Source of the DNA: Sulfodiicoccus acidiphilus
GTDB taxonomy: Archaea; Thermoproteota; Thermoprotei_A; Sulfolobales; Sulfolobaceae
NCBI RefSeq assembly: GCF_003967175.1
Contig: NZ_AP018553.1
Location: 930,001 to 994,000, forward strand
Length of the DNA stretch: 64,000 nt
Direction: 5' to 3'
The notes beneath the pieces were generated by a model. The model was not told where the DNA came from, made no database searches, and saw only the letters and a list, made by a program, of their open reading frames with translations. The translations under genes and the position numbers were made by a program. Shown here one piece after another: positions 1-64,000 of this stretch. Position 1 is the first letter of the stretch. Each line of letters begins with the position of its first letter.

Positions 1-764
1 CTCTTTATGGAAGCTTGATCTGAGAGGAAGTGTATAGCAACAGCGGTAATACTTCTAGCGCCACCCCGAGTGGCCGCGGATGCCACCTTGGTCATTGTGG
101 AACCTGTACTCACTATGTCGTCTATCAATATCACGTCCTTACCATGAACTTCCTTAGGTACCTCACCTATCTTCACTTCTCCAGTGTCTCTGTTCCTTTC
201 CTTCTCCACATGGGCAAAAGAAGCGTTCAGTAGAGAAGCCAGTCTCCTAGCCCTGTCCAAAGCTCCTCTGTCTGGTGCCAAAACAAACGGGTGAGTTAAA
301 TCGCCCTTAAGACGATAGGCAATGGCTGGAGTGGGATCCACTATTCTCACATCTCCCCTGAAGTAATTCAGGGCTTCAGGCTTGTGGGGCTCCACCACTA
401 CAAGAGCATCGGCTCCGCTCCTCCATATTAAGTTGAGGATGGTCTTGGAACTTAGAGCTTCCCCTTCCTTGAAACGTCTGTCTTGCCTAGAGTAGGCGAG
501 GTAGGGCACGACTGCCGTTACCTTGCTTGCCTTGAGGTCCTTCAGTGCTTCCAGCATGAGACAGAGCTCTACGATGTGTTTGTCCTGAGGATTGTAAGTG
601 GATTGTACCACAATCACCTCCTCGCCCTCGACCGCCCTAGGGATCCTTATGTAGGATTCTCCGTCAGGAAAAACCTTGTGGTCGACTTTGACGAGCTCTA
701 CCGACAGGTTCCTAGCTATTCCATCGTCCAATCCGTTAGCCGCTGGTCCTCCTAGGACTATCAT
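1..764 (-). CDS. prs: Ribose-phosphate diphosphokinase (PRPP synthetase), 3' end cut by window edge
   Basis: Makes 5-phosphoribosyl-1-pyrophosphate from ribose 5-phosphate and ATP for nucleotide, His and Trp synthesis; cytosolic. About 254 residues are visible from an ATG at 762-764. Visible motifs: FPDGESYIRI near residue 38, the flexible-loop motif YSRQDRR near residue 95, and the PRPP-binding loop DDIVSTGST near residue 215. The reading frame is open to the window edge, so roughly the last 35-40 residues are missing. It is divergent from the GPN GTPase, with about 58 bp between them. Family assignment is secure. Confidence 0.95.
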   Translation of the reverse strand, partial: MIVLGGPAANGLDDGIARNLSVELVKVDHKVFPDGESYIRIPRAVEGEEVIVVQSTYNPQDKHIVELCLMLEALKDLKASKVTAVVPYLAYSRQDRRFKEGEALSSKTILNLIWRSGADALVVVEPHKPEALNYFRGDVRIVDPTPAIAYRLKGDLTHPFVLAPDRGALDRARRLASLLNASFAHVEKERNRDTGEVKIGEVPKEVHGKDVILIDDIVSTGSTMTKVASAATRGGARSITAVAIHFLSDQASIK

Positions 765-822
765 GGAGCAACTCTGCGGGCTCACAATTTAAAACTCTGG
801 GGGTCCTGTCCTCCTATTGGGG

Positions 823-1586
823 ATGTATTTCATTTTCGTGACAGGCACGGCCGGATCTGGTAAGACAACACTCACCGCCTCCCTAATTGATTTCCTGACT
901 CAGGCAGGGATGGATGTGGCTGCGGCTAACCTAGATCCCGCTGTGGAGAGGTTACCTTATGTCCCTGACTTCGATGTGAGACAGTATGTAGATGCTGGCG
1001 AGATAATGAGAAAGTACGGGCTTGGTCCAAACTCCTCTCTCGTCGCCGCGACGGATATGGCGCTAACAAAAGCGACTGAGATAAGGGAAGAGATGGATAA
1101 GTTGAGGGCCAACTACGTAATAGTGGATACCCCAGGACAAATAGAGTTGTTCGCCTACAGGAATTCAGGAAGGATGTTACTAACACTCCTGTCAGAGGAC
1201 TCTAAGAGCGTAAATCTGTTCCTTTTGGACTCCTTTTTGACAAAGGAACCTAGAAGTTATCTGTCCTTATTGTTGCTGTCCAGCTCAGTGAAATTCAGGC
1301 TTAACCTCCCACAAGTTAACTTACTGTCCAAAGTGGATCTCCTCACTCCCCAAGAGTTGGAGAAAATTACGGCGTGGAGCGAAGGAGAAGAACTAATAGA
1401 CGCACTAGGAATAGTAGATGACAACTCCTACGAACTGGCCTCTTCAGTGATCCAGTATGCTTCCTCCCCTCCCACGCCTGTCTCTGCCATAGAAGGAAAG
1501 GGACTAGGGAAGTTTACGCTCAAGTTCAGAGAATTCTCGCAGGCGGAGAGGACTACTACACCGAGGAACCTAACCCCAATCTATAA
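823..1586 (+). CDS. GPN-loop GTPase, with a 1-nt frameshift near 1507-1509
   Basis: GPN-family GTPase related to eukaryotic Gpn1-3, which act in RNA polymerase assembly; the archaeal role is unclear. G1 motif GTAGSGKTT lies at residues 8-16, LDPA at 37-40, the signature Gly-Pro-Asn at 68-70 and DTPGQ near 106. I start at ATG 823; TTG 817 is possible. As written, the frame runs on to 1671 with an unfamiliar tail that overlaps PCNA by 59 bp. In the next frame, just after the GGG at 1507-1509, there is a family-like C-terminus (...EVYAQVQRILAGGEDYYTEE...) ending at TAA 1584-1586, 26 bp before PCNA. One missing G is the simplest explanation. Confidence 0.85.
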
Positions 1587-1612
1587 TATCCTGCTGACGA
1601 GGTTCTACACGA

Positions 1613-2350
1613 ATGAAAGCAAAGGTAGTAGATGCCCCGGCCTTCAGGAGAATAATCGAGGGTGTAGCTGAGTTCTTAGACGATGTGACTTTCGTAGTGG
1701 ATAAAGAGGGCATGAGGCTAAGGGGTGTAGATGGCTCTAGAGTGGCTCTCCTGGACGTCGAGTTGCGTCCAGGGTTCTTTCAGGAATATGAAGTAAGTGA
1801 AAAAGAGGCAATTGTAACCTTCAAATCAGAGGAAGTTACGGCCATCCTAAGAAGGGTGGGAAAGGAGGACCTGCTGTCCGTAATTTCTAACGATAAATCA
1901 GTCAAGCTAGAGTTGGAAGGAGAGTTCTTCAGAATGTACGAGCTGCCCTCTACTACAGCGAGAGTGGATAAGGGGCCAACTATAAATATACAATATCCCT
2001 TCAGAGCAAGACTTCTCTCAGCTACATTCGCTGAATTGGTAGAACAGTTCTCAGATGTGGGAGACACATTAACATTCAGAGGTGCGGGTCGGAAACTGAT
2101 AGGCAAAGGCGGTGGAGATATGGTGGATGCGCAGGTAGAGTTGAGCTTAGATAACGGTTTGCTTCTGGAGTGCGAGGAAGGAGAGGGAGAGGGAACTTAT
2201 GGAACCGAGTACCTGTCCAAGGTTACAAAGGTGGCCGAGGCATCTGACGTGGTTAACTTGATGCTCGGAAACAACGTCCCGTTGAAACTAAGCTACGAAT
2301 TGGCCGGAGGGGGACACTTCGACGTCTACATCGCCCCTAGGACAGAATAA
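1613..2350 (+). CDS. pcn2: Sliding clamp subunit, PCNA2 type
   Basis: One of three PCNA paralogues that form the heterotrimeric Sulfolobales clamp and tether polymerase, Fen1, ligase and other enzymes to DNA. At 245 residues it is normal size. It begins MKAKVVDAPAF and ends in the typical IAPR motif. From memory its sequence is closest to Sulfolobus solfataricus PCNA2 rather than PCNA1 or PCNA3, and being beside priS fits that. The GEGEGTYG stretch near residue 195 is acidic and glycine-rich. ATG 1613 is 26 bp after the true end of the GPN gene. The PriS reading frame overlaps its 3' end. Confidence 0.93.
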   Translation: MKAKVVDAPAFRRIIEGVAEFLDDVTFVVDKEGMRLRGVDGSRVALLDVELRPGFFQEYEVSEKEAIVTFKSEEVTAILRRVGKEDLLSVISNDKSVKLELEGEFFRMYELPSTTARVDKGPTINIQYPFRARLLSATFAELVEQFSDVGDTLTFRGAGRKLIGKGGGDMVDAQVELSLDNGLLLECEEGEGEGTYGTEYLSKVTKVAEASDVVNLMLGNNVPLKLSYELAGGGHFDVYIAPRTE

Positions 2351-2459
2351 TTTATTAAAGAAACTATTCTATGAATATTATCTAACAGCTCAACTTGAGA
2401 TTCCCGACGACTTCATTCTTCGAGAGTTCGCACTACAACCCTTCGATACAGACTCCTAT

Positions 2460-3230
2460 GTGAGACACCTTGCGTTCAGAGATAAGGAAGAGTTAATGAC
2501 GGCATTAAGAGAGAACGTTCCAAGACACCTATACTATTCGTCAGCGAGATATTCTCTACCTGGAGCAAAAGATATGGAGGAGAAGGGATGGCTGGGTTCG
2601 GACCTTCTCTTCGACGTAGACGCTGATCACCTTTGCACTGGATTGAGAAAATTTAACTTCTGCCCGATATGTGGAGTCCCGGTTGAGGGTGTCTGTTCAC
2701 ACCACGGCCAAGCCGTTGAATTCCTTGAAATAAACGAAGTATGCCTTAAGGTAGCGCTAAATCACACTTTTAGACTGATAGACGTGCTTAAGGACGACTT
2801 AGGAATGCCAGGAAGGGCCTACTTCTCTGGGAATAGGGGCTTCCATGTTCACGTCGAGTGCAAGGGTGAGTGTGGTAGGCTAGGATCTAACGAACGTCGG
2901 GAGGTGGTATCTTACATAACTTCTAAGGGAGTTGTCCTAGATCAACAGGTCACAATAGACGTAAGGAGATTAACTAGAATACCAGGATCTCTCCATGGGA
3001 AGTCAGGCCTCCTAGTTAAAGAGGTGAAGAGTGAGAGTGAATTCACCTACGATACACAACTTTCTCCGTTCACTGGCATCACAATATTTGTGCCTAATGT
3101 TGACATAGAGGTAAGGGTACTGGACAGAGACATTAAATTAAGAAAAGGAACACCTACGAAAGTAGAGACGGCGGTGGGAGTTCACATGAGTCTTAAGGGG
3201 TTAGGGAGAATTGTCGCACATGCTAAGTGA
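2460..3230 (+). CDS. priS: DNA primase small (catalytic) subunit PriS; true start unresolved
   Basis: Catalytic subunit of the archaeal-eukaryotic primase; makes RNA/DNA primers with PriL. The catalytic motif DVDAD (residues 52-56 from GTG 2460), a Cys/His zinc-binding patch after FNFCPICG, and FSGNRGFHVHV are all present. Family-like sequence continues in frame upstream of GTG 2460: about 35 codons from 2352 encode LLKKLFYEYYLTAQ... and then ...REFALQPF, which are conserved PriS N-terminal features. No ATG, GTG or TTG occurs in that frame between the stop at 2289-2291 and 2460. The loop before VTIDVRRL is shorter than in S. solfataricus. Its 3' end overlaps gins15. Confidence 0.9.
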   Translation: MRHLAFRDKEELMTALRENVPRHLYYSSARYSLPGAKDMEEKGWLGSDLLFDVDADHLCTGLRKFNFCPICGVPVEGVCSHHGQAVEFLEINEVCLKVALNHTFRLIDVLKDDLGMPGRAYFSGNRGFHVHVECKGECGRLGSNERREVVSYITSKGVVLDQQVTIDVRRLTRIPGSLHGKSGLLVKEVKSESEFTYDTQLSPFTGITIFVPNVDIEVRVLDRDIKLRKGTPTKVETAVGVHMSLKGLGRIVAHAK

Positions 3231-3663
3231 TGTCTTGGAGAAGGAATTGAAAGGGTTGAGACCCGAACTTAGCGAGGAGGTCTTGGAGGGATTGTTAAGG
3301 GATCTTTCACCTTCCGAGGACTTACCTTCTGAGGTGAGGAGAGCCCAAGAGGAAATCGTAATTGAGCTGGCTCTCTCACTATTCGACCTGAGATTAGGAA
3401 GGACGATAGAGGGCGACGAAGTCGTAGGTTTGGATTCTCAAATATTTGGGATAGTAAGAAAGTTACGAGAGCTTTACGCGAAGTTACTTAGCGGACAGTT
3501 GCTATACTCTAAGGGGAGGATTCTATGCAGATTGGAGAAGAATCTCGTAATGGATGGAAAGGACCTTTCTAAGGGAGATTTGCTACTAGTTGAAGTTGGT
3601 ATCGCCTTTCCGTTAGTGTCCGCAGGATATTTAACCCCCTATAGCTCAACAACAGTGAACTAG
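3220..3663 (+). CDS. gins15: GINS complex subunit Gins15
   Basis: Archaeal GINS subunit (Sld5/Psf1 type) that joins MCM and GAN/Cdc45 in the replicative helicase and contacts primase. About 147 residues from ATG 3220, which overlaps the last codons of priS. The N-terminal helical A-domain includes REVRRAQEE-type sequence, and the C-terminal B-domain ends LVEVGIAFPLVSAGYL. Position directly after priS matches the known Sulfolobus order and is the main evidence for Gins15 over Gins23. An alternative TTG at 3211 is less likely. Confidence 0.85.
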   Translation: MLSDVLEKELKGLRPELSEEVLEGLLRDLSPSEDLPSEVRRAQEEIVIELALSLFDLRLGRTIEGDEVVGLDSQIFGIVRKLRELYAKLLSGQLLYSKGRILCRLEKNLVMDGKDLSKGDLLLVEVGIAFPLVSAGYLTPYSSTTVN

Positions 3664-3665
3664 AG

Positions 3666-3953
3666 ATGAAGGTTCCTAAAGCAATGTCAACGTACTGCCC
3701 CAAGTGTAAGACACATACGGAACATGAAGTCACCCTTTACAAATCTGGAAAAAGGAGAAGTTTATCGGAGGGACAAAGAAGATACAATAGAAAGAACCTC
3801 GGGTACGGAAGCACTAGGAAACCAGAACAAAAGAGGTTCGCCAAGACTACCAAGAAACAACTCCTAAAGCTGAAGTGCAAGAAGTGTGGCTATACCATTT
3901 ATAGATTGGGCATAAGGTTAAAGAAACTAGAGATTACAGAGGTGGCTAAGTGA
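3666..3953 (+). CDS. rpl44e: 50S ribosomal protein L44e
   Basis: Small zinc-ribbon protein of the large subunit near the E site. 95 residues from ATG 3666, two bases after the gins15 stop. Two CxxC pairs are visible (CPKC near residue 11 and CKKC near 75), separated by a very basic stretch. It overlaps the start of S27e and sits in a replication-translation operon, an arrangement common in Crenarchaeota. Confidence 0.96.
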   Translation: MKVPKAMSTYCPKCKTHTEHEVTLYKSGKRRSLSEGQRRYNRKNLGYGSTRKPEQKRFAKTTKKQLLKLKCKKCGYTIYRLGIRLKKLEITEVAK

Positions 3954-4150
3954 TGAGGAAGTCTAAAGTACTTGTACCAGAACCCAACAGCAAGTTCTTC
4001 AGGATCAAATGTGGAAACTGTGGAAACGAGCAAACAGTGTTCAGTCACAGTACCTTTCCTGTCAGATGCACGTCCTGTGGTCAGCAGCTAACCTCCTCGA
4101 CTGGGGGAAAGGCAAAGGTTTTAGGGGAAGTAACTAGAGTACTTGCCTAA
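3953..4150 (+). CDS. rps27e: 30S ribosomal protein S27e
   Basis: Zinc-ribbon protein of the small ribosomal subunit. About 65 residues, with CGNCG and CTSCG cysteine pairs forming the C4 zinc site. ATG 3953 overlaps the L44e stop (TGATG); GTG 3950 would add one residue. Its stop codon directly abuts the aIF2alpha ATG, so translation of this block is probably coupled. Confidence 0.96.
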   Translation: MRKSKVLVPEPNSKFFRIKCGNCGNEQTVFSHSTFPVRCTSCGQQLTSSTGGKAKVLGEVTRVLA

Positions 4151-4927
4151 ATGATAAAGAAGAGGAACAAAATACCCTCGGTTGGGGACTTGGTCATAGG
4201 AACGGTAAGGGACATATTCGACTATGGTAGTTATCTAGTTCTTGACGAATATAGCAATGTTCAGGCTTTCCTACCGTGGAGCGAGATAGCGAGCAAGTGG
4301 GTAAGGAACGTCAGGAACGTCATAAAGGAGGGTGAAAAGAAAGTGGTCAAGGTAATAAGAGTGGATGAAAAGAGAGGAACAGTAGATGTTTCGTTGAAGA
4401 AGGTGACAGATGACGAGAGGAAGAAAAAACTTCTCCTTTGGAAGAAGGAACAGAGAGCCGATAAGATCTTAGAGATCGTGGCAGTGAAGTTGGGGAAGAC
4501 GGAGGACGAGGCTTACGAACAAGTAGGATGGAAACTAGAAGATGTATATGGTACCATAATGGATGGTCTAGAGAAGGGAGTAAAGGAAGGGGAGGAAGTT
4601 CTAGTTAAAGTCGGTGTGCCACGTGAGTGGGTAAAGCCTTTACTAGATGAGGCTAGTAAACATGTAGAGGAGAGGAAGGTAAAGTTATCGAAGGTTGTTA
4701 GTGTCAGAACCACGGAAAAGGAAGGAATAGAAGTGATAAGGAAGTTCCTGTCCACTGCGTTAGATAGCGAGGGTAATGTCAGGATATATACTATAGGAGC
4801 GCCACGCTACAAGATCGAAGTAACTGGGGTAGAACCTAAGGAGGTAAATAAAGAATTAGAGCGAATACTCGGAGAACTAAAGGAAGCTTCGAAGTCTGCT
4901 GGAGTTGAGTTCAAGGTGATCGAGTGA
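4151..4927 (+). CDS. eif2a: Translation initiation factor aIF2 subunit alpha
   Basis: Alpha subunit of the heterotrimeric aIF2 that carries Met-tRNAi to the small subunit. 258 residues. The N-terminal S1 domain (VGDLVIGTVRDIFDYGSYL, residues 11-29) is followed by the helical domain (LGKTEDEAYEQVGW) and the C-terminal alpha-beta domain that binds the gamma subunit. ATG 4151 immediately follows the S27e stop. The Nop10 GTG overlaps its last codon and stop. Confidence 0.97.
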   Translation: MIKKRNKIPSVGDLVIGTVRDIFDYGSYLVLDEYSNVQAFLPWSEIASKWVRNVRNVIKEGEKKVVKVIRVDEKRGTVDVSLKKVTDDERKKKLLLWKKEQRADKILEIVAVKLGKTEDEAYEQVGWKLEDVYGTIMDGLEKGVKEGEEVLVKVGVPREWVKPLLDEASKHVEERKVKLSKVVSVRTTEKEGIEVIRKFLSTALDSEGNVRIYTIGAPRYKIEVTGVEPKEVNKELERILGELKEASKSAGVEFKVIE

Positions 4928-5085
4928 AGTTCCTTATAATGAAGTGTTATAATTGTGGCAAATATTCCTTAGGGGAAGTATGTCCTAATTGTGGCTTCAA
5001 GACGCGAGTTTGTCATCCTCCCCGCTTCTCACCTGTCGATAAATACGTAATGGAAAGGCTGAAAGCTAAGGGAATCGGTTGTTGA
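4924..5085 (+). CDS. nop10: Box H/ACA RNP protein Nop10
   Basis: Small structural subunit of H/ACA pseudouridylation RNPs; binds Cbf5. 53 residues. It has an N-terminal zinc ribbon (CYNCG...CPNCG) and the family hallmark HPPRFSP. GTG 4924 overlaps the aIF2alpha stop and gives the usual N-terminal length; ATG 4939 would drop five residues. The S27e-aIF2alpha-Nop10 order is typical of archaea. Confidence 0.95.
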   Translation: MKFLIMKCYNCGKYSLGEVCPNCGFKTRVCHPPRFSPVDKYVMERLKAKGIGC

Positions 5086-5099
5086 GGAAATGTAAGTCT

Positions 5100-5421
5100 C
5101 ATCTACTGTGAAGCCTCCTCGATCCCGTTGAGCCATCGAACCAACTGGAGAGGACCTACTTCTCTTCTGTTTGAGGAGAGTTCTAATTCCTCGGGACCTG
5201 CTTACCCTCCCAGTCGATGTCGCAACGATTTCTTGCCCAGCAGTGGACCTCTCCTATAGGGGGTTCCACGAAACCGTTCAGAAGTGAAGTTGCTGACGGT
5301 TGACACCACGCTGGTACTAATCCCAGCCCGGAGGGTGTGAAAGCAAACTCCTGCGGCCTGGTTGTCGCCTCTGGTTAGAATGTAGGGCCATTACTCGAGG
5401 AGGTCTTACCCCCTCAACCCC
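5100..5421 (-). mobile_element. Decayed IS605-family element (left end and core block)
   Basis: No gene is recognised between nop10 and aglB. Three features tie this stretch to the IS605-derived elements elsewhere. (1) 5409-5421, read on the minus strand, matches the outer left tip of the copy at 17336-17673 over 13 bases. (2) 5114-5153 aligns with the core hairpin block at 9790-9836 and 17524-17571. (3) 5248-5280 aligns with 10045-10077. 5114-5122 and 5395-5403 are perfect 9-bp complements, so a transcript could fold end to end. A TATA-like AT block at 5421-5434 points toward 5403 on the minus strand. A structured RNA is an alternative. The right end appears lost. Confidence 0.5.
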
Positions 5422-5441
5422 TTTAAATTAAAAAGTAACTG

Positions 5442-7712
5442 TTATTCTGAAACTGGAGCAATATATCCAGGTTGAACAAACTGATATATAATTACCATGA
5501 CATAACTAACATAGTTAGGACCACCGATAGGTGTGCCATTAGAGGACACCAATGGAGTCATTGCTATATACACAGGTTGGAAGTAGTGAAGTTGGACAGT
5601 CGGAAGTGGATTTCCTACCACTAAGATCTGACTACTCGTAATTAGGACTCGAGTAGAGAAGGGTTGTATAACTGTACCGCCTTGAGCTTGAAGCGCCTCT
5701 ATGAACATCTGAGGCAGTAAAGCCTGATATGTCCTGTTGGTCCAGGCGAAGCTAGTAGCCTGCACTATGGAGCTCTCTATGAAGGAAGCCACCTGAGGTT
5801 CGTTGCTGAATTGGGCTTGAGTTTGATTTATTGCAGAGTAGATTAGAGTGTCATTCAGGAAGTCGGAAAGAGGATATCCAGCTATGGTCATCATAGCTCC
5901 CATCTTTGCTATGTCCCCAAAGGAAGTAGTATACCCAACGAATGGACTTCCATAGGAAGGTGGATAACCGAGGTACCATTGCGGACTCCCGCTAGCAGTG
6001 TACTCAGTTACGGTGTCATAAGCCACTATGTAAACTGGTCTGGTAAAGTTGGGATTTCCGTAGGGATAAAGGTGGAAATTCCTTTCTAATATGTTAGCAG
6101 CTACAGATTCGTTATTGAGGAACATGTCTGCCATTAGTCGTATCTGTGTGCCATTAAGTGTATTATTCTCGTCGATCACAGTTCGATTTCCCACAACTTG
6201 AATCCAGTAACCATAGTCCCACCACGAAAAGATCACCGAATCTGTCGGAGTGTGATTGTTTATCCAGTCTAATGCGTCTATCCACGCGTAGGATGGATAA
6301 GGGTACGGAGAGGCAGAATTAACTATGGCGTTGGGGATGTTGCTCTGCTGCACTGCGACGGCCGCATCCGCGGCCATTGAGAAGGCTACCAACGCTATGA
6401 AAACTGCAGGCAATGCCTTAGACATCCTTATGGTTCTATTGCTATAGAACGTGGATATTATATAGCCAGCTCCAACTCCTGCGGTAGCCGCCAGAACGTA
6501 AGCAGTGTAATTGAAGAGGTACGGTTGCTCTGAAGTACCGTAAACACTGACGACCGTCAATGCCAAAAGCCATAGTTCCGCCAGATTTCCTCTCCTTAAG
6601 ATGAAATAGACTCCTGGAATGAGCAGCAAGAGTGAGGTACCGAAGCTCCTTATCATCGAAGTGACAGACTGGGGTATGTATTCGGCCACGGTCTTATCTA
6701 TTGGGACTGTAGCTTGATAGAACGGGTTAATTATTGCGAAGTATCTTGTAGGTATAACGTCAACCTTCCCAGAGAAGACTAGCCCAACCAAGACCAGACC
6801 TACAAGAATCACTCCAAGGGCCCCCATAATGAGCGGGGTGGCGTCTATATATTCCTTGGGCAAATGTTTCTTTAAGTATAAATCGATGTATAATATTACC
6901 CCCACTAGTAGGAAACCTAGACCATGTGCTGCTCCAGACATGAAACCTATTGAGTTTGGAGCCAAAGAGGTTAGAAAAGCCGTTGTGACACCTGCGACGG
7001 TGTAGAGTTTGGCCGTCACTTCGTTATTTCTGTTGAGGAGCACCGTGAGTATTGCTGCAACTGCGAGTGTCCCTATGATGTATGTGTTTCCTCCCCAAGT
7101 AATCTCTGCCAAGAAAAGTACAACACCTGCGGGTATTCCATACCAAGCTTTCCCCTTCTTTGAACCCACGTACATCAAATAGATTGTAAAGAGGACTAGT
7201 AGACCTCCCCACGAGCTCTTTGGTAGGCCCCCAACTATGTTTTTACTGGTTAGCGCAGGAGAGAAGGCCACCAAGAGGGCTGCGATGTACCCACCTCCTT
7301 TGCTGCCGCTCAGGGCCTCCCCAACCAAGTAAGCAGCGACGACTCCCATACCAGCCAGAAATATATCAGCATACATAGTCACAGTATAAACCGAGTTTGC
7401 ACTATTTCCAAGCAACATAGATACTAGCGCAACTAGAAAAGGAAGACCTATGGTGTCTCCCTTCTCTATGAAGTAGCCCCAAGGATACCAAGCATGCACG
7501 TCCGGAGGTACTGCGTACCAGTTTCCACCAGCGTGTGTTATCAAGAGGGCATTGTAGAACAGATACCAAGAATCAAAGCCGTTTATAGCTAAAGGATATC
7601 CAGCAGATAGGCCCCTTATTAACATGGAGATTACCACTATTCCAGTTACCACTAGGGCATCAGTCAAGCTTAACCTAGACAAGATGCCTCTCGCGGTCTT
7701 AGTAGCCTGCAC
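5442..7712 (-). CDS. aglB: Oligosaccharyltransferase AglB (STT3 family)
   Basis: Membrane enzyme that transfers lipid-linked glycan to Asn in N-X-S/T sequons, for example in S-layer proteins. 756 residues with about a dozen hydrophobic membrane segments in the first 450 residues, then an external C-terminal domain. The family signature WWDYG is visible near residue 480, and an early acidic motif (GFDSWY) near residue 40 fits the metal-binding catalytic site. Many N-X-S/T sequons are in the C-terminal part. Start GTG 7712; a TATA-like box at about 7737-7745 places transcription start at or near that GTG. Single-gene unit by spacing. Confidence 0.93.
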   Translation of the reverse strand: MQATKTARGILSRLSLTDALVVTGIVVISMLIRGLSAGYPLAINGFDSWYLFYNALLITHAGGNWYAVPPDVHAWYPWGYFIEKGDTIGLPFLVALVSMLLGNSANSVYTVTMYADIFLAGMGVVAAYLVGEALSGSKGGGYIAALLVAFSPALTSKNIVGGLPKSSWGGLLVLFTIYLMYVGSKKGKAWYGIPAGVVLFLAEITWGGNTYIIGTLAVAAILTVLLNRNNEVTAKLYTVAGVTTAFLTSLAPNSIGFMSGAAHGLGFLLVGVILYIDLYLKKHLPKEYIDATPLIMGALGVILVGLVLVGLVFSGKVDVIPTRYFAIINPFYQATVPIDKTVAEYIPQSVTSMIRSFGTSLLLLIPGVYFILRRGNLAELWLLALTVVSVYGTSEQPYLFNYTAYVLAATAGVGAGYIISTFYSNRTIRMSKALPAVFIALVAFSMAADAAVAVQQSNIPNAIVNSASPYPYPSYAWIDALDWINNHTPTDSVIFSWWDYGYWIQVVGNRTVIDENNTLNGTQIRLMADMFLNNESVAANILERNFHLYPYGNPNFTRPVYIVAYDTVTEYTASGSPQWYLGYPPSYGSPFVGYTTSFGDIAKMGAMMTIAGYPLSDFLNDTLIYSAINQTQAQFSNEPQVASFIESSIVQATSFAWTNRTYQALLPQMFIEALQAQGGTVIQPFSTRVLITSSQILVVGNPLPTVQLHYFQPVYIAMTPLVSSNGTPIGGPNYVSYVMVIIYQFVQPGYIAPVSE

Positions 7713-7808
7713 GGACAGTGGGTTAAATGCACTAGATAAAAACTTATCCCAAAGACGAAGCTCATAACTAAGTTGGAGGAAAGGAGCTACAAGCTATTCA
7801 ATATTTTA

Positions 7809-7826
7809 ATTTATATCAATATAAAT
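7809..7826. repeat. AT-rich 8-bp inverted repeat between aglB and 7949
   Basis: Perfect arms ATTTATAT and ATATAAAT separated by two bases, in a very AT-rich stretch that also has an A-run at 7831-7842. It lies about 100 bp upstream of aglB. It could be an operator or simply low-complexity spacer. Confidence 0.35.
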
Positions 7827-7948
7827 GAAAAACAAAAAAAAAATTAGGTTATATTAAGGATAGAGTTACGGAAAGACATACTACAGCTTGGTCGGACGGA
7901 TCGGCGCCTTGAATAAGCTTTTTACTACTGCGGTTAACTGTTCTCTCG

Positions 7949-8455
7949 TTGGACTCAAGCAATAAAGCGCCCGAGATATACAGGATAGAATCAAAGAAAC
8001 TGACCATAGGAGACGTGTCCTTGACTGTACTCTCCCCGTCGTTAACCTTGACCGGAGATGGGATCCAGATAAACGAGCCGACATTGAGAATAGTTGGGGA
8101 AAAGAATGAAACGGAAGTGAATGGAGTTAGAGGTATTCCCCTTTTTCCACATGTAGTTATGTTGAGAAGAATAGGAATTCCCATTTCGATTAACGGCGAA
8201 TCAGTCACATTACAGTGGACAGAAGTAAATCTTCCATTCATGAGCTGGGAAGGAAAACTTCCAAATAACCTCCCCTTTATTATAATAGAAACAGATGCAG
8301 GAACCAGGATAATAACTAACGGGGATCTAGAGGAGGAAAGAGCTGTGCAAGAGAAGCCAAAAGTTAAAGAGAAAAAGAGGAGGAGACATGCTAAGAGGAG
8401 TTCTAAGAAACGCAGAGCTAAGGGCAAAAGTGCTAGAAAGGGCAGAAGAGTTTAG
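7949..8455 (+). CDS. Conserved hypothetical protein with basic C-terminal tail
   Basis: 168 residues from TTG 7949; not recognised. The first ~130 residues are predicted to be mostly beta strand (alternating hydrophobic and polar residues, LTIGDVSLTVLSPSLTL), with no Cys and no signal peptide. The last ~30 residues are almost all Lys, Arg, Ser and Ala (KKRRRHAKRSSKKRRAKGK). That tail is encoded where the gene overlaps the next one, ogg, by 68 bp. A TATA-like GCTTTTTA at 7914-7922 lies the right distance for a leaderless TTG start. Probably co-transcribed with ogg; a nucleic-acid role for the tail is a guess. Confidence 0.6.
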   Translation: MDSSNKAPEIYRIESKKLTIGDVSLTVLSPSLTLTGDGIQINEPTLRIVGEKNETEVNGVRGIPLFPHVVMLRRIGIPISINGESVTLQWTEVNLPFMSWEGKLPNNLPFIIIETDAGTRIITNGDLEEERAVQEKPKVKEKKRRRHAKRSSKKRRAKGKSARKGRRV

Positions 8456-8999
8456 GCTCAATAATAAAGCAGGAGAGACCAGGTGGTTTAAAGAACTGGT
8501 TTTGTGTATCTTGACCGCCAACTCATCCTTCGAATCTGCGTATAGGAGTTTACAGGAAGCGTGGGAGACAATTCTAGATGGTTCAGAGAAGGAAGTAAGC
8601 CTTGCCCTAAAAGAGAGTGGCTATCGATTTCCTAACCTCAAGGCCAGATATATCGTGGGGGCAAGGGGTAAACTAGGAAAACTGAAACGCTGGATTAAGC
8701 CAATAGCTGATAGAGATCAGTTTAGGGCGAGAGAAGAGCTGCTTGTGATCGACGGGATCGGTATGAAAGAAGCAAGTCATTTTTTGAGGAACGTTGGCTA
8801 CTTCGATTTAGCGATAATAGATAGACATATTCTCCATTTTTTAAGAAGAGCAGGCGCAGCAAACGAGACAAAGATAACACCGAGAAACTACTGGTATCTT
8901 GAAGGAGTAGTGAGGTCGATTTCGTCGGCTGTCTTAATGCCACCTGGTTTACTAGATCTATATTTATGGTACCTAGAAACTTCAACCATCTTGAAGTGA
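8388..8999 (+). CDS. ogg: 8-oxoguanine DNA glycosylase/AP lyase, Ogg2 type
   Basis: Bifunctional base-excision enzyme removing 8-oxoguanine. 203 residues, single HhH-GPD domain. The helix-hairpin-helix IDGIGMKEASHFLRNVG carries the catalytic Lys (K127), and the GPD Asp is D145 in IIDRH. It aligns end to end, from memory, with the Sulfolobus solfataricus enzyme, including the start MLR. ATG 8388 lies within the previous gene, so translation is likely coupled. Confidence 0.94.
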   Translation: MLRGVLRNAELRAKVLERAEEFRLNNKAGETRWFKELVLCILTANSSFESAYRSLQEAWETILDGSEKEVSLALKESGYRFPNLKARYIVGARGKLGKLKRWIKPIADRDQFRAREELLVIDGIGMKEASHFLRNVGYFDLAIIDRHILHFLRRAGAANETKITPRNYWYLEGVVRSISSAVLMPPGLLDLYLWYLETSTILK

Positions 9000-9602
9000 G
9001 TTATAAGCACTAAGAGACCTCAAAACTCCATAGATTCTAAATGATAGCACCACCTTTCTTGGGCCAAGGGTCTCGCGATTTAAGGGTGGACAGAATAAAT
9101 AAGGTGCAAATCTCCCCTTATTAACAACTTTTCGTTAGTTCTACGGGGCGCTAGCGTTCTGTCCTCTTCGTATATGATCAGCCTCGATTTATGAAATACA
9201 ATGCCTTTTTCGGTATTCGTCTCACAGTTTTGAGCTGAATACGTACGGGTAAACAAGGAGTTTACGTTGTGGCTTATTTCATATATGCTCAAGTTTCTTC
9301 AACATACCAGACTTTTTAATTCAATAGTAATAATGTATTAAGTAGGGGATTTAAGTTCTATTTCTTTGACTGACCTAGCATGCAGTTTACGAGTTTGCTT
9401 TGAGAGGAAGTTTCTTGAACTATTATAACTATAAACCAAAATTTATAGATAGATCCTTCTAGGGTTTTTAAATTCGGGTTCTTAAATTTGTGTAAATTTA
9501 CGGAGGACTATCCATTTCCGTTGGCTGAGTCTTACATCTTCTTTGAACCCACAATTTCTGCGAGAGTGGAAGTTGAAGTTACCATCTTCTATCGAGCTTC
9601 CT
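9000..9602. other. Intergenic, no gene seen
   Basis: About 600 bp after ogg. AT-rich with many stops in all frames; short open frames here have no recognisable similarity and one runs into the neighbouring repeat. I see no convincing RNA gene. It abuts the right end of the mobile element at 9603, so part of it is the flanking, guide-side sequence of that element. Confidence 0.5.
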
Positions 9603-9940
9603 CTGACTTCCTCTCCGCCCTGGAAGGGCGAGGGTTCCCTCCCAGAGGGATCGTCGTTCCCACCATCGGTTCGGGTTTACATGTCTCGTTTGGTGGGCAG
9701 TCGAGTGGATCAGAGATCCACTCCCATTTGAAGAGGAGGGGACTTTCACCCATTACGTCTAGTCCCTTAAGAGAAGAGAGACGATAGTTGCTCCTCCCAC
9801 AGTCCCGTTAAGCCCTCGATCGAGCTGGGGAGGAGCGTCGTTAGTACCACTAAGAGAAATTTTAACAAAGAAGTATAAATACAAGGGGGCTATCCGTCCC
9901 CGCCGTGAAGGGCGAGACTTTACGCCCCCTTTGAACCCCC
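9603..9940 (-). mobile_element. 338-bp non-autonomous IS605-family element, copy A
   Basis: Near-identical to 17336-17673 apart from a short central stretch (about 9768-9790). Read on the minus strand: a left-end hairpin (CTCGCCC...GGCGGGG) near 9895-9920, a TATA-like box near 9875, a core hairpin with stem GCTCCTCCC/GGGAGGAGC (9789-9836), the last ~20 codons of a tnpB-like gene (STAHQTRHVNPNR), and a right-end hairpin (CTCGCCC...GGGCGG) followed by GAAGTCAG at 9603-9610, after which A and B diverge. There is no transposase and almost no tnpB, so it needs proteins from elsewhere. The tnpB 3' part forms two strong RNA stems (9704-9711/9715-9722 and 9659-9665/9691-9697). Confidence 0.8.
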
Positions 9941-9959
9941 AATTTTTGTAAGCTACGTC

Positions 9960-10262
9960 TAGCTAATCAGTGAACTACCCCATCCTTAAGGGCGGGGCAT
10001 TCTCACCTTACGGATTTCCAGTTTCCCTGAGCGACCTCGATCCCCCTCACCATAGCGGAGGTTCCGTGGAACCGTTCTATGAACAGTATGGGAGGGAGGT
10101 CACGGAGGGTTTCCTCTCCACGGGCGTGAGTTCTCCCAGTAGCTAGGGTACGACCAAGCTTTTGCAGCCGATATCAAGAACAGTCATTACTTCACGCATA
10201 AAAATTTCCTGAGGAGCTATTCGTCCCTGAGAAGGGGACTTTCGCCTCATCAAACCCCAAAA
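9960..10262 (-). mobile_element. More diverged IS605-family remnant beside the tRNA genes
   Basis: A right-end-like hairpin (CCCATCCTTAAGGGCGGGG) lies at about 9974-9992. A left-end-like hairpin with the same layout as copies A and B (GGGGTTTGATGAGG, CGAAAGTCCCC, then a TATA-like ATTTTTATG) lies at 10200-10260. The inside differs from copies A and B but shares a 33-bp block (10045-10077) with the element near 5250. No intact open frame. Called from shared end architecture, so moderate confidence. Confidence 0.5.
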
Positions 10263-10276
10263 AGGTTAAAAGGTGG

Positions 10277-10350
10277 CGGACCCGGGGGATTCGAACCCCC
10301 GACCACTGGCTTAGGAGGCCAGCGCTCTGTCCTGGCTGAGCTACGGGTCC
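10277..10350 (-). tRNA. tRNA-Arg, anticodon CCT
   Basis: Cloverleaf read on the minus strand: acceptor GGACCCG, D-arm GCTC/GAGC, anticodon stem CTGGC/GCCAG with loop CTCCTAA (anticodon CCT, reads AGG), T-arm GGGGG-TTCGAAT-CCCCC. 74 nt with no intron and no encoded CCA. The 3' acceptor strand is one base short: GGGTCC follows CCCCC directly, so the partner of G7 (position 66) is missing. The otherwise similar tRNA-Arg(CCG) at 30379 has it. Confidence 0.95.
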
Positions 10351-10357
10351 AGTAGTC

Positions 10358-10430
10358 TAGCCGGGCTGGGATTCGAACCCAGGTCCCAGGGGCCAGAGCC
10401 CTGGATCCTTGACCGCTAGACTACCCGGCT
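10358..10430 (-). tRNA. tRNA-Gln, anticodon CTG
   Basis: 73-nt cloverleaf on the minus strand: acceptor AGCCGGG/CCCGGCT with discriminator A, anticodon stem CAGGG/CCCTG, loop CTCTGGC giving anticodon CTG (codon CAG), T-arm CTGGG-TTCGAAT-CCCAG. No intron. It is seven bases upstream of tRNA-Arg(CCT), so the two are probably one transcript. Its charging needs GatDE, which is encoded at 19920-23130. Confidence 0.96.
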
Positions 10431-10450
10431 AAGCGCTGCTTCCTTTTCTC

Positions 10451-10461
10451 AAAATTTAAAG
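10451..10461 (-). promoter_or_regulatory. TATA box for the tRNA-Gln/tRNA-Arg unit
   Basis: CTTTAAATTTT on the minus strand, centred about 26 bp before the first base of tRNA-Gln at 10430, the standard archaeal spacing. The box is nearly palindromic and could also serve the divergent gene at 10499. Confidence 0.6.
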
Positions 10462-10498
10462 CTTTCACAGGCTAGGTGATAACATTCAGTGATGTGTC

Positions 10499-11245
10499 GT
10501 GAAACTAGGACTTTTCAGAAAGACCGGTGATGAGGAGCCAAATCTCACAGTACGCGATGAGTTGGGAGAGTGGCTGCTAGTAAGGAGAAATCCATTCCTC
10601 TCTCAGATTTGCGGTGCTGTTAACTCAGTCACCTCTAAAATAGGTCTGAAGAGGTACGGAACTTACGTTTTGTATTATAAAGGTGAAACCGAACTTAGAA
10701 ATCTTATAAGTGCCAAACTGATGTTAGTAACTAACGCCAAGGTAGATGAATATAAGTTCTTAGAAAAACTACATACACACTTCAAAAGATATGGAGATTT
10801 ATTTAACTCTAACCTTTCGTCTCTCAAAATGTCAAGCTTCTTCTATACATTCGTTAGTGGAGACTTCGTTATAAAGAATGCCAAGAGATCAAACGTAAGC
10901 GTTAAGCTCTTACTTCCTCCCTTGGGAGTCAGGGGAGAGGAGATCCCCTATGACATGAACTCTCTCTTCACTTCTATCATAAGGAGAACGTTAAATTCGC
11001 CATCATGTGTGCTGCAAAACATCTCATTTTCTCCTCCTCAGTTAGGAATAGCGGCCTCATGCTCTAGGGTTGAGGACGTCCCTGACTCATTTAAAATTGC
11101 CCTAGCTTACTTCGAGTCCGACAGTGAATTAAAGATGGAATTTAAACGTGTTTCCGCGAGACAGGTAGAGATAAATCTACTTATGAATGATTTCAATCTG
11201 GCTTCTGTGATACCTCTAGTATGGGACAAATTACTAATAGCGTAA
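10499..11245 (+). CDS. Hypothetical protein, 248 aa
   Basis: Not recognised. GTG start 10499. Soluble, mixed alpha/beta composition, no transmembrane segment and no clear motif; Ser and Leu rich (NLSSLKMSSFF, LLLPPLGVRGEE). Preceded by divergent tRNA genes and followed by a mobile-element-like intergenic region, so it may be a lineage-specific gene. The long open frame with normal codon use argues that it is real. Confidence 0.65.
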   Translation: MKLGLFRKTGDEEPNLTVRDELGEWLLVRRNPFLSQICGAVNSVTSKIGLKRYGTYVLYYKGETELRNLISAKLMLVTNAKVDEYKFLEKLHTHFKRYGDLFNSNLSSLKMSSFFYTFVSGDFVIKNAKRSNVSVKLLLPPLGVRGEEIPYDMNSLFTSIIRRTLNSPSCVLQNISFSPPQLGIAASCSRVEDVPDSFKIALAYFESDSELKMEFKRVSARQVEINLLMNDFNLASVIPLVWDKLLIA

Positions 11246-11868
11246 AGCGAGCTACCCTCGCTGAGGGTGCTTCCTACTTCACTATCACACCTTCCCATAA
11301 GGGTGGATGGGATAACATGCGAGGGCAACTCCCACCCAATACTACGCTCTGGACCTTGACGTTCACGGTCAAGGTAGATGCGTCTAGATCCTCGTCTACG
11401 CGACTCGGAGATGCTCACCGGCGATGGAGTGACACGCTCTTTAGAATTATCTGACTTCATCCCCGCCCCTAAAGGGCGAGGCTTTCAAATTTACGTAAAT
11501 TTATAGCATGACTATTCCATCTACGTCTTGAAAGGTGAGGCCTTCTGCATTTTATAATATGAAGATCCTTCGTGGCACATGCGTGACGGGAGACATTCTG
11601 CTAACTATGCACGATTCACCCTCTTAGCCTCCCATCGTTCTGATAGTACCTACATTAAGAGAAACCATGAGTTCCTAAAACTGTAAAAATGTCAAAAAGG
11701 AGGGCGCCGTATCATGGTGGTGCACTCTCTATCTGATATTCTAATTTTAATTAAATGTTTATATCTTTAATAAAATTATGAAGACGTTGTCTTAGATTTT
11801 TCTAAAGACTGACTGTCTAGGCACTGGTCTTGAGGCCCAAATTCTTTCACATTCGTTGACCTTACATC
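11246..11868. other. Intergenic with hairpins; mobile-element debris
   Basis: About 620 bp without a recognised gene. It contains an 8-bp stem ACCTTGAC/GTCAAGGT at about 11352-11375, a further inverted segment at 11378-11402 and an IS605-type right-end hairpin at 11451-11490. The remainder is AT-rich. The pgk promoter lies at its end. Confidence 0.5.
11451..11490 (-). repeat. Isolated IS605-type right-end hairpin
   Basis: On the minus strand, CCTCGCCC-TTTA-GGGGCGGGG followed by ATGAAGTCAG, nearly the same as the right tips of copies A (9603) and B (17336), which read GGAGGAAGTCAG. No tnpB-like coding is seen upstream of it. Confidence 0.5.
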
Positions 11869-11876
11869 TTTATAAC
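11869..11876 (+). promoter_or_regulatory. TATA box of the pgk-gap-usp unit
   Basis: TTTATAAC centred at about 11872, which puts transcription start near 11898, eight bases before the TTG start of pgk. Consistent with an almost leaderless mRNA. Confidence 0.6.
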
Positions 11877-11905
11877 GGCAGGGAAATTCTTAACCTCGAT
11901 AAACT

Positions 11906-13132
11906 TTGATCCGTGTTGGAGAGCTCTCGATTCCGACACTAGATGATCTCTCCTTCTTAAACAAGAAGATACTAGTGAGATTAGATATAAACTCGCCAAT
12001 AGAACCTAAGAGCGGAAAGCTGCTCGACGACTCTAGAATCAAGGCGCATATACCCACCTTAAGAGAACTGATTGAGAAGGGGAACGCATTAGTTTTACTA
12101 TCTCATCAAGGAAGGCCAGGAGATAGCGACTTCGTAGGCCTAGAGGAACACTCGAAAGTTCTATCAAGGTATTTAGGCCAAGAAGTAGAGTTCGTGGAGG
12201 ACGTTATGGGTCCCTATGCTCTAAATAGAATAAGGGAGCTCAGGTCTGGGGAAGTGATTATGTTAGACAACGTTAGACTGGTTTCTGAGGAATTAATAGA
12301 AGCGCCCCCAGATCAGCACGCTAGGAGCTTCCTAGTAAATAGGTTGTCGAAAGTTGTAAACTCGTTCGTCAATGATGCCTTTGCCACCGCCCACAGATCT
12401 CAACCTAGTTTAGTGGGCTTCCCAGTGGTGATTCCATCGAGCGCTGGCAGATTGATGGAGAGAGAAGTCTCTGCTCTTGCCAAGATCTTCAATTCAGAAA
12501 CTTCTCCTAAGGTATTCGTCCTAGGGGGAGGGAAGGTACAAGATAGTATAAGAATAATTGAAAATCTCTCTAAAAGGAGGTTGGCTGATAGGATCCTCAC
12601 AGGGGGGCTTCTAGCGGAGGTCTTCATGATTGCTAAAGGAATGAACCTAGGAAAGGAGAACCTACAAATTCTAGAGAGACATGGTATACTTTCGTTGGTT
12701 CCTAGAGCAAAGAAGGTGTTGTTGGCGGGAGCCCCAGTTGAGGTGCCTGTGGACTTCAGAGTCGAGAGTCAAGGTAATGTAATTGAGGAGAGTTCCACAA
12801 GGATAAGCGGCATTATAAAAGATGTGGGTCCTACAACTGAGGAGATCTACTCCTCGTTCATAAGGGACGCGGGATTAACGGTTCTTAGGGGACCAATGGG
12901 AGTAATAGAAGATGAGCGCTTCAGGAGAGGGAGTAGCTCTTTACTCAGAGCGGCCTTGGAAAGTAAAGGCTATGTTATTGTGGGTGGAGGACATATGATA
13001 AGTGTTATAGGTGAAGCCCAACTAGATCCCGCGAAGGTGCACGTTTCCACGGGCGGAGGTGCCTTACTCCTTTTCTTGGCGGGAGAGAGTCTACCAGCCC
13101 TAGAAGCGTTGTCAAGAGGTGTGAAAGCGTGA
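11906..13132 (+). CDS. pgk: Phosphoglycerate kinase
   Basis: Interconverts 1,3-bisphosphoglycerate and 3-phosphoglycerate in gluconeogenesis and glycolysis. 408 residues. N-terminal substrate-binding motif VRLDINSPI (near residue 25), SHQGRPG (near 72), and the C-terminal nucleotide-binding region with GGGHM and [11 protein letters not shown] start 11906 follows a TATA box at about 33 bp. Its stop overlaps the GTG start of GAPDH (GTGA), so the two steps of lower glycolysis are translationally coupled. Confidence 0.96.
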
Positions 13133-14133
13133 TCAAGGTTGCAGTAAACGGGTACGGGACTATTGGAAAGAGGGTAGCAGATGCTGTGTCGAAGCAGCCA
13201 GACATGAAGCTTATTGGAGTAACCAAAATGACACCTAACTTCGAGGCTGTTCAAGCCATCAAGAAGGGAATAAGGCTCTACACATCCAAGGAAAACATGA
13301 AGGTATTTGAAGGTGTCGGAATAAAAGTCGAGGGTGACGTAGAGAGTCTACTTGAAGAGGCCGACGTCATAGTGGACGCAACGCCTAACGGTGTAGGAGC
13401 AAAGTATAGACAGACGTATCAGAAGCTAGGTAAGAAGGCAGTCTTCCAAGGTGGGGAGAAGGCTGACGTGGCCCAGCTCTCATTCTCGGCCCTCTGTAAC
13501 TTCGAGGAGGCGCTGGGGAAGGATTCGTTGAGAGTAGTCTCATGCAACACGACTGGCATACTCCGGGTGTTATGCACTACAATGAAAACAGGTAAGATAG
13601 CTAAAGTGAGGGGAGTAATAGTGAGGAGGGCTGCAGATCTGAAGGAAGTAAAGAAGGGACCTATCAATGCGCTGGTGGCGGATCCTGCGTCAATTCCCAG
13701 CCACCACACATTAGATGTGAAGAGTGTACTAAGGGATCTCGATATAATGACTGCTGCTGTGGTAGCTCCAACTAACCTAATGCACCTTCACACTCTATAT
13801 GTTACAATGGCAGAACGTCCTTCCAAGGACAGACTAGAAGAAGTTCTGGTGAGAACTCCTAGAATAGTGCTCTCAAAGTCAGTGACGAGTACCGCAGAGC
13901 TATTCGAGGCAGCTCGAGACGCGGGAAGAGAAAGAGCGGACATACCAGAAGTCGTGATATTTCAGGACTCAATAAACGTGAAGGACAACGAGGTGACTTT
14001 CATGTACGCAGTCCATCAAGAGTCCATAGTCGTACCAGAAAACGTAGACGCTATAAGAGCCCTCATGGGAATTCGTAACTCTATGGAACTTACAAACGAA
14101 ACGTTGGGAGTATTAAAGGGGGTGTTTCCTTAA
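13129..14133 (+). CDS. gap: Glyceraldehyde-3-phosphate dehydrogenase, archaeal type II
   Basis: Phosphorylating NAD(P)-dependent GAPDH. 334 residues. N-terminal Rossmann motif [13 protein letters not shown]; catalytic Cys139 in SCNTTG. GTG 13129 overlaps the pgk stop. The last bases overlap the ATG of the universal stress gene (TAATG). With pgk it forms the usual Sulfolobales gap-pgk pair, here in the order pgk-gap. Confidence 0.96.
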
Positions 14134-14531
14134 TGGAGTCGAGTTACAGAGTAAGCTTCTGGCTCAGGAAAGTTTTAGTTCCTGTTGACGGTTCGGAGAA
14201 CGGATTTAGAGCGCTGGAGCTCGCAGTAGATTTCGCCAAGAGATACGGTTCAAAGATAACTGTAGTTCACGTAAAAGGTGAAGGTACGGATGAAGTGAGG
14301 AAGTCAGTACAATCAAAATTAGAGAGGAAGGTCGACTATGAATTTAAGTTGTTAGAGGCGGGGACGGATAGTAGTGTTCCTAACGAGATCCTGAAGGAAC
14401 TCTACGACGGCTCGTACGACGCAGTCATATTAGGAGCACGGGGCACATCCATAAACCAAGAGCTCAATATAGGATCTACGGCCCTAGCTATAGCCGCAAA
14501 CTCTCCCACGACTGTAATAATTGTAAGGTAA
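14133..14531 (+). CDS. Universal stress protein (UspA) family
   Basis: 132 residues, one USP domain. LVPVDGSENG near residue 15 is the family opening, and GARGTS...NIGSTA near residues 97-112 fits the ATP-binding motif (G-2x-G-9x-G-S/T). ATG overlaps the gap stop, so it is the third gene of the pgk operon. Its target is unknown. Confidence 0.88.
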   Translation: MESSYRVSFWLRKVLVPVDGSENGFRALELAVDFAKRYGSKITVVHVKGEGTDEVRKSVQSKLERKVDYEFKLLEAGTDSSVPNEILKELYDGSYDAVILGARGTSINQELNIGSTALAIAANSPTTVIIVR

Positions 14532-14559
14532 GTTATATAATAGCGCAATATAGACTATT

Positions 14560-15150
14560 TTAATAGTTTCAAGCCTAGTAGGTTACCCCACCTTCACGTA
14601 CAAGACTCCCCACTTCGATACACACCTTGCCCAACAATGGAGGGTAAAGTTCCACGGGCACCGCGGCCCCCGCACCTAGGTGCGGAATAGGTTGGTGACA
14701 GGATCGTAGTTAAGGGCGCTAAGTTGAGGACGGAGATCGGAACTGCAGTTGTCACTTCTAGGCCAGGACGGCGTAGTGAACGCCGTGCTGGTGAGGCAGT
14801 GACCCTCCACGATCTAGAGGGGAACAGGTTAATACTTTGGCTCTCCTACTTTCAAGAGGGCCCAAGGTCCAGAGGTAGGAGAATTCCTAGGAGTTCGGCG
14901 CACTCCAAGATCAGTCTGGAGGACTTGGTGAGGGCAGCTCAGGCCTTTGGACTAAATCCCGAATAGGTTAGTGACTACGAAGGGCTTCTGTTGGAGCAGA
15001 GGTGCACCACGTCGACCCTCGTCTTCGACAGAGGCATCTCACTGATCACTCAGGCCGCGACTGCCATCGGTCTAGTGTCTTGAGGACCGGTATCTAAATG
15101 AGGGCTCAACCTATCTCCTCAAGGGAGCGGTCTTCAGTCTTGGTAAATCC
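14560..15150 (+). pseudogene. Remnant of a DDE-type transposase gene
   Basis: An interrupted frame runs through this gap. 14724-14966 encodes about 80 residues, then an in-frame TAG at 14964, then continues in the same frame (VSDYEGLLLEQRCTTST, LVFDRGISLITQAAT) to a TGA near 15083. LVFDRG resembles the second Asp region of IS4-like transposases. No terminal repeats could be defined. The opening at 14580-14720 is GC-rich with short hairpins. Called as decayed; the exact family is uncertain. Confidence 0.5.
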
Positions 15151-15219
15151 CGATAAAATAAACAGCTACTTCTTTTAAAGAATAAAGTTAGTATAGCTCT
15201 CAATTAATACGGCTATCAG

Positions 15220-16401
15220 CTAAAGTCCTACAAGGCGACTAGAGAGGTATTCCTGCGTGGCTCTGACACCTTCTCCGACCTTCACGGACTCACCTAAGGA
15301 GTTCAGGGTCCTCTCAAGGGTGGCTACCGTGGCTATAGCGTCATTAGGCGTAATCCATCCCATATGACCTATCCTGATATACTTATTGGCTAAATCGGGG
15401 TGAACTCCTGGCGCTAATTCTATACCTGCGTCTGCCATAGCGTTCAGGACATCCGAAGCCGGTACCTTGCTCAATTTAACACCAGTCACAGTGTTACTAT
15501 AGGAGCTAGGATCCCTTGCCACTATCTCCAGCCCCATTGCCTCTACACCTCTTCTAATTGCTTCTGCTACCATCTCGTGCCTTTTTATTCTGTTTTCTAG
15601 TCCCTCCTCTTCAACTAGGGCGAAGGCCCTAGCGAGCATGAGTATTAAGTGAACTGGAAGGGTAGCGAAGTAGCTTGCCTTGCCCTCCTCTAAGGCTCGC
15701 ATAACGTTAAGCCAATTTCCTAAGTGTAGATAGTAACCACTTAACGACTCTTCTGAGATCCTAGAGAGGGCGTCTGGAGAAATGGCTAGAAGCCCTGCTC
15801 CAGGGGGACAGCCTAACGCCTTTTGACTGGCAGTTAAGATCACGTCCACCTTCCATTCCTCGGCCCTAGTTTCCTCTCCCGCGACACTAGCCACTCCGTC
15901 CACCACGACTAACTCCACGTTGTCTCTTATCCTTTCCACCACTTCTTTGATAGGTTCCCTTACACCAGTGCTGGTCTCCACGTGGGTCAATGTAACAGCG
16001 GTGTACTGGTTACTCTTCACGGCCTGTTCCACTCGCTCGGGCTTAACGTAATCTCCAGCTCCAGCCTTCAGGCTGTCGACTTGAACTGGATACCTCTTGA
16101 ATATGTTGATCCATCTATCTCCGAAAACCCCGTTGGAAACCACTAAGACCTTCTCGCCCTTCTTGAGCAAAGAGGTCACACTCTCCATGGCAGAAGTTCC
16201 CCCGCCAGGAATGATGAAAGGTTGGTAGTGTGGAGTTCCCATAACTTTCCTTAACCCCTTAAGCGCCGAAGACATAGCGTGGACGAACTCCTTAGAGGTG
16301 AACCCTACGTTCTCCCTAACTCCTGCTAACAGGACGTCCAATTCTATCTCTACAGGGCCCACATGCATGAGTACCCTACGATCTCTTACGACTCTATCCA
16401 T
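15220..16401 (-). CDS. Class V aminotransferase (serine/alanine-glyoxylate type)
   Basis: PLP enzyme of fold type I; likely serine-pyruvate or alanine-glyoxylate aminotransferase. 393 residues. PLP Lys194 in LTASQKALG, Asp in VVVDGVAS near residue 168, and GGGTSAMES near 66 for phosphate binding. ATG 16401. Divergent from the gene at 16533. Substrate cannot be fixed from sequence alone. Confidence 0.88.
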
Positions 16402-16532
16402 AGCAGATTCTTAGGACATAAGTTGGTAAAAAATGAAGAAGCTCAGTCCGCTGAAAGAAGCTCACCCCTCGCTCTCCCCGAAATATCATCACGTCCTCCA
16501 CCTTTTATCCGCTAGGAATTAAAGTAAATCTT

Positions 16533-16853
16533 GTGACCCTAGAGTTCCACGATTTCTTAGAGGTGAAGCTGCTGAGGGCTTCCTATGCTAGGCTCTCGGA
16601 AGAGCTCTCGGCTAGGGAGCTAGTGAGAGTCCGCTCCGCTGTGAGGAAGTTGCTTAACGTAATCGAGAGAGCTAAACTTGTTCTCAAGTCCTCTCGTTTG
16701 AGGAACCTCATAGAAAAACTGGAAAGGGTAGGGAAGGAGTTGCTTACTGTCATAAGGTTCAGGTACTTCCTAAACGTCTTCTTCAGGTCCTTGTACAACA
16801 AGCTAGTAGAGAGGCTAAGTAGTCTCATTGCCCTTGCTTCTATTATAATTTAA
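16533..16853 (+). CDS. Hypothetical helical protein, 106 aa
   Basis: Not recognised. GTG 16533, with a TATA-like CTTTTATC at 16502-16509 in the correct place for a leaderless start. Almost entirely helical and Leu/Arg/Lys rich, with a heptad-like spacing over residues 10-80 that could form a coiled coil, and a hydrophobic end (SLIALASIII). No cysteines. Could be a small DNA- or membrane-associated protein; no function is claimed. Confidence 0.55.
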   Translation: MTLEFHDFLEVKLLRASYARLSEELSARELVRVRSAVRKLLNVIERAKLVLKSSRLRNLIEKLERVGKELLTVIRFRYFLNVFFRSLYNKLVERLSSLIALASIII

Positions 16854-16972
16854 TTTTTATTTTCACTTTCTATAATTAGTCGTTGAAAATAGGTGACTGT
16901 ATTTGGATTATAGGGAATTGAGTGGCTCCATCATTATACTAACTTATATTTGAGGCAATCCTTTCGTCTATT

Positions 16973-17281
16973 ATGGAAGGTTGTGTAGATTTGATGGAGA
17001 TAATGCGACGGTATCAAGAAATGAACGCTATCCGTCTACGTTTGTTGCTGGCAATATATGCGAGGCCTAGGTCAACTTTAGACGATCTTGAACAACTCAC
17101 TGGACTGAAGAGGAACGCCACCATATCCAACTTGAGGGTTCTAGAAGCCCACGGACTAGTCGCGAAACAAAGAGGACGAAAGATGCGCTACAGATTAACT
17201 CTAATGGGAGAGGAAATAGTGAAGAAGATCAAGACCGCAAAGGCTACCCAAGAGTCTCAAAGCAGTAGCGTGAAAAGCTGA
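16973..17281 (+). CDS. Winged-helix transcriptional regulator
   Basis: 102 residues with a single wHTH domain of ArsR/MarR-like type: helix-turn-helix at STLDDLEQLTGLKRNATISNL, recognition helix ISNLRVLEAHGLV, wing RGRKMRYRLT. The C-terminal tail is polar. No metal-binding cysteine pair. ATG 16973 is preceded by an AT-rich promoter-like stretch. The target is unknown. It ends 55 bp before the mobile element at 17336. Confidence 0.8.
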   Translation: MEGCVDLMEIMRRYQEMNAIRLRLLLAIYARPRSTLDDLEQLTGLKRNATISNLRVLEAHGLVAKQRGRKMRYRLTLMGEEIVKKIKTAKATQESQSSSVKS

Positions 17282-17335
17282 GCTAAATCTAAGCTGGCAA
17301 GAGATCGCTAACATGGGCAATTCTTCTACAGTTCG

Positions 17336-17673
17336 CTGACTTCCTCCCCGCCCTGGAAGGGCGAGGGTTCCCTCCCAGAGGGATCGTCGTTCCCACCATC
17401 GGTTCGGGTTTACATGTCTCGTTTGGTGGGCAGTCGAGTGGATCAGAGATCTACTCCCATTTGAAGAGGAGGGGACTTTCACCCATTACGTCTAGTCCCT
17501 TAAAGGAAATCGAAGCCGCTGCTCGCTCCTCCCACAGTCCCATTAAACCTTAGATCGAGCTGGGGAGGAGCGTCGTTAGTACCACTAAGAGAAATTTTAA
17601 CAAAGAAGTATAAATATGAGGGGGCTATCCGTCCCCGCCGTGAAAGGCGAGACTTTCCGCCCCCTCAACCCCC
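17336..17673 (-). mobile_element. 338-bp non-autonomous IS605-family element, copy B
   Basis: Second copy of the element at 9603-9940, same orientation and length. It differs mainly at the central stretch (17511-17524) and at scattered sites; one of these (GATCTACT for GATCCACT) still pairs as G-U in the first stem. The right tip GAAGTCAG lies at 17336-17343. The left tip is at about 17660-17673, and the TATA-like TATTTATAC follows the left-end hairpin. It fills the gap between the wHTH gene and fibrillarin. No intact gene inside. Confidence 0.8.
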
Positions 17674-17718
17674 GACTTTGTAAAGGCTAGCGATGAAAGA
17701 GAGAGAAGAGTATACTCT

Positions 17719-18420
17719 CTATTTCCCTTCATATTTGGCCAGAACCATTACGTGATCCTTGTCGTAAGGATCTAAGTTAACCACTTGTCTGACGTCGAAG
17801 CCATTTGAGCTAAGCTTCTCTACTTCCCTCTTATATATCTCCTCCGGCTCCTTAGTTACATCTATGCTCCTTGCCTTTATAGCAAGTAGCAAATGTCCTT
17901 CCTTCTTTAAGTACAACGAGGCGTTGTAACTGGCTATCTCTGCCTGATCTGGTTGGGCTATGTCAACGTAAAGTACGTCCACCGCCTCCACTAAGGTCCT
18001 GAACCTCTGAGGAAACCTCGCATCAGCTAGAATAGTTATGACGTTCGGTCTACGTTGAGCAACCATTATGAGTTCCCTGACCACTCTGGGCGAGAACTCC
18101 ACTGCGTAAACCTTACCACTGGCTTCAACTATATCGGAGACGTGACTAACAGTGGTGCCGGACGCTGCTCCTAGATACAGCACCCTAGACCCAACACTAA
18201 GTGGAGACTCTTTAAGGCCCTTCATTATGGCTCCAGCCAGCTTACTCCTGAACGCGTTCCATTCCCTGTACTCGATCTTATTGTACCGAATTAGTCTCTC
18301 GCCATAGACATTATGCCCTGGAGACAAGTTTTTAGTACACAGTCTGACCGTGCCGTCCTCGAATTCACATCTAAATATGTTAAGCATGTTAGTCTCATAG
18401 ATAGAGACGACCTCTGACAT
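17719..18420 (-). CDS. flpA: Fibrillarin (C/D RNP 2'-O-methyltransferase)
   Basis: SAM-dependent enzyme of box C/D RNPs that methylates rRNA and tRNA riboses. 233 residues. The SAM motif [15 protein letters not shown] is near residue 87, with VYAVEFSPR and [13 protein letters not shown] following. Begins 2 bp after the nop5 stop on the same strand, the standard archaeal pair. Confidence 0.97.
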
Positions 18421-18422
18421 GG

Positions 18423-19667
18423 TTACCTCCTCCTGCCTCCTCTCCGTCTTCTATCTCCTCTTCCCCTTTCTCTCTTTCCCTTCTGCCTCTGTGATTCTTG
18501 CTTCTGTGATTCTTGCCTCGGGGGAGCAGATGGATATTTTGTCTTTATTTCTTCTATCCTTTTCATAAGCTGATCTACCAACTGATCTGAGGAGAGCCTA
18601 CCCGTGAAGGCGTCTATCTTGGCTGCTATAGCTAATTTTGACGCCAAGGCCCTCGCTATTTTACCCCTCTGCCACCGAGGAGAACTATGAATGGCTGGAT
18701 ATTGATATATGATCCCATGTTTAGGAGGTCTAGCTCCAGAGCGAAGTGCCCTGAACAGAGCCTTCTCGGCGCCAAGGACCTGTATGGTGCTAGCCGGCAT
18801 CTTAGCTAGCTCGTCGAGCCCATTAGCTAAACTGAGCAGTCTTGCACCTAGTGAGGAATCCACTAGGGCAGTTATGTTAGGTGCGACCTCTCTCATCACC
18901 GAATCCACGTACTCGTTTAGTTCGTCCCTTATTTGGAACAGTCTAAGAATGGAGTCGGACAGGGAAGTCAGGGCCCTTATGTCGGCCTCCGAGAGTTCAG
19001 CTCCTATACTTTTCCTTGCGACGTCAATTATTCTAGAGGCCTTAGCTTCCTGTATTCCGAGCTCAACGAGTTCATCCTTATTACCTATGGCGTCCCTATA
19101 ACCGAACCTACTAACAACACTCGCATACTGTCTATGGTCCTCTAGCATTTTATCGAGCTCAGGAAAATGGACACTGTACCATTCCCTCAATCTCTCTGAG
19201 AAGAGATTTATCGTCTTGTCTATGTCGTCCATGGCTCTTACTGCCTGGATCGCAAGGAGGTCGCGACGTTGGGCAGCTTTCCTCAACTTCCTTCTAGTGA
19301 GTTCGAGTGAAAGTTGATGAAGGTAATTGTAGAGTTCATCGGTTGAGGCGAAGTGTGTAGAGAGTGCGAAGGACTCAAGCGACTCTCTGAACTTCCTTGC
19401 TCCTACGTGAGAAGTGGCGTAGGTTACCTTGACACCGGCCTTGGCTTGAAGTTTCTGAACTTCTCTTTCATCTTCAACAACTACCTCCTCTGCTCCCACC
19501 TTCTTGACGAGCTCTAGGCTAGATGGGAGGGGCTCTCCCTCCTCGTTCTCCAGAAGGTAATCAACGACCTTGCCTATTTCCTTGTTATTGTGCACGTAGT
19601 CTACTAACTCTCCGCGATCATTGAACGCGAAGGCACCTATGGCGTGCTCGACGAGGTATATCTTCAT
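18423..19667 (-). CDS. nop5: Nop5 (Nop56/58 homologue), C/D RNP scaffold
   Basis: Scaffold of the C/D RNP linking fibrillarin and L7Ae-bound guide RNA. 414 residues: N-terminal fibrillarin-binding domain, long coiled-coil region (residues ~130-260), then the Nop domain with [20 protein letters not shown] and [16 protein letters not shown]. The C-terminus is a Lys/Arg/Gln-rich tail ([14 protein letters not shown]). Divergent from rps30e across a 56-bp promoter region. Confidence 0.97.
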
Positions 19668-19723
19668 CGTGTTCAGTGCGACTAAATGCTTTTAAGTTAT
19701 AACCTTTTATGCGTACTGATAGT

Positions 19724-19891
19724 ATGCCGTCTCACGGCTCGTTAACCAAGGCAGGAAAAGTAAGGAGTCAGACTCCGAAAGTTCAGGCTAAGGAAAAACA
19801 TAAGGAAGTTCCTCGTGTTAGGAATAGGGAGGAATTCGAAAAGAGATCCAAGCCTCCCGCTAAGGCTGAGGCTAGGCCTAGAGCTAGATAG
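19724..19891 (+). CDS. rps30e: 30S ribosomal protein S30e
   Basis: 55 residues beginning [14 protein letters not shown], the family hallmark, so ATG 19724 is chosen over the in-frame ATG 19709. A TATA-like AGTTATAA at 19695-19702 is 25-28 bp upstream, consistent with a leaderless mRNA. Very basic. Shares a transcript with gatD. Confidence 0.95.
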
Positions 19892-19919
19892 CTTTTTTCC
19901 CCGCTTCGAAGTCAGCTGT

Positions 19920-21248
19920 GTGGTGGAGAGTTACAGAGGAGAGGCTTCGGCTTTCCTGTCGAAATACGGGATTACAGAAGGTGATCAATTACTTTTGGCC
20001 CTAAAGAACGGCAAGGAACTACGCGGTACACTGATGCCGTCATATTCCAACGACGAATCTATTTTGGTCATAAAACTAGAGAACGGTTATAATGTTGGAA
20101 TATCATACAAGTATGTTGAATCGGTTAAGGTTATAGAGAGGAGAGGGAAAGGGGTAGGGGAGAGAACTACTGTTCTCGCGACAGGTGGAGAAGTCAAAAT
20201 TATAAGTACGGGGGGAACCATCGTCAGTAAAATTGAATACGAAACTGGTGCTGTTAGACCTGCACTTAGCACAGAGGAAATACTACAATTCGTGCCCGAG
20301 GCCAAGGAGTTCGGCACAGTGTCGGCAGAGATCCTGTTCTCCATTCTGAGCGAAGAAATGAAACCTACGTACTGGGAGAAGATAGCGGAGGCAGTGAAGA
20401 AGGCCTTCGATGAGGGGGTTAGGGGCGTGGTAGTTGCACATGGGACAGATACCATGGCATACACCGCGGCCGCATTGAGTTTTTCCCTAAGGACCCTGCA
20501 GGGGCCGGTAGTGCTGGTGGGTTCGCAGAGAAGTAGTGATAGGCCAAGTAGTGACTCCGCTATAAACCTTCTCAGCTCCATCCTTCTGGCTAAACAGGGG
20601 GAGTTTGGAGAGGTGGTCGTAAATATGCACGGTGAGACCTCCGATACCTATACGCTTGCCCACAGGGGAGTGAAGGTAAGGAAAATGCACACGAGCAGGA
20701 GAGACGCTTTCCAAAGCATAAACAGTCGACCCTTAGCTAGAGTGTGGTGGAGGGAAAGAAAATTGGAAATGATAGAGGACGAGGTGAGACAAAGGGGAGC
20801 GTCTACAGTATTAGAGACTGGTTTCGACGACAGGGTCTTCCTCCTTAAGTATTGGCCTGGACTGAGACCTGAGGTGGTAGAACAGATCGTGAGTAGTGGT
20901 GTCAGGGGAATAATAATAGAGGGGACAGGTCTAGGCCACACGTCTAAGGAATTCGCCCCCTACCTTAGAAAGGCCGTAAAGGAGGGGGTTTTCGTGGGAA
21001 TGACTTCACAATGTCTCTTCGGAGCAGTGAACATGAACGTCTATACCACGGGAAGAACATTAATGGAGGCTGGTGTTACTCCTCTTCTAGACATGCTACC
21101 GGAAGTGGCCCTGGTGAAGCTGATGTGGGTATTGAAGAGGGCAAGCGACTTAGAGGAAGTGAGGAAATTAATGATAAATAACCTTGTAGGAGAGATTAAC
21201 GTGAGGCACACGGTTGAGATGTACCCGAGGTGGGACAGTGGACGATGA
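19920..21248 (+). CDS. gatD: Glutamyl-tRNA(Gln) amidotransferase subunit D
   Basis: Asparaginase-like subunit that releases ammonia from Gln for the GatDE amidation of Glu-tRNA(Gln). About 442 residues: an N-terminal beta-barrel domain, then the asparaginase fold with ISTGGTI near residue 102 and the second catalytic site VVAHGTDTMAYTA near 180. GTG 19920 or 19923 gives the family's N-terminus; the frame extends further upstream but inside rps30e. Its end overlaps gatE. Confidence 0.95.
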   Translation: MVESYRGEASAFLSKYGITEGDQLLLALKNGKELRGTLMPSYSNDESILVIKLENGYNVGISYKYVESVKVIERRGKGVGERTTVLATGGEVKIISTGGTIVSKIEYETGAVRPALSTEEILQFVPEAKEFGTVSAEILFSILSEEMKPTYWEKIAEAVKKAFDEGVRGVVVAHGTDTMAYTAAALSFSLRTLQGPVVLVGSQRSSDRPSSDSAINLLSSILLAKQGEFGEVVVNMHGETSDTYTLAHRGVKVRKMHTSRRDAFQSINSRPLARVWWRERKLEMIEDEVRQRGASTVLETGFDDRVFLLKYWPGLRPEVVEQIVSSGVRGIIIEGTGLGHTSKEFAPYLRKAVKEGVFVGMTSQCLFGAVNMNVYTTGRTLMEAGVTPLLDMLPEVALVKLMWVLKRASDLEEVRKLMINNLVGEINVRHTVEMYPRWDSGR

Positions 21249-23130
21249 TGTAGTAGTACATGGGCTGGGCCTAAAGGTGGGGCTTGAGGTTCATCAACAA
21301 CTCAACACTAAATACAAACTCTTTTGCTCCTGTCCCACCAAGCTAGAAGGCGGCGCGGGACCTAGATTGGAAAGGTACCTCAGACCCTCGATAAGTGAGC
21401 TGGGAGAAGTTGACGCGGCCGCCCTCTTCGAGTGGCAAAGAGGAACTAAGTTCACGTATGTGGCGCCACCCGACTCCTCCTGCCTAGTTGAGGCGGATGA
21501 AGAGCCACCACACGCTCTTAACAGGGAGGCGCTGGAGGTAGGACTAGCAGTTTCCATTGCGTTAGGAGCATCAATAGTCGACGAAGTTTACGTTATGAGG
21601 AAGATAGTAATAGATGGGTCCAATACTACGGGTTTTCAGAGAACAGCGCTAATCAGCCTAGGTGGAAAAGTGAGTGATGAGGATGGAGATGTAGGTATAC
21701 TTTCAATAACAATTGAGGAGGATGCTGCCAGAAGACTCGATGAGGAAGGATCTTTCTCGCTTGATAGATTAGGAGTTCCGTTAATCGAGATATCCACCGC
21801 CCCAGACATAAAGACGCCGGAACAAGCTGAACGTGTTGCGAAGAAGATAGGCCAGCTGCTTAGGCTCACTGGAAAGGCTAAACGGGGCCTAGGAACAATA
21901 AGACAGGACCTAAACGTGTCAATCAAAGGAGGAACTAAGGTCGAGGTTAAGGGAGTCCAACAGTTAGAGCTCATACCTAAGGTCGTAAGGAATGAGGCAT
22001 TAAGGCAAAGGGCTCTACTAGAGATTAGGGAAGAATTGAAGAGACGGGGAGTTTCCGAGATCGATATAATTAATGCCAGTCAACCAGTTGACCTTAGCCA
22101 AGTATTGGGAGGAAGCGCCAACAAACTAATTTCTTCCCAGTTATCTCAAGGGGGCGTGGTGATTGGAGTCAGGCTTCCCATGTTCGCCGGTATCCTAGGA
22201 AGAGAGGTAAACCCAGGGAGGCGGTTAGGGACTGAAATGGCAGACTACGTCAAGGCCTTTGCTGGACTCGGGGGACTCTTCCACTCTGACGAACTACCAA
22301 AGTATGGGATAACGAAAGAGGAGGTGGAGAAAGTGAGAGACGCTCTCAAGTTAATGGATGCTGACGGATTCGTTCTATTGGTTGGTCCAAGGAACAAGGC
22401 ATTGAGAGCGGCAGAGGTGATAAGGGCTAGGGCTGTTCAGTGTCTTCAAGGGGTTCCGAAGGAGACTAGGGGGGCAAATGAAGACGGAACGACGAGGTTC
22501 CTGAGGCCACAGCCAGGATCAGCTAGAATGTACCCAGAGACTGACGTACCTCCAATCAGAATAACGGAAGTCGAACTTCAGGAGGCCAAGGGATTGGTTC
22601 CAGCGGATCCTTCTATGAAGTTAAAGTGGATGCTGTCCTTAGGACTCAGCGAAGAGTTGGCCAGAACCATGCTGGACAGTGTCAGACTTGACCTGTTTGA
22701 GGAGCTAACTAGGAAGTACCACCCCAAGGTCCCAGCTACGTTGATAGCGAGCACCATAGAGAACACAGTGAAGTACATTAAGAGTAAAGGTGGGGAGCTG
22801 TCCAAGATAACCGACGATGTCATAGAGGAGGTGTTAAAGGCTGTCTATGAGGAAAGGGTACCTAAGGACTCCGTTCCAGAGGTTCTGATGGCAGTAGCAA
22901 TAGAAGGGACTCCAATTAGCGATGCCATAGCCCGCTATTTGACCATCAGTGATGAGCAAGTAGCGCAGGTAGTGAAAGCCGCAGTCGAGCAAGCGGACCT
23001 CTCTGACCCCAGAAGGGCATTTAACGTGGCCATGGGAAGGGCAATGCAGGCACTTAGGGGTAGAGTTGATGGAAAGAAAGTCGCGGAGGCCGTGAGGAGA
23101 GAAATTGAGGAAAGAACTAGAAAGAATTAA
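21238..23130 (+). CDS. gatE: Glutamyl-tRNA(Gln) amidotransferase subunit E
   Basis: Kinase/amidase partner of GatD, archaeal specific, GatB-related. 630 residues from GTG 21238, overlapping the gatD stop. N-terminal GLEVHQQL near residue 17, Cys motif KLFCSCP near 30, and DGSNTTGFQRT near 130; a GAD-like insert and the GatB/YqeY tail domain at the end. Together with tRNA-Gln(CTG) at 10358 the window contains both partners of indirect Gln-tRNA synthesis. Confidence 0.96.
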   Translation: MDDDVVVHGLGLKVGLEVHQQLNTKYKLFCSCPTKLEGGAGPRLERYLRPSISELGEVDAAALFEWQRGTKFTYVAPPDSSCLVEADEEPPHALNREALEVGLAVSIALGASIVDEVYVMRKIVIDGSNTTGFQRTALISLGGKVSDEDGDVGILSITIEEDAARRLDEEGSFSLDRLGVPLIEISTAPDIKTPEQAERVAKKIGQLLRLTGKAKRGLGTIRQDLNVSIKGGTKVEVKGVQQLELIPKVVRNEALRQRALLEIREELKRRGVSEIDIINASQPVDLSQVLGGSANKLISSQLSQGGVVIGVRLPMFAGILGREVNPGRRLGTEMADYVKAFAGLGGLFHSDELPKYGITKEEVEKVRDALKLMDADGFVLLVGPRNKALRAAEVIRARAVQCLQGVPKETRGANEDGTTRFLRPQPGSARMYPETDVPPIRITEVELQEAKGLVPADPSMKLKWMLSLGLSEELARTMLDSVRLDLFEELTRKYHPKVPATLIASTIENTVKYIKSKGGELSKITDDVIEEVLKAVYEERVPKDSVPEVLMAVAIEGTPISDAIARYLTISDEQVAQVVKAAVEQADLSDPRRAFNVAMGRAMQALRGRVDGKKVAEAVRREIEERTRKN

Positions 23131-23190
23131 AACACGGAAAGGAAAGCTAGAAGTACCGTCGATGATTGAAAGGCATTTGCCTGATCGTTG

Positions 23191-24252
23191 ATGAGCTTGA
23201 CCGCTGATGACGGTGCATCCACTATGATAGAACCCTTACTTAGATTTCCGGCCTCGAGTACTCCGCCATTGGAGCTCACAGATGAAGACCTGAAGTTGGA
23301 GCAACTACCTCTCATCCTGACACAACTCTCCCCTAGAGAAGTAACATGGAAGTATGGCGGTGAGCTGTTAGGCCCTGATGGGACGAGAGTTAAAGTGAGA
23401 GGGGAGGGAAACTACGTAATCAGGACTCCAGTAAATAGGTCACCCATACCTTGGAGCTTTCCAGAGTTAGACCCGAACCACTTTAGGCTCTTAGTGAGGG
23501 ATCTTATTCCGTGCAGGGAAGGGGAGGCCATACTTAACCCCAGTCCTTGGCGTAGGAAGTGGGTGGAAAACGGAGAATCCGTGATAATGGAACCCGGAGA
23601 GATCACCGAAGCTCCCAAAAAGAAGGACCACGGAATAGCTTTTCTTGATGGAGAAGTAAAAATATCTACTAACTTTTACAATCCTTTAATATATTACCAA
23701 AATCCATACTATGTCAACTACGGTGAAAAAATTGGGGGTCCTTCCACTTGGTTCTCAGTGGAGCTAGAGAATGCATTGCTCTTGGCTTCTGCTCACCCTA
23801 TCCACATCCAGTTAGAGAGAGGCGTATTGTTAGCTAGTTCAAAAGGGAAGATCGCTAGTTGGAGTGGGTTAAATTGGAAGGAAGCAAAGCCGTTTCAGGT
23901 GAGTTGGGACATGCAAAACGAGCCCGTATCAGTGGAATGCGTACCTCCCTCACCAATCTCAATCTACAGACTTGAGCCCTCAACAGTGATTCCCGTCCAT
24001 TTAGAGTACAGGGGCGGAGAACTCACAATGGGGCTACTTAACCTAAGCGATTCACCCGTTATGTCTAAACTTACGGTAATAGCCAGAATACTAGAAGCGT
24101 CAACTCTTGGCCCCACTGGACAGGAGATGGAAAAGTTGTTTCCAGAGCTGGACACACTAAGAATACCTATTCGGAGATGGGGAGTAGTTTTCTTTAGGGC
24201 TAGGCTCAAGAAGTTACTCAATGTCTTCCTCAGAAAGTACTACGTGGCTTAG
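23191..24252 (+). CDS. Conserved hypothetical protein, 353 aa
   Basis: Not recognised. ATG 23191 (TTG 23188 possible). Beta-rich and aromatic (FYNPLIYYQNPYYVNYGEK), no signal peptide, one acidic hydrophilic region near 140, two cysteines. Its last bases overlap the convergent HTH gene. It lies 60 bp after gatE on the same strand. The overall look suggests a soluble beta-sandwich protein; no function is claimed. Confidence 0.6.
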   Translation: MSLTADDGASTMIEPLLRFPASSTPPLELTDEDLKLEQLPLILTQLSPREVTWKYGGELLGPDGTRVKVRGEGNYVIRTPVNRSPIPWSFPELDPNHFRLLVRDLIPCREGEAILNPSPWRRKWVENGESVIMEPGEITEAPKKKDHGIAFLDGEVKISTNFYNPLIYYQNPYYVNYGEKIGGPSTWFSVELENALLLASAHPIHIQLERGVLLASSKGKIASWSGLNWKEAKPFQVSWDMQNEPVSVECVPPSPISIYRLEPSTVIPVHLEYRGGELTMGLLNLSDSPVMSKLTVIARILEASTLGPTGQEMEKLFPELDTLRIPIRRWGVVFFRARLKKLLNVFLRKYYVA

Positions 24253-24614
24253 CGAGCTCGCGTCTCTTCATAGAAACAGCTTCCTATGAAGCGACCTTCC
24301 TTCCGAAGGTAGCCTTTGCTTTCTGAACACAACATGCAGTAATAGTCAGATATGTCTCCTCTGCCCTTCTCTAATATATTCAGCATTTCTTCTATCATTT
24401 GAGATATTTTAGGGTCGGTCTCCAAGAACTCCTTCATGTAACTTCCTCTCCTATTCTTTACGTAATTCTGGACAGCGGCAGGCGTTATGCCTAACAACTT
24501 AGCTGTCCTATATATAGATAAGCCCTTCTCCTTAACTAGCCTTTCAGCTAACACACATCGTATCGCAGGCAATATGTCCCTAGCCGCCACTTCACAGGGA
24601 AGCAAGTATGACAA
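24249..24614 (-). CDS. Predicted HTH regulator with C-terminal Cys pair
   Basis: 121 residues from TTG 24614. An XRE-like helix-turn-helix (LSIYRTAKLLGITPAAVQNYVK, residues 32-53) is followed by helices and a CMLC motif near residue 93, with one further Cys (SCFYEE), so a metal or thiol sensor is possible. This matches the COG2522 type of archaeal regulator, from memory. Convergent with the preceding gene with a 4-bp overlap. Confidence 0.75.
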   Translation of the reverse strand: MSYLLPCEVAARDILPAIRCVLAERLVKEKGLSIYRTAKLLGITPAAVQNYVKNRRGSYMKEFLETDPKISQMIEEMLNILEKGRGDISDYYCMLCSESKGYLRKEGRFIGSCFYEETRAR

Positions 24615-24685
24615 ACTATATCCCTATATAATAAATGTAGCACGAAGTGCTATAAAAGCAGTTCATATAAAAATGTAATGGACTT

Positions 24686-27142
24686 CTATAGGTCACACGT
24701 GGAGCATCCTCCGGCATAGGTTTCAGAGGCTTCCACGAAGCTACTCAGCCTGAGCTTGACTGGTTCCTTAGGTTTCTCAGCCCTCTTCTTCTCTTCTATT
24801 TTCTCTTTCTCTTCCTTTATCCCGAAGTAAATCACCTGCTTGGACTTGCTCCTGTCCCTGTAAACGGTTATGCCCTTTATACCTAATCTCCAGGCGGTGA
24901 CGTAAACGTTCCACACCACATCTTCTGGTTCATCGCTTCTGAGATTTATGGTCTTTGAAACTCCAGAGTCGTTCCACTGCTGCCAGCAGGCCTGATGAAG
25001 GAGATGGTAGATCGGGTCTACCTCATGAGCTGTCCTGAAGAGTCTCCTTATTGTCTTAGGTACGAATGGCTGATCCGAAACTGTTCCACTCTCCGCAATT
25101 TTCTTTATTACCTCAGGATCGTCCATCTCGTACTTCTTAAGGTACTCTAGAAAGAGAGGATCAATCTCTATGAACTTCCCCACGGCAACGTTTCTAACGA
25201 AGGCGAGGGCGAAAAGGGGCTCTATCGCTGAAGACGTGCCCGCTATTATGGATATAGTACCTGTGGGGGCAACAGAGACCACTGTTGCGTTCCTCAGTCC
25301 ATACTTTAGCCTCAACTCCTTGAGGACAGAGAAGTCTAATGATTCGGCCTTAGCGGCCATCTTCCTCACTTGTTCAGAAGGCTGTCCACCTAGCCCTGCC
25401 ACCTTCAGTATCTCTTGAAAGTCCCTAGCGTTCTCCCACACATCCTTATAGAGTGTAGGGTCATAAGCTGGGAAGGACCCCTTTTCCTTGGCTAACTCTA
25501 TGGAAGCTAACATGGCGTTATAGTAGATGAACTTCGCTAACTGATACGATATGTAGAGGCCATCGATCGAGTCGTACTGGACGCCTAGCCTAACTAGAGC
25601 CCTAGCCAGACCCATTACGCCTAGGCCGACCTTCCTAGTCCTCTTCGTAGCTTCCTCTATCTGCTTTAGAGGATACCTATTGGCGTCTACTACATTATCT
25701 AAGAACCTCACAGCGTATTTGACTGCCTCAGCGATCCCGTCCCAATCGATCTTCCCATCTACAACGAATTTCTCAAGGTTAATAGAGCCCAAGTTGCAGG
25801 ACTCCCAAGGTAATAGGGGTTCCTCTGCACATGGATTGGTGGCCTGTATTTTGCCTAAATACCATACTGGATGTCTTCTATTGACTTCATCAACGAATAT
25901 AAGTCCTGGGTCACCCGAGTCCCAAGCCGATTTAACTATCTTAGTCATTAGCTCCCTCGCATTAACATATCCTGTAACGGCGCCCTCTGTCTCAGCGATA
26001 GCTAGCGCCTCATCCACTGTCACTATTCTACTTTCATCCAAGGGGACTGCCTCCCTTTCCTCTAACTCCCTCAGGATCTCCTCCTGCACCCATTCCTCCC
26101 ACATGTAGTTCCTCGCTCTCACCACGTAATAGTCCCAATCCTTTATCCTAGTCTTTCTCGGATTCACTAGAGGGAACGGTTCCCCAGAGTCGACCTTTCG
26201 CATGAACTCGTCGTACACCGCCACAGATATGTTGAAGTTCTGAAGTTGGGCGTCCTTCAGCTCCCCCGTCTTGGCCCTTATGAAATCCTCGACGTCTGGG
26301 TGCCAAACATGCAGTATGCCCATATTTGCACCCCTCCTTTTCCCTCCCTGCTTCACCACGTCAGTTGAAACGTCAAATATCCTCATGAACGAGACAGGCC
26401 CGGAGGCCACACCAGCAGTGGAGGCGACTACATCCCCTTTGGGCCTGAGCTCCGAGAAGTCGAAGCCGGTCCCACCTCCCTGTTGATGTATCACGGCCAT
26501 CGCCCTCAACGAGTCGAATATCCCATCGCCTTGTGGTGTGACCATGGAGTCCCTGACGGGGATTACGAAACAAGCGGAGAGTATGCCGAGCCTCGTATCG
26601 GCATTCATGAGGGCTGGTGTATTTGGAACGAACTTGAGGCTAGACATGAGTTCATAGAACTTCTCCTCCACATCCTTTCGTTCTCCCCTAGCCAAGAACC
26701 TAGCTACTCTTCTGAAGAGCATTTGTGGTGTTTCGACGTAGCGTAGAGTATCTGGATCCTTCAGGAGGTACCTAGCCTCTAACACCTTTAGGGCATTGTA
26801 TGTGAGGAGGAGATCTCGCTGGTCGAACTCGGTCCACTTCCCCTTACCGAAGACATGGTTGTATATCCTTGCGAGCACGTACCTCTTAGCTACCTCCATG
26901 AGGCCTTGGTCCTCTATTGACTTCTCTATCAAGTTCCGTTCCACTATGTCGGCCAAGGTCCTAGTATCTACTGTGCTATCCTTAGAGTTAGAGACAACGT
27001 CCTTAACTATGGCGTCCAAAACGTCCGAAGAGAGAGGAAACTTGGAGGAGATCTTCTCGACCCTAAACTCCTCTACCCTCCCATCCCTCTTCAAAACCTT
27101 TAGCCTCCTAGCTACTAACAGATCGACAGCGGTAGATTCCAT
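24686..27142 (-). CDS. nrdJ: Adenosylcobalamin-dependent ribonucleotide reductase (class II)
   Basis: Reduces ribonucleotides to deoxyribonucleotides using a B12-derived radical. 818 residues from ATG 27142. N-terminal ATP-cone ([11 protein letters not shown]), then the barrel with NPCAEEPL and [16 protein letters not shown], and GSINLEKF. The C-terminal CSTCDL CxxC pair near the end is the redox shuttle. No activating small subunit is seen, as expected for class II. Vitamin B12 dependence is inferred from the family. Confidence 0.95.
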
Positions 27143-27283
27143 CAAAGTAACTCACCCTCCGTGTAAAATACTACTTACTCACATAAATAGGGGTATTACC
27201 TCAACCGGCGGAGAAGGGAGTATTGAGCCATCTAGAAAAGAGATAGATAAGATTGCTAAGGCGACAATTCTTAAAAGCCCAAA

Positions 27284-28678
27284 CTAAGCGCCTATTCCAG
27301 CCTCTCGCAGGGACCTAGCGATCTGAATTAGATAGAAGTCAGAGAGGTGGGGTCCAGTGAGCTGAACGCCTACGCTCAACTTTCCGACTTTTCCGGCAGG
27401 AAGAGAGAGAGAGGGAGCTCCTGTTAGATTCGCCACGACGGTGTTAACGTCCATCATGTACATCCTGATGGGGTCACTAATAACTTCGCCCAGCTTGGGA
27501 GGAAGGATGGGCATAGTTGGAGAGAGCAATACGTTGACCTCCTTGAGAAGGGAAGTGAGTTGTTTGATAACTAGCGTCCTGACCTTAAGTGCCTTAAGGT
27601 AGTACTGTTCATAGTAGCCTGCACTGAGAATGAAGGAACCTAGGAGTATCCTCCTTTTCACTTCAGTTCCGAATCCCTCTCCCCTCGTCTTTCCGTATAC
27701 CTCCTTCCAAGTCCCATCTGTCCCAGTCGAGTAGCCGTATCTAACACCATCGTACCTAGCCAAGTTCGAGCTAGCTTCTGACATGGCGATTATGTAGTAC
27801 GCCGGAACCAAGTAATCTGTCAACCCTAACGTTACTTCCTTCACTGACGCGCCTTCGTCGCTCAGTTTGTTAGCCACGGTCTCGGTTACACTTCTAACAG
27901 GCGGCTCCGACGCTCCAGTAACGTCCACTAGGAGGCCAACCCGTAGACCCTTCATGTCCACTTGAGCCGGAGATTCTGGTTGGTCGCTGATGGTAGTAGA
28001 ATCCTTGGGATCGGGACCTCGTATTACATCATATAGGAGTTCAAGGTCTTCTGGGTTCTGAGCGAAAGGCCCTATTTGTTCCAAGCTGTTTGCGTAAGCA
28101 ACTAACCCATATCTACTTACCGTTCCGTATGATGGTTTTAGGCCGTAGATTCCAGTGAATGACGCAGGGGCCCTTATTGATCCTCCGGTGTCGCTTCCCA
28201 AGGCCAACTTTACTACGTCTGCCGCTACTGCTACTGCGCTCCCTCCTGAAGATCCACCAGCTATCCTCTCTGGGTCCAAGGGATTCCGCACCGGCCCGAA
28301 GTAACTCGTCTCAGTGGTGGAACCCATGGCGAACTCATCCATGTTGGTCTTACCTACCACAACAGCGCCTTCCTCTCTCAACTTCCTTATGACTGTAGCG
28401 TCGTAGGGAGAAATATAGTTCGAAAGCATCCTAGAACCACAAGTGTTAGGCATCCCCCTAACTGAAATGTTATCTTTAATCGCTATCAGCAGTCCAGTAA
28501 GCCGTCCTCTACCCTCAGCTAACCTCGCCTTTACCTCCTTGAGGACCACATCTGCTTTTTCGACGTAAGTAAACGCATTGAGCTCCTCAATCTTTTCTAT
28601 CTTTTCATACGTAGAGTAAACATATTCCTCTGGACTCAACCTACCTTCCTTAAGTTCTCTAACGGACATCAACTTCAC
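27284..28678 (-). CDS. gatA: Aspartyl/glutamyl-tRNA amidotransferase subunit A
   Basis: Amidase-signature glutaminase of GatCAB, which converts Asp-tRNA(Asn) to Asn-tRNA(Asn) in archaea. 464 residues. Catalytic triad elements: Lys in AIKDNIS (near 70), Ser in AGGSSGGSAVA and SDTGGSIRAPA (near 145-170). ATG 28678 overlaps the gatC stop. GatB is not in this window; GatDE, which makes Gln-tRNA(Gln), is. Confidence 0.95.
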   Translation of the reverse strand: MKLMSVRELKEGRLSPEEYVYSTYEKIEKIEELNAFTYVEKADVVLKEVKARLAEGRGRLTGLLIAIKDNISVRGMPNTCGSRMLSNYISPYDATVIRKLREEGAVVVGKTNMDEFAMGSTTETSYFGPVRNPLDPERIAGGSSGGSAVAVAADVVKLALGSDTGGSIRAPASFTGIYGLKPSYGTVSRYGLVAYANSLEQIGPFAQNPEDLELLYDVIRGPDPKDSTTISDQPESPAQVDMKGLRVGLLVDVTGASEPPVRSVTETVANKLSDEGASVKEVTLGLTDYLVPAYYIIAMSEASSNLARYDGVRYGYSTGTDGTWKEVYGKTRGEGFGTEVKRRILLGSFILSAGYYEQYYLKALKVRTLVIKQLTSLLKEVNVLLSPTMPILPPKLGEVISDPIRMYMMDVNTVVANLTGAPSLSLPAGKVGKLSVGVQLTGPHLSDFYLIQIARSLREAGIGA

Positions 28679-28968
28679 TCACCAAAGGTCTTAGGCCCTA
28701 CTATGTAACCTTCTCTGGTACGTTTGGCGTTAGAGAGGGCTAGGTTGACGGGGAGCGGATCTTCCGGCTCGTCCTTCCTCATCTTTCCGCCACTCACAGG
28801 ATGAAAGGTGGGCTCCACTTCACTGAGATCAAGTTGATCTAGTTTTGAAAAGAAAGCTAATATTTTTTCTAGATCTTCCTTTATTTCTTCTCTCTCCTCG
28901 CCCTTCAGCTCGATTAGGGAGAGGGACTCTAACCTCTTCACTAGCTCCTCGTCAACCTCGATTTTCAT
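28675..28968 (-). CDS. gatC: Aspartyl/glutamyl-tRNA amidotransferase subunit C
   Basis: 97-residue linker protein that stabilises GatA-GatB. The family pattern is VKRLESLSLIELKGEE at residues 9-24, then LDQLDLSEVEPTFHP in the middle and REGYIVGPK near the end. Upstream of and overlapping gatA, so co-translated. Confidence 0.93.
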   Translation of the reverse strand: MKIEVDEELVKRLESLSLIELKGEEREEIKEDLEKILAFFSKLDQLDLSEVEPTFHPVSGGKMRKDEPEDPLPVNLALSNAKRTREGYIVGPKTFGE

Positions 28969-29018
28969 GGTAGAAACCCCGTTCGCCTGAGTAATATATA
29001 TGTCTGCTTCTAAGCCTT

Positions 29019-29387
29019 CTAAGAGGTTAAGATGAATTCAAGGAAGTCCTCAAGCTCACCATTAGCCAAATGATAGGACTCAACCGAATTAAGGAGCTCC
29101 ACTGCATACTCCTCGTCCAATACTTGATAAATATACTTCACCTTTCCCTCATTATCCTTGAATAGTGCCAAAAACTTTAGCCGTGCGTTGCTTGTAGAGG
29201 AAGGTATTGAAAGATAGAAGTCGTAAATCTCCTCAGTAAATGGATTAAGGTAAAGGATCAATCCTATCCCCATCTTACTTTCAAGCACGAGAAAGTTCTT
29301 ACCCAGCTCCTTCGCTTCAGCAGTCCCTAAAAGCATTGCTCTTCTTCCTACTTCGTCGAGTTTACTGAGATACTCCTTCAGTTTCAC
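29019..29387 (-). CDS. Hypothetical protein, 122 aa
   Basis: Not recognised. ATG 29387. Mixed alpha/beta, acidic C-terminus (LANGELEDFLEFILTS). No Cys, no membrane segment. Upstream of gatC on the same strand, 50 bp away, so possibly in that operon. Divergent from the gene at 29465. Confidence 0.6.
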   Translation of the reverse strand: MKLKEYLSKLDEVGRRAMLLGTAEAKELGKNFLVLESKMGIGLILYLNPFTEEIYDFYLSIPSSTSNARLKFLALFKDNEGKVKYIYQVLDEEYAVELLNSVESYHLANGELEDFLEFILTS

Positions 29388-29464
29388 AGTCTAAAAATAC
29401 TCTGAGGTTGTAATAAGTGATAAGCAGAGGAACATAATTAAAGCCAGAGTGTATTAATCGTGCG

Positions 29465-30220
29465 TTGCCAAGGAGAAAGAAAGAACCAGAGGAGGTTCAG
29501 AAGAAGACCAGAAAGAGACCGGAAAAGAAACTCGACGTAGAGGAGTTACTCGAAGAGTACTTAGATGAGGTGGTGGATGGGCTTAGGTTGTCTAACTTGG
29601 GCCTTCCTCGGGACATGTACTATGAGATATTGAGAGAGCCTTTCTTCGGCGCGGTGGGTGAAGTCAAAACTAAGCCAAAGGCTAGAACCATAATAAACAG
29701 GTTGAACAATGTTAAACGAGATCTGTTCGATTACATAGCAGTGAGAATCACAAGAGAACTAGATCACTTAAATAAGGAGCAACTCGACTTCGCTGCACAG
29801 TACGTCAACAGGGGAATAGTAGAAGTAGCTTCGAAGTTATATCGAGAAGCAATAAGGCTAAACGCCACAGAGAATTTAGAGTTCCTCAGGTCGACCTGGA
29901 GGTTGAATGGGATCAATTCGCCAGTGAGCTGTCCCAAGTGCGGTTTCAACTCCGTCATGCCCGACGGGATATGTATGGTCTGCGGAAAGGAAGTAAGTGA
30001 ATCAGAAATAAAGAGACAATTAAACATAATAAGTAAGTTAAGGGAACTAAAAATTGAAGATCCAGAGGCCTATAGGGAAATAGTTTCATCCAACTACTTC
30101 TATTACGTTGACAATAGGATAATTCCCCCCAGCAGAGTTAAACACGAAGAGGGGCGTTTGAGGTTTGAGATCGTGCTAACTAAGCGTGATAGAGAGGAGC
30201 TTGAAGGGCTAAGTTCCTAA
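29465..30220 (+). CDS. Zinc-ribbon protein of unknown function
   Basis: 251 residues from TTG 29465. The N-terminus is Lys/Glu-rich and probably disordered, the middle (residues 40-140) is helical, and a C4 zinc ribbon lies near residues 158-176 (CPKCGF...CMVCGK). The C-terminus has LRFEIVLTKRDREELEGL. Looks like a crenarchaeal informational protein but no family is recognised. Confidence 0.65.
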   Translation: MPRRKKEPEEVQKKTRKRPEKKLDVEELLEEYLDEVVDGLRLSNLGLPRDMYYEILREPFFGAVGEVKTKPKARTIINRLNNVKRDLFDYIAVRITRELDHLNKEQLDFAAQYVNRGIVEVASKLYREAIRLNATENLEFLRSTWRLNGINSPVSCPKCGFNSVMPDGICMVCGKEVSESEIKRQLNIISKLRELKIEDPEAYREIVSSNYFYYVDNRIIPPSRVKHEEGRLRFEIVLTKRDREELEGLSS

Positions 30221-30378
30221 ACTTCCTTCAATGTAACTGAAAGAAGTCTAGCGTTGTTGGCGACGAATTAGTTCCTTAAGTATCAACATAAGGTAAAAAT
30301 TCAACAACACAACCGTATCGATCTTGAACCATGTAAGATAATACCTTGCTGTACGAAGTGCTTTCCTTCAAGCTTAAG

Positions 30379-30453
30379 CGGACCCGCCGGGATTCGAACC
30401 CGGGACCATCGGCTCCGGAGGCCGACACTCTGTCCTGGCTGAGCTACGGGTCC
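30379..30453 (-). tRNA. tRNA-Arg, anticodon CCG
   Basis: 75-nt cloverleaf on the minus strand: acceptor GGACCCG/CGGGTCC with discriminator G, anticodon stem TCGGC/GCCGA, loop CTCCGGA giving CCG (codon CGG), T-arm CCGGG-TTCGAAT-CCCGG. No intron. It lies 13 bp downstream of argS on the same strand, so synthetase and substrate tRNA are neighbours. Confidence 0.96.
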
Positions 30454-30466
30454 GCTAGCGGCATTC

Positions 30467-32332
30467 TTAGACCTTGGATAAAGGCTTTATTCTTAAGGCT
30501 GATAATCCGTTCCTCAGAACAGTCTCAACTCCACGCACGAGCCATAACTTCAACGCTCTCTTACCTGGGATAGGATCCTGCAAGATCCTTTCGGTGTCGT
30601 AGAGTCTGTTGAATACGTCAGCTAACTTGTTCAAGTAGGTGGTCATCACTTCTGGCCTCATGTCGTCGGCCGTTGAAATGAAGATGTCGGGAAACTTGGA
30701 GATGAGGATCAGTAACCTTCTTTTATCATTTTTCAGATCCGAAAAGTCAACTTCCTCCAAAGAGGGGAACGATTCTACCTTGGAAAGAACACTACTTGCT
30801 CTAGCGTAAGTGTACTGCAGGTAAGGCCCACTGTTTTGGTTGAAATCTATGGCTCTCTGAACACTGAAGGAGATTGGTTTGTTCGGCGCCACAGCAATTA
30901 TGGCGAACCTCACTGCACCTCTGACTAAATCCTCCACTCCCTCTCCACCTCCCCTCTCCTTAACCCGGTTGGATACTGCAGCTCGCACCTGCTCTATAAC
31001 TTCGTCGACAGAGAAATACCTCCCTCTCCTTCCACTCATTTTCATACCCTCAACATTCACCATGGAATACGAAAAGTGAAGTAGGTTGACGGCCTCACTC
31101 TTGAATCCCATAAGATAAAGGGCGGCTCTTAGCTGAATCTGAGGGGTTGTCTGCTCCTCAGCAATAACATTTATCACCGTGTGGGCATTGAAGTCTCTAT
31201 ACTTGAGTAGTGTATATGCTAGGTCCCTTGTGGGATAGAGAGTAGTCCCGTCTGCTCTAACTAATATGAGGGGTGGAACGTTAAGACCCTTCGGAATTCT
31301 GAGAAACTTACGCTCATCTTCAGTTAACAGATCAAACGTGATAGCCGTAGCTCCTTTGTGCACTGTGACTACTTTCTTCTCCCTAGCCATCTGGATTATT
31401 TTCGACACTGACCCGTCCCAAATGAGGTCGCTTTCGTAATCAAATGAATCAAAGTGTATGTCTAATGAACTAAGCGTCTGGCTTATACCTTCAAGGGCGG
31501 CATTTGCCACTCTCCTAACGAGCTCCTTTGTAGGCTCTTTTCCCCACTCATAACTGAGCATGAGTTCTTGAACCGATCTATCGGGTTCTGGGTCTTTTCC
31601 TATTTCTTCAGCAAGTCTATCAAATAAACTTGAATCCCTTTCTCTAAGGCCTTCGGCCACGGAGACTAGGTCGTCGAGCTCTCTCACTTTAGCTGAGTAC
31701 TCCTCTGGCTTATCTTTAAGGGTCTCTAACTGTCTCTTTAGTTTGTTCACTTCTATAATCACGTTAGTGCAAGCGTAGACCAGCCCTAACCACACATCCT
31801 TCTTAGCGTTTGATGGTGGAGAAGGCCATCCCAGCTTGGCCATACCATAGGCCAAAGTAGCGCTCTGTCTACCAGCATCGTTTACGTAAAAGCGAACATT
31901 TACCGCATGTCCTCTCAACTTCAGCAGGTTGGCTATAGTGTCTCCAAGCACTGCATTTCTCAAGTGCCCTATGTGAAGGGGATGCACCGGATTAGCGCTA
32001 GTATGTTCCACGACGACCCTCTTAGGGGAATCCGTTTTCTCTAGGCCATAGTTTGGACCAAGGAAAGAGAAGGTTAGTTTGAACAACTCCTTCTCGTTCA
32101 CGAATGCATTGAGGTAGATCCCTACTACCTGAGTAGACCTTATCAGTTTACCCTCGAACTTCAGCTCGTTATATCTGTCGCGTGGAGCGATTTCCCGAAG
32201 AGGAACTGCGACGTCGCCCAAGTCCTCGCTAGGAGGGGTCTCGATCCTTTTCTCTATTTTCTCCGCGTCAGTGTTGATTCGAGAAGCTAGCTCTCTCGCG
32301 AACTCCTTTCTGACCTCAGCGAAGGGATTCAC
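30467..32332 (-). CDS. argS: Arginyl-tRNA synthetase
   Basis: Class I synthetase. 621 residues. N-terminal Add-1 domain, HIGH motif as HPLHIGHLRNA near residue 117, KMSK-like GMKMSGRRG near 430, and the anticodon-binding DALR domain (YTYARASSVLSKV) at the end. ATG 32332. The tRNA-Arg(CCG) gene follows directly. Confidence 0.96.
   Translation of the reverse strand: MNPFAEVRKEFARELASRINTDAEKIEKRIETPPSEDLGDVAVPLREIAPRDRYNELKFEGKLIRSTQVVGIYLNAFVNEKELFKLTFSFLGPNYGLEKTDSPKRVVVEHTSANPVHPLHIGHLRNAVLGDTIANLLKLRGHAVNVRFYVNDAGRQSATLAYGMAKLGWPSPPSNAKKDVWLGLVYACTNVIIEVNKLKRQLETLKDKPEEYSAKVRELDDLVSVAEGLRERDSSLFDRLAEEIGKDPEPDRSVQELMLSYEWGKEPTKELVRRVANAALEGISQTLSSLDIHFDSFDYESDLIWDGSVSKIIQMAREKKVVTVHKGATAITFDLLTEDERKFLRIPKGLNVPPLILVRADGTTLYPTRDLAYTLLKYRDFNAHTVINVIAEEQTTPQIQLRAALYLMGFKSEAVNLLHFSYSMVNVEGMKMSGRRGRYFSVDEVIEQVRAAVSNRVKERGGGEGVEDLVRGAVRFAIIAVAPNKPISFSVQRAIDFNQNSGPYLQYTYARASSVLSKVESFPSLEEVDFSDLKNDKRRLLILISKFPDIFISTADDMRPEVMTTYLNKLADVFNRLYDTERILQDPIPGKRALKLWLVRGVETVLRNGLSALRIKPLSKV
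30476..30483 (-). promoter_or_regulatory. TATA box of tRNA-Arg(CCG) inside the argS 3' end
   Basis: CTTTATCC on the minus strand, centred about 26 bp before the first base of the tRNA at 30453. It lies within the last codons of argS, so the tRNA can be transcribed on its own. Confidence 0.55.
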
Positions 32333-32386
32333 GGGCCCACCATCAGCCCCTCCACTTTTAAACTAAATGACTTGAAGGGGAAGAAC

Positions 32387-32593
32387 ATGTCGGGAAAGAA
32401 AGTAGAATTGTTAGTAGTTGAGGACTATAGTGGTAACTCTTCCCAGCTAGAAGCCGAACTTCTTCGATTGATCGTGGAAGCTGGAGGAGCAGAGGTTTCG
32501 GTGGTGAAGTTACACGTTCCCATATGGATACAGGAGAAGAACGACGTAGTGGGAGTTCACGTAGTGGAGAGGCCGACTGTTGCAGAAGCATAA
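32387..32593 (+). CDS. Small hypothetical protein, 68 aa
   Basis: Not recognised. ATG 32387, with a TATA-like CTTTTAAAC at about 32355-32363 giving leaderless spacing. One alpha/beta unit (VELLVVEDYSGNSSQLEAELL). Overlaps the next gene by 14 bp, so the two probably act together. Divergent from argS. Confidence 0.55.
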   Translation: MSGKKVELLVVEDYSGNSSQLEAELLRLIVEAGGAEVSVVKLHVPIWIQEKNDVVGVHVVERPTVAEA

Positions 32594-32963
32594 ACCATGT
32601 CCTTACTATAGGGGAGGCTACTGTGTGTCCCCCATGTTAGGTACACCTAGCGATCTAGTCACCTCGGCAGACAGATGTAACAACAACTACACGGCCTGTA
32701 GGTTTTTTACTCAGAAGGTAGTAGAGGGTCTAGAACTTCACATGAACCAATCTGAGGAGGTGAAGTTTTACTCTGGTGTTAACATTATAGTGCCTGGCAT
32801 AACTAGCGAATGCTCCTTCTTCGTGAAAGCTAGGTCAGAGAGAGGTACAGTAGCTCATTGCAAGATTATGGAGAGAGTTATTACGGCCACTCAAGCTCAA
32901 CTATGCAGCACGAGTTGGCAGACTTGCCCACTAAGGACTTATTTCAATCAGTTCCAAGCTTAG
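32580..32963 (+). CDS. Cysteine-rich protein with two Cys quartets, 127 aa
   Basis: Unrecognised. TTG 32580 overlaps the previous gene. Eight cysteines fall in two groups: 7, 15, 33, 40 and 78, 94, 109, 116. Each ends in a C-x6-C pair, suggesting an internal duplication and two metal centres (zinc or [4Fe-4S]). No membrane segment. Its end overlaps the convergent wHTH gene. Confidence 0.65.
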   Translation: MQKHKPCPYYRGGYCVSPMLGTPSDLVTSADRCNNNYTACRFFTQKVVEGLELHMNQSEEVKFYSGVNIIVPGITSECSFFVKARSERGTVAHCKIMERVITATQAQLCSTSWQTCPLRTYFNQFQA

Positions 32964-33231
32964 CATATTTCCCCTCAGGCAGGAGAGTAATCAGATTTCT
33001 CTCAGTGAGGTCTGCCAATGCTTTCCTTATTTTATCCTCACTTGCTATTCCAGACAAGATCGTGTGGAGCTCCTTAAGGTTCATAGGCTTGTCCGACAAC
33101 AGTCCCAATAGAATTTCCTTTAGTTCCTCCTCGTTCGGTGCCGTCATTACCACAACGTCCCTATCGGTATAAACCACCTTCAGTTTCTCTTCCACGCCCT
33201 GCTCCCTGTCTTTTCTTTGTTTCTTGGGCAT
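32944..33231 (-). CDS. Small winged-helix protein
   Basis: 95 residues from ATG 33231 (MPKKQRKDREQ). Basic N-terminus, then a wHTH: ELKEILLGLLSDKPMNLKELHTILSG, then KIRKALADLTERNLITLLPEGKY. No recognised name. Convergent with and overlapping the Cys-rich gene by 20 bp. Promoter TATA-like TTTAAAAG about 36 bp upstream. Confidence 0.7.
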   Translation of the reverse strand: MPKKQRKDREQGVEEKLKVVYTDRDVVVMTAPNEEELKEILLGLLSDKPMNLKELHTILSGIASEDKIRKALADLTERNLITLLPEGKYAKLGTD

Positions 33232-33407
33232 AACTCTCACTTCGCGTGAAGGATACGCAGTCACAACTTTTAAAGATTAACTGAAGGGTGTTGAATTTTT
33301 CAGTTCTAGGCCCCCTCTATGGGGCTTCCGCCGTTGGGACCTATCGCTTCTCACTTTCCCTCTACTCACGTTTATATAGGGGACGACGGTAAGATATGTT
33401 TTAGGCG

Positions 33408-33764
33408 TTGGCTTTGCCACAACCTGACTTCCTCCGACAGGTCGCCAGCCGGCTATTGGGCCCTACTGTAATGGACTCCAAGAGGTTGGATGAAGCAAGG
33501 AGATTACTCGCCAAGGCTGAGACCAAGTACAAGTTTTCTACGTACGGCGGAGACTATAGGAGGCTCTTGGATTACCTGCTGAGCCCAGATTTCACTGAGT
33601 TACTCTTAGTGTTAGGAGTTGACCTAGCGAAAAAGCTTTTGCAAGCCATAGCGGAGAATTATCAAGACCAAGACATAAAGGAGTGTGTAGATAAATTACT
33701 GAACGAAATAGACGGGTATGAGAGTCAATCCGAAGAGACCACGAGTAGGATGCTAACCTACTAG
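33408..33764 (+). CDS. Hypothetical helical protein, 118 aa
   Basis: Not recognised. TTG 33408; a strong TATA-like TTTATATAG lies at 33371-33379. Helical, with a repeated acidic/basic heptad-like pattern (RRLLAKAETKY, RRLLDYLLSPD). No Cys. Convergent with the thermosome gene, 53 bp apart. Confidence 0.6.
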   Translation: MALPQPDFLRQVASRLLGPTVMDSKRLDEARRLLAKAETKYKFSTYGGDYRRLLDYLLSPDFTELLLVLGVDLAKKLLQAIAENYQDQDIKECVDKLLNEIDGYESQSEETTSRMLTY

Positions 33765-33817
33765 GGTGGGGGCGCACAGCGCAGACAAAATACAAGGTAA
33801 ATATGGAAAAACTAGTT

Positions 33818-35499
33818 TTAATCAAACGAAGGAGTCTTAGGAGTAGACCCCTCCTCTCCCTCTCCTCCTTTCTCGCCCTTCTTCTCGGTCTTCAGAGCCG
33901 AGGCAGCTACCACGTCGTCTATCTTAAGTATGGCAGTAGCGGCCTCGGTGGCACTCTTTATCACTTGGGCCTTGACCCTCACTGGATCTATGACGTTGAT
34001 TGACATCATGTCATCTATTAGCTTTCCTTGGACGGCATCGATTCCAGCGTTGACTAAGCCCTTTGCATGTCTGGCCCTTAGGTCCATCAGAGTCGCTATA
34101 GGTTCCATTCCACTCGTCTCTGCTAATATCATGGGGATCTCTTGCAGGGCATCAGCATAGGCCTCTATGGCCAACTGCTCCTTTCCTCCAACCTTTCTAG
34201 CGAAGTCCATGAGTCTCATGCTGAGCTCGGCTTCCATTGCTCCGCCGCCGGCTACTATCATAGGCTCCCTTAATATGTTCCTCAGGGAATGGAGACCGTC
34301 ATTTATGCTCCTCTCAGCTTCATCTAGGGCCATGTCGGTTGATCCCCTTATCAATATATTGACGGACCTCGGGTTCTTGGCTCCTTCTATGAACACCATC
34401 TTGTCGTTACCTACCTTCCTCTCCTCCACGAGGTCAGCGTAGCCTAGGTCGTCTGGAGATGCGTTCTGTATACTGCTTATTATCCTCGCTCCAAGTGCCT
34501 TCTCCAGCTTCTCGATGTCGCTCCTCTTCACCCTCCTAACGGCCATTATGCCCTTCTTGGCCAGGAAGTGCTGGGCTACGTCGTCTATACCCTTCTGGCA
34601 CACCACCACGTTCGCCCCTATTGCGGCCAGTTTGTCTACCATCTCCTTGAGGTACTTAGTCTCCTCGTCCAAGAAGGCCTTTATTTGCTCAGGAGAGGTA
34701 ATGCTTATCTTGGTCGAGATCTCTGGTTTCTCGACCTCCAGTGCCATGTCGAGGACCGCTATCTTGGCCTTCTCAACTCTCCTGGGCATGCCAGCGTGTA
34801 CAACCTCTTTATCGAGCACTAACCCGTTGACTAGCATTGAGTCCTCAATAGTTCCACCTTTCTTCTTGTCGATCTTAATGTTATCCAGACTTACGTTGTA
34901 GCCTCCGCTAGGTAGTGGTTCAGCGACCTTCACTACAGCGTCTATTATAAGGTCCATCAATCTATCGAAGGATTCACCACTTGCCACGAATTTGCTACTC
35001 ATTGTTGTATACAATATTTTCTTCAAGCTCGACCTAGTGGACGGGGAGGTGAGGTCCTTCACATCGACCTTAGTGGCGACCTGGTAAAGGGCCTCCAACG
35101 CCCTCTCCTGGGCCCTCTTGTACCCCTCTATTATTATCGTGGGGTGGACGTTCTGGTCGAGGAGCCTCTCCGCCTTCTCCAGGAGGAGGCCGGCCAGCAC
35201 CACCGCGCTGGTGGTGCCGTCCCCCACCTCCGAGTCCTGGGCCTTGGCCGCCTCCACCAGGAGCTTGGCCGCAGGGTGCTGTATCTCCATGTCCTTGACT
35301 ATTGTGGCGCCGTCGTTGGTTATGGTGACGTCGCCGAAGCTGTCTATGAGCATCTTGTCCAGCCCTTGGGCCCCAGGCTGGACCTCAGTATCTCGGCCAA
35401 GGTGCGGGCCGCTATTATGTTGTTCCTGAGGGCGTCCCTGCCAGTGGACCTGGAGGTGCCTTCCTTGAATAGAACCACCGGAGCACCTGCAGCTGGCAT
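33818..35499 (-). CDS. ths: Thermosome (group II chaperonin) subunit, with a 1-nt frameshift
   Basis: ATP-driven protein-folding ring subunit. From ATG 35499: [20 protein letters not shown], then the conserved [17 protein letters not shown]. There the frame breaks. At 35361-35367 one base seems missing, so it continues as WTRCS then stop, whereas the next frame gives the expected [17 protein letters not shown] and stays open to 33818 ([33 protein letters not shown]). The mature protein would be about 560 residues, ending in a Lys/Glu/Gly-rich tail. Alpha/beta/gamma assignment is not attempted. Confidence 0.88.
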
Positions 35500-35537
35500 C
35501 TTAAACCACCTTTTCGACTCCTCTTAAGAACCGCTTC

Positions 35538-35545
35538 TATATAAA
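35538..35545 (-). promoter_or_regulatory. TATA box of the thermosome gene
   Basis: TTTATATA on the minus strand, about 40 bp before ATG 35499, leaving a short 5' leader of roughly 12-16 nt. This supports 35499 as the true start of the frameshifted gene. Confidence 0.55.
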
Positions 35546-35717
35546 TCTAACTCACTTATAGGCGAGTGGAAATGAAGTGCTCTTATCGATAAAGTACAAA
35601 ATAATATAGGTTAACTAAAGGGAGAACGCCTTCAAATCTCCTTAAGCATGACCTACTCAGATAACGTTCCTGAACCTTCATCTTTATAAACTACGTAGAG
35701 GTTCAGAGTGGTGATCC

Positions 35718-36797
35718 ATGAGTCAAGAACAGCGAATACAGATCGACACGTTCACACTCCTGAACAAGGAACTAGAGAAACAGAGATATCACCTAATAGG
35801 TGGCCACAGCGCGTACAAAAAGTGTCACTGGACCCACGAGGCCCTCACGAGCGGAAGGTACTGCTACAAAGGAAAGTTCTACGGAATCGAGAGCCACAGG
35901 TGTGTTCAGATGACGACTTCCTCCCTATGGTGTTGGTTCAGATGTGTGCACTGTTGGAGATTAGAGCCAGAGGATGTAGGAATAGAGTGGGACGAGACGA
36001 AAATGCCGATGATGGACGACCCTGACTTCATTGCCGAGAAGAGTATCGAGGAACACAGGAGGTCGCTTTCAGGTTACTTCGGGAGGGAAGGAATAGACAG
36101 AAAGATGTTGAACGACGCAACTAAGCCCAAGCATGTTGCCATAAGTTTGACTGGAGAGCCTACCCTCTACGACAGGATAGGGGAACTAATTAGAGAATAC
36201 CACAAGAGAGGAATGACCACATTTCTGGTTACTAGTGGAGTCAGACCAGACGTACTTGCTTCTCTTGATGAGGAACCGACCCAACTCTTCGTCTCCCTCC
36301 AAGCCCCAAACGAGAGAAAGCACAAACTCATAAATAGGTCAATAGTTGCCAACTCTTGGAATCTCTTTATGAAGACGCTGTCCATCTTACCTAGCTTCAG
36401 TTCTCCGACGGTTCTGAGACTCACGTTAATGAAGGGGATGAACATGGGGGAAGAGGATGTGAAGGATTTCGCTAAGCTAGTGGAGATAGCTCAACCGACG
36501 TACATAGAGGCTAAGGCCTACATGCATGTGGGCCCGTCTACCCTGAGGTTAACGAGAGATGCGATGCCCAGACACGATGAAGTGAGGCAGTTCTCGAGGA
36601 AGCTGGCCGAGTTGACGGGGTATAGAGTCCTCTCAGAACATCCGCCGAGCAGAATTGTACTGCTAAGTAGGCTAGAGCGGCCCTTTAAAATAGGGGAAGC
36701 ATGGACTCCAGAGTGGAATTGGAAGACTCCAGAGAATAACGACGACATGAATGGAGAGTACAAGTCAGCAGAGAGCGGGTGCACGGAGGCTGAGTGA
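35718..36797 (+). CDS. taw1: tRNA 4-demethylwyosine synthase Taw1 (TYW1-like)
   Basis: Radical-SAM enzyme that forms the tricyclic base imG-14 at position 37 of tRNA-Phe. 359 residues. Radical SAM cluster CWFRCVHC near residue 70, an upstream Cys group (KKCHW...RYCYK...RCVQ) for the second Fe-S cluster, and SLTGEPTLY near 150. ATG 35718. It may share a transcript with ribK, 39 bp downstream. Confidence 0.94.
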
Positions 36798-36836
36798 AAT
36801 TGAAAAGACTTTGAGACTTCTTGCCTTCTAGCTCAG

Positions 36837-37460
36837 GTGATAAGCCTGGCCGTAAACGGTCAAGTGACACAACAACAAATAGCCAAGGCCATGGGTATAT
36901 CACAGCAGACCGTCTCTAGGAAGTTAAGGGAGTTAGAGCTCGCGGGGTACATCCAGAGAACGATCGGACCAGACGGTGAGAGCATTAAACTCACAAAACA
37001 GGGTGAAAGCAAGCTAATGGAGTGTTTAAGGACAATAAGGGGGACAATGGTAGATAATAACGTGGTGAAGTTTAGGGGAAAGGTTGTATCTGGTCTTGGA
37101 GAGGGAAAGATCTTCCTAAGCATGCCTTATTATGTTGACTCTTTCAAAAGGTTACTAGGCTTTCAACCCTTCCCAGGGACGCTAAACGTAATGCTATATG
37201 ATAAGGAGTTCCTTGAGGCTAGGTTAGAGCTAGAGAGTGTGAGAGGAGTAGAGATCCCAGAGCATAGAGAGGAGAATAGGGTGCTTGGAGCCGTTAAGGC
37301 CCTCCCTGCTTCGATCCTCGGAGTAACGCCGGCAGCCCTTGTGTTCCCCATACGTACGGTCCACCCGCGTAGCGTCATAGAAGTCATTTCACCATACCAC
37401 CTTAGAGAAAAGTTGTCTCTCAAAGACGGGGACGAGGTAGAAATCGAAGTATTCACTTAG
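36837..37460 (+). CDS. ribK: CTP-dependent riboflavin kinase with N-terminal wHTH
   Basis: Phosphorylates riboflavin to FMN using CTP. 207 residues: a wHTH ([26 protein letters not shown]) followed by the RibK domain with [16 protein letters not shown] near residue 88 and FPIRTVHP near 170. The HTH suggests a flavin-responsive regulator-enzyme, as in other archaeal RibK. GTG 36837. Convergent overlap (8 bp) with the nucleotidyltransferase gene. Confidence 0.9.
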
Positions 37461-38106
37461 TATCACAATACTTGCTTACGATTTTACGTATAATAGACGT
37501 AGTGCTAGAGTTCTGCCACGCATTGACCCTCTCCTTCATCCTAACTATTCTAGGTGAAAGTCCGCGCCTTTCCAGTTCCATTGAGAGCGTCGCCTCATCA
37601 ACGTGCTGATCTGGTCCTAAGAAGACCACATCAGGCCTAACCTTCTCGACACTCTTTAAGAGATCATTCTCATCGCCAAGAAAAGCGTCATAAACATACC
37701 TTATTGCCCTCACTACTTCTAACCTCTGTTGCTCATCGTTCACGGGATCCCTGCCCTTGGCCTTTTTAGAGTTGGAGTCTCTAGCCACAGCAACGTAAAC
37801 TTTCCCGTACTTAGAGGCCTCTCTTAGGAAGGCAATATGACCTGGATGAATTATATCGAACGTGCCACCTACGAATACCTTACTTTCAGGCTCCTTTAAA
37901 CTCTTAACCGCGTCGATCAACCCCTCGGCATAGGATGCACAGACTAAGGCAGTCTCGAGATCCCCAGTTTTCATGTAGTGTTCAGCGTCCTCTCTGTATT
38001 GCCTTGCTAAAGTGTAGAGTTTGTCGAATTTAGGATCGTGTGCTTCGCTTAACTCTCTGTCCAAGTTCGCTATGTACTTCTGTACTCTCTCTTGAAGCGA
38101 AGCCAT
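37453..38106 (-). CDS. DUF357-cytidylyltransferase fusion (FAD synthase-like)
   Basis: 217 residues: N-terminal helical DUF357 (residues ~10-70), then a nucleotidyltransferase domain with [18 protein letters not shown] (the HxGH motif as HPGH) near residue 85 and a C-terminal [10 protein letters not shown] motif like the family's ISSTxIR. Likely RibL, adenylating FMN to FAD; that step follows RibK, encoded convergently next door. Overlaps dphB by 37 bp. Substrate is inferred from context and family. Confidence 0.82.
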
Positions 38107-38858
38107 TTCAGAGCGTCAACCTCCATGAAGTGCAACCTGCTAGGGAAAATAATAACATATGGCGGAGAACCTACATCCTCGTCGGCCTCATTCACGGAAA
38201 TTACACTGACTTTCTCATCTGGACACCCTAGTCTCGACTCGACAACCACGTACTGAAACTGTCCTAACACGTCTCTACCTAACCGGCTTTGCTGCTCCCT
38301 AAGAACATCGAAAGCCTCACTGACCCGCATTGGTTTATCGTCTTTTATGTCAAGGAAAGTGAGGGTATGCAGCCCCTGCGAAAAGTTAGACTCTATGACC
38401 TTTATGGCGGTAACGTCCGCGATGCCCGTAGGGTAAGTTATTGTTACTGATCTTCCGAATTTATAAGAGGAGAGCATAGACTTCGACACCGCGTAACAGA
38501 ACACCGAAATTCCAGGAACTATCTTAACTTCAATACCCCTACTCATTGCATCTACTGCCAAGGCTGCGTGGGTCGTCGCTATCATCGGATCCCCTATAGA
38601 GGCTATAGAGACCACATTTCCTAGCTCTGCTAACTTTAGCAACTGCTTCGCCTCGTCCTCTAATTGGCTCCGTTTAGCGACTATTACTTCCTTTGAGGTC
38701 AGCTTCGAAATCAGTTCTGCATTCAGATCGCAGGAGATCGATGTATAGCCGTCCAAGAAAATTACGTCTGAAGATCTTAGGGCATCTAGAGTGGCCTGCG
38801 TTAGGAAATTGCTGGATAGTCCCAGTCCCACAAGATAAAGTCTTCCAGGCATTAACAT
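38070..38858 (-). CDS. dphB: Diphthine synthase
   Basis: SAM methyltransferase that methylates the modified His of elongation factor 2 in diphthamide synthesis. 262 residues. Tetrapyrrole-methylase fold: [30 protein letters not shown] near residue 85, IVPGISVF near 110. ATG 38858 (or 38852). A TATA-like box just upstream fits a leaderless start. Confidence 0.94.
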
Positions 38859-38897
38859 TACATCTCTTTTTAACCTAATATATGGTATAGTAATACC

Positions 38898-39644
38898 GTG
38901 CTACAGATCTTGCCCAACATTTACATTGAGTCCGACGTCCCGGCTGTCTATTACGCTGGCCTCGATGCCATAATTCTTTCTGACGTCCACATCGGCTTTG
39001 AAGAGGACATGCAGAGAAAGAAAGTCTATCTACCACGAGTGCAGAAGAAGCGTTTCTTGAAGATCTACAGAAGGGCACTCGAAGTCTTCAAGTCAAAGAG
39101 GTTAATAGTGGATGGCGACATGAAACATATTTTCGAGAAGATAGGTTCTCAAGAGAGAGAGGACCTGCTTGAGATTTTCTCGGCGCTTAAGGAAGATGGA
39201 ATCGACGTCAAGGTGGTAAAGGGAAACCACGACAACTACATTACTGTGGTGACAGATAAGTTCGATAATGTAGAATTGGTTGACGAGTTAATTGATGGAG
39301 ACATATTAATAACACATGGTCACAGACCATTTAAGCTGTCAGAGGGGAAGGTTGCAGTAGTTGGCCACGAACATCCTAGAATATCCCTGAGGGATAGGTT
39401 AGGGTTTAATAGGAAGCTACAGTGTTTCCTTGACGTTCCGCTAAGAGACGGGGGCAGGGTGTTGGTTCTCCCAGCGGTGGGAACGTACCAAGCGGGAAAC
39501 GACGTTTCATTAATCCACAACAACTTCCTTTCACCTACTTTGAGGAATTCGGCCGTTCTCGAAGATGCCAGGCCGTATGTCATTATCGAGAACCAAGGGA
39601 TTATGGAGTTCCCACCCATGGGTGCGTTGAAGGACATACTGTGA
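38898..39644 (+). CDS. Calcineurin-like metallophosphoesterase
   Basis: 248 residues. Metal ligands in ILSDVHIGF (near residue 30), GDMKHIF (near 75), KGNHDNY (near 110), ITHGHRPF and VVGHEHPRI. GTG 38898; divergent from dphB across a 39-bp promoter region. Substrate unknown; similar archaeal proteins are annotated as ICC-like phosphoesterases or nucleases. Confidence 0.88.
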   Translation: MLQILPNIYIESDVPAVYYAGLDAIILSDVHIGFEEDMQRKKVYLPRVQKKRFLKIYRRALEVFKSKRLIVDGDMKHIFEKIGSQEREDLLEIFSALKEDGIDVKVVKGNHDNYITVVTDKFDNVELVDELIDGDILITHGHRPFKLSEGKVAVVGHEHPRISLRDRLGFNRKLQCFLDVPLRDGGRVLVLPAVGTYQAGNDVSLIHNNFLSPTLRNSAVLEDARPYVIIENQGIMEFPPMGALKDIL

Positions 39645-40012
39645 CAAAGCGAAGCCGAGCCCCACCCCCAACGGTAGTGGGAAAGTTGGTCTCATCAAGT
39701 CTACGGTAATGAGAGGACCTTTAGACATTTAGGGTCAAAGTTCTGTTCCCCACTTCCCCACATTTCAGTCTAGTAATTCGTATGAGGAATCTTAGGCCTG
39801 AGCTAGTCCATTAAATTACAAAAATTGAAAGCTTTCCTCCCTCCGGGGGCGAGGATGATAATTTAAATATTTATTTTTACTTAATTTCTCTAACGGCTGG
39901 GAGGATTAATACGATCAGAACGACTGTTTCGATGAAGATCGCCCTCTCAGATTCCCTTCTAGCCTTAGTAACAACTATGTGAAAACCCTACGTTTCGTCA
40001 TGTTCTAGTTTT

Positions 40013-40222
40013 AAGGAGAACGTAGAAAACCCAGAAGAGAAGGAAGTCTCAAGAAAAGTCCATCAGGAGTTATATGAGAAATTAAGGAGTGAATATAATC
40101 TGCCTTCAAAGGCTGCTGAGGATTGTTATAAAAATGTGTTGGTAATCTATAAAGGATGGTTTAATAATTCTAAAAGTGGTAGGTTTACCCGCGTATATAA
40201 GCAAATTGTCTGGCTAAAGCCG
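40013..40222 (+). pseudogene. N-terminal fragment of IS605-type tnpB
   Basis: About 70 in-frame codons (ELYEKLRSEYNLPSKAAEDC, then YKGWFNN, then VYKQIVWLKP) that match the start of crenarchaeal TnpB by memory. No start codon in position and an abrupt end at 40222 where the IS607-type insertion begins. The homologous continuation (PKASYTLDLDKM) reappears at 42124. Confidence 0.7.
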
Positions 40223-40282
40223 TTGTCAACAGTTTTCAATATACCGTAAAGTTTATATTATTTCATCATAAACTCTTATACA

Positions 40283-40860
40283 ATGCTAAGACCTAAAGAA
40301 GTCTGCCAACGCTTAGGGATATCCTATGCGACACTTAGAGAATACGTTAAGAAGGGTTACATTAAACCAGTCTAGAGACTGGAAAGTGGAGGTTCAGAGA
40401 GGAGGACGTAGAGAAGTTGATGGGGATTGTAAGAAAGAGGAAGATCCTTTACGCCAGGATATCATCGAACACACGAAGAGACGACCTGGTAAACCAAGTG
40501 AAATATTTACAAGAGCAAGTAAAGGACTACGACCAAGTGATAACGGACGTAGGTTCCGGGTTAAACGCGAAGAGGAAGGGATTCCTAAAGCTGTTGAGGA
40601 TGATACTGAACAACGAGGTGTCGAAAGTAGCTATTGCATACTCGGACAGACTTGTGAGGTTCGGTTTCGAAATAGTTGAGGAGGTCTGTAAAGCACGCAA
40701 CTGCGAGCTCGTGGTGTTGAACAACGAGGACGAAACACCAGAACAGGAACTAATCGAGGACTTGATCTCTATACTAGTATCGTTCGGCGGGAAGCTATAC
40801 GGAATGAGGAGTCATAAGTACGAGAAGGTGAAGGAGTGCGTCGAGGAAATTAAGGCTTAA
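40283..40860 (+). pseudogene. tnpA: IS607 TnpA serine recombinase, frameshifted
   Basis: ATG 40283 opens a MerR-like HTH (MLRPKEVCQRLGISYATLRE). It stops at TAG 40373. One base later in frame, ETGKWRFREEDVEKLMGIV continues into the serine-recombinase domain (YARISSNTRRDDLVNQ, with the catalytic Ser in RISS), open to TAA 40858. One missing base near 40370-40374 explains this. The downstream part could start alone at ATG 40420 but would lack the DNA-binding domain. Confidence 0.75.
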
Positions 40861-40897
40861 CTCGTTTCAGGAGGAGTACGTTTACCTAACGTACTCC

Positions 40898-42103
40898 ATG
40901 AAGAACGATGAGAGGGAGGAGAGTGAAGTACTACTAGAGAACTACAGAGTCCTACTACAGAAAGCATTGGACTGGTTATGGGATAGGACTAAGGTTGAGA
41001 GGAAAGAAGTGAAGAATGGTGAGAAAGCCACGAAGGTCAAAGTAACCTTACTAAAGAAGAAGGAGGTGTACAAGACGTTGAGGGACGAGTTAGAGAGGAT
41101 TAACGTACTAGCTTCCCACTACGTTGACGAGGCAATAAACGACGCTTATTCCGTGTTGAGGAGTTGGAGGAGGGCCGAGAAGGGAAAAGCGTTGAGGAAA
41201 CCTAGACTGAAGGAGGTTTACGTTAGGGTGAAGTCGACGCTTAGGAAGGTTGATGGTGAGAGCGTAAGGATCACCGTGAGACCTTACGAATACGTGAACT
41301 TCTCTTGGTCTCGCACTTGGTTTTCACGAAGAGTTAAAGGGCTTGAACTAGGTGAGCCCGTGATAAAGGAGGACAAGGTGTATTTACCGTTTCGTTACAA
41401 GTTACCTCGGTTTACTCCCATAGATTTCCTAGCAATCGATAGTAACCTCTACACGTTGGACGCATATGACGGAGAGAAGTTCGTCACATTTTCCTTGAAG
41501 GAGTTGTACAGTTTGAAGTATGGTGTGGAGTTGAAGAGGGGTAGGATACAATCTTTCGCTTCAAAGCACGGTAGGAAGGGGAAGGAGTTGTTGAGGAAGT
41601 ATTCCCATCGAGAGAGGAACCGCGTGTTGGATTACCTTCATAAATTCGTGAACAAGTTGCTGGAAATGTATCCCATTACGATGTTCGTCGTCGAGAAGTT
41701 GAATAAGCAGGGGATGTTTGAGGATGCTAACCGTAAGCTGTCCAAGAAGATTTCCAAGACCGTGTGGAGGTCAATTCATCGCGTTCTAAAATACAAGGCC
41801 CCACTTTACGGTTCCTTCGTTAAGGAGGTGAGCCCGTACCTCACGTCTAAGTCCTGCCCCAGGTGTGGACGGGTTTCCCGAAAGGTCGGCGGGACTTTCA
41901 GGTGTGGGAGGTGTGGGTTCACACTAGATAGACAGTTGAACGCGTCACTTAACATCTACCTCAGGATGTGCGGGTTTCCCCACGTCCGCGACATTCCACG
42001 GGTGTGGGTCGGGGTCACCCCGCTAAGGGGGCGGAGGGGTGTGAACGGGTTATCCCGGGACTCTGGTGAAGCCCAAGGGTTGAGGATCGATATTAAATTA
42101 TGA
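40898..42103 (+). CDS. tnpB: IS607 TnpB, RNA-guided nuclease, apparently intact
   Basis: Cas12f-like ancestor nuclease guided by omega-RNA. 401 residues. All RuvC acidic residues are present: D181 in LAIDSN, E266 in FVVEKL and D344 in LDRQLNAS, with the zinc finger C320, C323, C336, C339 between. ATG 40898 is the first start in the frame; the open frame extends a little upstream without a start. Longer than usual by an N-terminal basic helical region. Its partner tnpA is frameshifted. Confidence 0.9.
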   Translation: MKNDEREESEVLLENYRVLLQKALDWLWDRTKVERKEVKNGEKATKVKVTLLKKKEVYKTLRDELERINVLASHYVDEAINDAYSVLRSWRRAEKGKALRKPRLKEVYVRVKSTLRKVDGESVRITVRPYEYVNFSWSRTWFSRRVKGLELGEPVIKEDKVYLPFRYKLPRFTPIDFLAIDSNLYTLDAYDGEKFVTFSLKELYSLKYGVELKRGRIQSFASKHGRKGKELLRKYSHRERNRVLDYLHKFVNKLLEMYPITMFVVEKLNKQGMFEDANRKLSKKISKTVWRSIHRVLKYKAPLYGSFVKEVSPYLTSKSCPRCGRVSRKVGGTFRCGRCGFTLDRQLNASLNIYLRMCGFPHVRDIPRVWVGVTPLRGRRGVNGLSRDSGEAQGLRIDIKL

Positions 42104-42123
42104 AATCCTATGAAGCCCAAACC

Positions 42124-42470
42124 CCTAAAGCTAGCTATACTCTAGACTTAGACAAAATGGTTGTTAGGATAACAAGTGTTGGTAAACTTAAATTCTAGGC
42201 TATCCTGGGAACATCAAGGAGTACTTAAGCAGAGTTGGTGGCAGGCTAAAAAGCACGGTCTACTAATTGAGAATGTTAATCCTAAAGTTATCCTTAGGTA
42301 ACTTACCCTAAGTGTGGGCAAAAATTAGTGAAATTTCTCATCGTCGGTTTAAATGCTCTTATGGTTATGAGAATGATCGTGACGTTATAGTCATTATGAA
42401 CTTAAATGGGAGGGTTTCTCCGACACCCTCGACTGCCCCTCAGATGAGAGATGTAACTCCGAATCGGTGA
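42124..42470 (+). pseudogene. C-terminal fragments of IS605-type tnpB
   Basis: Begins with PKASYTLDLDKMVVRITSVG (the continuation of the piece ending at 40222). It then passes through frameshifts to WWQAKKHGLLIENVNPK, traces of the zinc finger, and the intact end [27 protein letters not shown] at 42468. The last 65 bp also form the two paired RNA stems seen in copies A and B (42410-42415/42425-42430 and 42438-42442/42468-42472). Confidence 0.7.
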
Positions 42471-42620
42471 GGAGAACTCTTCCAGGGCGGGGAGGGCCAG
42501 CAAATGAGAGACCACTGGAAAGAGGCACCAAGCACGCACTAACAGAACCCAGCGAGAAGTGGTGAACGTCGACGGAGAAGAAACCCTCAGTGGGCCATGG
42601 ACTATTAGAAGGGTGAGCCC

Positions 42621-42690
42621 TTTATAAACTAGCTTATAAGCCATTTAACATAGCTTATAAGAGGTGGGTAAAATATACCCTTATAAACCC
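42621..42690 (+). promoter_or_regulatory. tbp promoter with four TATA-like boxes
   Basis: TTTATAAAC (42621-42629), TAGCTTATAAG (42630-42640), the identical TAGCTTATAAG 21 bp later (42651-42661), and TTATAAACCC (42681-42690) just before ATG 42691. The middle box is at the right distance for a leaderless mRNA starting at GTG 42664. The third overlaps the start and could let TBP bind its own gene as a repressor. Confidence 0.6.
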
Positions 42691-43257
42691 ATGATCAATA
42701 TAGAGAATATTGTAGCGACAGTGACGTTAGAACAGGGGCTTGACCTCTATGCCATGGAGAGGAGCGTCCCAAACGTTGAGTACGATCCAGATCAATTTCC
42801 TGGACTAATATATAGGTTGGAGTCTCCAAAGGTGACCTCCCTTATATTTAAATCTGGCAAAATGGTTGTAACAGGCGCCAAGAGCACAGACGAGCTAATA
42901 AAAGCGGCAAAAAAGATAATCAGGTCTCTCAAGAGGGCTGGAATAAGCATAACTGGAAAATCGAAGATACAGATCCAAAACATAGTAGCCTCGGCCAATC
43001 TCCACCTTCACGTCAACTTAGATAAGGCTGCCTTTCTGCTTGAGAACAACATGTATGAGCCAGAACAGTTCCCAGGTCTCATATACAGGATGGATGATCC
43101 GCGAGTGGTGGTACTGATATTCAGTAGCGGAAAAATGGTAATAACGGGTGCGAAGAGGGAGGAGGAGGTCTACAGAGCAGTCAAAAGGATATACGATAAG
43201 CTCGTGGAGCTGGAATGTGTTAAACAAGTGGAGGAAGAGGGGGAGCTAGAGTTCTAA
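42664..43257 (+). CDS. tbp: TATA-box-binding protein
   Basis: General transcription factor binding the promoter TATA box. 197 residues with the two direct repeats characteristic of [21 protein letters not shown]...[32 protein letters not shown], and the second [19 protein letters not shown]...[31 protein letters not shown] (each shown in parts). It has an acidic C-terminal tail (EEEGELEF). GTG 42664 gives the family N-terminus ([13 protein letters not shown]); ATG 42691 would be shorter. Convergent with and overlapping the kinase gene by 12 bp. Confidence 0.97.
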
Positions 43258-44088
43258 TCCCAAAAGTCTCCCCAGACCTTTAGTAATTGAATTGCTGGGC
43301 TTAGCTTCGATAGAAGTTAGTTGCTTCTTGAACATTTCGGTGTAAATATGAGAATTGAACATGCCGCCATGGTAGTAGACTACCTGAGAGTTAACCTTTC
43401 TACAGACGCTTTCAACGTTTCTGGCCAGTTCCGTCACTCCTTGCTCCACAGTTAAACTAACTTCTTCATCATCCTCCACAAGCTCGAGTAAAGCTGGAGC
43501 AAAGGAGGCGATCCTATCTTGGAAACAGGAGTTGTTATAGAGAAACTCGATCAATTGCTCCTCTGTGGAGAAACCAATTGACTTAGATACCTTTCTAGAA
43601 GGCCTGACTCCTTGAAACTCTAGAAGGGCAAGCCTCAAGGCCTGACGGCCGAGCCAGAATCCGCCTCCCACGTCGCCGACCAACCAACCTCGATCTGCCA
43701 TAACGTACCTAGATGAACCATCATAGCCGTAAGCAATAGTTCCAGTTCCCGAAATCACTATACAGCCCGACAGCGCGTTTGAGAGAAGAACCACATGTGC
43801 GTCGTGCTCAACCTTGACTAAACTGGAAACATCAGATAGTCCCTTTACGATGAGCTCTGTGGCTCGGGTTCTTAACCTCTCTGTATCTAAACCGGCCAAC
43901 GAGATTGCAATTCCTTCTAGGTGACCGAAACTCCGTCCAATTTGGACTATCCTCTCTACCGCACTATCCAGACCTACTGTAGAAGCACTACTACTGGGAA
44001 ATGATGATGACGAAATGTTCATACCGTCATATAAGTATACCTTTGTTGACGTTCCACCACCATCCATCATGAGATACTTGCCTACCAT
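43246..44088 (-). CDS. BadF/BcrA-type sugar kinase (N-acetylglucosamine kinase/hexokinase-like)
   Basis: 280 residues of the ASKHA ATPase fold. Phosphate-1 motif MDGGGTSTK (residues 8-16), [11 protein letters not shown] near 110, [11 protein letters not shown] near 138, and YYHGGMF near 240 for adenosine binding. This matches archaeal GlcNAc kinase or hexokinase of the BadF family. Substrate not determinable here. ATG 44088. Confidence 0.8.
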
Positions 44089-44237
44089 TAACTATAACTA
44101 ATGAGTGACCACTAAATTAAGTGTTCATTTTCTCTAACTAGAGGACAGTCCACGAGGACAGAATAGCTCAAGTCAAAGAAGAAAGAGATGAGTCAATTAT
44201 AAAAACACGTAGAGAGATACCGCTTTGGGTAAAAACT

Positions 44238-44432
44238 TTGAGCACTAAGCACGGAAAATACATCTATGTTGAAACAGGAGAGCGGGACTACGTCAAGATT
44301 AGGGTTCTCAAAGGAAGAGAGAAGGAAACAGAAAAATACGTAATGACTAGCGTAAGAGTAAACAGGGTTCCGCGTGGTGCTCAGAGAGTAAGTAAAGAGT
44401 CTCTTCCCGCAGAAGTGAAGGCTCTGCTCTAA
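44238..44432 (+). CDS. Small basic hypothetical protein, 64 aa
   Basis: Not recognised. TTG 44238, with a TATA-like ATTATAAAAAC at 44198-44208 upstream. 64 residues, Lys/Arg-rich with alternating beta pattern (YIYVETGERDYVKIRVLKGRE) and a short C-terminal helix (KESLPAEVKALL). Size and charge resemble crenarchaeal chromatin proteins, but the sequence is not Sul7d or Cren7, so no claim is made. Confidence 0.55.
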   Translation: MSTKHGKYIYVETGERDYVKIRVLKGREKETEKYVMTSVRVNRVPRGAQRVSKESLPAEVKALL

Positions 44433-44846
44433 CTGGACTCTGTCGTGAAAAGTCTGAAATCCGTTGGGAGAAGATTTAAGTTGCGAAATAAGGAAAGTCT
44501 TTCTCTTTAGGGTATTAGCAATAATAATTTAAAAATGAACTCTATTCTCAGTGGCACTATTGCTCCTCTTAGGCTCGAAGTAGGGCTCTATGTGAGTGAG
44601 GGAAAAGTGAGCCTATCTCTTCTTATGGGATCCAGAGGCAGACGAGGGATCTCGTAGACTTGGTGAATTGTCGACCAACAAATGAGGTGGTTCTCGGTGT
44701 CTTGCCACTTAACCGGGTTTATAACCTCGAAACCATGTGGGAACTATGAACCGTCTGGAAGAGAACCTTTTCAGTGCAAGGAGAAGTCAACTACATTAAT
44801 CCCTTTTACGGTTTCGGTTTTCACCCAACTACGTCTTCATGCAGTG
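44433..44846. other. Intergenic, no gene recognised
   Basis: 414 bp between the small basic protein and the Pus10-like gene. Stops occur in all frames. A TATA-like TTTATAAC lies at 44719-44726 and a few short hairpins are present. I see no RNA gene or mobile-element end with certainty. Confidence 0.5.
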
Positions 44847-45944
44847 TTAAACTCGATCTGATATATTAGAAGTTTTTGACTGTTGCATAATTCGTTTGAA
44901 TTTACCTTCAGCTATCACCAAATCTACTGATAACACCTCTATGTTCATGTCATCAAGCCTACTCTTCAACTCCTCTGGCCCGGAGACGACCAATGTAATG
45001 TCATATAAAGGACCCGCCAAGTGAAATGACCCAGCAGGAGGCGCGTCAGACACTACGGTTACTCTATACATCCTTTTGGAGGGAGGGGCGGAGAATAGGA
45101 GCTTTCTATGCTTTCCCCTCAACTCCCCTAATTTGAGCAATCTAAAACAACTCTCTTTGGGTTCAATGTATTGGCCCTTAACCACAACTGGATAGTCTTC
45201 AAAGATCCGAGTCTCTGATAGCTCGGAGAAAGGAACTGAAAGCCTTGCCCCAATCGAACTCTCTAAGGACATGGGAGAAGTAGAGGCCCAAGATGATAGG
45301 CTCACCCCTCTACAGAAGCGTTTGTAACTAACGAGCAGCTCTTCCCTCTTTCTTAGAACTTGCAGTTCCCCCGTCTCTACTTGATATAGTAACTCCACTT
45401 CTGGGTTCTCGAAGTCTGGGAGGAAACCTTCCTGACTAAGGATCTTACCCACCTCCCTCTTTAGCTCGTTCTTAATGCTCTCGTAGAATAGTCCCTTTTC
45501 CTTAGATGTGAACTCCAATTCCCGGCCCTTCAGTTCACGACCTAGTTTTACCCCCAGAAGGAACCTCTTGAATCCTTGATGCTTTAGCACCATCCTCGCC
45601 TTATTAGTGAAATCTACCTTCATCCATTCTATCTTCCCACTACAGAGCCAACACGGCCTAGGCTCCATATCTTCCCCGAAGTAGAAGCGGTGCAGATCTC
45701 TTGCTAGCTCTCCAGTATTCACAAACAGCTCCTTAAGCTGGCAGAGATTAGGGATCTCATGGTCCTTGACTTTCCTGTCAATTTCCATAAGCAGAGTAAG
45801 TTTGATAGCCTTCCCCCTCTCGGCGTTGCTATGACCTCTACCGAGGGTCGCAAAAGCCCTACCCAAACAACTATCGCAGAGACTGTACGTAGAAAGGAGG
45901 TGGAAGGCCTTACTCAACACCTGTCTGTCCGAACAGCTTGCCAA
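44847..45944 (-). CDS. Pus10-like THUMP-domain protein lacking a recognisable catalytic motif
   Basis: 365 residues. N-terminal zinc motifs (SLCDSCLGRAF; PRPCWLCSG) and a THUMP-like domain (FKRFLLGVKLG) match the N-terminal half of the tRNA pseudouridine synthase Pus10, and YKRFCRGVSLSSWA resembles its linker. The catalytic Asp motif (usually GREDVDARML or similar) is not found; the C-terminal part (VVVKGQYIEPKESC, YRVTVVSDAPPAGSFHL) is different. Overlaps srp54 by 35 bp. Possibly a Sulfolobales-specific derivative. Confidence 0.7.
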   Translation of the reverse strand: MASCSDRQVLSKAFHLLSTYSLCDSCLGRAFATLGRGHSNAERGKAIKLTLLMEIDRKVKDHEIPNLCQLKELFVNTGELARDLHRFYFGEDMEPRPCWLCSGKIEWMKVDFTNKARMVLKHQGFKRFLLGVKLGRELKGRELEFTSKEKGLFYESIKNELKREVGKILSQEGFLPDFENPEVELLYQVETGELQVLRKREELLVSYKRFCRGVSLSSWASTSPMSLESSIGARLSVPFSELSETRIFEDYPVVVKGQYIEPKESCFRLLKLGELRGKHRKLLFSAPPSKRMYRVTVVSDAPPAGSFHLAGPLYDITLVVSGPEELKSRLDDMNIEVLSVDLVIAEGKFKRIMQQSKTSNISDRV

Positions 45945-47253
45945 GATCCTTCCTCCGCTTCATGGTCTTCAACATCTTGTTTATCATTTCATAATGGTTA
46001 AGTAGTTCTCGAATATCCTCTGGTGTAGTGCCTGAACCTTTAGCTATTCGCCTTATCCTACTCTTATCAATCACTGATGGATCGTCCAACTCCTTGTAAG
46101 TCATGGAGTTCATGATCGCTAGCCACCTTCTCATTCTCTCTTCTGTCATTTTGAGGTCCTCCTGAGTGGGTAGTTTAGGGAGCATATTCAAACCAGGTAT
46201 CATCTGGAGAACTTTGGACAGGGGGCCCATTTTCCTTATGGCGTTTATCTGCTTATATATGTCCCTGAGGGTTATCTTTGTCCTCCCACTCATGGCTTCC
46301 TCCATCTTCTTTTGGACTTCATCCAATTCTCCCGTCGCCCTCAGTTTCTCAAGTATGGCCTCCAAGTCGCCCATTCCCAATATCCTAGAGACGAATCTCC
46401 TTGAGTTGAAGATCTCTAAATCTTCCACTTTTTCTCCAGTTCCTACGAACTTTATAATAGCTCCAGTGGCGGCTATGGCAGAGAGTGCTCCACCTCCCTT
46501 GGCAGTGCCGTCCAACTTGGTTAGAAGGATTGAGCCTATCTTAGTGGCCTGATTGAACTTAGACGCTAGATCGAACGCCTTCTGCCCTATCGAGGCGTCC
46601 ATCACAAGGATCACCTCGTCTGGAGACACTGCATTAGATATCGACTTCATCTCCTCCAGCAGTTGCTGTTCCTCACCGTACCCATGTCTTCCAGCGGTGT
46701 CTATGATCACCACTTCAGCCCTCTCTCTGAGGGCCCTCTCTTTACCCTTGGAAGAGACAGCTACGGGATCCTTGGAGTCTGGTTCGCCGTAGACTGGAAC
46801 TCCTATTTGGCGCCCTATTTGAGTTAACTGTTCGAGGGCAGCGGGCCTGTAAGTGTCAGCCCCAACTAAGAACACCTTGTAACCTCTCCTTTTGTAAAAT
46901 AGAGCCAGCTTACCAGCTGAAGTAGTCTTCCCACTTCCCTGCACTCCGACCAACATGATAACGTAGGGAAGCTTAGGGGGATTGACGAACGGTCGAACAT
47001 CGCCTCCAAAGAGGGCACTCAACTCGTCGTAAACTACCTTAATGAACCATTCCCGCCTCTCTATGGCGGAGGGAGGTCTCTCCTCTCTCAGCCTGCTTCT
47101 TATTCTTTCCGTTAGTTGGGCAACAAGTTTAACCTGCACGTCTGCTGAAATGAGGGCCTTCTGAAGATCCTTGATGAAGTCCTCCACGGACTTCTCGTAA
47201 ACGTTACTGCCAGTTAGGAACTTCCTTACGGAATCCTTTAGGGAATCTAACAA
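45910..47253 (-). CDS. srp54: Signal recognition particle 54 kDa protein
   Basis: GTPase that binds SRP RNA and signal peptides and delivers ribosomes to FtsY. 447 residues: N domain, G domain with VGVQGSGKTT (103-112), DTAGR near 187 and TKLDG near 245, and the Met-rich M domain at the end (MGPLSKVLQMIPGLNML). No SRP RNA gene was seen in this window. Two bp after the aIF5A stop, same strand. Confidence 0.97.
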   Translation of the reverse strand: MLDSLKDSVRKFLTGSNVYEKSVEDFIKDLQKALISADVQVKLVAQLTERIRSRLREERPPSAIERREWFIKVVYDELSALFGGDVRPFVNPPKLPYVIMLVGVQGSGKTTSAGKLALFYKRRGYKVFLVGADTYRPAALEQLTQIGRQIGVPVYGEPDSKDPVAVSSKGKERALRERAEVVIIDTAGRHGYGEEQQLLEEMKSISNAVSPDEVILVMDASIGQKAFDLASKFNQATKIGSILLTKLDGTAKGGGALSAIAATGAIIKFVGTGEKVEDLEIFNSRRFVSRILGMGDLEAILEKLRATGELDEVQKKMEEAMSGRTKITLRDIYKQINAIRKMGPLSKVLQMIPGLNMLPKLPTQEDLKMTEERMRRWLAIMNSMTYKELDDPSVIDKSRIRRIAKGSGTTPEDIRELLNHYEMINKMLKTMKRRKDLGKLFGQTGVE

Positions 47254-47254
47254 A

Positions 47255-47650
47255 TCACTTTACCCTAACAATTTTCTTCCTGTTCATTATAACCCAATAC
47301 TCCACCTCAGCTCCTGGTTTTATCTTATCCTTGAACTCCTCTTCGGTTGGCATGTCTATGTCGAAAGTCTCGTAGGTCTCCAAGTCCATGAGCTGTATTC
47401 TGTCGCCCGTGTTAGCCAAGATCTGGCCTATGTGTTTCTCTACTATAGGAACTTCCACTTGTTGGTCCACTGGAGCCATGAGAGTCTTCTTGGCGTTGTT
47501 GAAGACGCTCACTGCCACTACGTTGGCCTTCGCAGCTCCATGCTTCCCAGTCTTCGCTTTAGTTATATCGACCACCCTACATGGCTCACCGTCTATAATT
47601 ACGTAACTACCAACCTTGAGCTCGCCGACCGTAGTGTAATTGACGCTCAT
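47255..47650 (-). CDS. eif5a: Translation factor aIF5A
   Basis: Hypusine-containing elongation factor that relieves stalls at polyproline. 131 residues from ATG 47650 ([16 protein letters not shown]); the frame extends 10 residues upstream but this start matches the family. Hypusination Lys36 in TGKHG. C-terminal OB-fold with [19 protein letters not shown]. Its modifying enzyme, deoxyhypusine synthase, is at 50777-51712. Confidence 0.96.
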
Positions 47651-47783
47651 GATTCCACTATCTGACAGTCCGTACTTCACTTAAAACTCTTTCGCGCTCA
47701 GCGCTTTGGCCCCTCTTCACAGCTAGGTGTGGGTTCTATCATCACAACGCTAACTTAATTACAATGAGGACATACATAAAGCC

Positions 47784-47930
47784 ATGCCATGGAAGGTTAA
47801 GTGCGATTCCTGCGGAACTGAGTGGAAACTTGGGGTGAGTTTCGACATTAGCAAACAGAAGGTTATTTACCAGTACTGCAGTGTCTGCAAGAAGAACACG
47901 TTCAACGAGATCCTCGGGTATGAGGACTGA
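47784..47930 (+). CDS. 48-residue zinc-ribbon protein
   Basis: Begins MPWKVKCDSCGTEWKLG and has a second pair CSVCKKNT, giving a C4 zinc ribbon. ATG 47784, TGA 47928-47930. Lies alone between divergent aIF5A and convergent topoisomerase VI. Codon use and the preserved CxxC spacing suggest it is real; function unknown. Confidence 0.65.
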   Translation: MPWKVKCDSCGTEWKLGVSFDISKQKVIYQYCSVCKKNTFNEILGYED

Positions 47931-47979
47931 TGATGATTACGTATAAGGATGAACAAGTGATTTAACCTGTCTCGGCTGA

Positions 47980-49149
47980 TCAACTTATCCAATCTTGGGT
48001 CTGTATCTTCTCAGGGATGTAGTTGAAAGCGAGGAACTTCAGCCCCTTGCTGGCCATAGCCTCTATCTCGAGTTTGGCCTTCTTTTGGAGGAAGGTTTCT
48101 ATCTCGTTCTGCCAAGCCTTAGTCTTGAACCAGTCGTAGGACCTTATCTCTAGTGCCCTCTTCACGTCAGCGTCCTTCGCCTTTATAATGAAATTTCGCC
48201 TCTCTGCCTCTGAGAGGTAAGCCTTCTTGGTCTTAGAGCCGAATATATCATTCATGGATACCCCTAAGAACTTGCCATCGGGAGTAGCTAGCCTCTCACT
48301 TTCGTAGGACAACATTATGGATCCTATCCTGAAGACGCTGTAGATGTACCATCCATATGGGTCTGCATCAGTGAGGATGTAAACTGGAAGCTTTAGTTCT
48401 TCACTGAGCCGACGTACGAACCTCCTAGTTGCTCTATCCGGCTGTCCAGCACTTGTTATCAAGAGGCACTTGTATTGCTTCCAGAACCCCGCCCTATGTA
48501 GCTGTTGGAAAACTGCGTCCTTCTCCACCACGAGTACAAAATCGGCATTGACGTCGAGGAACTCAACTAAATCAGGCGTAGGCTCTATGGCATATGCACC
48601 GTGTCCCAACTTACTTAGGTCAATTACGTCATTACCGCTACGGATTCTCATATCTCCCACCACCTTTCCCTTTTCCTTACTTAGGATCAGCATCTCTTCC
48701 CTAAGTAGAGATGTGAAGACCTCTATGTCGACTATGACACTGTCAGACTCCTTCTGCTCGTCCCAAGTATTCTCCTCGTAAAGTTTTCCAGTCGTCTCGT
48801 CCTTTAGCGAGATTGAATGCTTACCTCTATAGTAAAGGTCCCTTATTGTCGGATACTCATCATTTACTAACGCATTATAAATTATGCTTGACATTAGAGC
48901 GGTCTGCATAAAACGCCTTGACTCGTTCAAGTCAATGAAGTTCCTTTTCAGTTTCTCGTCTCCCAAAAGGAGGAGTTTCCTCTGACTGTCGTAGACCGTA
49001 TTAGATAGCGTTCTCTTCGGGATCAGGATCTCTGGCGGATTTCCCTTCTTTATCTGCTCTGCTATCTCAAGGAATCTAGATCTCAATACTTCAATCGCTT
49101 TTCTCCTAGCTTCCTTATCAGTCTTTGAAATCCGAGGGGGCTCACTCAT
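47980..49149 (-). CDS. top6A: DNA topoisomerase VI subunit A
   Basis: Spo11-like catalytic subunit of type IIB topoisomerase. 389 residues. Active-site Tyr in TIRDLYYRGKH (106/107), Toprim acidic residues in ILTDADPYGWY near residue 280. ATG 49149 overlaps the top6B stop, the standard coupled pair. Confidence 0.97.
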   Translation of the reverse strand: MSEPPRISKTDKEARRKAIEVLRSRFLEIAEQIKKGNPPEILIPKRTLSNTVYDSQRKLLLLGDEKLKRNFIDLNESRRFMQTALMSSIIYNALVNDEYPTIRDLYYRGKHSISLKDETTGKLYEENTWDEQKESDSVIVDIEVFTSLLREEMLILSKEKGKVVGDMRIRSGNDVIDLSKLGHGAYAIEPTPDLVEFLDVNADFVLVVEKDAVFQQLHRAGFWKQYKCLLITSAGQPDRATRRFVRRLSEELKLPVYILTDADPYGWYIYSVFRIGSIMLSYESERLATPDGKFLGVSMNDIFGSKTKKAYLSEAERRNFIIKAKDADVKRALEIRSYDWFKTKAWQNEIETFLQKKAKLEIEAMASKGLKFLAFNYIPEKIQTQDWIS

Positions 49150-50738
49150 GATATCTCCACCTTTAATTTCTTATACAGTTCGGCGTCATTTAACCCGATC
49201 TTTCTTGACACAATCTCTATCAACTTTTGCTCTAACTCCTTCGCCAATGGGTCGACTTTGTCCTCTGATGGGGCCTCAAAGATAGCTAGGCTTCTGGCCA
49301 GCTCTGGGATATACTTCATGTAAGTGAGCATTCTCTTTTTCTCTTCCTCTTGTTTCCTTTTCTCAAGCAGAAAAAGCCTGAGCTGTCTGGCCACGCTCAT
49401 TATGGCGAACTTTATCTCCCTCTCTATCTCCTCAACGTCGGCTATGCTCTCCTTTCCAGCGCTCTTGTATGGAACCTTGGTACTGCAAAGGTGCACAAGG
49501 ACGACTAGGGGAAATTGATTTTCTTCTATGCCATACCTCCTCCAATCAATTTCCTCAACTACCTTCCATATCACGTCTGATTTCTCGTCGTAGACGAGAG
49601 GTATTTTATTGGCATACCTGAGTACCGTCGGAAACTCGGCAGGTTGAATAGACCCGCCGTAGGCGATCCCAGCCTCTACTATGAATGGATGCCCCTGGTA
49701 GGCCTTGGGCTTTCTAGTCTCAGCTGCAACTAATTCTGGAGAGAAAACCTTGTTGAGTCCAATTGTGATTAATTCCTCCCCTAACGTTGAAAGAGCGTCA
49801 GCAGATGGTGGCCTGAACTTCTCGTACTTCTTCATTACTTCGACAAGCCTAGCAATCTCGTCGTCGGTTAGCTTTGACGCCGGTTTGTTAGGGGGCAATC
49901 CAGCGAGTTTAAGGATCTCGTCGGCTGTTACGTCGCCTATGCTTTGAAACTCATTTATGAGGAAGCCCCTCACGTCGTACTGGTACCTGAGGGTAGCTAT
50001 GAGGTACTTCAGGAGCTCTATATCGACACCGTAGGGATGAGGTTTCACCTCTTCAGGAGGTTTGGGCAACTTGTTAGTAACGCGGGGGTAGTAAGTGACG
50101 TTCCCCTCTGGATCCCTAAACACGAACTCTGCGTATGGGGAAAGGATATAGGTCCTTTTTATATACTCATATATCCGTTGCTTGGATCTTAGCCAGTCTC
50201 CTACCAAGTATACTGTTATTATAGTACCATGCCATCCGGTGGGATTCTCTATGGACGATCTGTGAAATATTATTGGTTCATTCTTTGATATGTCTATTTT
50301 TAGTCTAAAGTAATAGACTCGATTAGATCCTTTAGGAGAAGTCTGGACTTCGAATGGCCTGTCTTGATACATTTGACTGTAAAGCAAGACAGCCTTAACT
50401 CCTAATCCATACATTCCCCTAGTTTGCCTTATAGTATACTTGGAGCTGTAGAGAACTTTCCCGAATGCATTGGGAACTATATGAGGAGGAATTCCTATTC
50501 CGTTGTCCTCAACGGTTAGCCTATAAACTTCCTTCTCAATTTCAACCCTATCTATCGATATCTTTATGCTGGGCAATATCATATGGATGTCGGTGGCATC
50601 TAGGGAGTTCTCTAGGGTCTCCCTAACGCTCTGGTAAAGAGCTCTTGCTGGATTAGAGAACCCAACTAGCTCTGGGTTCCTCTTGAAGAACTCCGCCGGG
50701 GAAATGCTGGCGAACCTCTCCCTACTCTCGCTTGACAT
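49146..50738 (-). CDS. top6B: DNA topoisomerase VI subunit B
   Basis: GHKL ATPase subunit of topoisomerase VI. About 530 residues from ATG 50738 (MSSESRERFASISPAEFFKR); the frame has eight more codons upstream. GHKL motifs: ENSLDATD near 40, VEDNGIGIP near 70, GMYGLGVKAVLL near 105; the transducer domain has KAYQGHPFIVEAG. Upstream neighbour is deoxyhypusine synthase on the same strand, 38 bp away. Confidence 0.97.
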   Translation of the reverse strand: MSSESRERFASISPAEFFKRNPELVGFSNPARALYQSVRETLENSLDATDIHMILPSIKISIDRVEIEKEVYRLTVEDNGIGIPPHIVPNAFGKVLYSSKYTIRQTRGMYGLGVKAVLLYSQMYQDRPFEVQTSPKGSNRVYYFRLKIDISKNEPIIFHRSSIENPTGWHGTIITVYLVGDWLRSKQRIYEYIKRTYILSPYAEFVFRDPEGNVTYYPRVTNKLPKPPEEVKPHPYGVDIELLKYLIATLRYQYDVRGFLINEFQSIGDVTADEILKLAGLPPNKPASKLTDDEIARLVEVMKKYEKFRPPSADALSTLGEELITIGLNKVFSPELVAAETRKPKAYQGHPFIVEAGIAYGGSIQPAEFPTVLRYANKIPLVYDEKSDVIWKVVEEIDWRRYGIEENQFPLVVLVHLCSTKVPYKSAGKESIADVEEIEREIKFAIMSVARQLRLFLLEKRKQEEEKKRMLTYMKYIPELARSLAIFEAPSEDKVDPLAKELEQKLIEIVSRKIGLNDAELYKKLKVEIS

Positions 50739-50776
50739 GAAATCACCGTAACCTTGAAACATTACTTGGAACGTGT

Positions 50777-53157
<2,381 letters not shown>

Positions 53158-53316
53158 TTAGGGTGTGAAGGGACCTCTACATAATTAAGTGTGACTTCTC
53201 TGCACTAACACCCTCTATACCAGAAAAAGCGTCGAAGTCGCGACAGTGGATGGGTCCTCTAACTAAATGTAGTGAAGCAGCGAAATACACAAAAAAGTCC
53301 ACGATCCTCTGTTGGT

Positions 53317-53366
53317 GGATGAAGATTGTGGCGGACTCTGATCGATGAAGAGAGAAACCAATCAGA
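53317..53366 (+). ncRNA. Candidate C/D box guide sRNA
   Basis: Pattern C-like GGATGAA (53317-53323), 14 nt, D' CTGA (53338-53341), C'-like CGATGA (53343-53348), 14 nt, D-like CAGA (53363-53366). Spacing is what archaeal C/D sRNAs show, but C and D boxes each have one mismatch to consensus. Lies in the gap between rtcB and a small zinc-finger gene. Confidence 0.3.
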
Positions 53367-53598
53367 TCTTTTTCTGTTTAGACTTTGCCGCCTCGTTGAG
53401 CCTTTCCTCGTAAAGATCAATGAGTCTCTTAACTTGACCAGATATACAATCTGAATCGACTTCAGTCACCAACTGCCGCAGGAACCTATAGGCGCAATCC
53501 TTATTGTGAAACTGAAGGTTCTTTCCCGCCAATTCCAAAGCGATTCCCTGACCCTGCGGAAAGGGTCTTCCGCAGACTGCGCAAACTAGTTTTCCCAC
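53362..53598 (-). CDS. Small zinc-finger protein, 78 aa
   Basis: Cys pairs CAVCG near residue 6 and one Cys in the NKDCAYRF segment near 34, a TRASH-like pattern, followed by a helical Lys-rich tail. ATG 53598. Divergent from the Lhr helicase gene. Function unknown. Confidence 0.65.
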   Translation of the reverse strand: MGKLVCAVCGRPFPQGQGIALELAGKNLQFHNKDCAYRFLRQLVTEVDSDCISGQVKRLIDLYEERLNEAAKSKQKKI

Positions 53599-53684
53599 TA
53601 GCCGAGAGGTTAACTTATAAGTTTTAAGTGTGACTCACGGAGTGCTGTGAAGGCCTTCGGCAACAGTAAAAGATCGGTGAGCAA

Positions 53685-56441
53685 ATGAGGAACATCCTTT
53701 CGTTAGATAGAAGGATCTGTGAACTCCTGGAAGAGAGAAAGTGGAGCGGCTTCACCGAGGCCCAACTGAGGGCCATACCAGAAATATTGGAAGGAAAGAA
53801 CGTTTTGATAGTCGCTCCCACTGGATACGGAAAAACAGAGGCCGCTCTCCTTCCGGTACTACACATGATGCTCAATAGTCCAACAAAGCCTGTCTCTTTG
53901 GTCTACATCACTCCTATGAAGGCCTTAATAAACGACCTGACGCTGAGGATTAGTTGGTGGGCTAACAAGCTCGGACTTTCGGTGAGCAGGAAACATGGAG
54001 AAGTACCCCAGAAGGAGAGGACCGGCCGGTTAAGGAACGCTCCGCATATAATGGTCACCACTCCCGAGGGGTTAGAGGTGGACCTAGATTGGGCCAACAA
54101 GTTCAGAGAGTACTACAGAAACGTCAAATGGATGATAATAGATGAGGTCCACGAACTAATACCTACGAAGCGAGGAGCTCAACTTTCAGTGCTGGCCGAA
54201 AGGCTCAAGGAGTTGGCTGGCTACGATTTTCAGAGGATAGGGTTATCAGCGACTGTGGGAAACCCAAAGACTCTCTCCGACTACTTGTTTGGAACCTCAA
54301 TTAGAAGGAGAGTCGTGGTCCGCGTGAAAACCTCCAAACTAATAGATGTGAATGTAAACAAAGTACAAGAGGAGCTTGGATGGGAAGGTGGAGCAAAGGC
54401 CATAGCAAAAGGCCTGAAGCCGCCTACACTAATATTCACTAACTCAAGATTCTCCACTGAGAGGTTATTTGAAGAGATGGAGAGGTTAAAGGTGCAGAAA
54501 GTATACGTCCATCACTCCTCCATATCTAGGGACATGAAGAACATAGCAGAAGATAACCTCAGGAAAGGTGAGGCAGATGCCATAATTTGTACCAAGACCC
54601 TCGAACTGGGAATTGACGTAGGCAAAATAAGGAAAGTGATTCTCTATAGACCGCCTCCCTCAGTCGCTTCCTTCCTTCAAAGAGTAGGACGGAGCGGGCA
54701 TAGTATTGACGGCAAGATTGAGGGAGAAGTGATCTGTCTCACTGACTTCGACGTGTTAGAGGCAATCTCCCTTATTGAGTTAAGCAAGGAAGGGAAGATA
54801 GAGGGACTGGAGCCTATACAGGAACCTCTAGACGTCGCTGCTAGGGAAGTCCTTGGAGTGGTATTACAAAAGGGCGAGGTAGAAGTTGGACAAATATACC
54901 GTATTATTAGGGGTTCCAAGTATTTTAGGAGACTGAGGCCAGAGACCTTCGACGAACTAATATCCTACATGGAAAAGAACGAATTACTAGTAGTAGAGGG
55001 TGGGAAGACGTCGTTAGGTAGGGGGTTCTTCAGGATATGGCAGTTCGATCATAAGAAGAGACTACCTTGGGTTAGGAGTTTCTCGGAGTTCTTCTCCATG
55101 ATTAGTGGTAACGACGTTTTCCTTTTGCGTTACGAGGGAAAGCCGGTTGGTGAGATAGACGCTCCCTACGTCTACAGGTACATTAGAAACGGAGACGTCA
55201 TTAGGATAAGCGGGAGACTTTGGAAGGTGATGAGAATAAATAACAACGTAATGTTAATTGATGTGATCCCCGTAACGAAGGGCGAGGCCGAGATTCCCAT
55301 ATGGCGCGGAGACAGTATAATTAGATCTTCACTTTTAGTAAAAGAGATTCCCAAAATACTCTATAATGAGAATGAGGTCGTGTCCAGAATAAGATCGTGG
55401 TACATAGAGCGAGGCCTTCCAATTCCAAGTAATAACGTCATTTTCGTCGAGAAAGGACAAGGAGAGACTGTTTTTTCGACATTAATAGACGAGAAGGTCT
55501 CCATGACTCTAGCGCATATGTTGATGTTCGAAGTAAGTAGTAAGGACACAATAAACACGTTTGCAAGGGCATCAATATACGGTTTCTCTATAAAGGGGGA
55601 GGAGGATCTTCTGTGGAAGTTAGCCAGTAAGAGTAGAGAGGAAGTAAAGAAGATAGCCCTAGCAGCGGTTAGGAGATCTCCTCTATTCTACTCAGTAATG
55701 AAAGAAATTCAAACTAGCTTCGGTAAGATGGGTAAGACGTCACAGAAGGAAGATAAACTCCTCATAAGGGAGGCACTTAAACAGACGGTGCAGAGATACT
55801 TCGCTATAAAGAGAACAGTGAGGTATCTAGAGCGGTTGAATAGTGGTGAACTAACTGTTGTGAACCTTGAGTCGCAATCTCCCCTGGGAAAGGCTGTGTT
55901 AGGAAGCCCGCCAATAAGGCCTTGGTTCTCAGATCCATTTAGGATAATAGCGGAGACGTTGGAAGGAGGGGCCTATACGGTTACAGAACTAAGTGAAATG
56001 GTTTCGCTACCTCCTAGCACTGTTGAGGCTAGGCTAAAGAAGATGAGGAGAGGAACGGGAGAGAGGAGAACGATAAGTTTCATAGACGTCGACGACGCTG
56101 AGATAAGGTGGTGCCTAGCCAAGGATCTAAGGAAGATCTATGGCTCGGACTCTTTCTACAGCTCATTTCATCCTAACGAAGTAGACCAGAGCGCAATAGC
56201 CATGATCAGGACGGGACAGGATGACGGTTTCCTTGAGATGCTTTTCACCCCTAAGGAAATAATCGAGGATCCTGACCTTTACAGGAGGAAGATCCCCTTT
56301 GAAGAAGTGGCCGAGCTTAGAGTCAAAGATCCGGCCGAGCCCATTTTACAGTCACCGCGATATTACTTCATCTCTAGGGATCTCCTCCCTATCATACTCC
56401 TTAACGCCACATCCTACATCCAAAGTTTAAAATATTCGTGA
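53685..56441 (+). CDS. Lhr-type ATP-dependent helicase
   Basis: Superfamily 2 helicase of the large-helicase-related family, involved in DNA repair or RNA processing in archaea. 918 residues. Walker A APTGYGKTE near residue 45, Walker B MIIDEVHELIP near 150, GLSATVG near 185, and motif VI QRVGRSGHS near 328; the Lhr winged-helix and accessory domains follow. Similar in size, from memory, to S. solfataricus Hel112. ATG 53685. Confidence 0.92.
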   Translation: MRNILSLDRRICELLEERKWSGFTEAQLRAIPEILEGKNVLIVAPTGYGKTEAALLPVLHMMLNSPTKPVSLVYITPMKALINDLTLRISWWANKLGLSVSRKHGEVPQKERTGRLRNAPHIMVTTPEGLEVDLDWANKFREYYRNVKWMIIDEVHELIPTKRGAQLSVLAERLKELAGYDFQRIGLSATVGNPKTLSDYLFGTSIRRRVVVRVKTSKLIDVNVNKVQEELGWEGGAKAIAKGLKPPTLIFTNSRFSTERLFEEMERLKVQKVYVHHSSISRDMKNIAEDNLRKGEADAIICTKTLELGIDVGKIRKVILYRPPPSVASFLQRVGRSGHSIDGKIEGEVICLTDFDVLEAISLIELSKEGKIEGLEPIQEPLDVAAREVLGVVLQKGEVEVGQIYRIIRGSKYFRRLRPETFDELISYMEKNELLVVEGGKTSLGRGFFRIWQFDHKKRLPWVRSFSEFFSMISGNDVFLLRYEGKPVGEIDAPYVYRYIRNGDVIRISGRLWKVMRINNNVMLIDVIPVTKGEAEIPIWRGDSIIRSSLLVKEIPKILYNENEVVSRIRSWYIERGLPIPSNNVIFVEKGQGETVFSTLIDEKVSMTLAHMLMFEVSSKDTINTFARASIYGFSIKGEEDLLWKLASKSREEVKKIALAAVRRSPLFYSVMKEIQTSFGKMGKTSQKEDKLLIREALKQTVQRYFAIKRTVRYLERLNSGELTVVNLESQSPLGKAVLGSPPIRPWFSDPFRIIAETLEGGAYTVTELSEMVSLPPSTVEARLKKMRRGTGERRTISFIDVDDAEIRWCLAKDLRKIYGSDSFYSSFHPNEVDQSAIAMIRTGQDDGFLEMLFTPKEIIEDPDLYRRKIPFEEVAELRVKDPAEPILQSPRYYFISRDLLPIILLNATSYIQSLKYS

Positions 56442-56554
56442 ACCAAATGTTCCCTACAGATGATGAGTGCCTAACTCTTGAGGTGTGAGAGCGGCCCGTG
56501 ATGCTGAGCGATGGATTTATTTTCCATGGTTTTCAAGGAAGCAACGACGGAACA

Positions 56555-56821
56555 TTGAACGAGACTCACAGGATAATCGTTAGTAGTACTAAGAGTGTTG
56601 AGGAACATACATTAGAGGCAATAGTTCTGTTCAATCAGGGAGCAGATAAGGTAGAAATTAAGGGAACTGGGTTCGAAGTGAATAAAGCGGTTGACATCTA
56701 TAACTCTATAGTAGATAGGTTGGGAAAAGGCGTAGAGTTAGAAGGGGTAGAGACTGGGAGCGAGGTGAAGGACAAGAGGAGGTTGTCCTTCATCCTGATA
56801 AAGTTAAGGAGAGTGTATTGA
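56555..56821 (+). CDS. alba2: Chromatin protein Alba2
   Basis: Alba-family DNA/RNA-binding protein. About 88 residues from TTG 56555, closely like Sulfolobus Alba2 (VEEHTLEAIVLFNQGADKVE, then KGTGFEVNKAVDIYN and ...KLRRVY). The open frame extends to GTG 56498, but TTG 56555 gives the usual N-terminus (MNETHRIIV), and a TATA-like TTTATTTT at 56517-56524 is placed for it. Convergent with and overlapping reverse gyrase by 18 bp. Confidence 0.88.
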   Translation: MNETHRIIVSSTKSVEEHTLEAIVLFNQGADKVEIKGTGFEVNKAVDIYNSIVDRLGKGVELEGVETGSEVKDKRRLSFILIKLRRVY

Positions 56822-59800
56822 GAGCTCTGTCTCTGCTTTGCCTATCACATCAATGAGTTCCTCAAGCAGCTTGGAGATAACCTCCTCTGGTTCCTTAGAG
56901 CCCGACTCGACGGCCTCCATATCCCGTAACATCTCGTTAGTCCTCGCCTCTGAAATTACGTCTTCAGCCCTTGCTTTAAGGTATTGGAAGATTTCTTGCC
57001 CCCTCTTGGTGGAAACAAGGAGAGACCGCTTCTTACTCTCTACAACGTACCCGTGCCTTCTGAGCGACTCCACTGTTTTCGCGTAGGTGCTGGGCCTACC
57101 TATGGATTTGCTCTTCATCTCGGAAATAAGCTCGGCGTAAGTCATGAGCCTCACAGACGAACCTCTGTAAATTGACGATTGAGGCGTAACTTCTCCCAAT
57201 GGAATATTGAAAGTTTTAGGTGGATAAATCTCCGAAAAGCCCCCGCTAGCTTTAACAGGAACCTCCACTGAAAACTTATCACCGAATCCCGTAATGGAGA
57301 ACGTTTTGAGCACAATGCTCGCAGAATCGAGCTGACTAGCGATGAACCTCTTAAACACAAGATCATAAAGACGCAGATGGTTTCTAGTCAAGTTAGCTAC
57401 AAACTTAAAGGGGTTCTGGGAGAGCTCCTCCCCAAGTTCTTCAGCATCCATTGGTTTAGTCGGCCTTATGGCCTCGTGCGTACCTTCCTTCCCCCATTCT
57501 CTGGGAGTGAAGTTAGCCTCCAACTTCTTCTTCTCAACATAAGCTCTTGCTATCGCTATCCCGTAACTAGAAACATGAACGCTGTCGGTCCTATGATAAG
57601 TGATGAGGCCGGCTTCGAACAGATCCTGAGCTAGCTTCATGGTGTATTGTGGATTGAAGTGAAGGGCAGTAGAAGACTCTATAAGAAGAGAATCGGTTGT
57701 AAAGGGTGGGAGAGGATTCCTCCTCTCGTTCCTGCAACTCTCATCCTTAACGTTGACTCTCCTAAACGTCCTGAGCCAAGATTCGGCCTCACCCCTAGAG
57801 GGGAAGAAGGTACGATGCACGTAATCCCCTAACTTGAGTGAGACATACCATCCCATGTTCTTCCTATACTGAGCTGTCCTATCCACCACCCACCCTAGTA
57901 CCGGTGTCTGCACCCTTCCAGCACCGTGGTTACCGTCGTTGAACCTCAACTTCAACAGCCTACTCAGCTCAAACCCTGTCCACCTGTCTTCTATCCTCCT
58001 CACCAACTGGCTCTGCACTAGAAGCAAGTTTATGCTACCTAACTTCCTAAGGGCCTCAAGTATAGCCTGTTTGGTTACCTCGTGATACGTTACTCTAAAG
58101 AGCTTCTTGTTGTAGGGGGCAATCAGGGCCGCCACATCAGATGCTATCTTCTCTCCCTCAGCGTCTGGGTCAGTAGCTATGTAGACCTCATCGACTTCCG
58201 TGGATAGTTTCCTTAGTGCGTCAACAATTTTCCTAGAGAAGGAGGAGAGTCGATGTCCGCAGTATGGACAAACATCGTCATCGGTTGAGAGAACTCGCCT
58301 ACAGTTATCACACCTCTTTATGAAGGAGAAGTGTGGCCTATACGAGTCCTCGTCGATCTCGACACCATGAAGCCCTATCTCAGAGAGGGTAACGTCAGTA
58401 ACATGTCCCCGCGTAGCCACAACCGTAGCTATTAGGGCCTCGCCTCCTTTCTCATCGACAACGATAGTCTCGTGAGCTGGGACATCCCCAATATACCTCT
58501 TTACAGGTCTACCGAAGAGCTTTGATATCGTTCTTGCCTTAGTGGGAGACTCGACAACTATGAGTACACTCTTCATTTTAAGTTCATTCCCCTCTACCCC
58601 GCTTCTAGACGTATCTATCGCTCTAGAGATCTCAGTCAAATTCAGGTCGTCAAACTTCACAGGCTCAAACTTATCCATGTAATTCCCCATCCTAGTCTTC
58701 ATTAGTTCGTAGACCTCTTGATCATCTACGACTGTCACCGACAAACCGAAGGAGAGCTTGCCGTTGATCATCCTACTTGCCCTCCCAGATCCTTGAATGT
58801 AAGTTACTACATCAGGAAAGACAACGTACTTCTCACTCTCTCCTGCTACTACAAAATACTTGCCGATCACCTTTCTTCTCCTCTTCAAAGCTTCTCTTAC
58901 TAGTTCTCCCATCTCCTCTAGGGCTCTCTTCGCCTCTTTCAATTTTCCAGTCAATTGCTCGCCCCTCCACATCGCCACTTTGAGCATCTGGGCTTCGCTT
59001 GGGTTAAGAGATGAAAGTGTAGTTTGAAGTTCCCGAGCCTCCAAGTCCAAGAGAGAGGCGAGGGAGGACACTATGAATGGGTTGAACAGAGCCGCCTTAA
59101 GGGAGAGTTTAACTTTCGGAACTCCATGAAACACTACATACCTGATTGCACGTGGTTCATCTATCCCCCTAACAGCTACACCATAATAATTAGCGGAGCC
59201 CAGTAGTACGTCCACCTTCCCCTCTACTATGTCCTTAAGAAATCTCCTCCCATTGAGCGCCAAACCGACTTTGATTCCCTTGGACTCCAACCTCTCCTTA
59301 AGTTCCAGTATTCCAGCCTTGCCACGGTCCCTGGAGACGAGGATCAATCCTCCCTTGCCCATCTTAGTTACGATCTCTGTCGGATCCAGCTGAGTGTAAG
59401 AGTCCAAAACATTTCTCATATAGATTTGAACTGTAGAAGGTTCGAACCCTAAGAGGAATTTCATGGCTTTCTGTTTAATGCCTTTGGGCTTTGCAGTAGC
59501 GCTGGCTATAACGAATTGAGAGTAGGAGGACCTAGATTCTACCACCCTTCGCTCTATTTCCTCTACGTCCTTGGCTAGCTTCTCTGCCTTCTCTTGGTCG
59601 ACAGTGATGTAGAACCTTAGAGCATTCCTTAGTTTCACTAGTCTTATGGTATCTTTATAAACTTGTTCAGGAATTCCTAGTAAAGGAACTATCTTGTCTA
59701 CAGTCTTCCCACTCTTTATTATAGCATCGGCATCATCTACCGCAACGAAGTCGTACACCACTCCCATACCTCCTTCCGCCCTTCTGTTGAGGTACTGATA

Positions 59801-60316
59801 GGTGATGACGTCAATTCCCTCAAACCTGGGCACTCCACAACCAAGTCTAACGCTCATTTCCTTGATCTTGTCACATACCTGCTGCATTAGTGACTTGGTG
59901 GGAACAATATATACGGTCCGTTTACCACGTTGAGACAAAAGAGAGGCATATGTGATTAATGTGGTGGTCTTTCCTAACCCAGTGGGGGCCGACATGGAGA
60001 AACTATCGCCAGCCACAAGGCGCCTTAACCAGAAGAGTTGAAGGTTCCAAGGTGAATAGCCAACCTTTTCTTCGAAGAATCTCCTTGCTTCCTCGAACCT
60101 CTGCAATCTGTCGTAGAGCTCCCAGTAAGCACTCAACTTTCCGTTGTCAACCAACACAGAGTACACAGCTCGTATAACGTCCTCCCTGCTAAGGCCAGCA
60201 ACGGCAGCGGCAGGGATGTCTGCACAGGCCTTACAAGGCAAACCAGAAGCGGCTACTTGAAATTCAATAGGTCCTCCACAGTTGGGACAACCTCCACTAT
60301 AAACGGCAGTTATCAT
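56804..60316 (-). CDS. rgy: Reverse gyrase
   Basis: Introduces positive supercoils; the hallmark enzyme of hyperthermophiles. 1170 residues. N-terminal zinc finger (CPNCGG...CKAC), helicase-like domain with SAPTGLGKTTT near 110 and VDDADA near 195, then the topoisomerase I part with VESPTKARTISK near 585, a second zinc finger (CDNCRR...CPYCG) and catalytic Tyr in ITYHRTDSVH near 900. ATG 60316. Reverse gyrase paralogue (TopR1 or TopR2) is not decided. Confidence 0.97.
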   Translation of the reverse strand: MITAVYSGGCPNCGGPIEFQVAASGLPCKACADIPAAAVAGLSREDVIRAVYSVLVDNGKLSAYWELYDRLQRFEEARRFFEEKVGYSPWNLQLFWLRRLVAGDSFSMSAPTGLGKTTTLITYASLLSQRGKRTVYIVPTKSLMQQVCDKIKEMSVRLGCGVPRFEGIDVITYQYLNRRAEGGMGVVYDFVAVDDADAIIKSGKTVDKIVPLLGIPEQVYKDTIRLVKLRNALRFYITVDQEKAEKLAKDVEEIERRVVESRSSYSQFVIASATAKPKGIKQKAMKFLLGFEPSTVQIYMRNVLDSYTQLDPTEIVTKMGKGGLILVSRDRGKAGILELKERLESKGIKVGLALNGRRFLKDIVEGKVDVLLGSANYYGVAVRGIDEPRAIRYVVFHGVPKVKLSLKAALFNPFIVSSLASLLDLEARELQTTLSSLNPSEAQMLKVAMWRGEQLTGKLKEAKRALEEMGELVREALKRRRKVIGKYFVVAGESEKYVVFPDVVTYIQGSGRASRMINGKLSFGLSVTVVDDQEVYELMKTRMGNYMDKFEPVKFDDLNLTEISRAIDTSRSGVEGNELKMKSVLIVVESPTKARTISKLFGRPVKRYIGDVPAHETIVVDEKGGEALIATVVATRGHVTDVTLSEIGLHGVEIDEDSYRPHFSFIKRCDNCRRVLSTDDDVCPYCGHRLSSFSRKIVDALRKLSTEVDEVYIATDPDAEGEKIASDVAALIAPYNKKLFRVTYHEVTKQAILEALRKLGSINLLLVQSQLVRRIEDRWTGFELSRLLKLRFNDGNHGAGRVQTPVLGWVVDRTAQYRKNMGWYVSLKLGDYVHRTFFPSRGEAESWLRTFRRVNVKDESCRNERRNPLPPFTTDSLLIESSTALHFNPQYTMKLAQDLFEAGLITYHRTDSVHVSSYGIAIARAYVEKKKLEANFTPREWGKEGTHEAIRPTKPMDAEELGEELSQNPFKFVANLTRNHLRLYDLVFKRFIASQLDSASIVLKTFSITGFGDKFSVEVPVKASGGFSEIYPPKTFNIPLGEVTPQSSIYRGSSVRLMTYAELISEMKSKSIGRPSTYAKTVESLRRHGYVVESKKRSLLVSTKRGQEIFQYLKARAEDVISEARTNEMLRDMEAVESGSKEPEEVISKLLEELIDVIGKAETELSIHSP

Positions 60317-60732
60317 TGTCGAGAACTGTCTTCAATATGGTTGAGCTTTAAAGCGAGAAGACGAGGTGTTACAAAAAGGGGTTAAGGGGAAGCTTCACCT
60401 GTGGGGATGTACAGGTCCTAGTACGAGTTTAAACATCCTCGGAAAATCTAAGTGATGTGCACGTTCCAGCCCAATTGAGGAATCGGGCTGAGGGGCTATA
60501 AAACTTCGTCCCTTGGGATCTCGATCAACCATTGGATCCCCCTCGGGATCGTCGACTTCCTTCAAGTGAGGTGTATCTGAACGACCAATTGCTTGATTGA
60601 GACGTAAAAACCCAAAGCAACGACGGGAAAGATTAAACCTCCTGAGAGGAACACCTCCAGATGGGGAGGAAGTCGGTTTCCATAACCTCCTTTAAGAAAG
60701 CTTGAAAATAGCGAGAGGACGATCTTCTAACC
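60317..60732. other. Intergenic with hairpin and orphan TATA box
   Basis: 416 bp between divergent rgy and the UPF0216 gene. The rgy TATA-like CTTTAAAG lies at 60344-60351. A hairpin CAGCCC/GGGCTG is at about 60468-60490, and a good TATA box CTATAAAACT at 60496-60505 points right, which would start a transcript near 60524, about 210 bp before the next gene. A small RNA or a long leader is possible. Confidence 0.45.
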
Positions 60733-61134
60733 GTGTTTGAGGATATCCTTAAGTTGAGCCTGGGTGCAATAGCGGAATCCATGCCTGCGGAGTCCTTCAC
60801 TTTGAGGGAGGCAGTAGAAGGAAGGAGGACTTTGAGACTCAGAGACGGCTCCACACACCAGTTACGCAACGAGGAAATAGAGAGCTTGGCTAACAGGGTA
60901 CCTAAATACCTTTGGGGTCTAGTTAAGCTACCTTTCGTGATAGTTAAGACTAACTCCTTGGGGGCCTATAAGCTAGGAGGGGACAGGTGGAGTGTTGAGG
61001 CCATAAATATTCTACTAAACAGAAAGGAGGGAGCAGAGAGGCTAAGTGGAATAGAGGTGGAGAAGTTGCTGAAAGAATTCAACTCCTTAATATTTATAGG
61101 CTTGGGAATAGACGATATTCAACTAGATGAGTAG
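60733..61134 (+). CDS. UPF0216 (DUF61) family protein
   Basis: 133 residues. The family core LRDGSTHQLRNEEIESLANRVP lies near residue 37 (given here only as the motif LRDGSTH), followed by LKLPFVIVKT-like beta strands (LPFVIVKTNSLGAYKLGGDR). GTG 60733. The family has no established function. First of a four-gene run ending with trm1 and tfeB. Confidence 0.85.
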   Translation: MFEDILKLSLGAIAESMPAESFTLREAVEGRRTLRLRDGSTHQLRNEEIESLANRVPKYLWGLVKLPFVIVKTNSLGAYKLGGDRWSVEAINILLNRKEGAERLSGIEVEKLLKEFNSLIFIGLGIDDIQLDE

Positions 61135-61143
61135 TGACCCTAA

Positions 61144-62046
61144 ATGGTTCTGGACCCTACTGAGGTTCTTAGGACCATAGAGAGAAAGGGGAGTTCTGGC
61201 TTCCTCCTCAATTACCCTGAGGAGGGGAGAAGGAGATCCATAGACATAATGGCGAGAAAAGGGAGCAGACTCCTTTTGATAAAGCTAGCCCAAGACAGGG
61301 TGGGAAAGCAGGAGGTCGCAGACCTCAAGAACTTTTCATCGGTTATGGGAGCTACTCCTCTACTCCTGACAGAGGAAGCTGAAGACGAAATGGCCGTAAT
61401 AAGAGAGGGACTGGTAGGTGTGTCGAAGGAGGGTTTGGAAAGAATATTGGAGGATGACAAGATTCCAGTATTCAAGACAAAGGGAGGTATATTTGTGAAA
61501 GTTAATTCGGAACGCATCAGAGAAGAGAGGGAGAGATTGGGCTACAGTATAGGGGACTTGGCAAAGTACTTGGGTGTATCTAGGAAGGCAGTGTATGAAT
61601 ACGAGAGAGGACTCTCCGCAGTCTCAATCCAAATAGCAGAGAAGTTAGTGGGACTTCTCGGAGAAGAGGTAATAGGAGATCTTCTATCGGACTACAAGAT
61701 AGAACCAGCGGGAGACTTTCCGTCAAACTTACTGAAGTCGAAGATTCTCAAGATAGCCAGAGACAGTGGGTACAGTGCAGCTGAACTCCAAATGACGGCG
61801 GCGGACGTAGTGGCTGCCAAGGGAGAGGCCAGGTTCATCGTAACCATAGAGTCAAAGAACGTGGAGCAAAAGAGTGCCAAACTGAAAGAAGTTACCAAGA
61901 TGAGGGGAGGACTCGGCTCTAAGTTGGTTCTGATAACAAGGACTCATAGGTTCACCAAGGACGTAGATGGAGAGGACGTGGAAGTCTTATTAGAGGAGGA
62001 GGTCGACAGGCTGAAAGAGATATTGAATGAACCTAGTGGAGGTTAG
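61144..62046 (+). CDS. HTH-type transcriptional regulatory protein (COG1395 type)
   Basis: 300 residues. N-terminal nuclease-like fold (DIMARKGSRLLLIKLAQD), a central XRE-type HTH (RERLGYSIGDLAKYLGVSRK, then AVYEYERG) near 130-155, and a second nuclease-like half at the end (FIVTIESKNVE, KLVLITRTHRF). Conserved and archaeal; its target is unknown. ATG 61144; its end overlaps trm1 by 20 bp. Confidence 0.87.
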   Translation: MVLDPTEVLRTIERKGSSGFLLNYPEEGRRRSIDIMARKGSRLLLIKLAQDRVGKQEVADLKNFSSVMGATPLLLTEEAEDEMAVIREGLVGVSKEGLERILEDDKIPVFKTKGGIFVKVNSERIREERERLGYSIGDLAKYLGVSRKAVYEYERGLSAVSIQIAEKLVGLLGEEVIGDLLSDYKIEPAGDFPSNLLKSKILKIARDSGYSAAELQMTAADVVAAKGEARFIVTIESKNVEQKSAKLKEVTKMRGGLGSKLVLITRTHRFTKDVDGEDVEVLLEEEVDRLKEILNEPSGG

Positions 62047-63148
62047 GGAAGGGGAGGCAAATCTACTAGTCCCAGATCCCGCGAGCTATACAAAGGATGG
62101 AAAGTTCGACCCGAGTTGGGCCCCTGTCTTCTACAACCCAAGAATGAGGTTGAATAGAGACCTAAGTGTGATAATGGTCAAATTGAATAGAGTGAGAAGA
62201 GCCCTAGACGCATTCACGGCTTCAGGAGTCAGGGCAATTAGATATTCATTGGAGGGGAAGGCAGAAGAGGTAAACTTCAATGATATAGACCCTATAGCTC
62301 TGGAACTGGCGAGGAAGAACGCGGAGTTGAACGGTGTGAAAGGAAGATTCTTGAACTTAGACGCCAGAGCTGCTATGTTCAACGCAAGATACGATTGGAT
62401 CGATATAGATCCCTTCGGCACTCCAGCTCCTTTCCTACTAGATGGAACGGCGGCAATTATAAGGAAGGGGATCTTGGCTGTTACCGCGACGGACCTTACG
62501 GCCTTAGAGGGAGCTGCTCCTCGGGCCTGTTTAAGGAAGTATGGTTCTGTTAACGACGGACTATCCTCCTCCAAGGAGATCGGAGTGAGGGTACTCTTGG
62601 GTTCCTTGGTTAGAGCGGCTGCTGTAGCAGAAAGGTACATAGAGCCCATGCTCTCCTTCTACGCTGATCACTACATCAGAGTGTTTGTTAGGGTCCTAGA
62701 GGGGGCCTCTAAGGCAGATCAGTCCTTACGTTCGATGGGTTTCGTTTACGAATGCCCTAACTGCCTTTACATGTCGACATCGAAAATCGCTGTTAGTAAT
62801 TGCCCAAAATGTGGAGGAAGGACGAAGCTAGCTGGACCTCTTTGGCTGGACAGGATCGAGGATCAAACCCTCTTGGAGAACGTACAGCAGGAAGTCCTTT
62901 CCGGTCCTGAATATTCAAAGAAAGCCCTGGAAATAGTAAGCAAGCTTAGGATGGAGATTAACTTTCCGTACTGGAGATTGGACAAACTAGCATCAATGCT
63001 TAAGGTTCCGATGCCTAGTCGAACAAAGTTGTTCCAATGTCTAAGGGAAATAGGTAGACATGTGACTGAAACTCACTTCGACTACAGGGGCTTCAAGACG
63101 GATGCAAACTACGACGAAATTGTGAATTGCGTTAAAGTTCAAAGCTGA
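62027..63148 (+). CDS. trm1: tRNA (guanine26-N2/N2)-dimethyltransferase Trm1
   Basis: SAM-dependent enzyme making m2,2G26 in tRNA. 373 residues. VFYNPRMRLNRDLSV near residue 35, DAFTASGVRAIR near 62, the catalytic DPFGTPAPFLD-type loop (DIDPFGTPAPFLLDG) near 125, and a zinc site (CPNCLYMS, NCPKCGG) near 245-265. ATG 62027. Confidence 0.95.
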   Translation: MNLVEVREGEANLLVPDPASYTKDGKFDPSWAPVFYNPRMRLNRDLSVIMVKLNRVRRALDAFTASGVRAIRYSLEGKAEEVNFNDIDPIALELARKNAELNGVKGRFLNLDARAAMFNARYDWIDIDPFGTPAPFLLDGTAAIIRKGILAVTATDLTALEGAAPRACLRKYGSVNDGLSSSKEIGVRVLLGSLVRAAAVAERYIEPMLSFYADHYIRVFVRVLEGASKADQSLRSMGFVYECPNCLYMSTSKIAVSNCPKCGGRTKLAGPLWLDRIEDQTLLENVQQEVLSGPEYSKKALEIVSKLRMEINFPYWRLDKLASMLKVPMPSRTKLFQCLREIGRHVTETHFDYRGFKTDANYDEIVNCVKVQS

Positions 63149-63504
63149 GAGATCAGCCAAGAGGCAAGTTTGGGACAGTTATGAGGGCCTATTTGGCTTC
63201 CGTTGCCACACTTACTAAGGATGTTGCAAGTGAAACAGGGGACGTCATGCATGCTCTTAACATTCACCACAATCCTTGAGTAATCTCTAGCAACGGCGAA
63301 AAGCTTCACGACGTTCTTACCATCCACCTTCATCGATCTCTTAAGCACAAGACGCTTCAAAATCAATTTCTTGAGGGCCGAGCTAAGTTCCTTATTCGAT
63401 ACACCGAGGGCTGTAGCGAGTTCGGTTTGCGCTATACCTTCATCACCAGCTTCCTTTATTTTCTCGTGAACTAACTCCTCCAATTGGACTGGGCTTATTT
63501 CCAT
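63139..63504 (-). CDS. tfeB: Transcription factor TFE-beta (RPC34/39-like, Fe-S)
   Basis: Partner of TFE-alpha in promoter opening by RNA polymerase; related to eukaryotic RPC39. 121 residues: winged helix (AQTELATALGVSNKELSSAL) then four cysteines (C90, C93, C99, C110) for the [4Fe-4S] cluster, the known Sulfolobus arrangement. ATG 63504. Convergent overlap of 10 bp with trm1. Confidence 0.88.
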   Translation of the reverse strand: MEISPVQLEELVHEKIKEAGDEGIAQTELATALGVSNKELSSALKKLILKRLVLKRSMKVDGKNVVKLFAVARDYSRIVVNVKSMHDVPCFTCNILSKCGNGSQIGPHNCPKLASWLISQL

Positions 63505-63748
63505 AAAACCACCTATGCTAAAGATCTATATCGCTGCACCCTCTTATTTACTTTTCATAGCCTCTATATGTCATAGGCTAACTCGCTAGTTCCTAGTAAG
63601 ACAACAGATCGCCAGATCGAGAGTCTACTTGGATCAGGGGATATATACAGGGTAATATCACATAGAGGCCATTAAACCCACACTTCTACCTCTGTGAACA
63701 GGACGCAAAATGTTTTTTACAAGGATAGTAGATATGGTCTCGATTTTG

Positions 63749-64000
63749 ATGGGAGAGAGCGTTGAAGGAGAACAGCTCTACAAGAAGATAACGGAGTTAA
63801 AGGACGAGATAATAAGATTAAAGGGGAGAGAAACTCCGCCATAGAACAAATAAAGAAGCTAAGAGCAGAGAAGGCCCAAAAGCTGGAGACCCTAAGATCT
63901 TTGAGGGAAACTATAGATAAAATAAGGGAGAACATGAAGGGCAAACTGGACGAACTTCAATCGCTTAAAGCAAAGAAAGAGGAGCTATTGAATGAACTCA
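63749..64000 (+). CDS. Coiled-coil protein, partial, with an apparent 1-nt frameshift
   Basis: From ATG 63749 (MGESVEGEQLYKKITELKDE) the frame stops at 63840. In the next frame, from the GGGG at 63823-63826, it reads RNSAIEQIKKLRAEKAQKLE and stays open to the window edge as a heptad-repeat coiled coil (LRETIDKIRENMKGKLDELQ). One missing G joins them into a normal coiled-coil protein. 63734 is an alternative start. TATA-like TGTTTTTTAC at about 63711-63720. Confidence 0.65.

Follow-up and report, generated by a model that had tools for sequence, protein, structure and literature searches.

A conserved RNA fold carried mostly by tnpB-less MITEs of Sulfodiicoccus acidiphilus is a predicted TnpB omega-RNA scaffold and probably corresponds to HgcC

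The window, a 64,000-nt stretch of the Sulfodiicoccus acidiphilus genome, contains two look-alike stretches that are best explained as copies of a real, conserved RNA, carried mostly by solo miniature elements (MITEs) with a promoter-like box. The fold is very likely the omega-RNA scaffold of TnpB. Both tnpB elements and solo MITEs encode it, and the latter would provide TnpB with guides in trans. The genome searched was a single contig of 2,353,189 bases, in which the window corresponds to C1:930001-994000.

The two stretches, copy A (9722-9650, minus strand) and copy B (42405-42475, plus strand), were compared base by base. The original prediction had given them the same length; the gap-free alignment was borne out, with 54 of 78 positions identical, but the stretches as delimited were 73 and 71 bases long, respectively. 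Stem 1 showed two double changes (T-A to G-C and G-C to T-A), not the three that had been counted, and one pair of copy B was broken (T.C), which had been missed. The G-U change claimed for stem 1 of copy B was not seen in this comparison. Stem 2 showed both of the double changes described for it (A-T to C-G and C-G to T-A), together with another broken pair of copy B that had escaped notice (C.A). The inner motif GAGA.ATGTAA..CCGAA, said to be kept, was real in both stretches. The compensatory changes between copies A and B were therefore correct in kind but not in count, with four double changes instead of five and two broken pairs overlooked.

Copy A had been placed at a tnpB 3' end. It was found to belong to a tnpB-less MITE of the IS200/IS605 type with at least 40 copies in the genome. 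This MITE is 345 bp long (9603-9947, minus strand), with sharp ends common to 36 aligned copies and unrelated flanks. It is preceded by the target tetranucleotide TTAC (9948-9951, minus strand), which is the predicted TAM, and followed by a variable 3' flank that would serve as the guide (9583-9602, minus strand, for the first 20 nt). A TATA-like box of the predicted MITE promoter, TATTTATAC, was identified by its match to the consensus at 9873-9881 (minus strand). The predicted omega-RNA scaffold of about 249 nt ahead of the guide (9603-9851, minus strand) consists of a 5' hairpin domain, stem 0, stem A, stem B, an extra hairpin and a 3' hairpin. Its tail, which includes copy A, was matched by our covariance model R1 at 9603-9735 (minus strand) with 142.6 bits and an E-value of 5.4e-33; this tail is also a training sequence of R1. 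A second copy of 344 bp is present in the window (17336-17679, minus strand), with TTAC at 17680-17683 and the guide at 17316-17335. At the Rfam gathering threshold, only tRNAs were matched across the window.

The genome search with the copy A region gave at least 40 matches over most of the query length, and 33 of the 40 listed were 91-100% identical. Most MITEs were 338-348 bp long, and the 36 delimited copies ranged from 315 to 348 bp. The 5' flank was TTAC in all 36 delimited copies and TTTAC in 20 of these. The right end was TCAG, and the next 20 positions were unbiased in the 36 copies except for few G at +1. The TATA-like box lay about 25 nt before a conserved AGTG. The longest open reading frames in the 36 copies encoded 5-49 aa, inside the range of shuffled sequence (13-103 aa), and there was no transposase gene. 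Joining the flanks of one copy (L035) gave a sequence that matched an uninterrupted paralogue in the same genome with no gap at the junction, and also, gap-free, a homologue in the other genome of the genus (a sister species). Another copy (L046) interrupts a tnpB, of which the window's own tnpB at 40898-42103 is the uninterrupted relative. None of these empty sites (own-genome paralogue, sister species, a tnpB) showed a target-site duplication. The fixed 5' TTAC, the sharp ends and the empty sites without duplication are marks of single-strand insertion of the IS200/IS605 type.

Directly upstream of the MITE holding copy A, the segment 9960-10250 (minus strand) resembles the right end of an element of a third type. 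It ends in CCCCGCCCTTAAGGATGGGGTAGTTCAC and lacks tnpB. Ends with TTCAC like this one also adjoin other TnpB loci of the genome (flanks of L006, L008 and L106). Guides of S. islandicus TnpB7 follow TTCAC (PMC11043419). Two further weak R1 matches were found in the window at 44674-44790 and 60558-60676 (both plus strand; 8.6e-5 and 1.3e-6, respectively). Both finish in the right-end motif and are probably decayed copies.

Copy B lies in a decayed putative omega-RNA at the right end of a tnpB-only element (42398-42500, plus strand; 96.7 bits with R1, of which it is a training sequence), and besides its broken pairs it has a shortened 3' hairpin. It belongs to a decayed, internally deleted tnpB remnant (42120-42470, plus strand) with broken frames and a TGA stop at 42468-42470, the final 49 residues of which are 67% identical to the intact TnpB of another element of the genome, L106. 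An intact tnpB of another TnpB family, encoding 401 aa (Pfam PF07282 and PF01385), was located at 40898-42103 (plus strand). It was ruled out as the owner of copy B, which lies 295 nt downstream of its stop, since its product is of that other family and about 26% identical to the TnpB of L106, the intact relative of the copy B element. Copy B alone folded no better than shuffled sequence (z -1.06), and the equivalent region of the intact element folded better than shuffles (z -4.70). A search of 41700-42700 against Rfam with an E-value limit gave no match because copy B is too decayed.

L106 (C1:1029900-1031700, minus strand) is an intact element of the kind that gave rise to copy B. It contains TTAC, a left-end hairpin, a TATA-like sequence, a 382-aa TnpB and an RNA-like tail. 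The TnpB gene (C1:1030130-1031280) matched PF07282, with the TNB domain above the curated cut-off and a sub-threshold OrfB match, and its stop codon sits inside stem B. The left-end hairpin and the TATA-like box are similar in the tnpB element and the MITE. Where the RNA is linked to a tnpB, the sequence coding for the TnpB C-terminus almost always stops 70 nt into the RNA model, an overlap of the kind expected of an omega-RNA. The original prediction that the tnpB 3' end folds as an RNA thus held for intact relatives, with a fixed overlap, but not for the window, where neither copy ends a working tnpB.

With the same tail, the 382-aa protein of L106 is a candidate cognate TnpB in the same genome. 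The extra hairpin of the MITE tail was seen in this genome only without tnpB. It was present in tnpB elements of other species and of Acidianus two-tailed virus 2 (L122, L123, L125, L157 and L245), so that a TnpB of the L106 type may or may not accept the MITE RNA. One intact Y1 TnpA was found in the genome, beside a further tnpB, in a different element whose end hairpins are similar to those of the MITE. The genome gave 44 TNB-domain matches versus this one intact Y1 TnpA, and most tnpB copies were decayed. Many tnpB copies would thus appear to depend on one transposase gene.

The conservation of the fold was analysed with R1, a covariance model of the RNA tail built on a hand-made structure. 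On alignment A1, RNAalifold paired the 3' hairpin wrongly, owing to a misalignment of the extra hairpin of the MITEs. R1 matched in 64 of 197 genomes of the order Sulfolobales, covering 29 of 74 genera. The covariation set contained 94 aligned matches, 92 of them distinct, and three weak matches were left out of the tree tests. Across the 92 distinct copies, which came from the present genome and further Sulfolobales, the given structure was 93% paired in an alignment that was fitted to the R1 structure and is hence biased towards it. Double-change cells numbered 173 versus 58.5 +/- 6.2 after shuffling, with 0 of 500 shuffles as high, and slid structures reached at most 30. Because shuffles ignore relatedness, compensatory events were also counted on a tree. 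About 13.5 single-branch compensatory double changes were found on the FastTree tree, versus a mean of 2.0 and a maximum of 6 when substitutions were shuffled among columns within branches, and a mean of 1.5 and a maximum of 5 when column counts were kept (100 simulations each). When each pair was tested separately by a G-test with APC against a tree-based null, none reached significance, likely because there were too few independent events. The expectation of covarying pairs was therefore upheld by the aggregate test of this R-scape-like approximation but not by the per-pair test. The fold is conserved by compensatory change, as had been proposed, and the structure is supported as a whole and not pair by pair.

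The full-length MITE RNA was aligned from 16 sequences of several genera, including one virus-borne copy. These gave 95% paired cells and 23 double-change cells, versus 7.9 after shuffling and at most 8 for slid structures. Stem 0 switched as a block in MITEs among G-C, A-U, U-A and C-G types.

An improbable alternative is that the MITE fold is a DNA structure only, composed of end hairpins read by TnpA and relics of tnpB coding sequence, with the RNA-like part as a passenger. The MITE copies, 91-95% alike, have spread recently, which means that much of their likeness is descent, and end hairpins are common to all elements, the MITEs carrying sub-terminal ones. However, stems 0, A and B are internal, away from the ends read by TnpA, and yet stay paired through changes across genera. 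The internal TATA-like box and the 5' hairpin domain are likewise kept across Sulfolobaceae genera, whereas passenger sequence should have decayed, as it did in copy B.

The possible targets of the guides were examined for two MITE copies by pattern searches of the genome for TTAC plus guide. No other genome site was found with up to 3 mismatches. The sole genome match of each tested guide was the element's own junction, where it is preceded by TCAG instead of TTAC, so that departure of the element would be required before the site is cut. A takeover of the solo RNAs by the host, for example to direct TnpB, or a repressor resembling it, to selected genes, is very unlikely. Solo copies do keep their form over several genera, and each genome holds many different guides, but the guides equal the insertion flanks, the two tested matched nowhere else in the genome, the solo copies showed no conserved location, and the high copy number and the empty sites fit a mobile element. 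Host-adopted guide RNAs were therefore rejected as the main explanation. Changes that merely follow the coding of the TnpB C-terminus, the outcome named beforehand as telling against a conserved RNA, can hardly account for the fold and were rejected as the full explanation, because although the region is coding in tnpB copies up to the stop inside stem B, the non-coding MITE copies have lost both the upstream coding sequence and that stop and carry amino acid replacements relative to tnpB while pairing stays, and their stem 0 changes as a block.

Taken as a TnpB omega-RNA scaffold, the fold suggests the following mechanism. In tnpB-bearing copies the RNA overlaps the tnpB 3' end, its last bases are the right end of the transposon, and the host flank directly downstream would be the guide. 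The commonest copies, including copy A, have lost tnpB and kept the left end, the TATA-like promoter, the RNA scaffold and the right end, so that each MITE would be an element encoding its own guide RNA. Its anatomy is the one expected of a stand-alone omega-RNA gene carried by a mobile element. The TnpA transposase of another element would move the MITE as a single strand into TTAC, and the MITE's own promoter would drive its transcription. TnpB supplied by a different element would bind the MITE RNA and cut sites consisting of TTAC and the guide. An excised donor locus, which again reads TTAC plus guide, would be cut, and repair from the sister copy would restore the element. The occupied locus would escape cutting, as TCAG and not TTAC then stands before the guide.

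The same RNAs are matched by the model of an orphan family of archaeal non-coding RNAs, HgcC (Rfam RF00062). With an E-value threshold, the HgcC model gave 41.6 bits for the L106 tail, where the gathering score is 50, 30.3 bits for a copy from Desulfurococcales, and 40.9 and 40.3 bits for loci labelled Archaeoglobales. The omega-RNA tails were aligned end to end over the whole model, including stem A, the 3' hairpin and the GGUCAG right end, although every match stayed below the gathering score. HgcC matches occurred in 36 of 200 Thermoproteota genomes; no match in these 200 genomes exceeded the curated 50 bits, the best reaching 48.6. Among 60 HgcC matches listed from seven genomes, 26 abutted the 3' end of a TnpB gene on the same strand, versus 0.08 expected from random placement (maximum 3 in 2000 trials), and one adjoined a TnpB on the opposite strand. 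As the seven genomes were taken from the HgcC match list, this is a test of position and not of frequency. In the genome of the window, all five listed HgcC matches without TnpB were tnpB-less MITEs. The M. jannaschii plasmid was searched for the founding HgcC, which was not there.

In T. kodakarensis, transcription of HgcC1-3 begins within transposase genes and runs the same way as these, and HgcC4-5 have no associated transposase (PMC4247193); the loci matched by the HgcC model share the genomic setting described there. The function of HgcC was called unresolved in 2017 (PMC5732400). Our search of the non-subscription literature found no paper linking HgcC to TnpB omega-RNA. Since the HgcC model matches these RNAs and its matches abut same-strand TnpB, HgcC is probably this omega-RNA. 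We lean, by a small margin, towards the fuller reading in which HgcC is the omega-RNA of archaeal IS200/IS605 TnpB and its transposase-less copies are guide-encoding MITEs, forming a library that would be used in trans and would retain the MITEs. HgcC would then gain a function, and a genome with about 40 MITEs would make a guide library for the TnpB of other elements. A parallel case is the orphan motif RAGATH-18, which proved to be the IS607 TnpB guide RNA (PMC11061315).

The predicted RNA resembles the known omega-RNAs or reRNAs of IS200/IS605 TnpB in overlapping the tnpB 3' end and the right end of the element (S. islandicus, PMC10640517; ISDra2, PMC8612924), and in having 3' hairpins, a variable guide directly downstream and an AT-rich left-end motif. 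3' RNAs of this kind, together with AT-rich TAMs, are used by S. islandicus TnpB to cut DNA (PMC10640517). Unlike known IS200/IS605 omega-RNAs, most copies here lack tnpB and have a promoter-like box and a 5' hairpin domain, and the motif is TTAC (mostly TTTAC) instead of TTTAA or TTTAT. Tying the fold to TnpB turns a repeat family without a known role into a testable RNA, with guide-encoding mini-transposons in several archaeal lineages. TnpB nucleases in these hosts would then obtain many guides from elements lacking a gene for TnpB, which would explain the persistence of protein-free elements. The claim is directly testable because S. islandicus is genetically tractable and its TnpBs already work as genome editors. 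In bacteria, Meers et al. in 2023 reportedly described tnpB-less IS605 relatives carrying guide RNAs.

Those bacterial relatives and the palindrome-associated transposable elements, or PATEs, a term used for Haloquadratum (PMC3119063), are like our MITEs short, protein-free kin of the IS605 type; the MITEs here differ in being archaeal, with high copy number and their own promoter-like box. SMN1, a MITE of 320 bp found in Sulfolobus islandicus, depends on ISC1733 (PMC3718332). By description only, it resembles the present MITE in size, host order, non-coding nature and use of a transposase from another element, the last predicted here; PMC3718332 mentions no guide RNA in SMN1, whereas the MITE here carries a predicted one. 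The sot RNAs of Halobacterium are likewise sense RNAs over the tnpB 3' end, but the passages of PMC12558985 consulted report no solo MITE form. The Rfam model sot0042 matched L106 weakly (20.3 bits, with a gathering score of 88).

The element type recurs in other lineages. The same MITE with the same 5' domain was found in several Sulfolobaceae genera, and Desulfurococcales have a separate solo lineage with another 5' domain and the same core and TTAC. A scan with a strict core pattern gave 46 stretches, including some in MAGs labelled Archaeoglobales, Methanodesulfokora and Marsarchaeota, whose contigs may be misbinned. The present genome contains a second MITE family of about 345 bp with three members that are 85-95% alike (L276, L277 and L278, at G000:C1:1418300-1419100, 712000-712800 and 1345000-1345800, respectively). 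These derive from the tnpA-tnpB element of the same genome, with the left end and a TATA-like region joined to the tnpB 3' end and the right end kept. Viruses carry both forms. Acidianus two-tailed virus 2 has a tnpB copy with the RNA tail, and a Sulfolobus spindle-shaped virus (OP999031.1, 168-532; L244) contains an intact MITE, over which four overlapping hypothetical proteins have been annotated.
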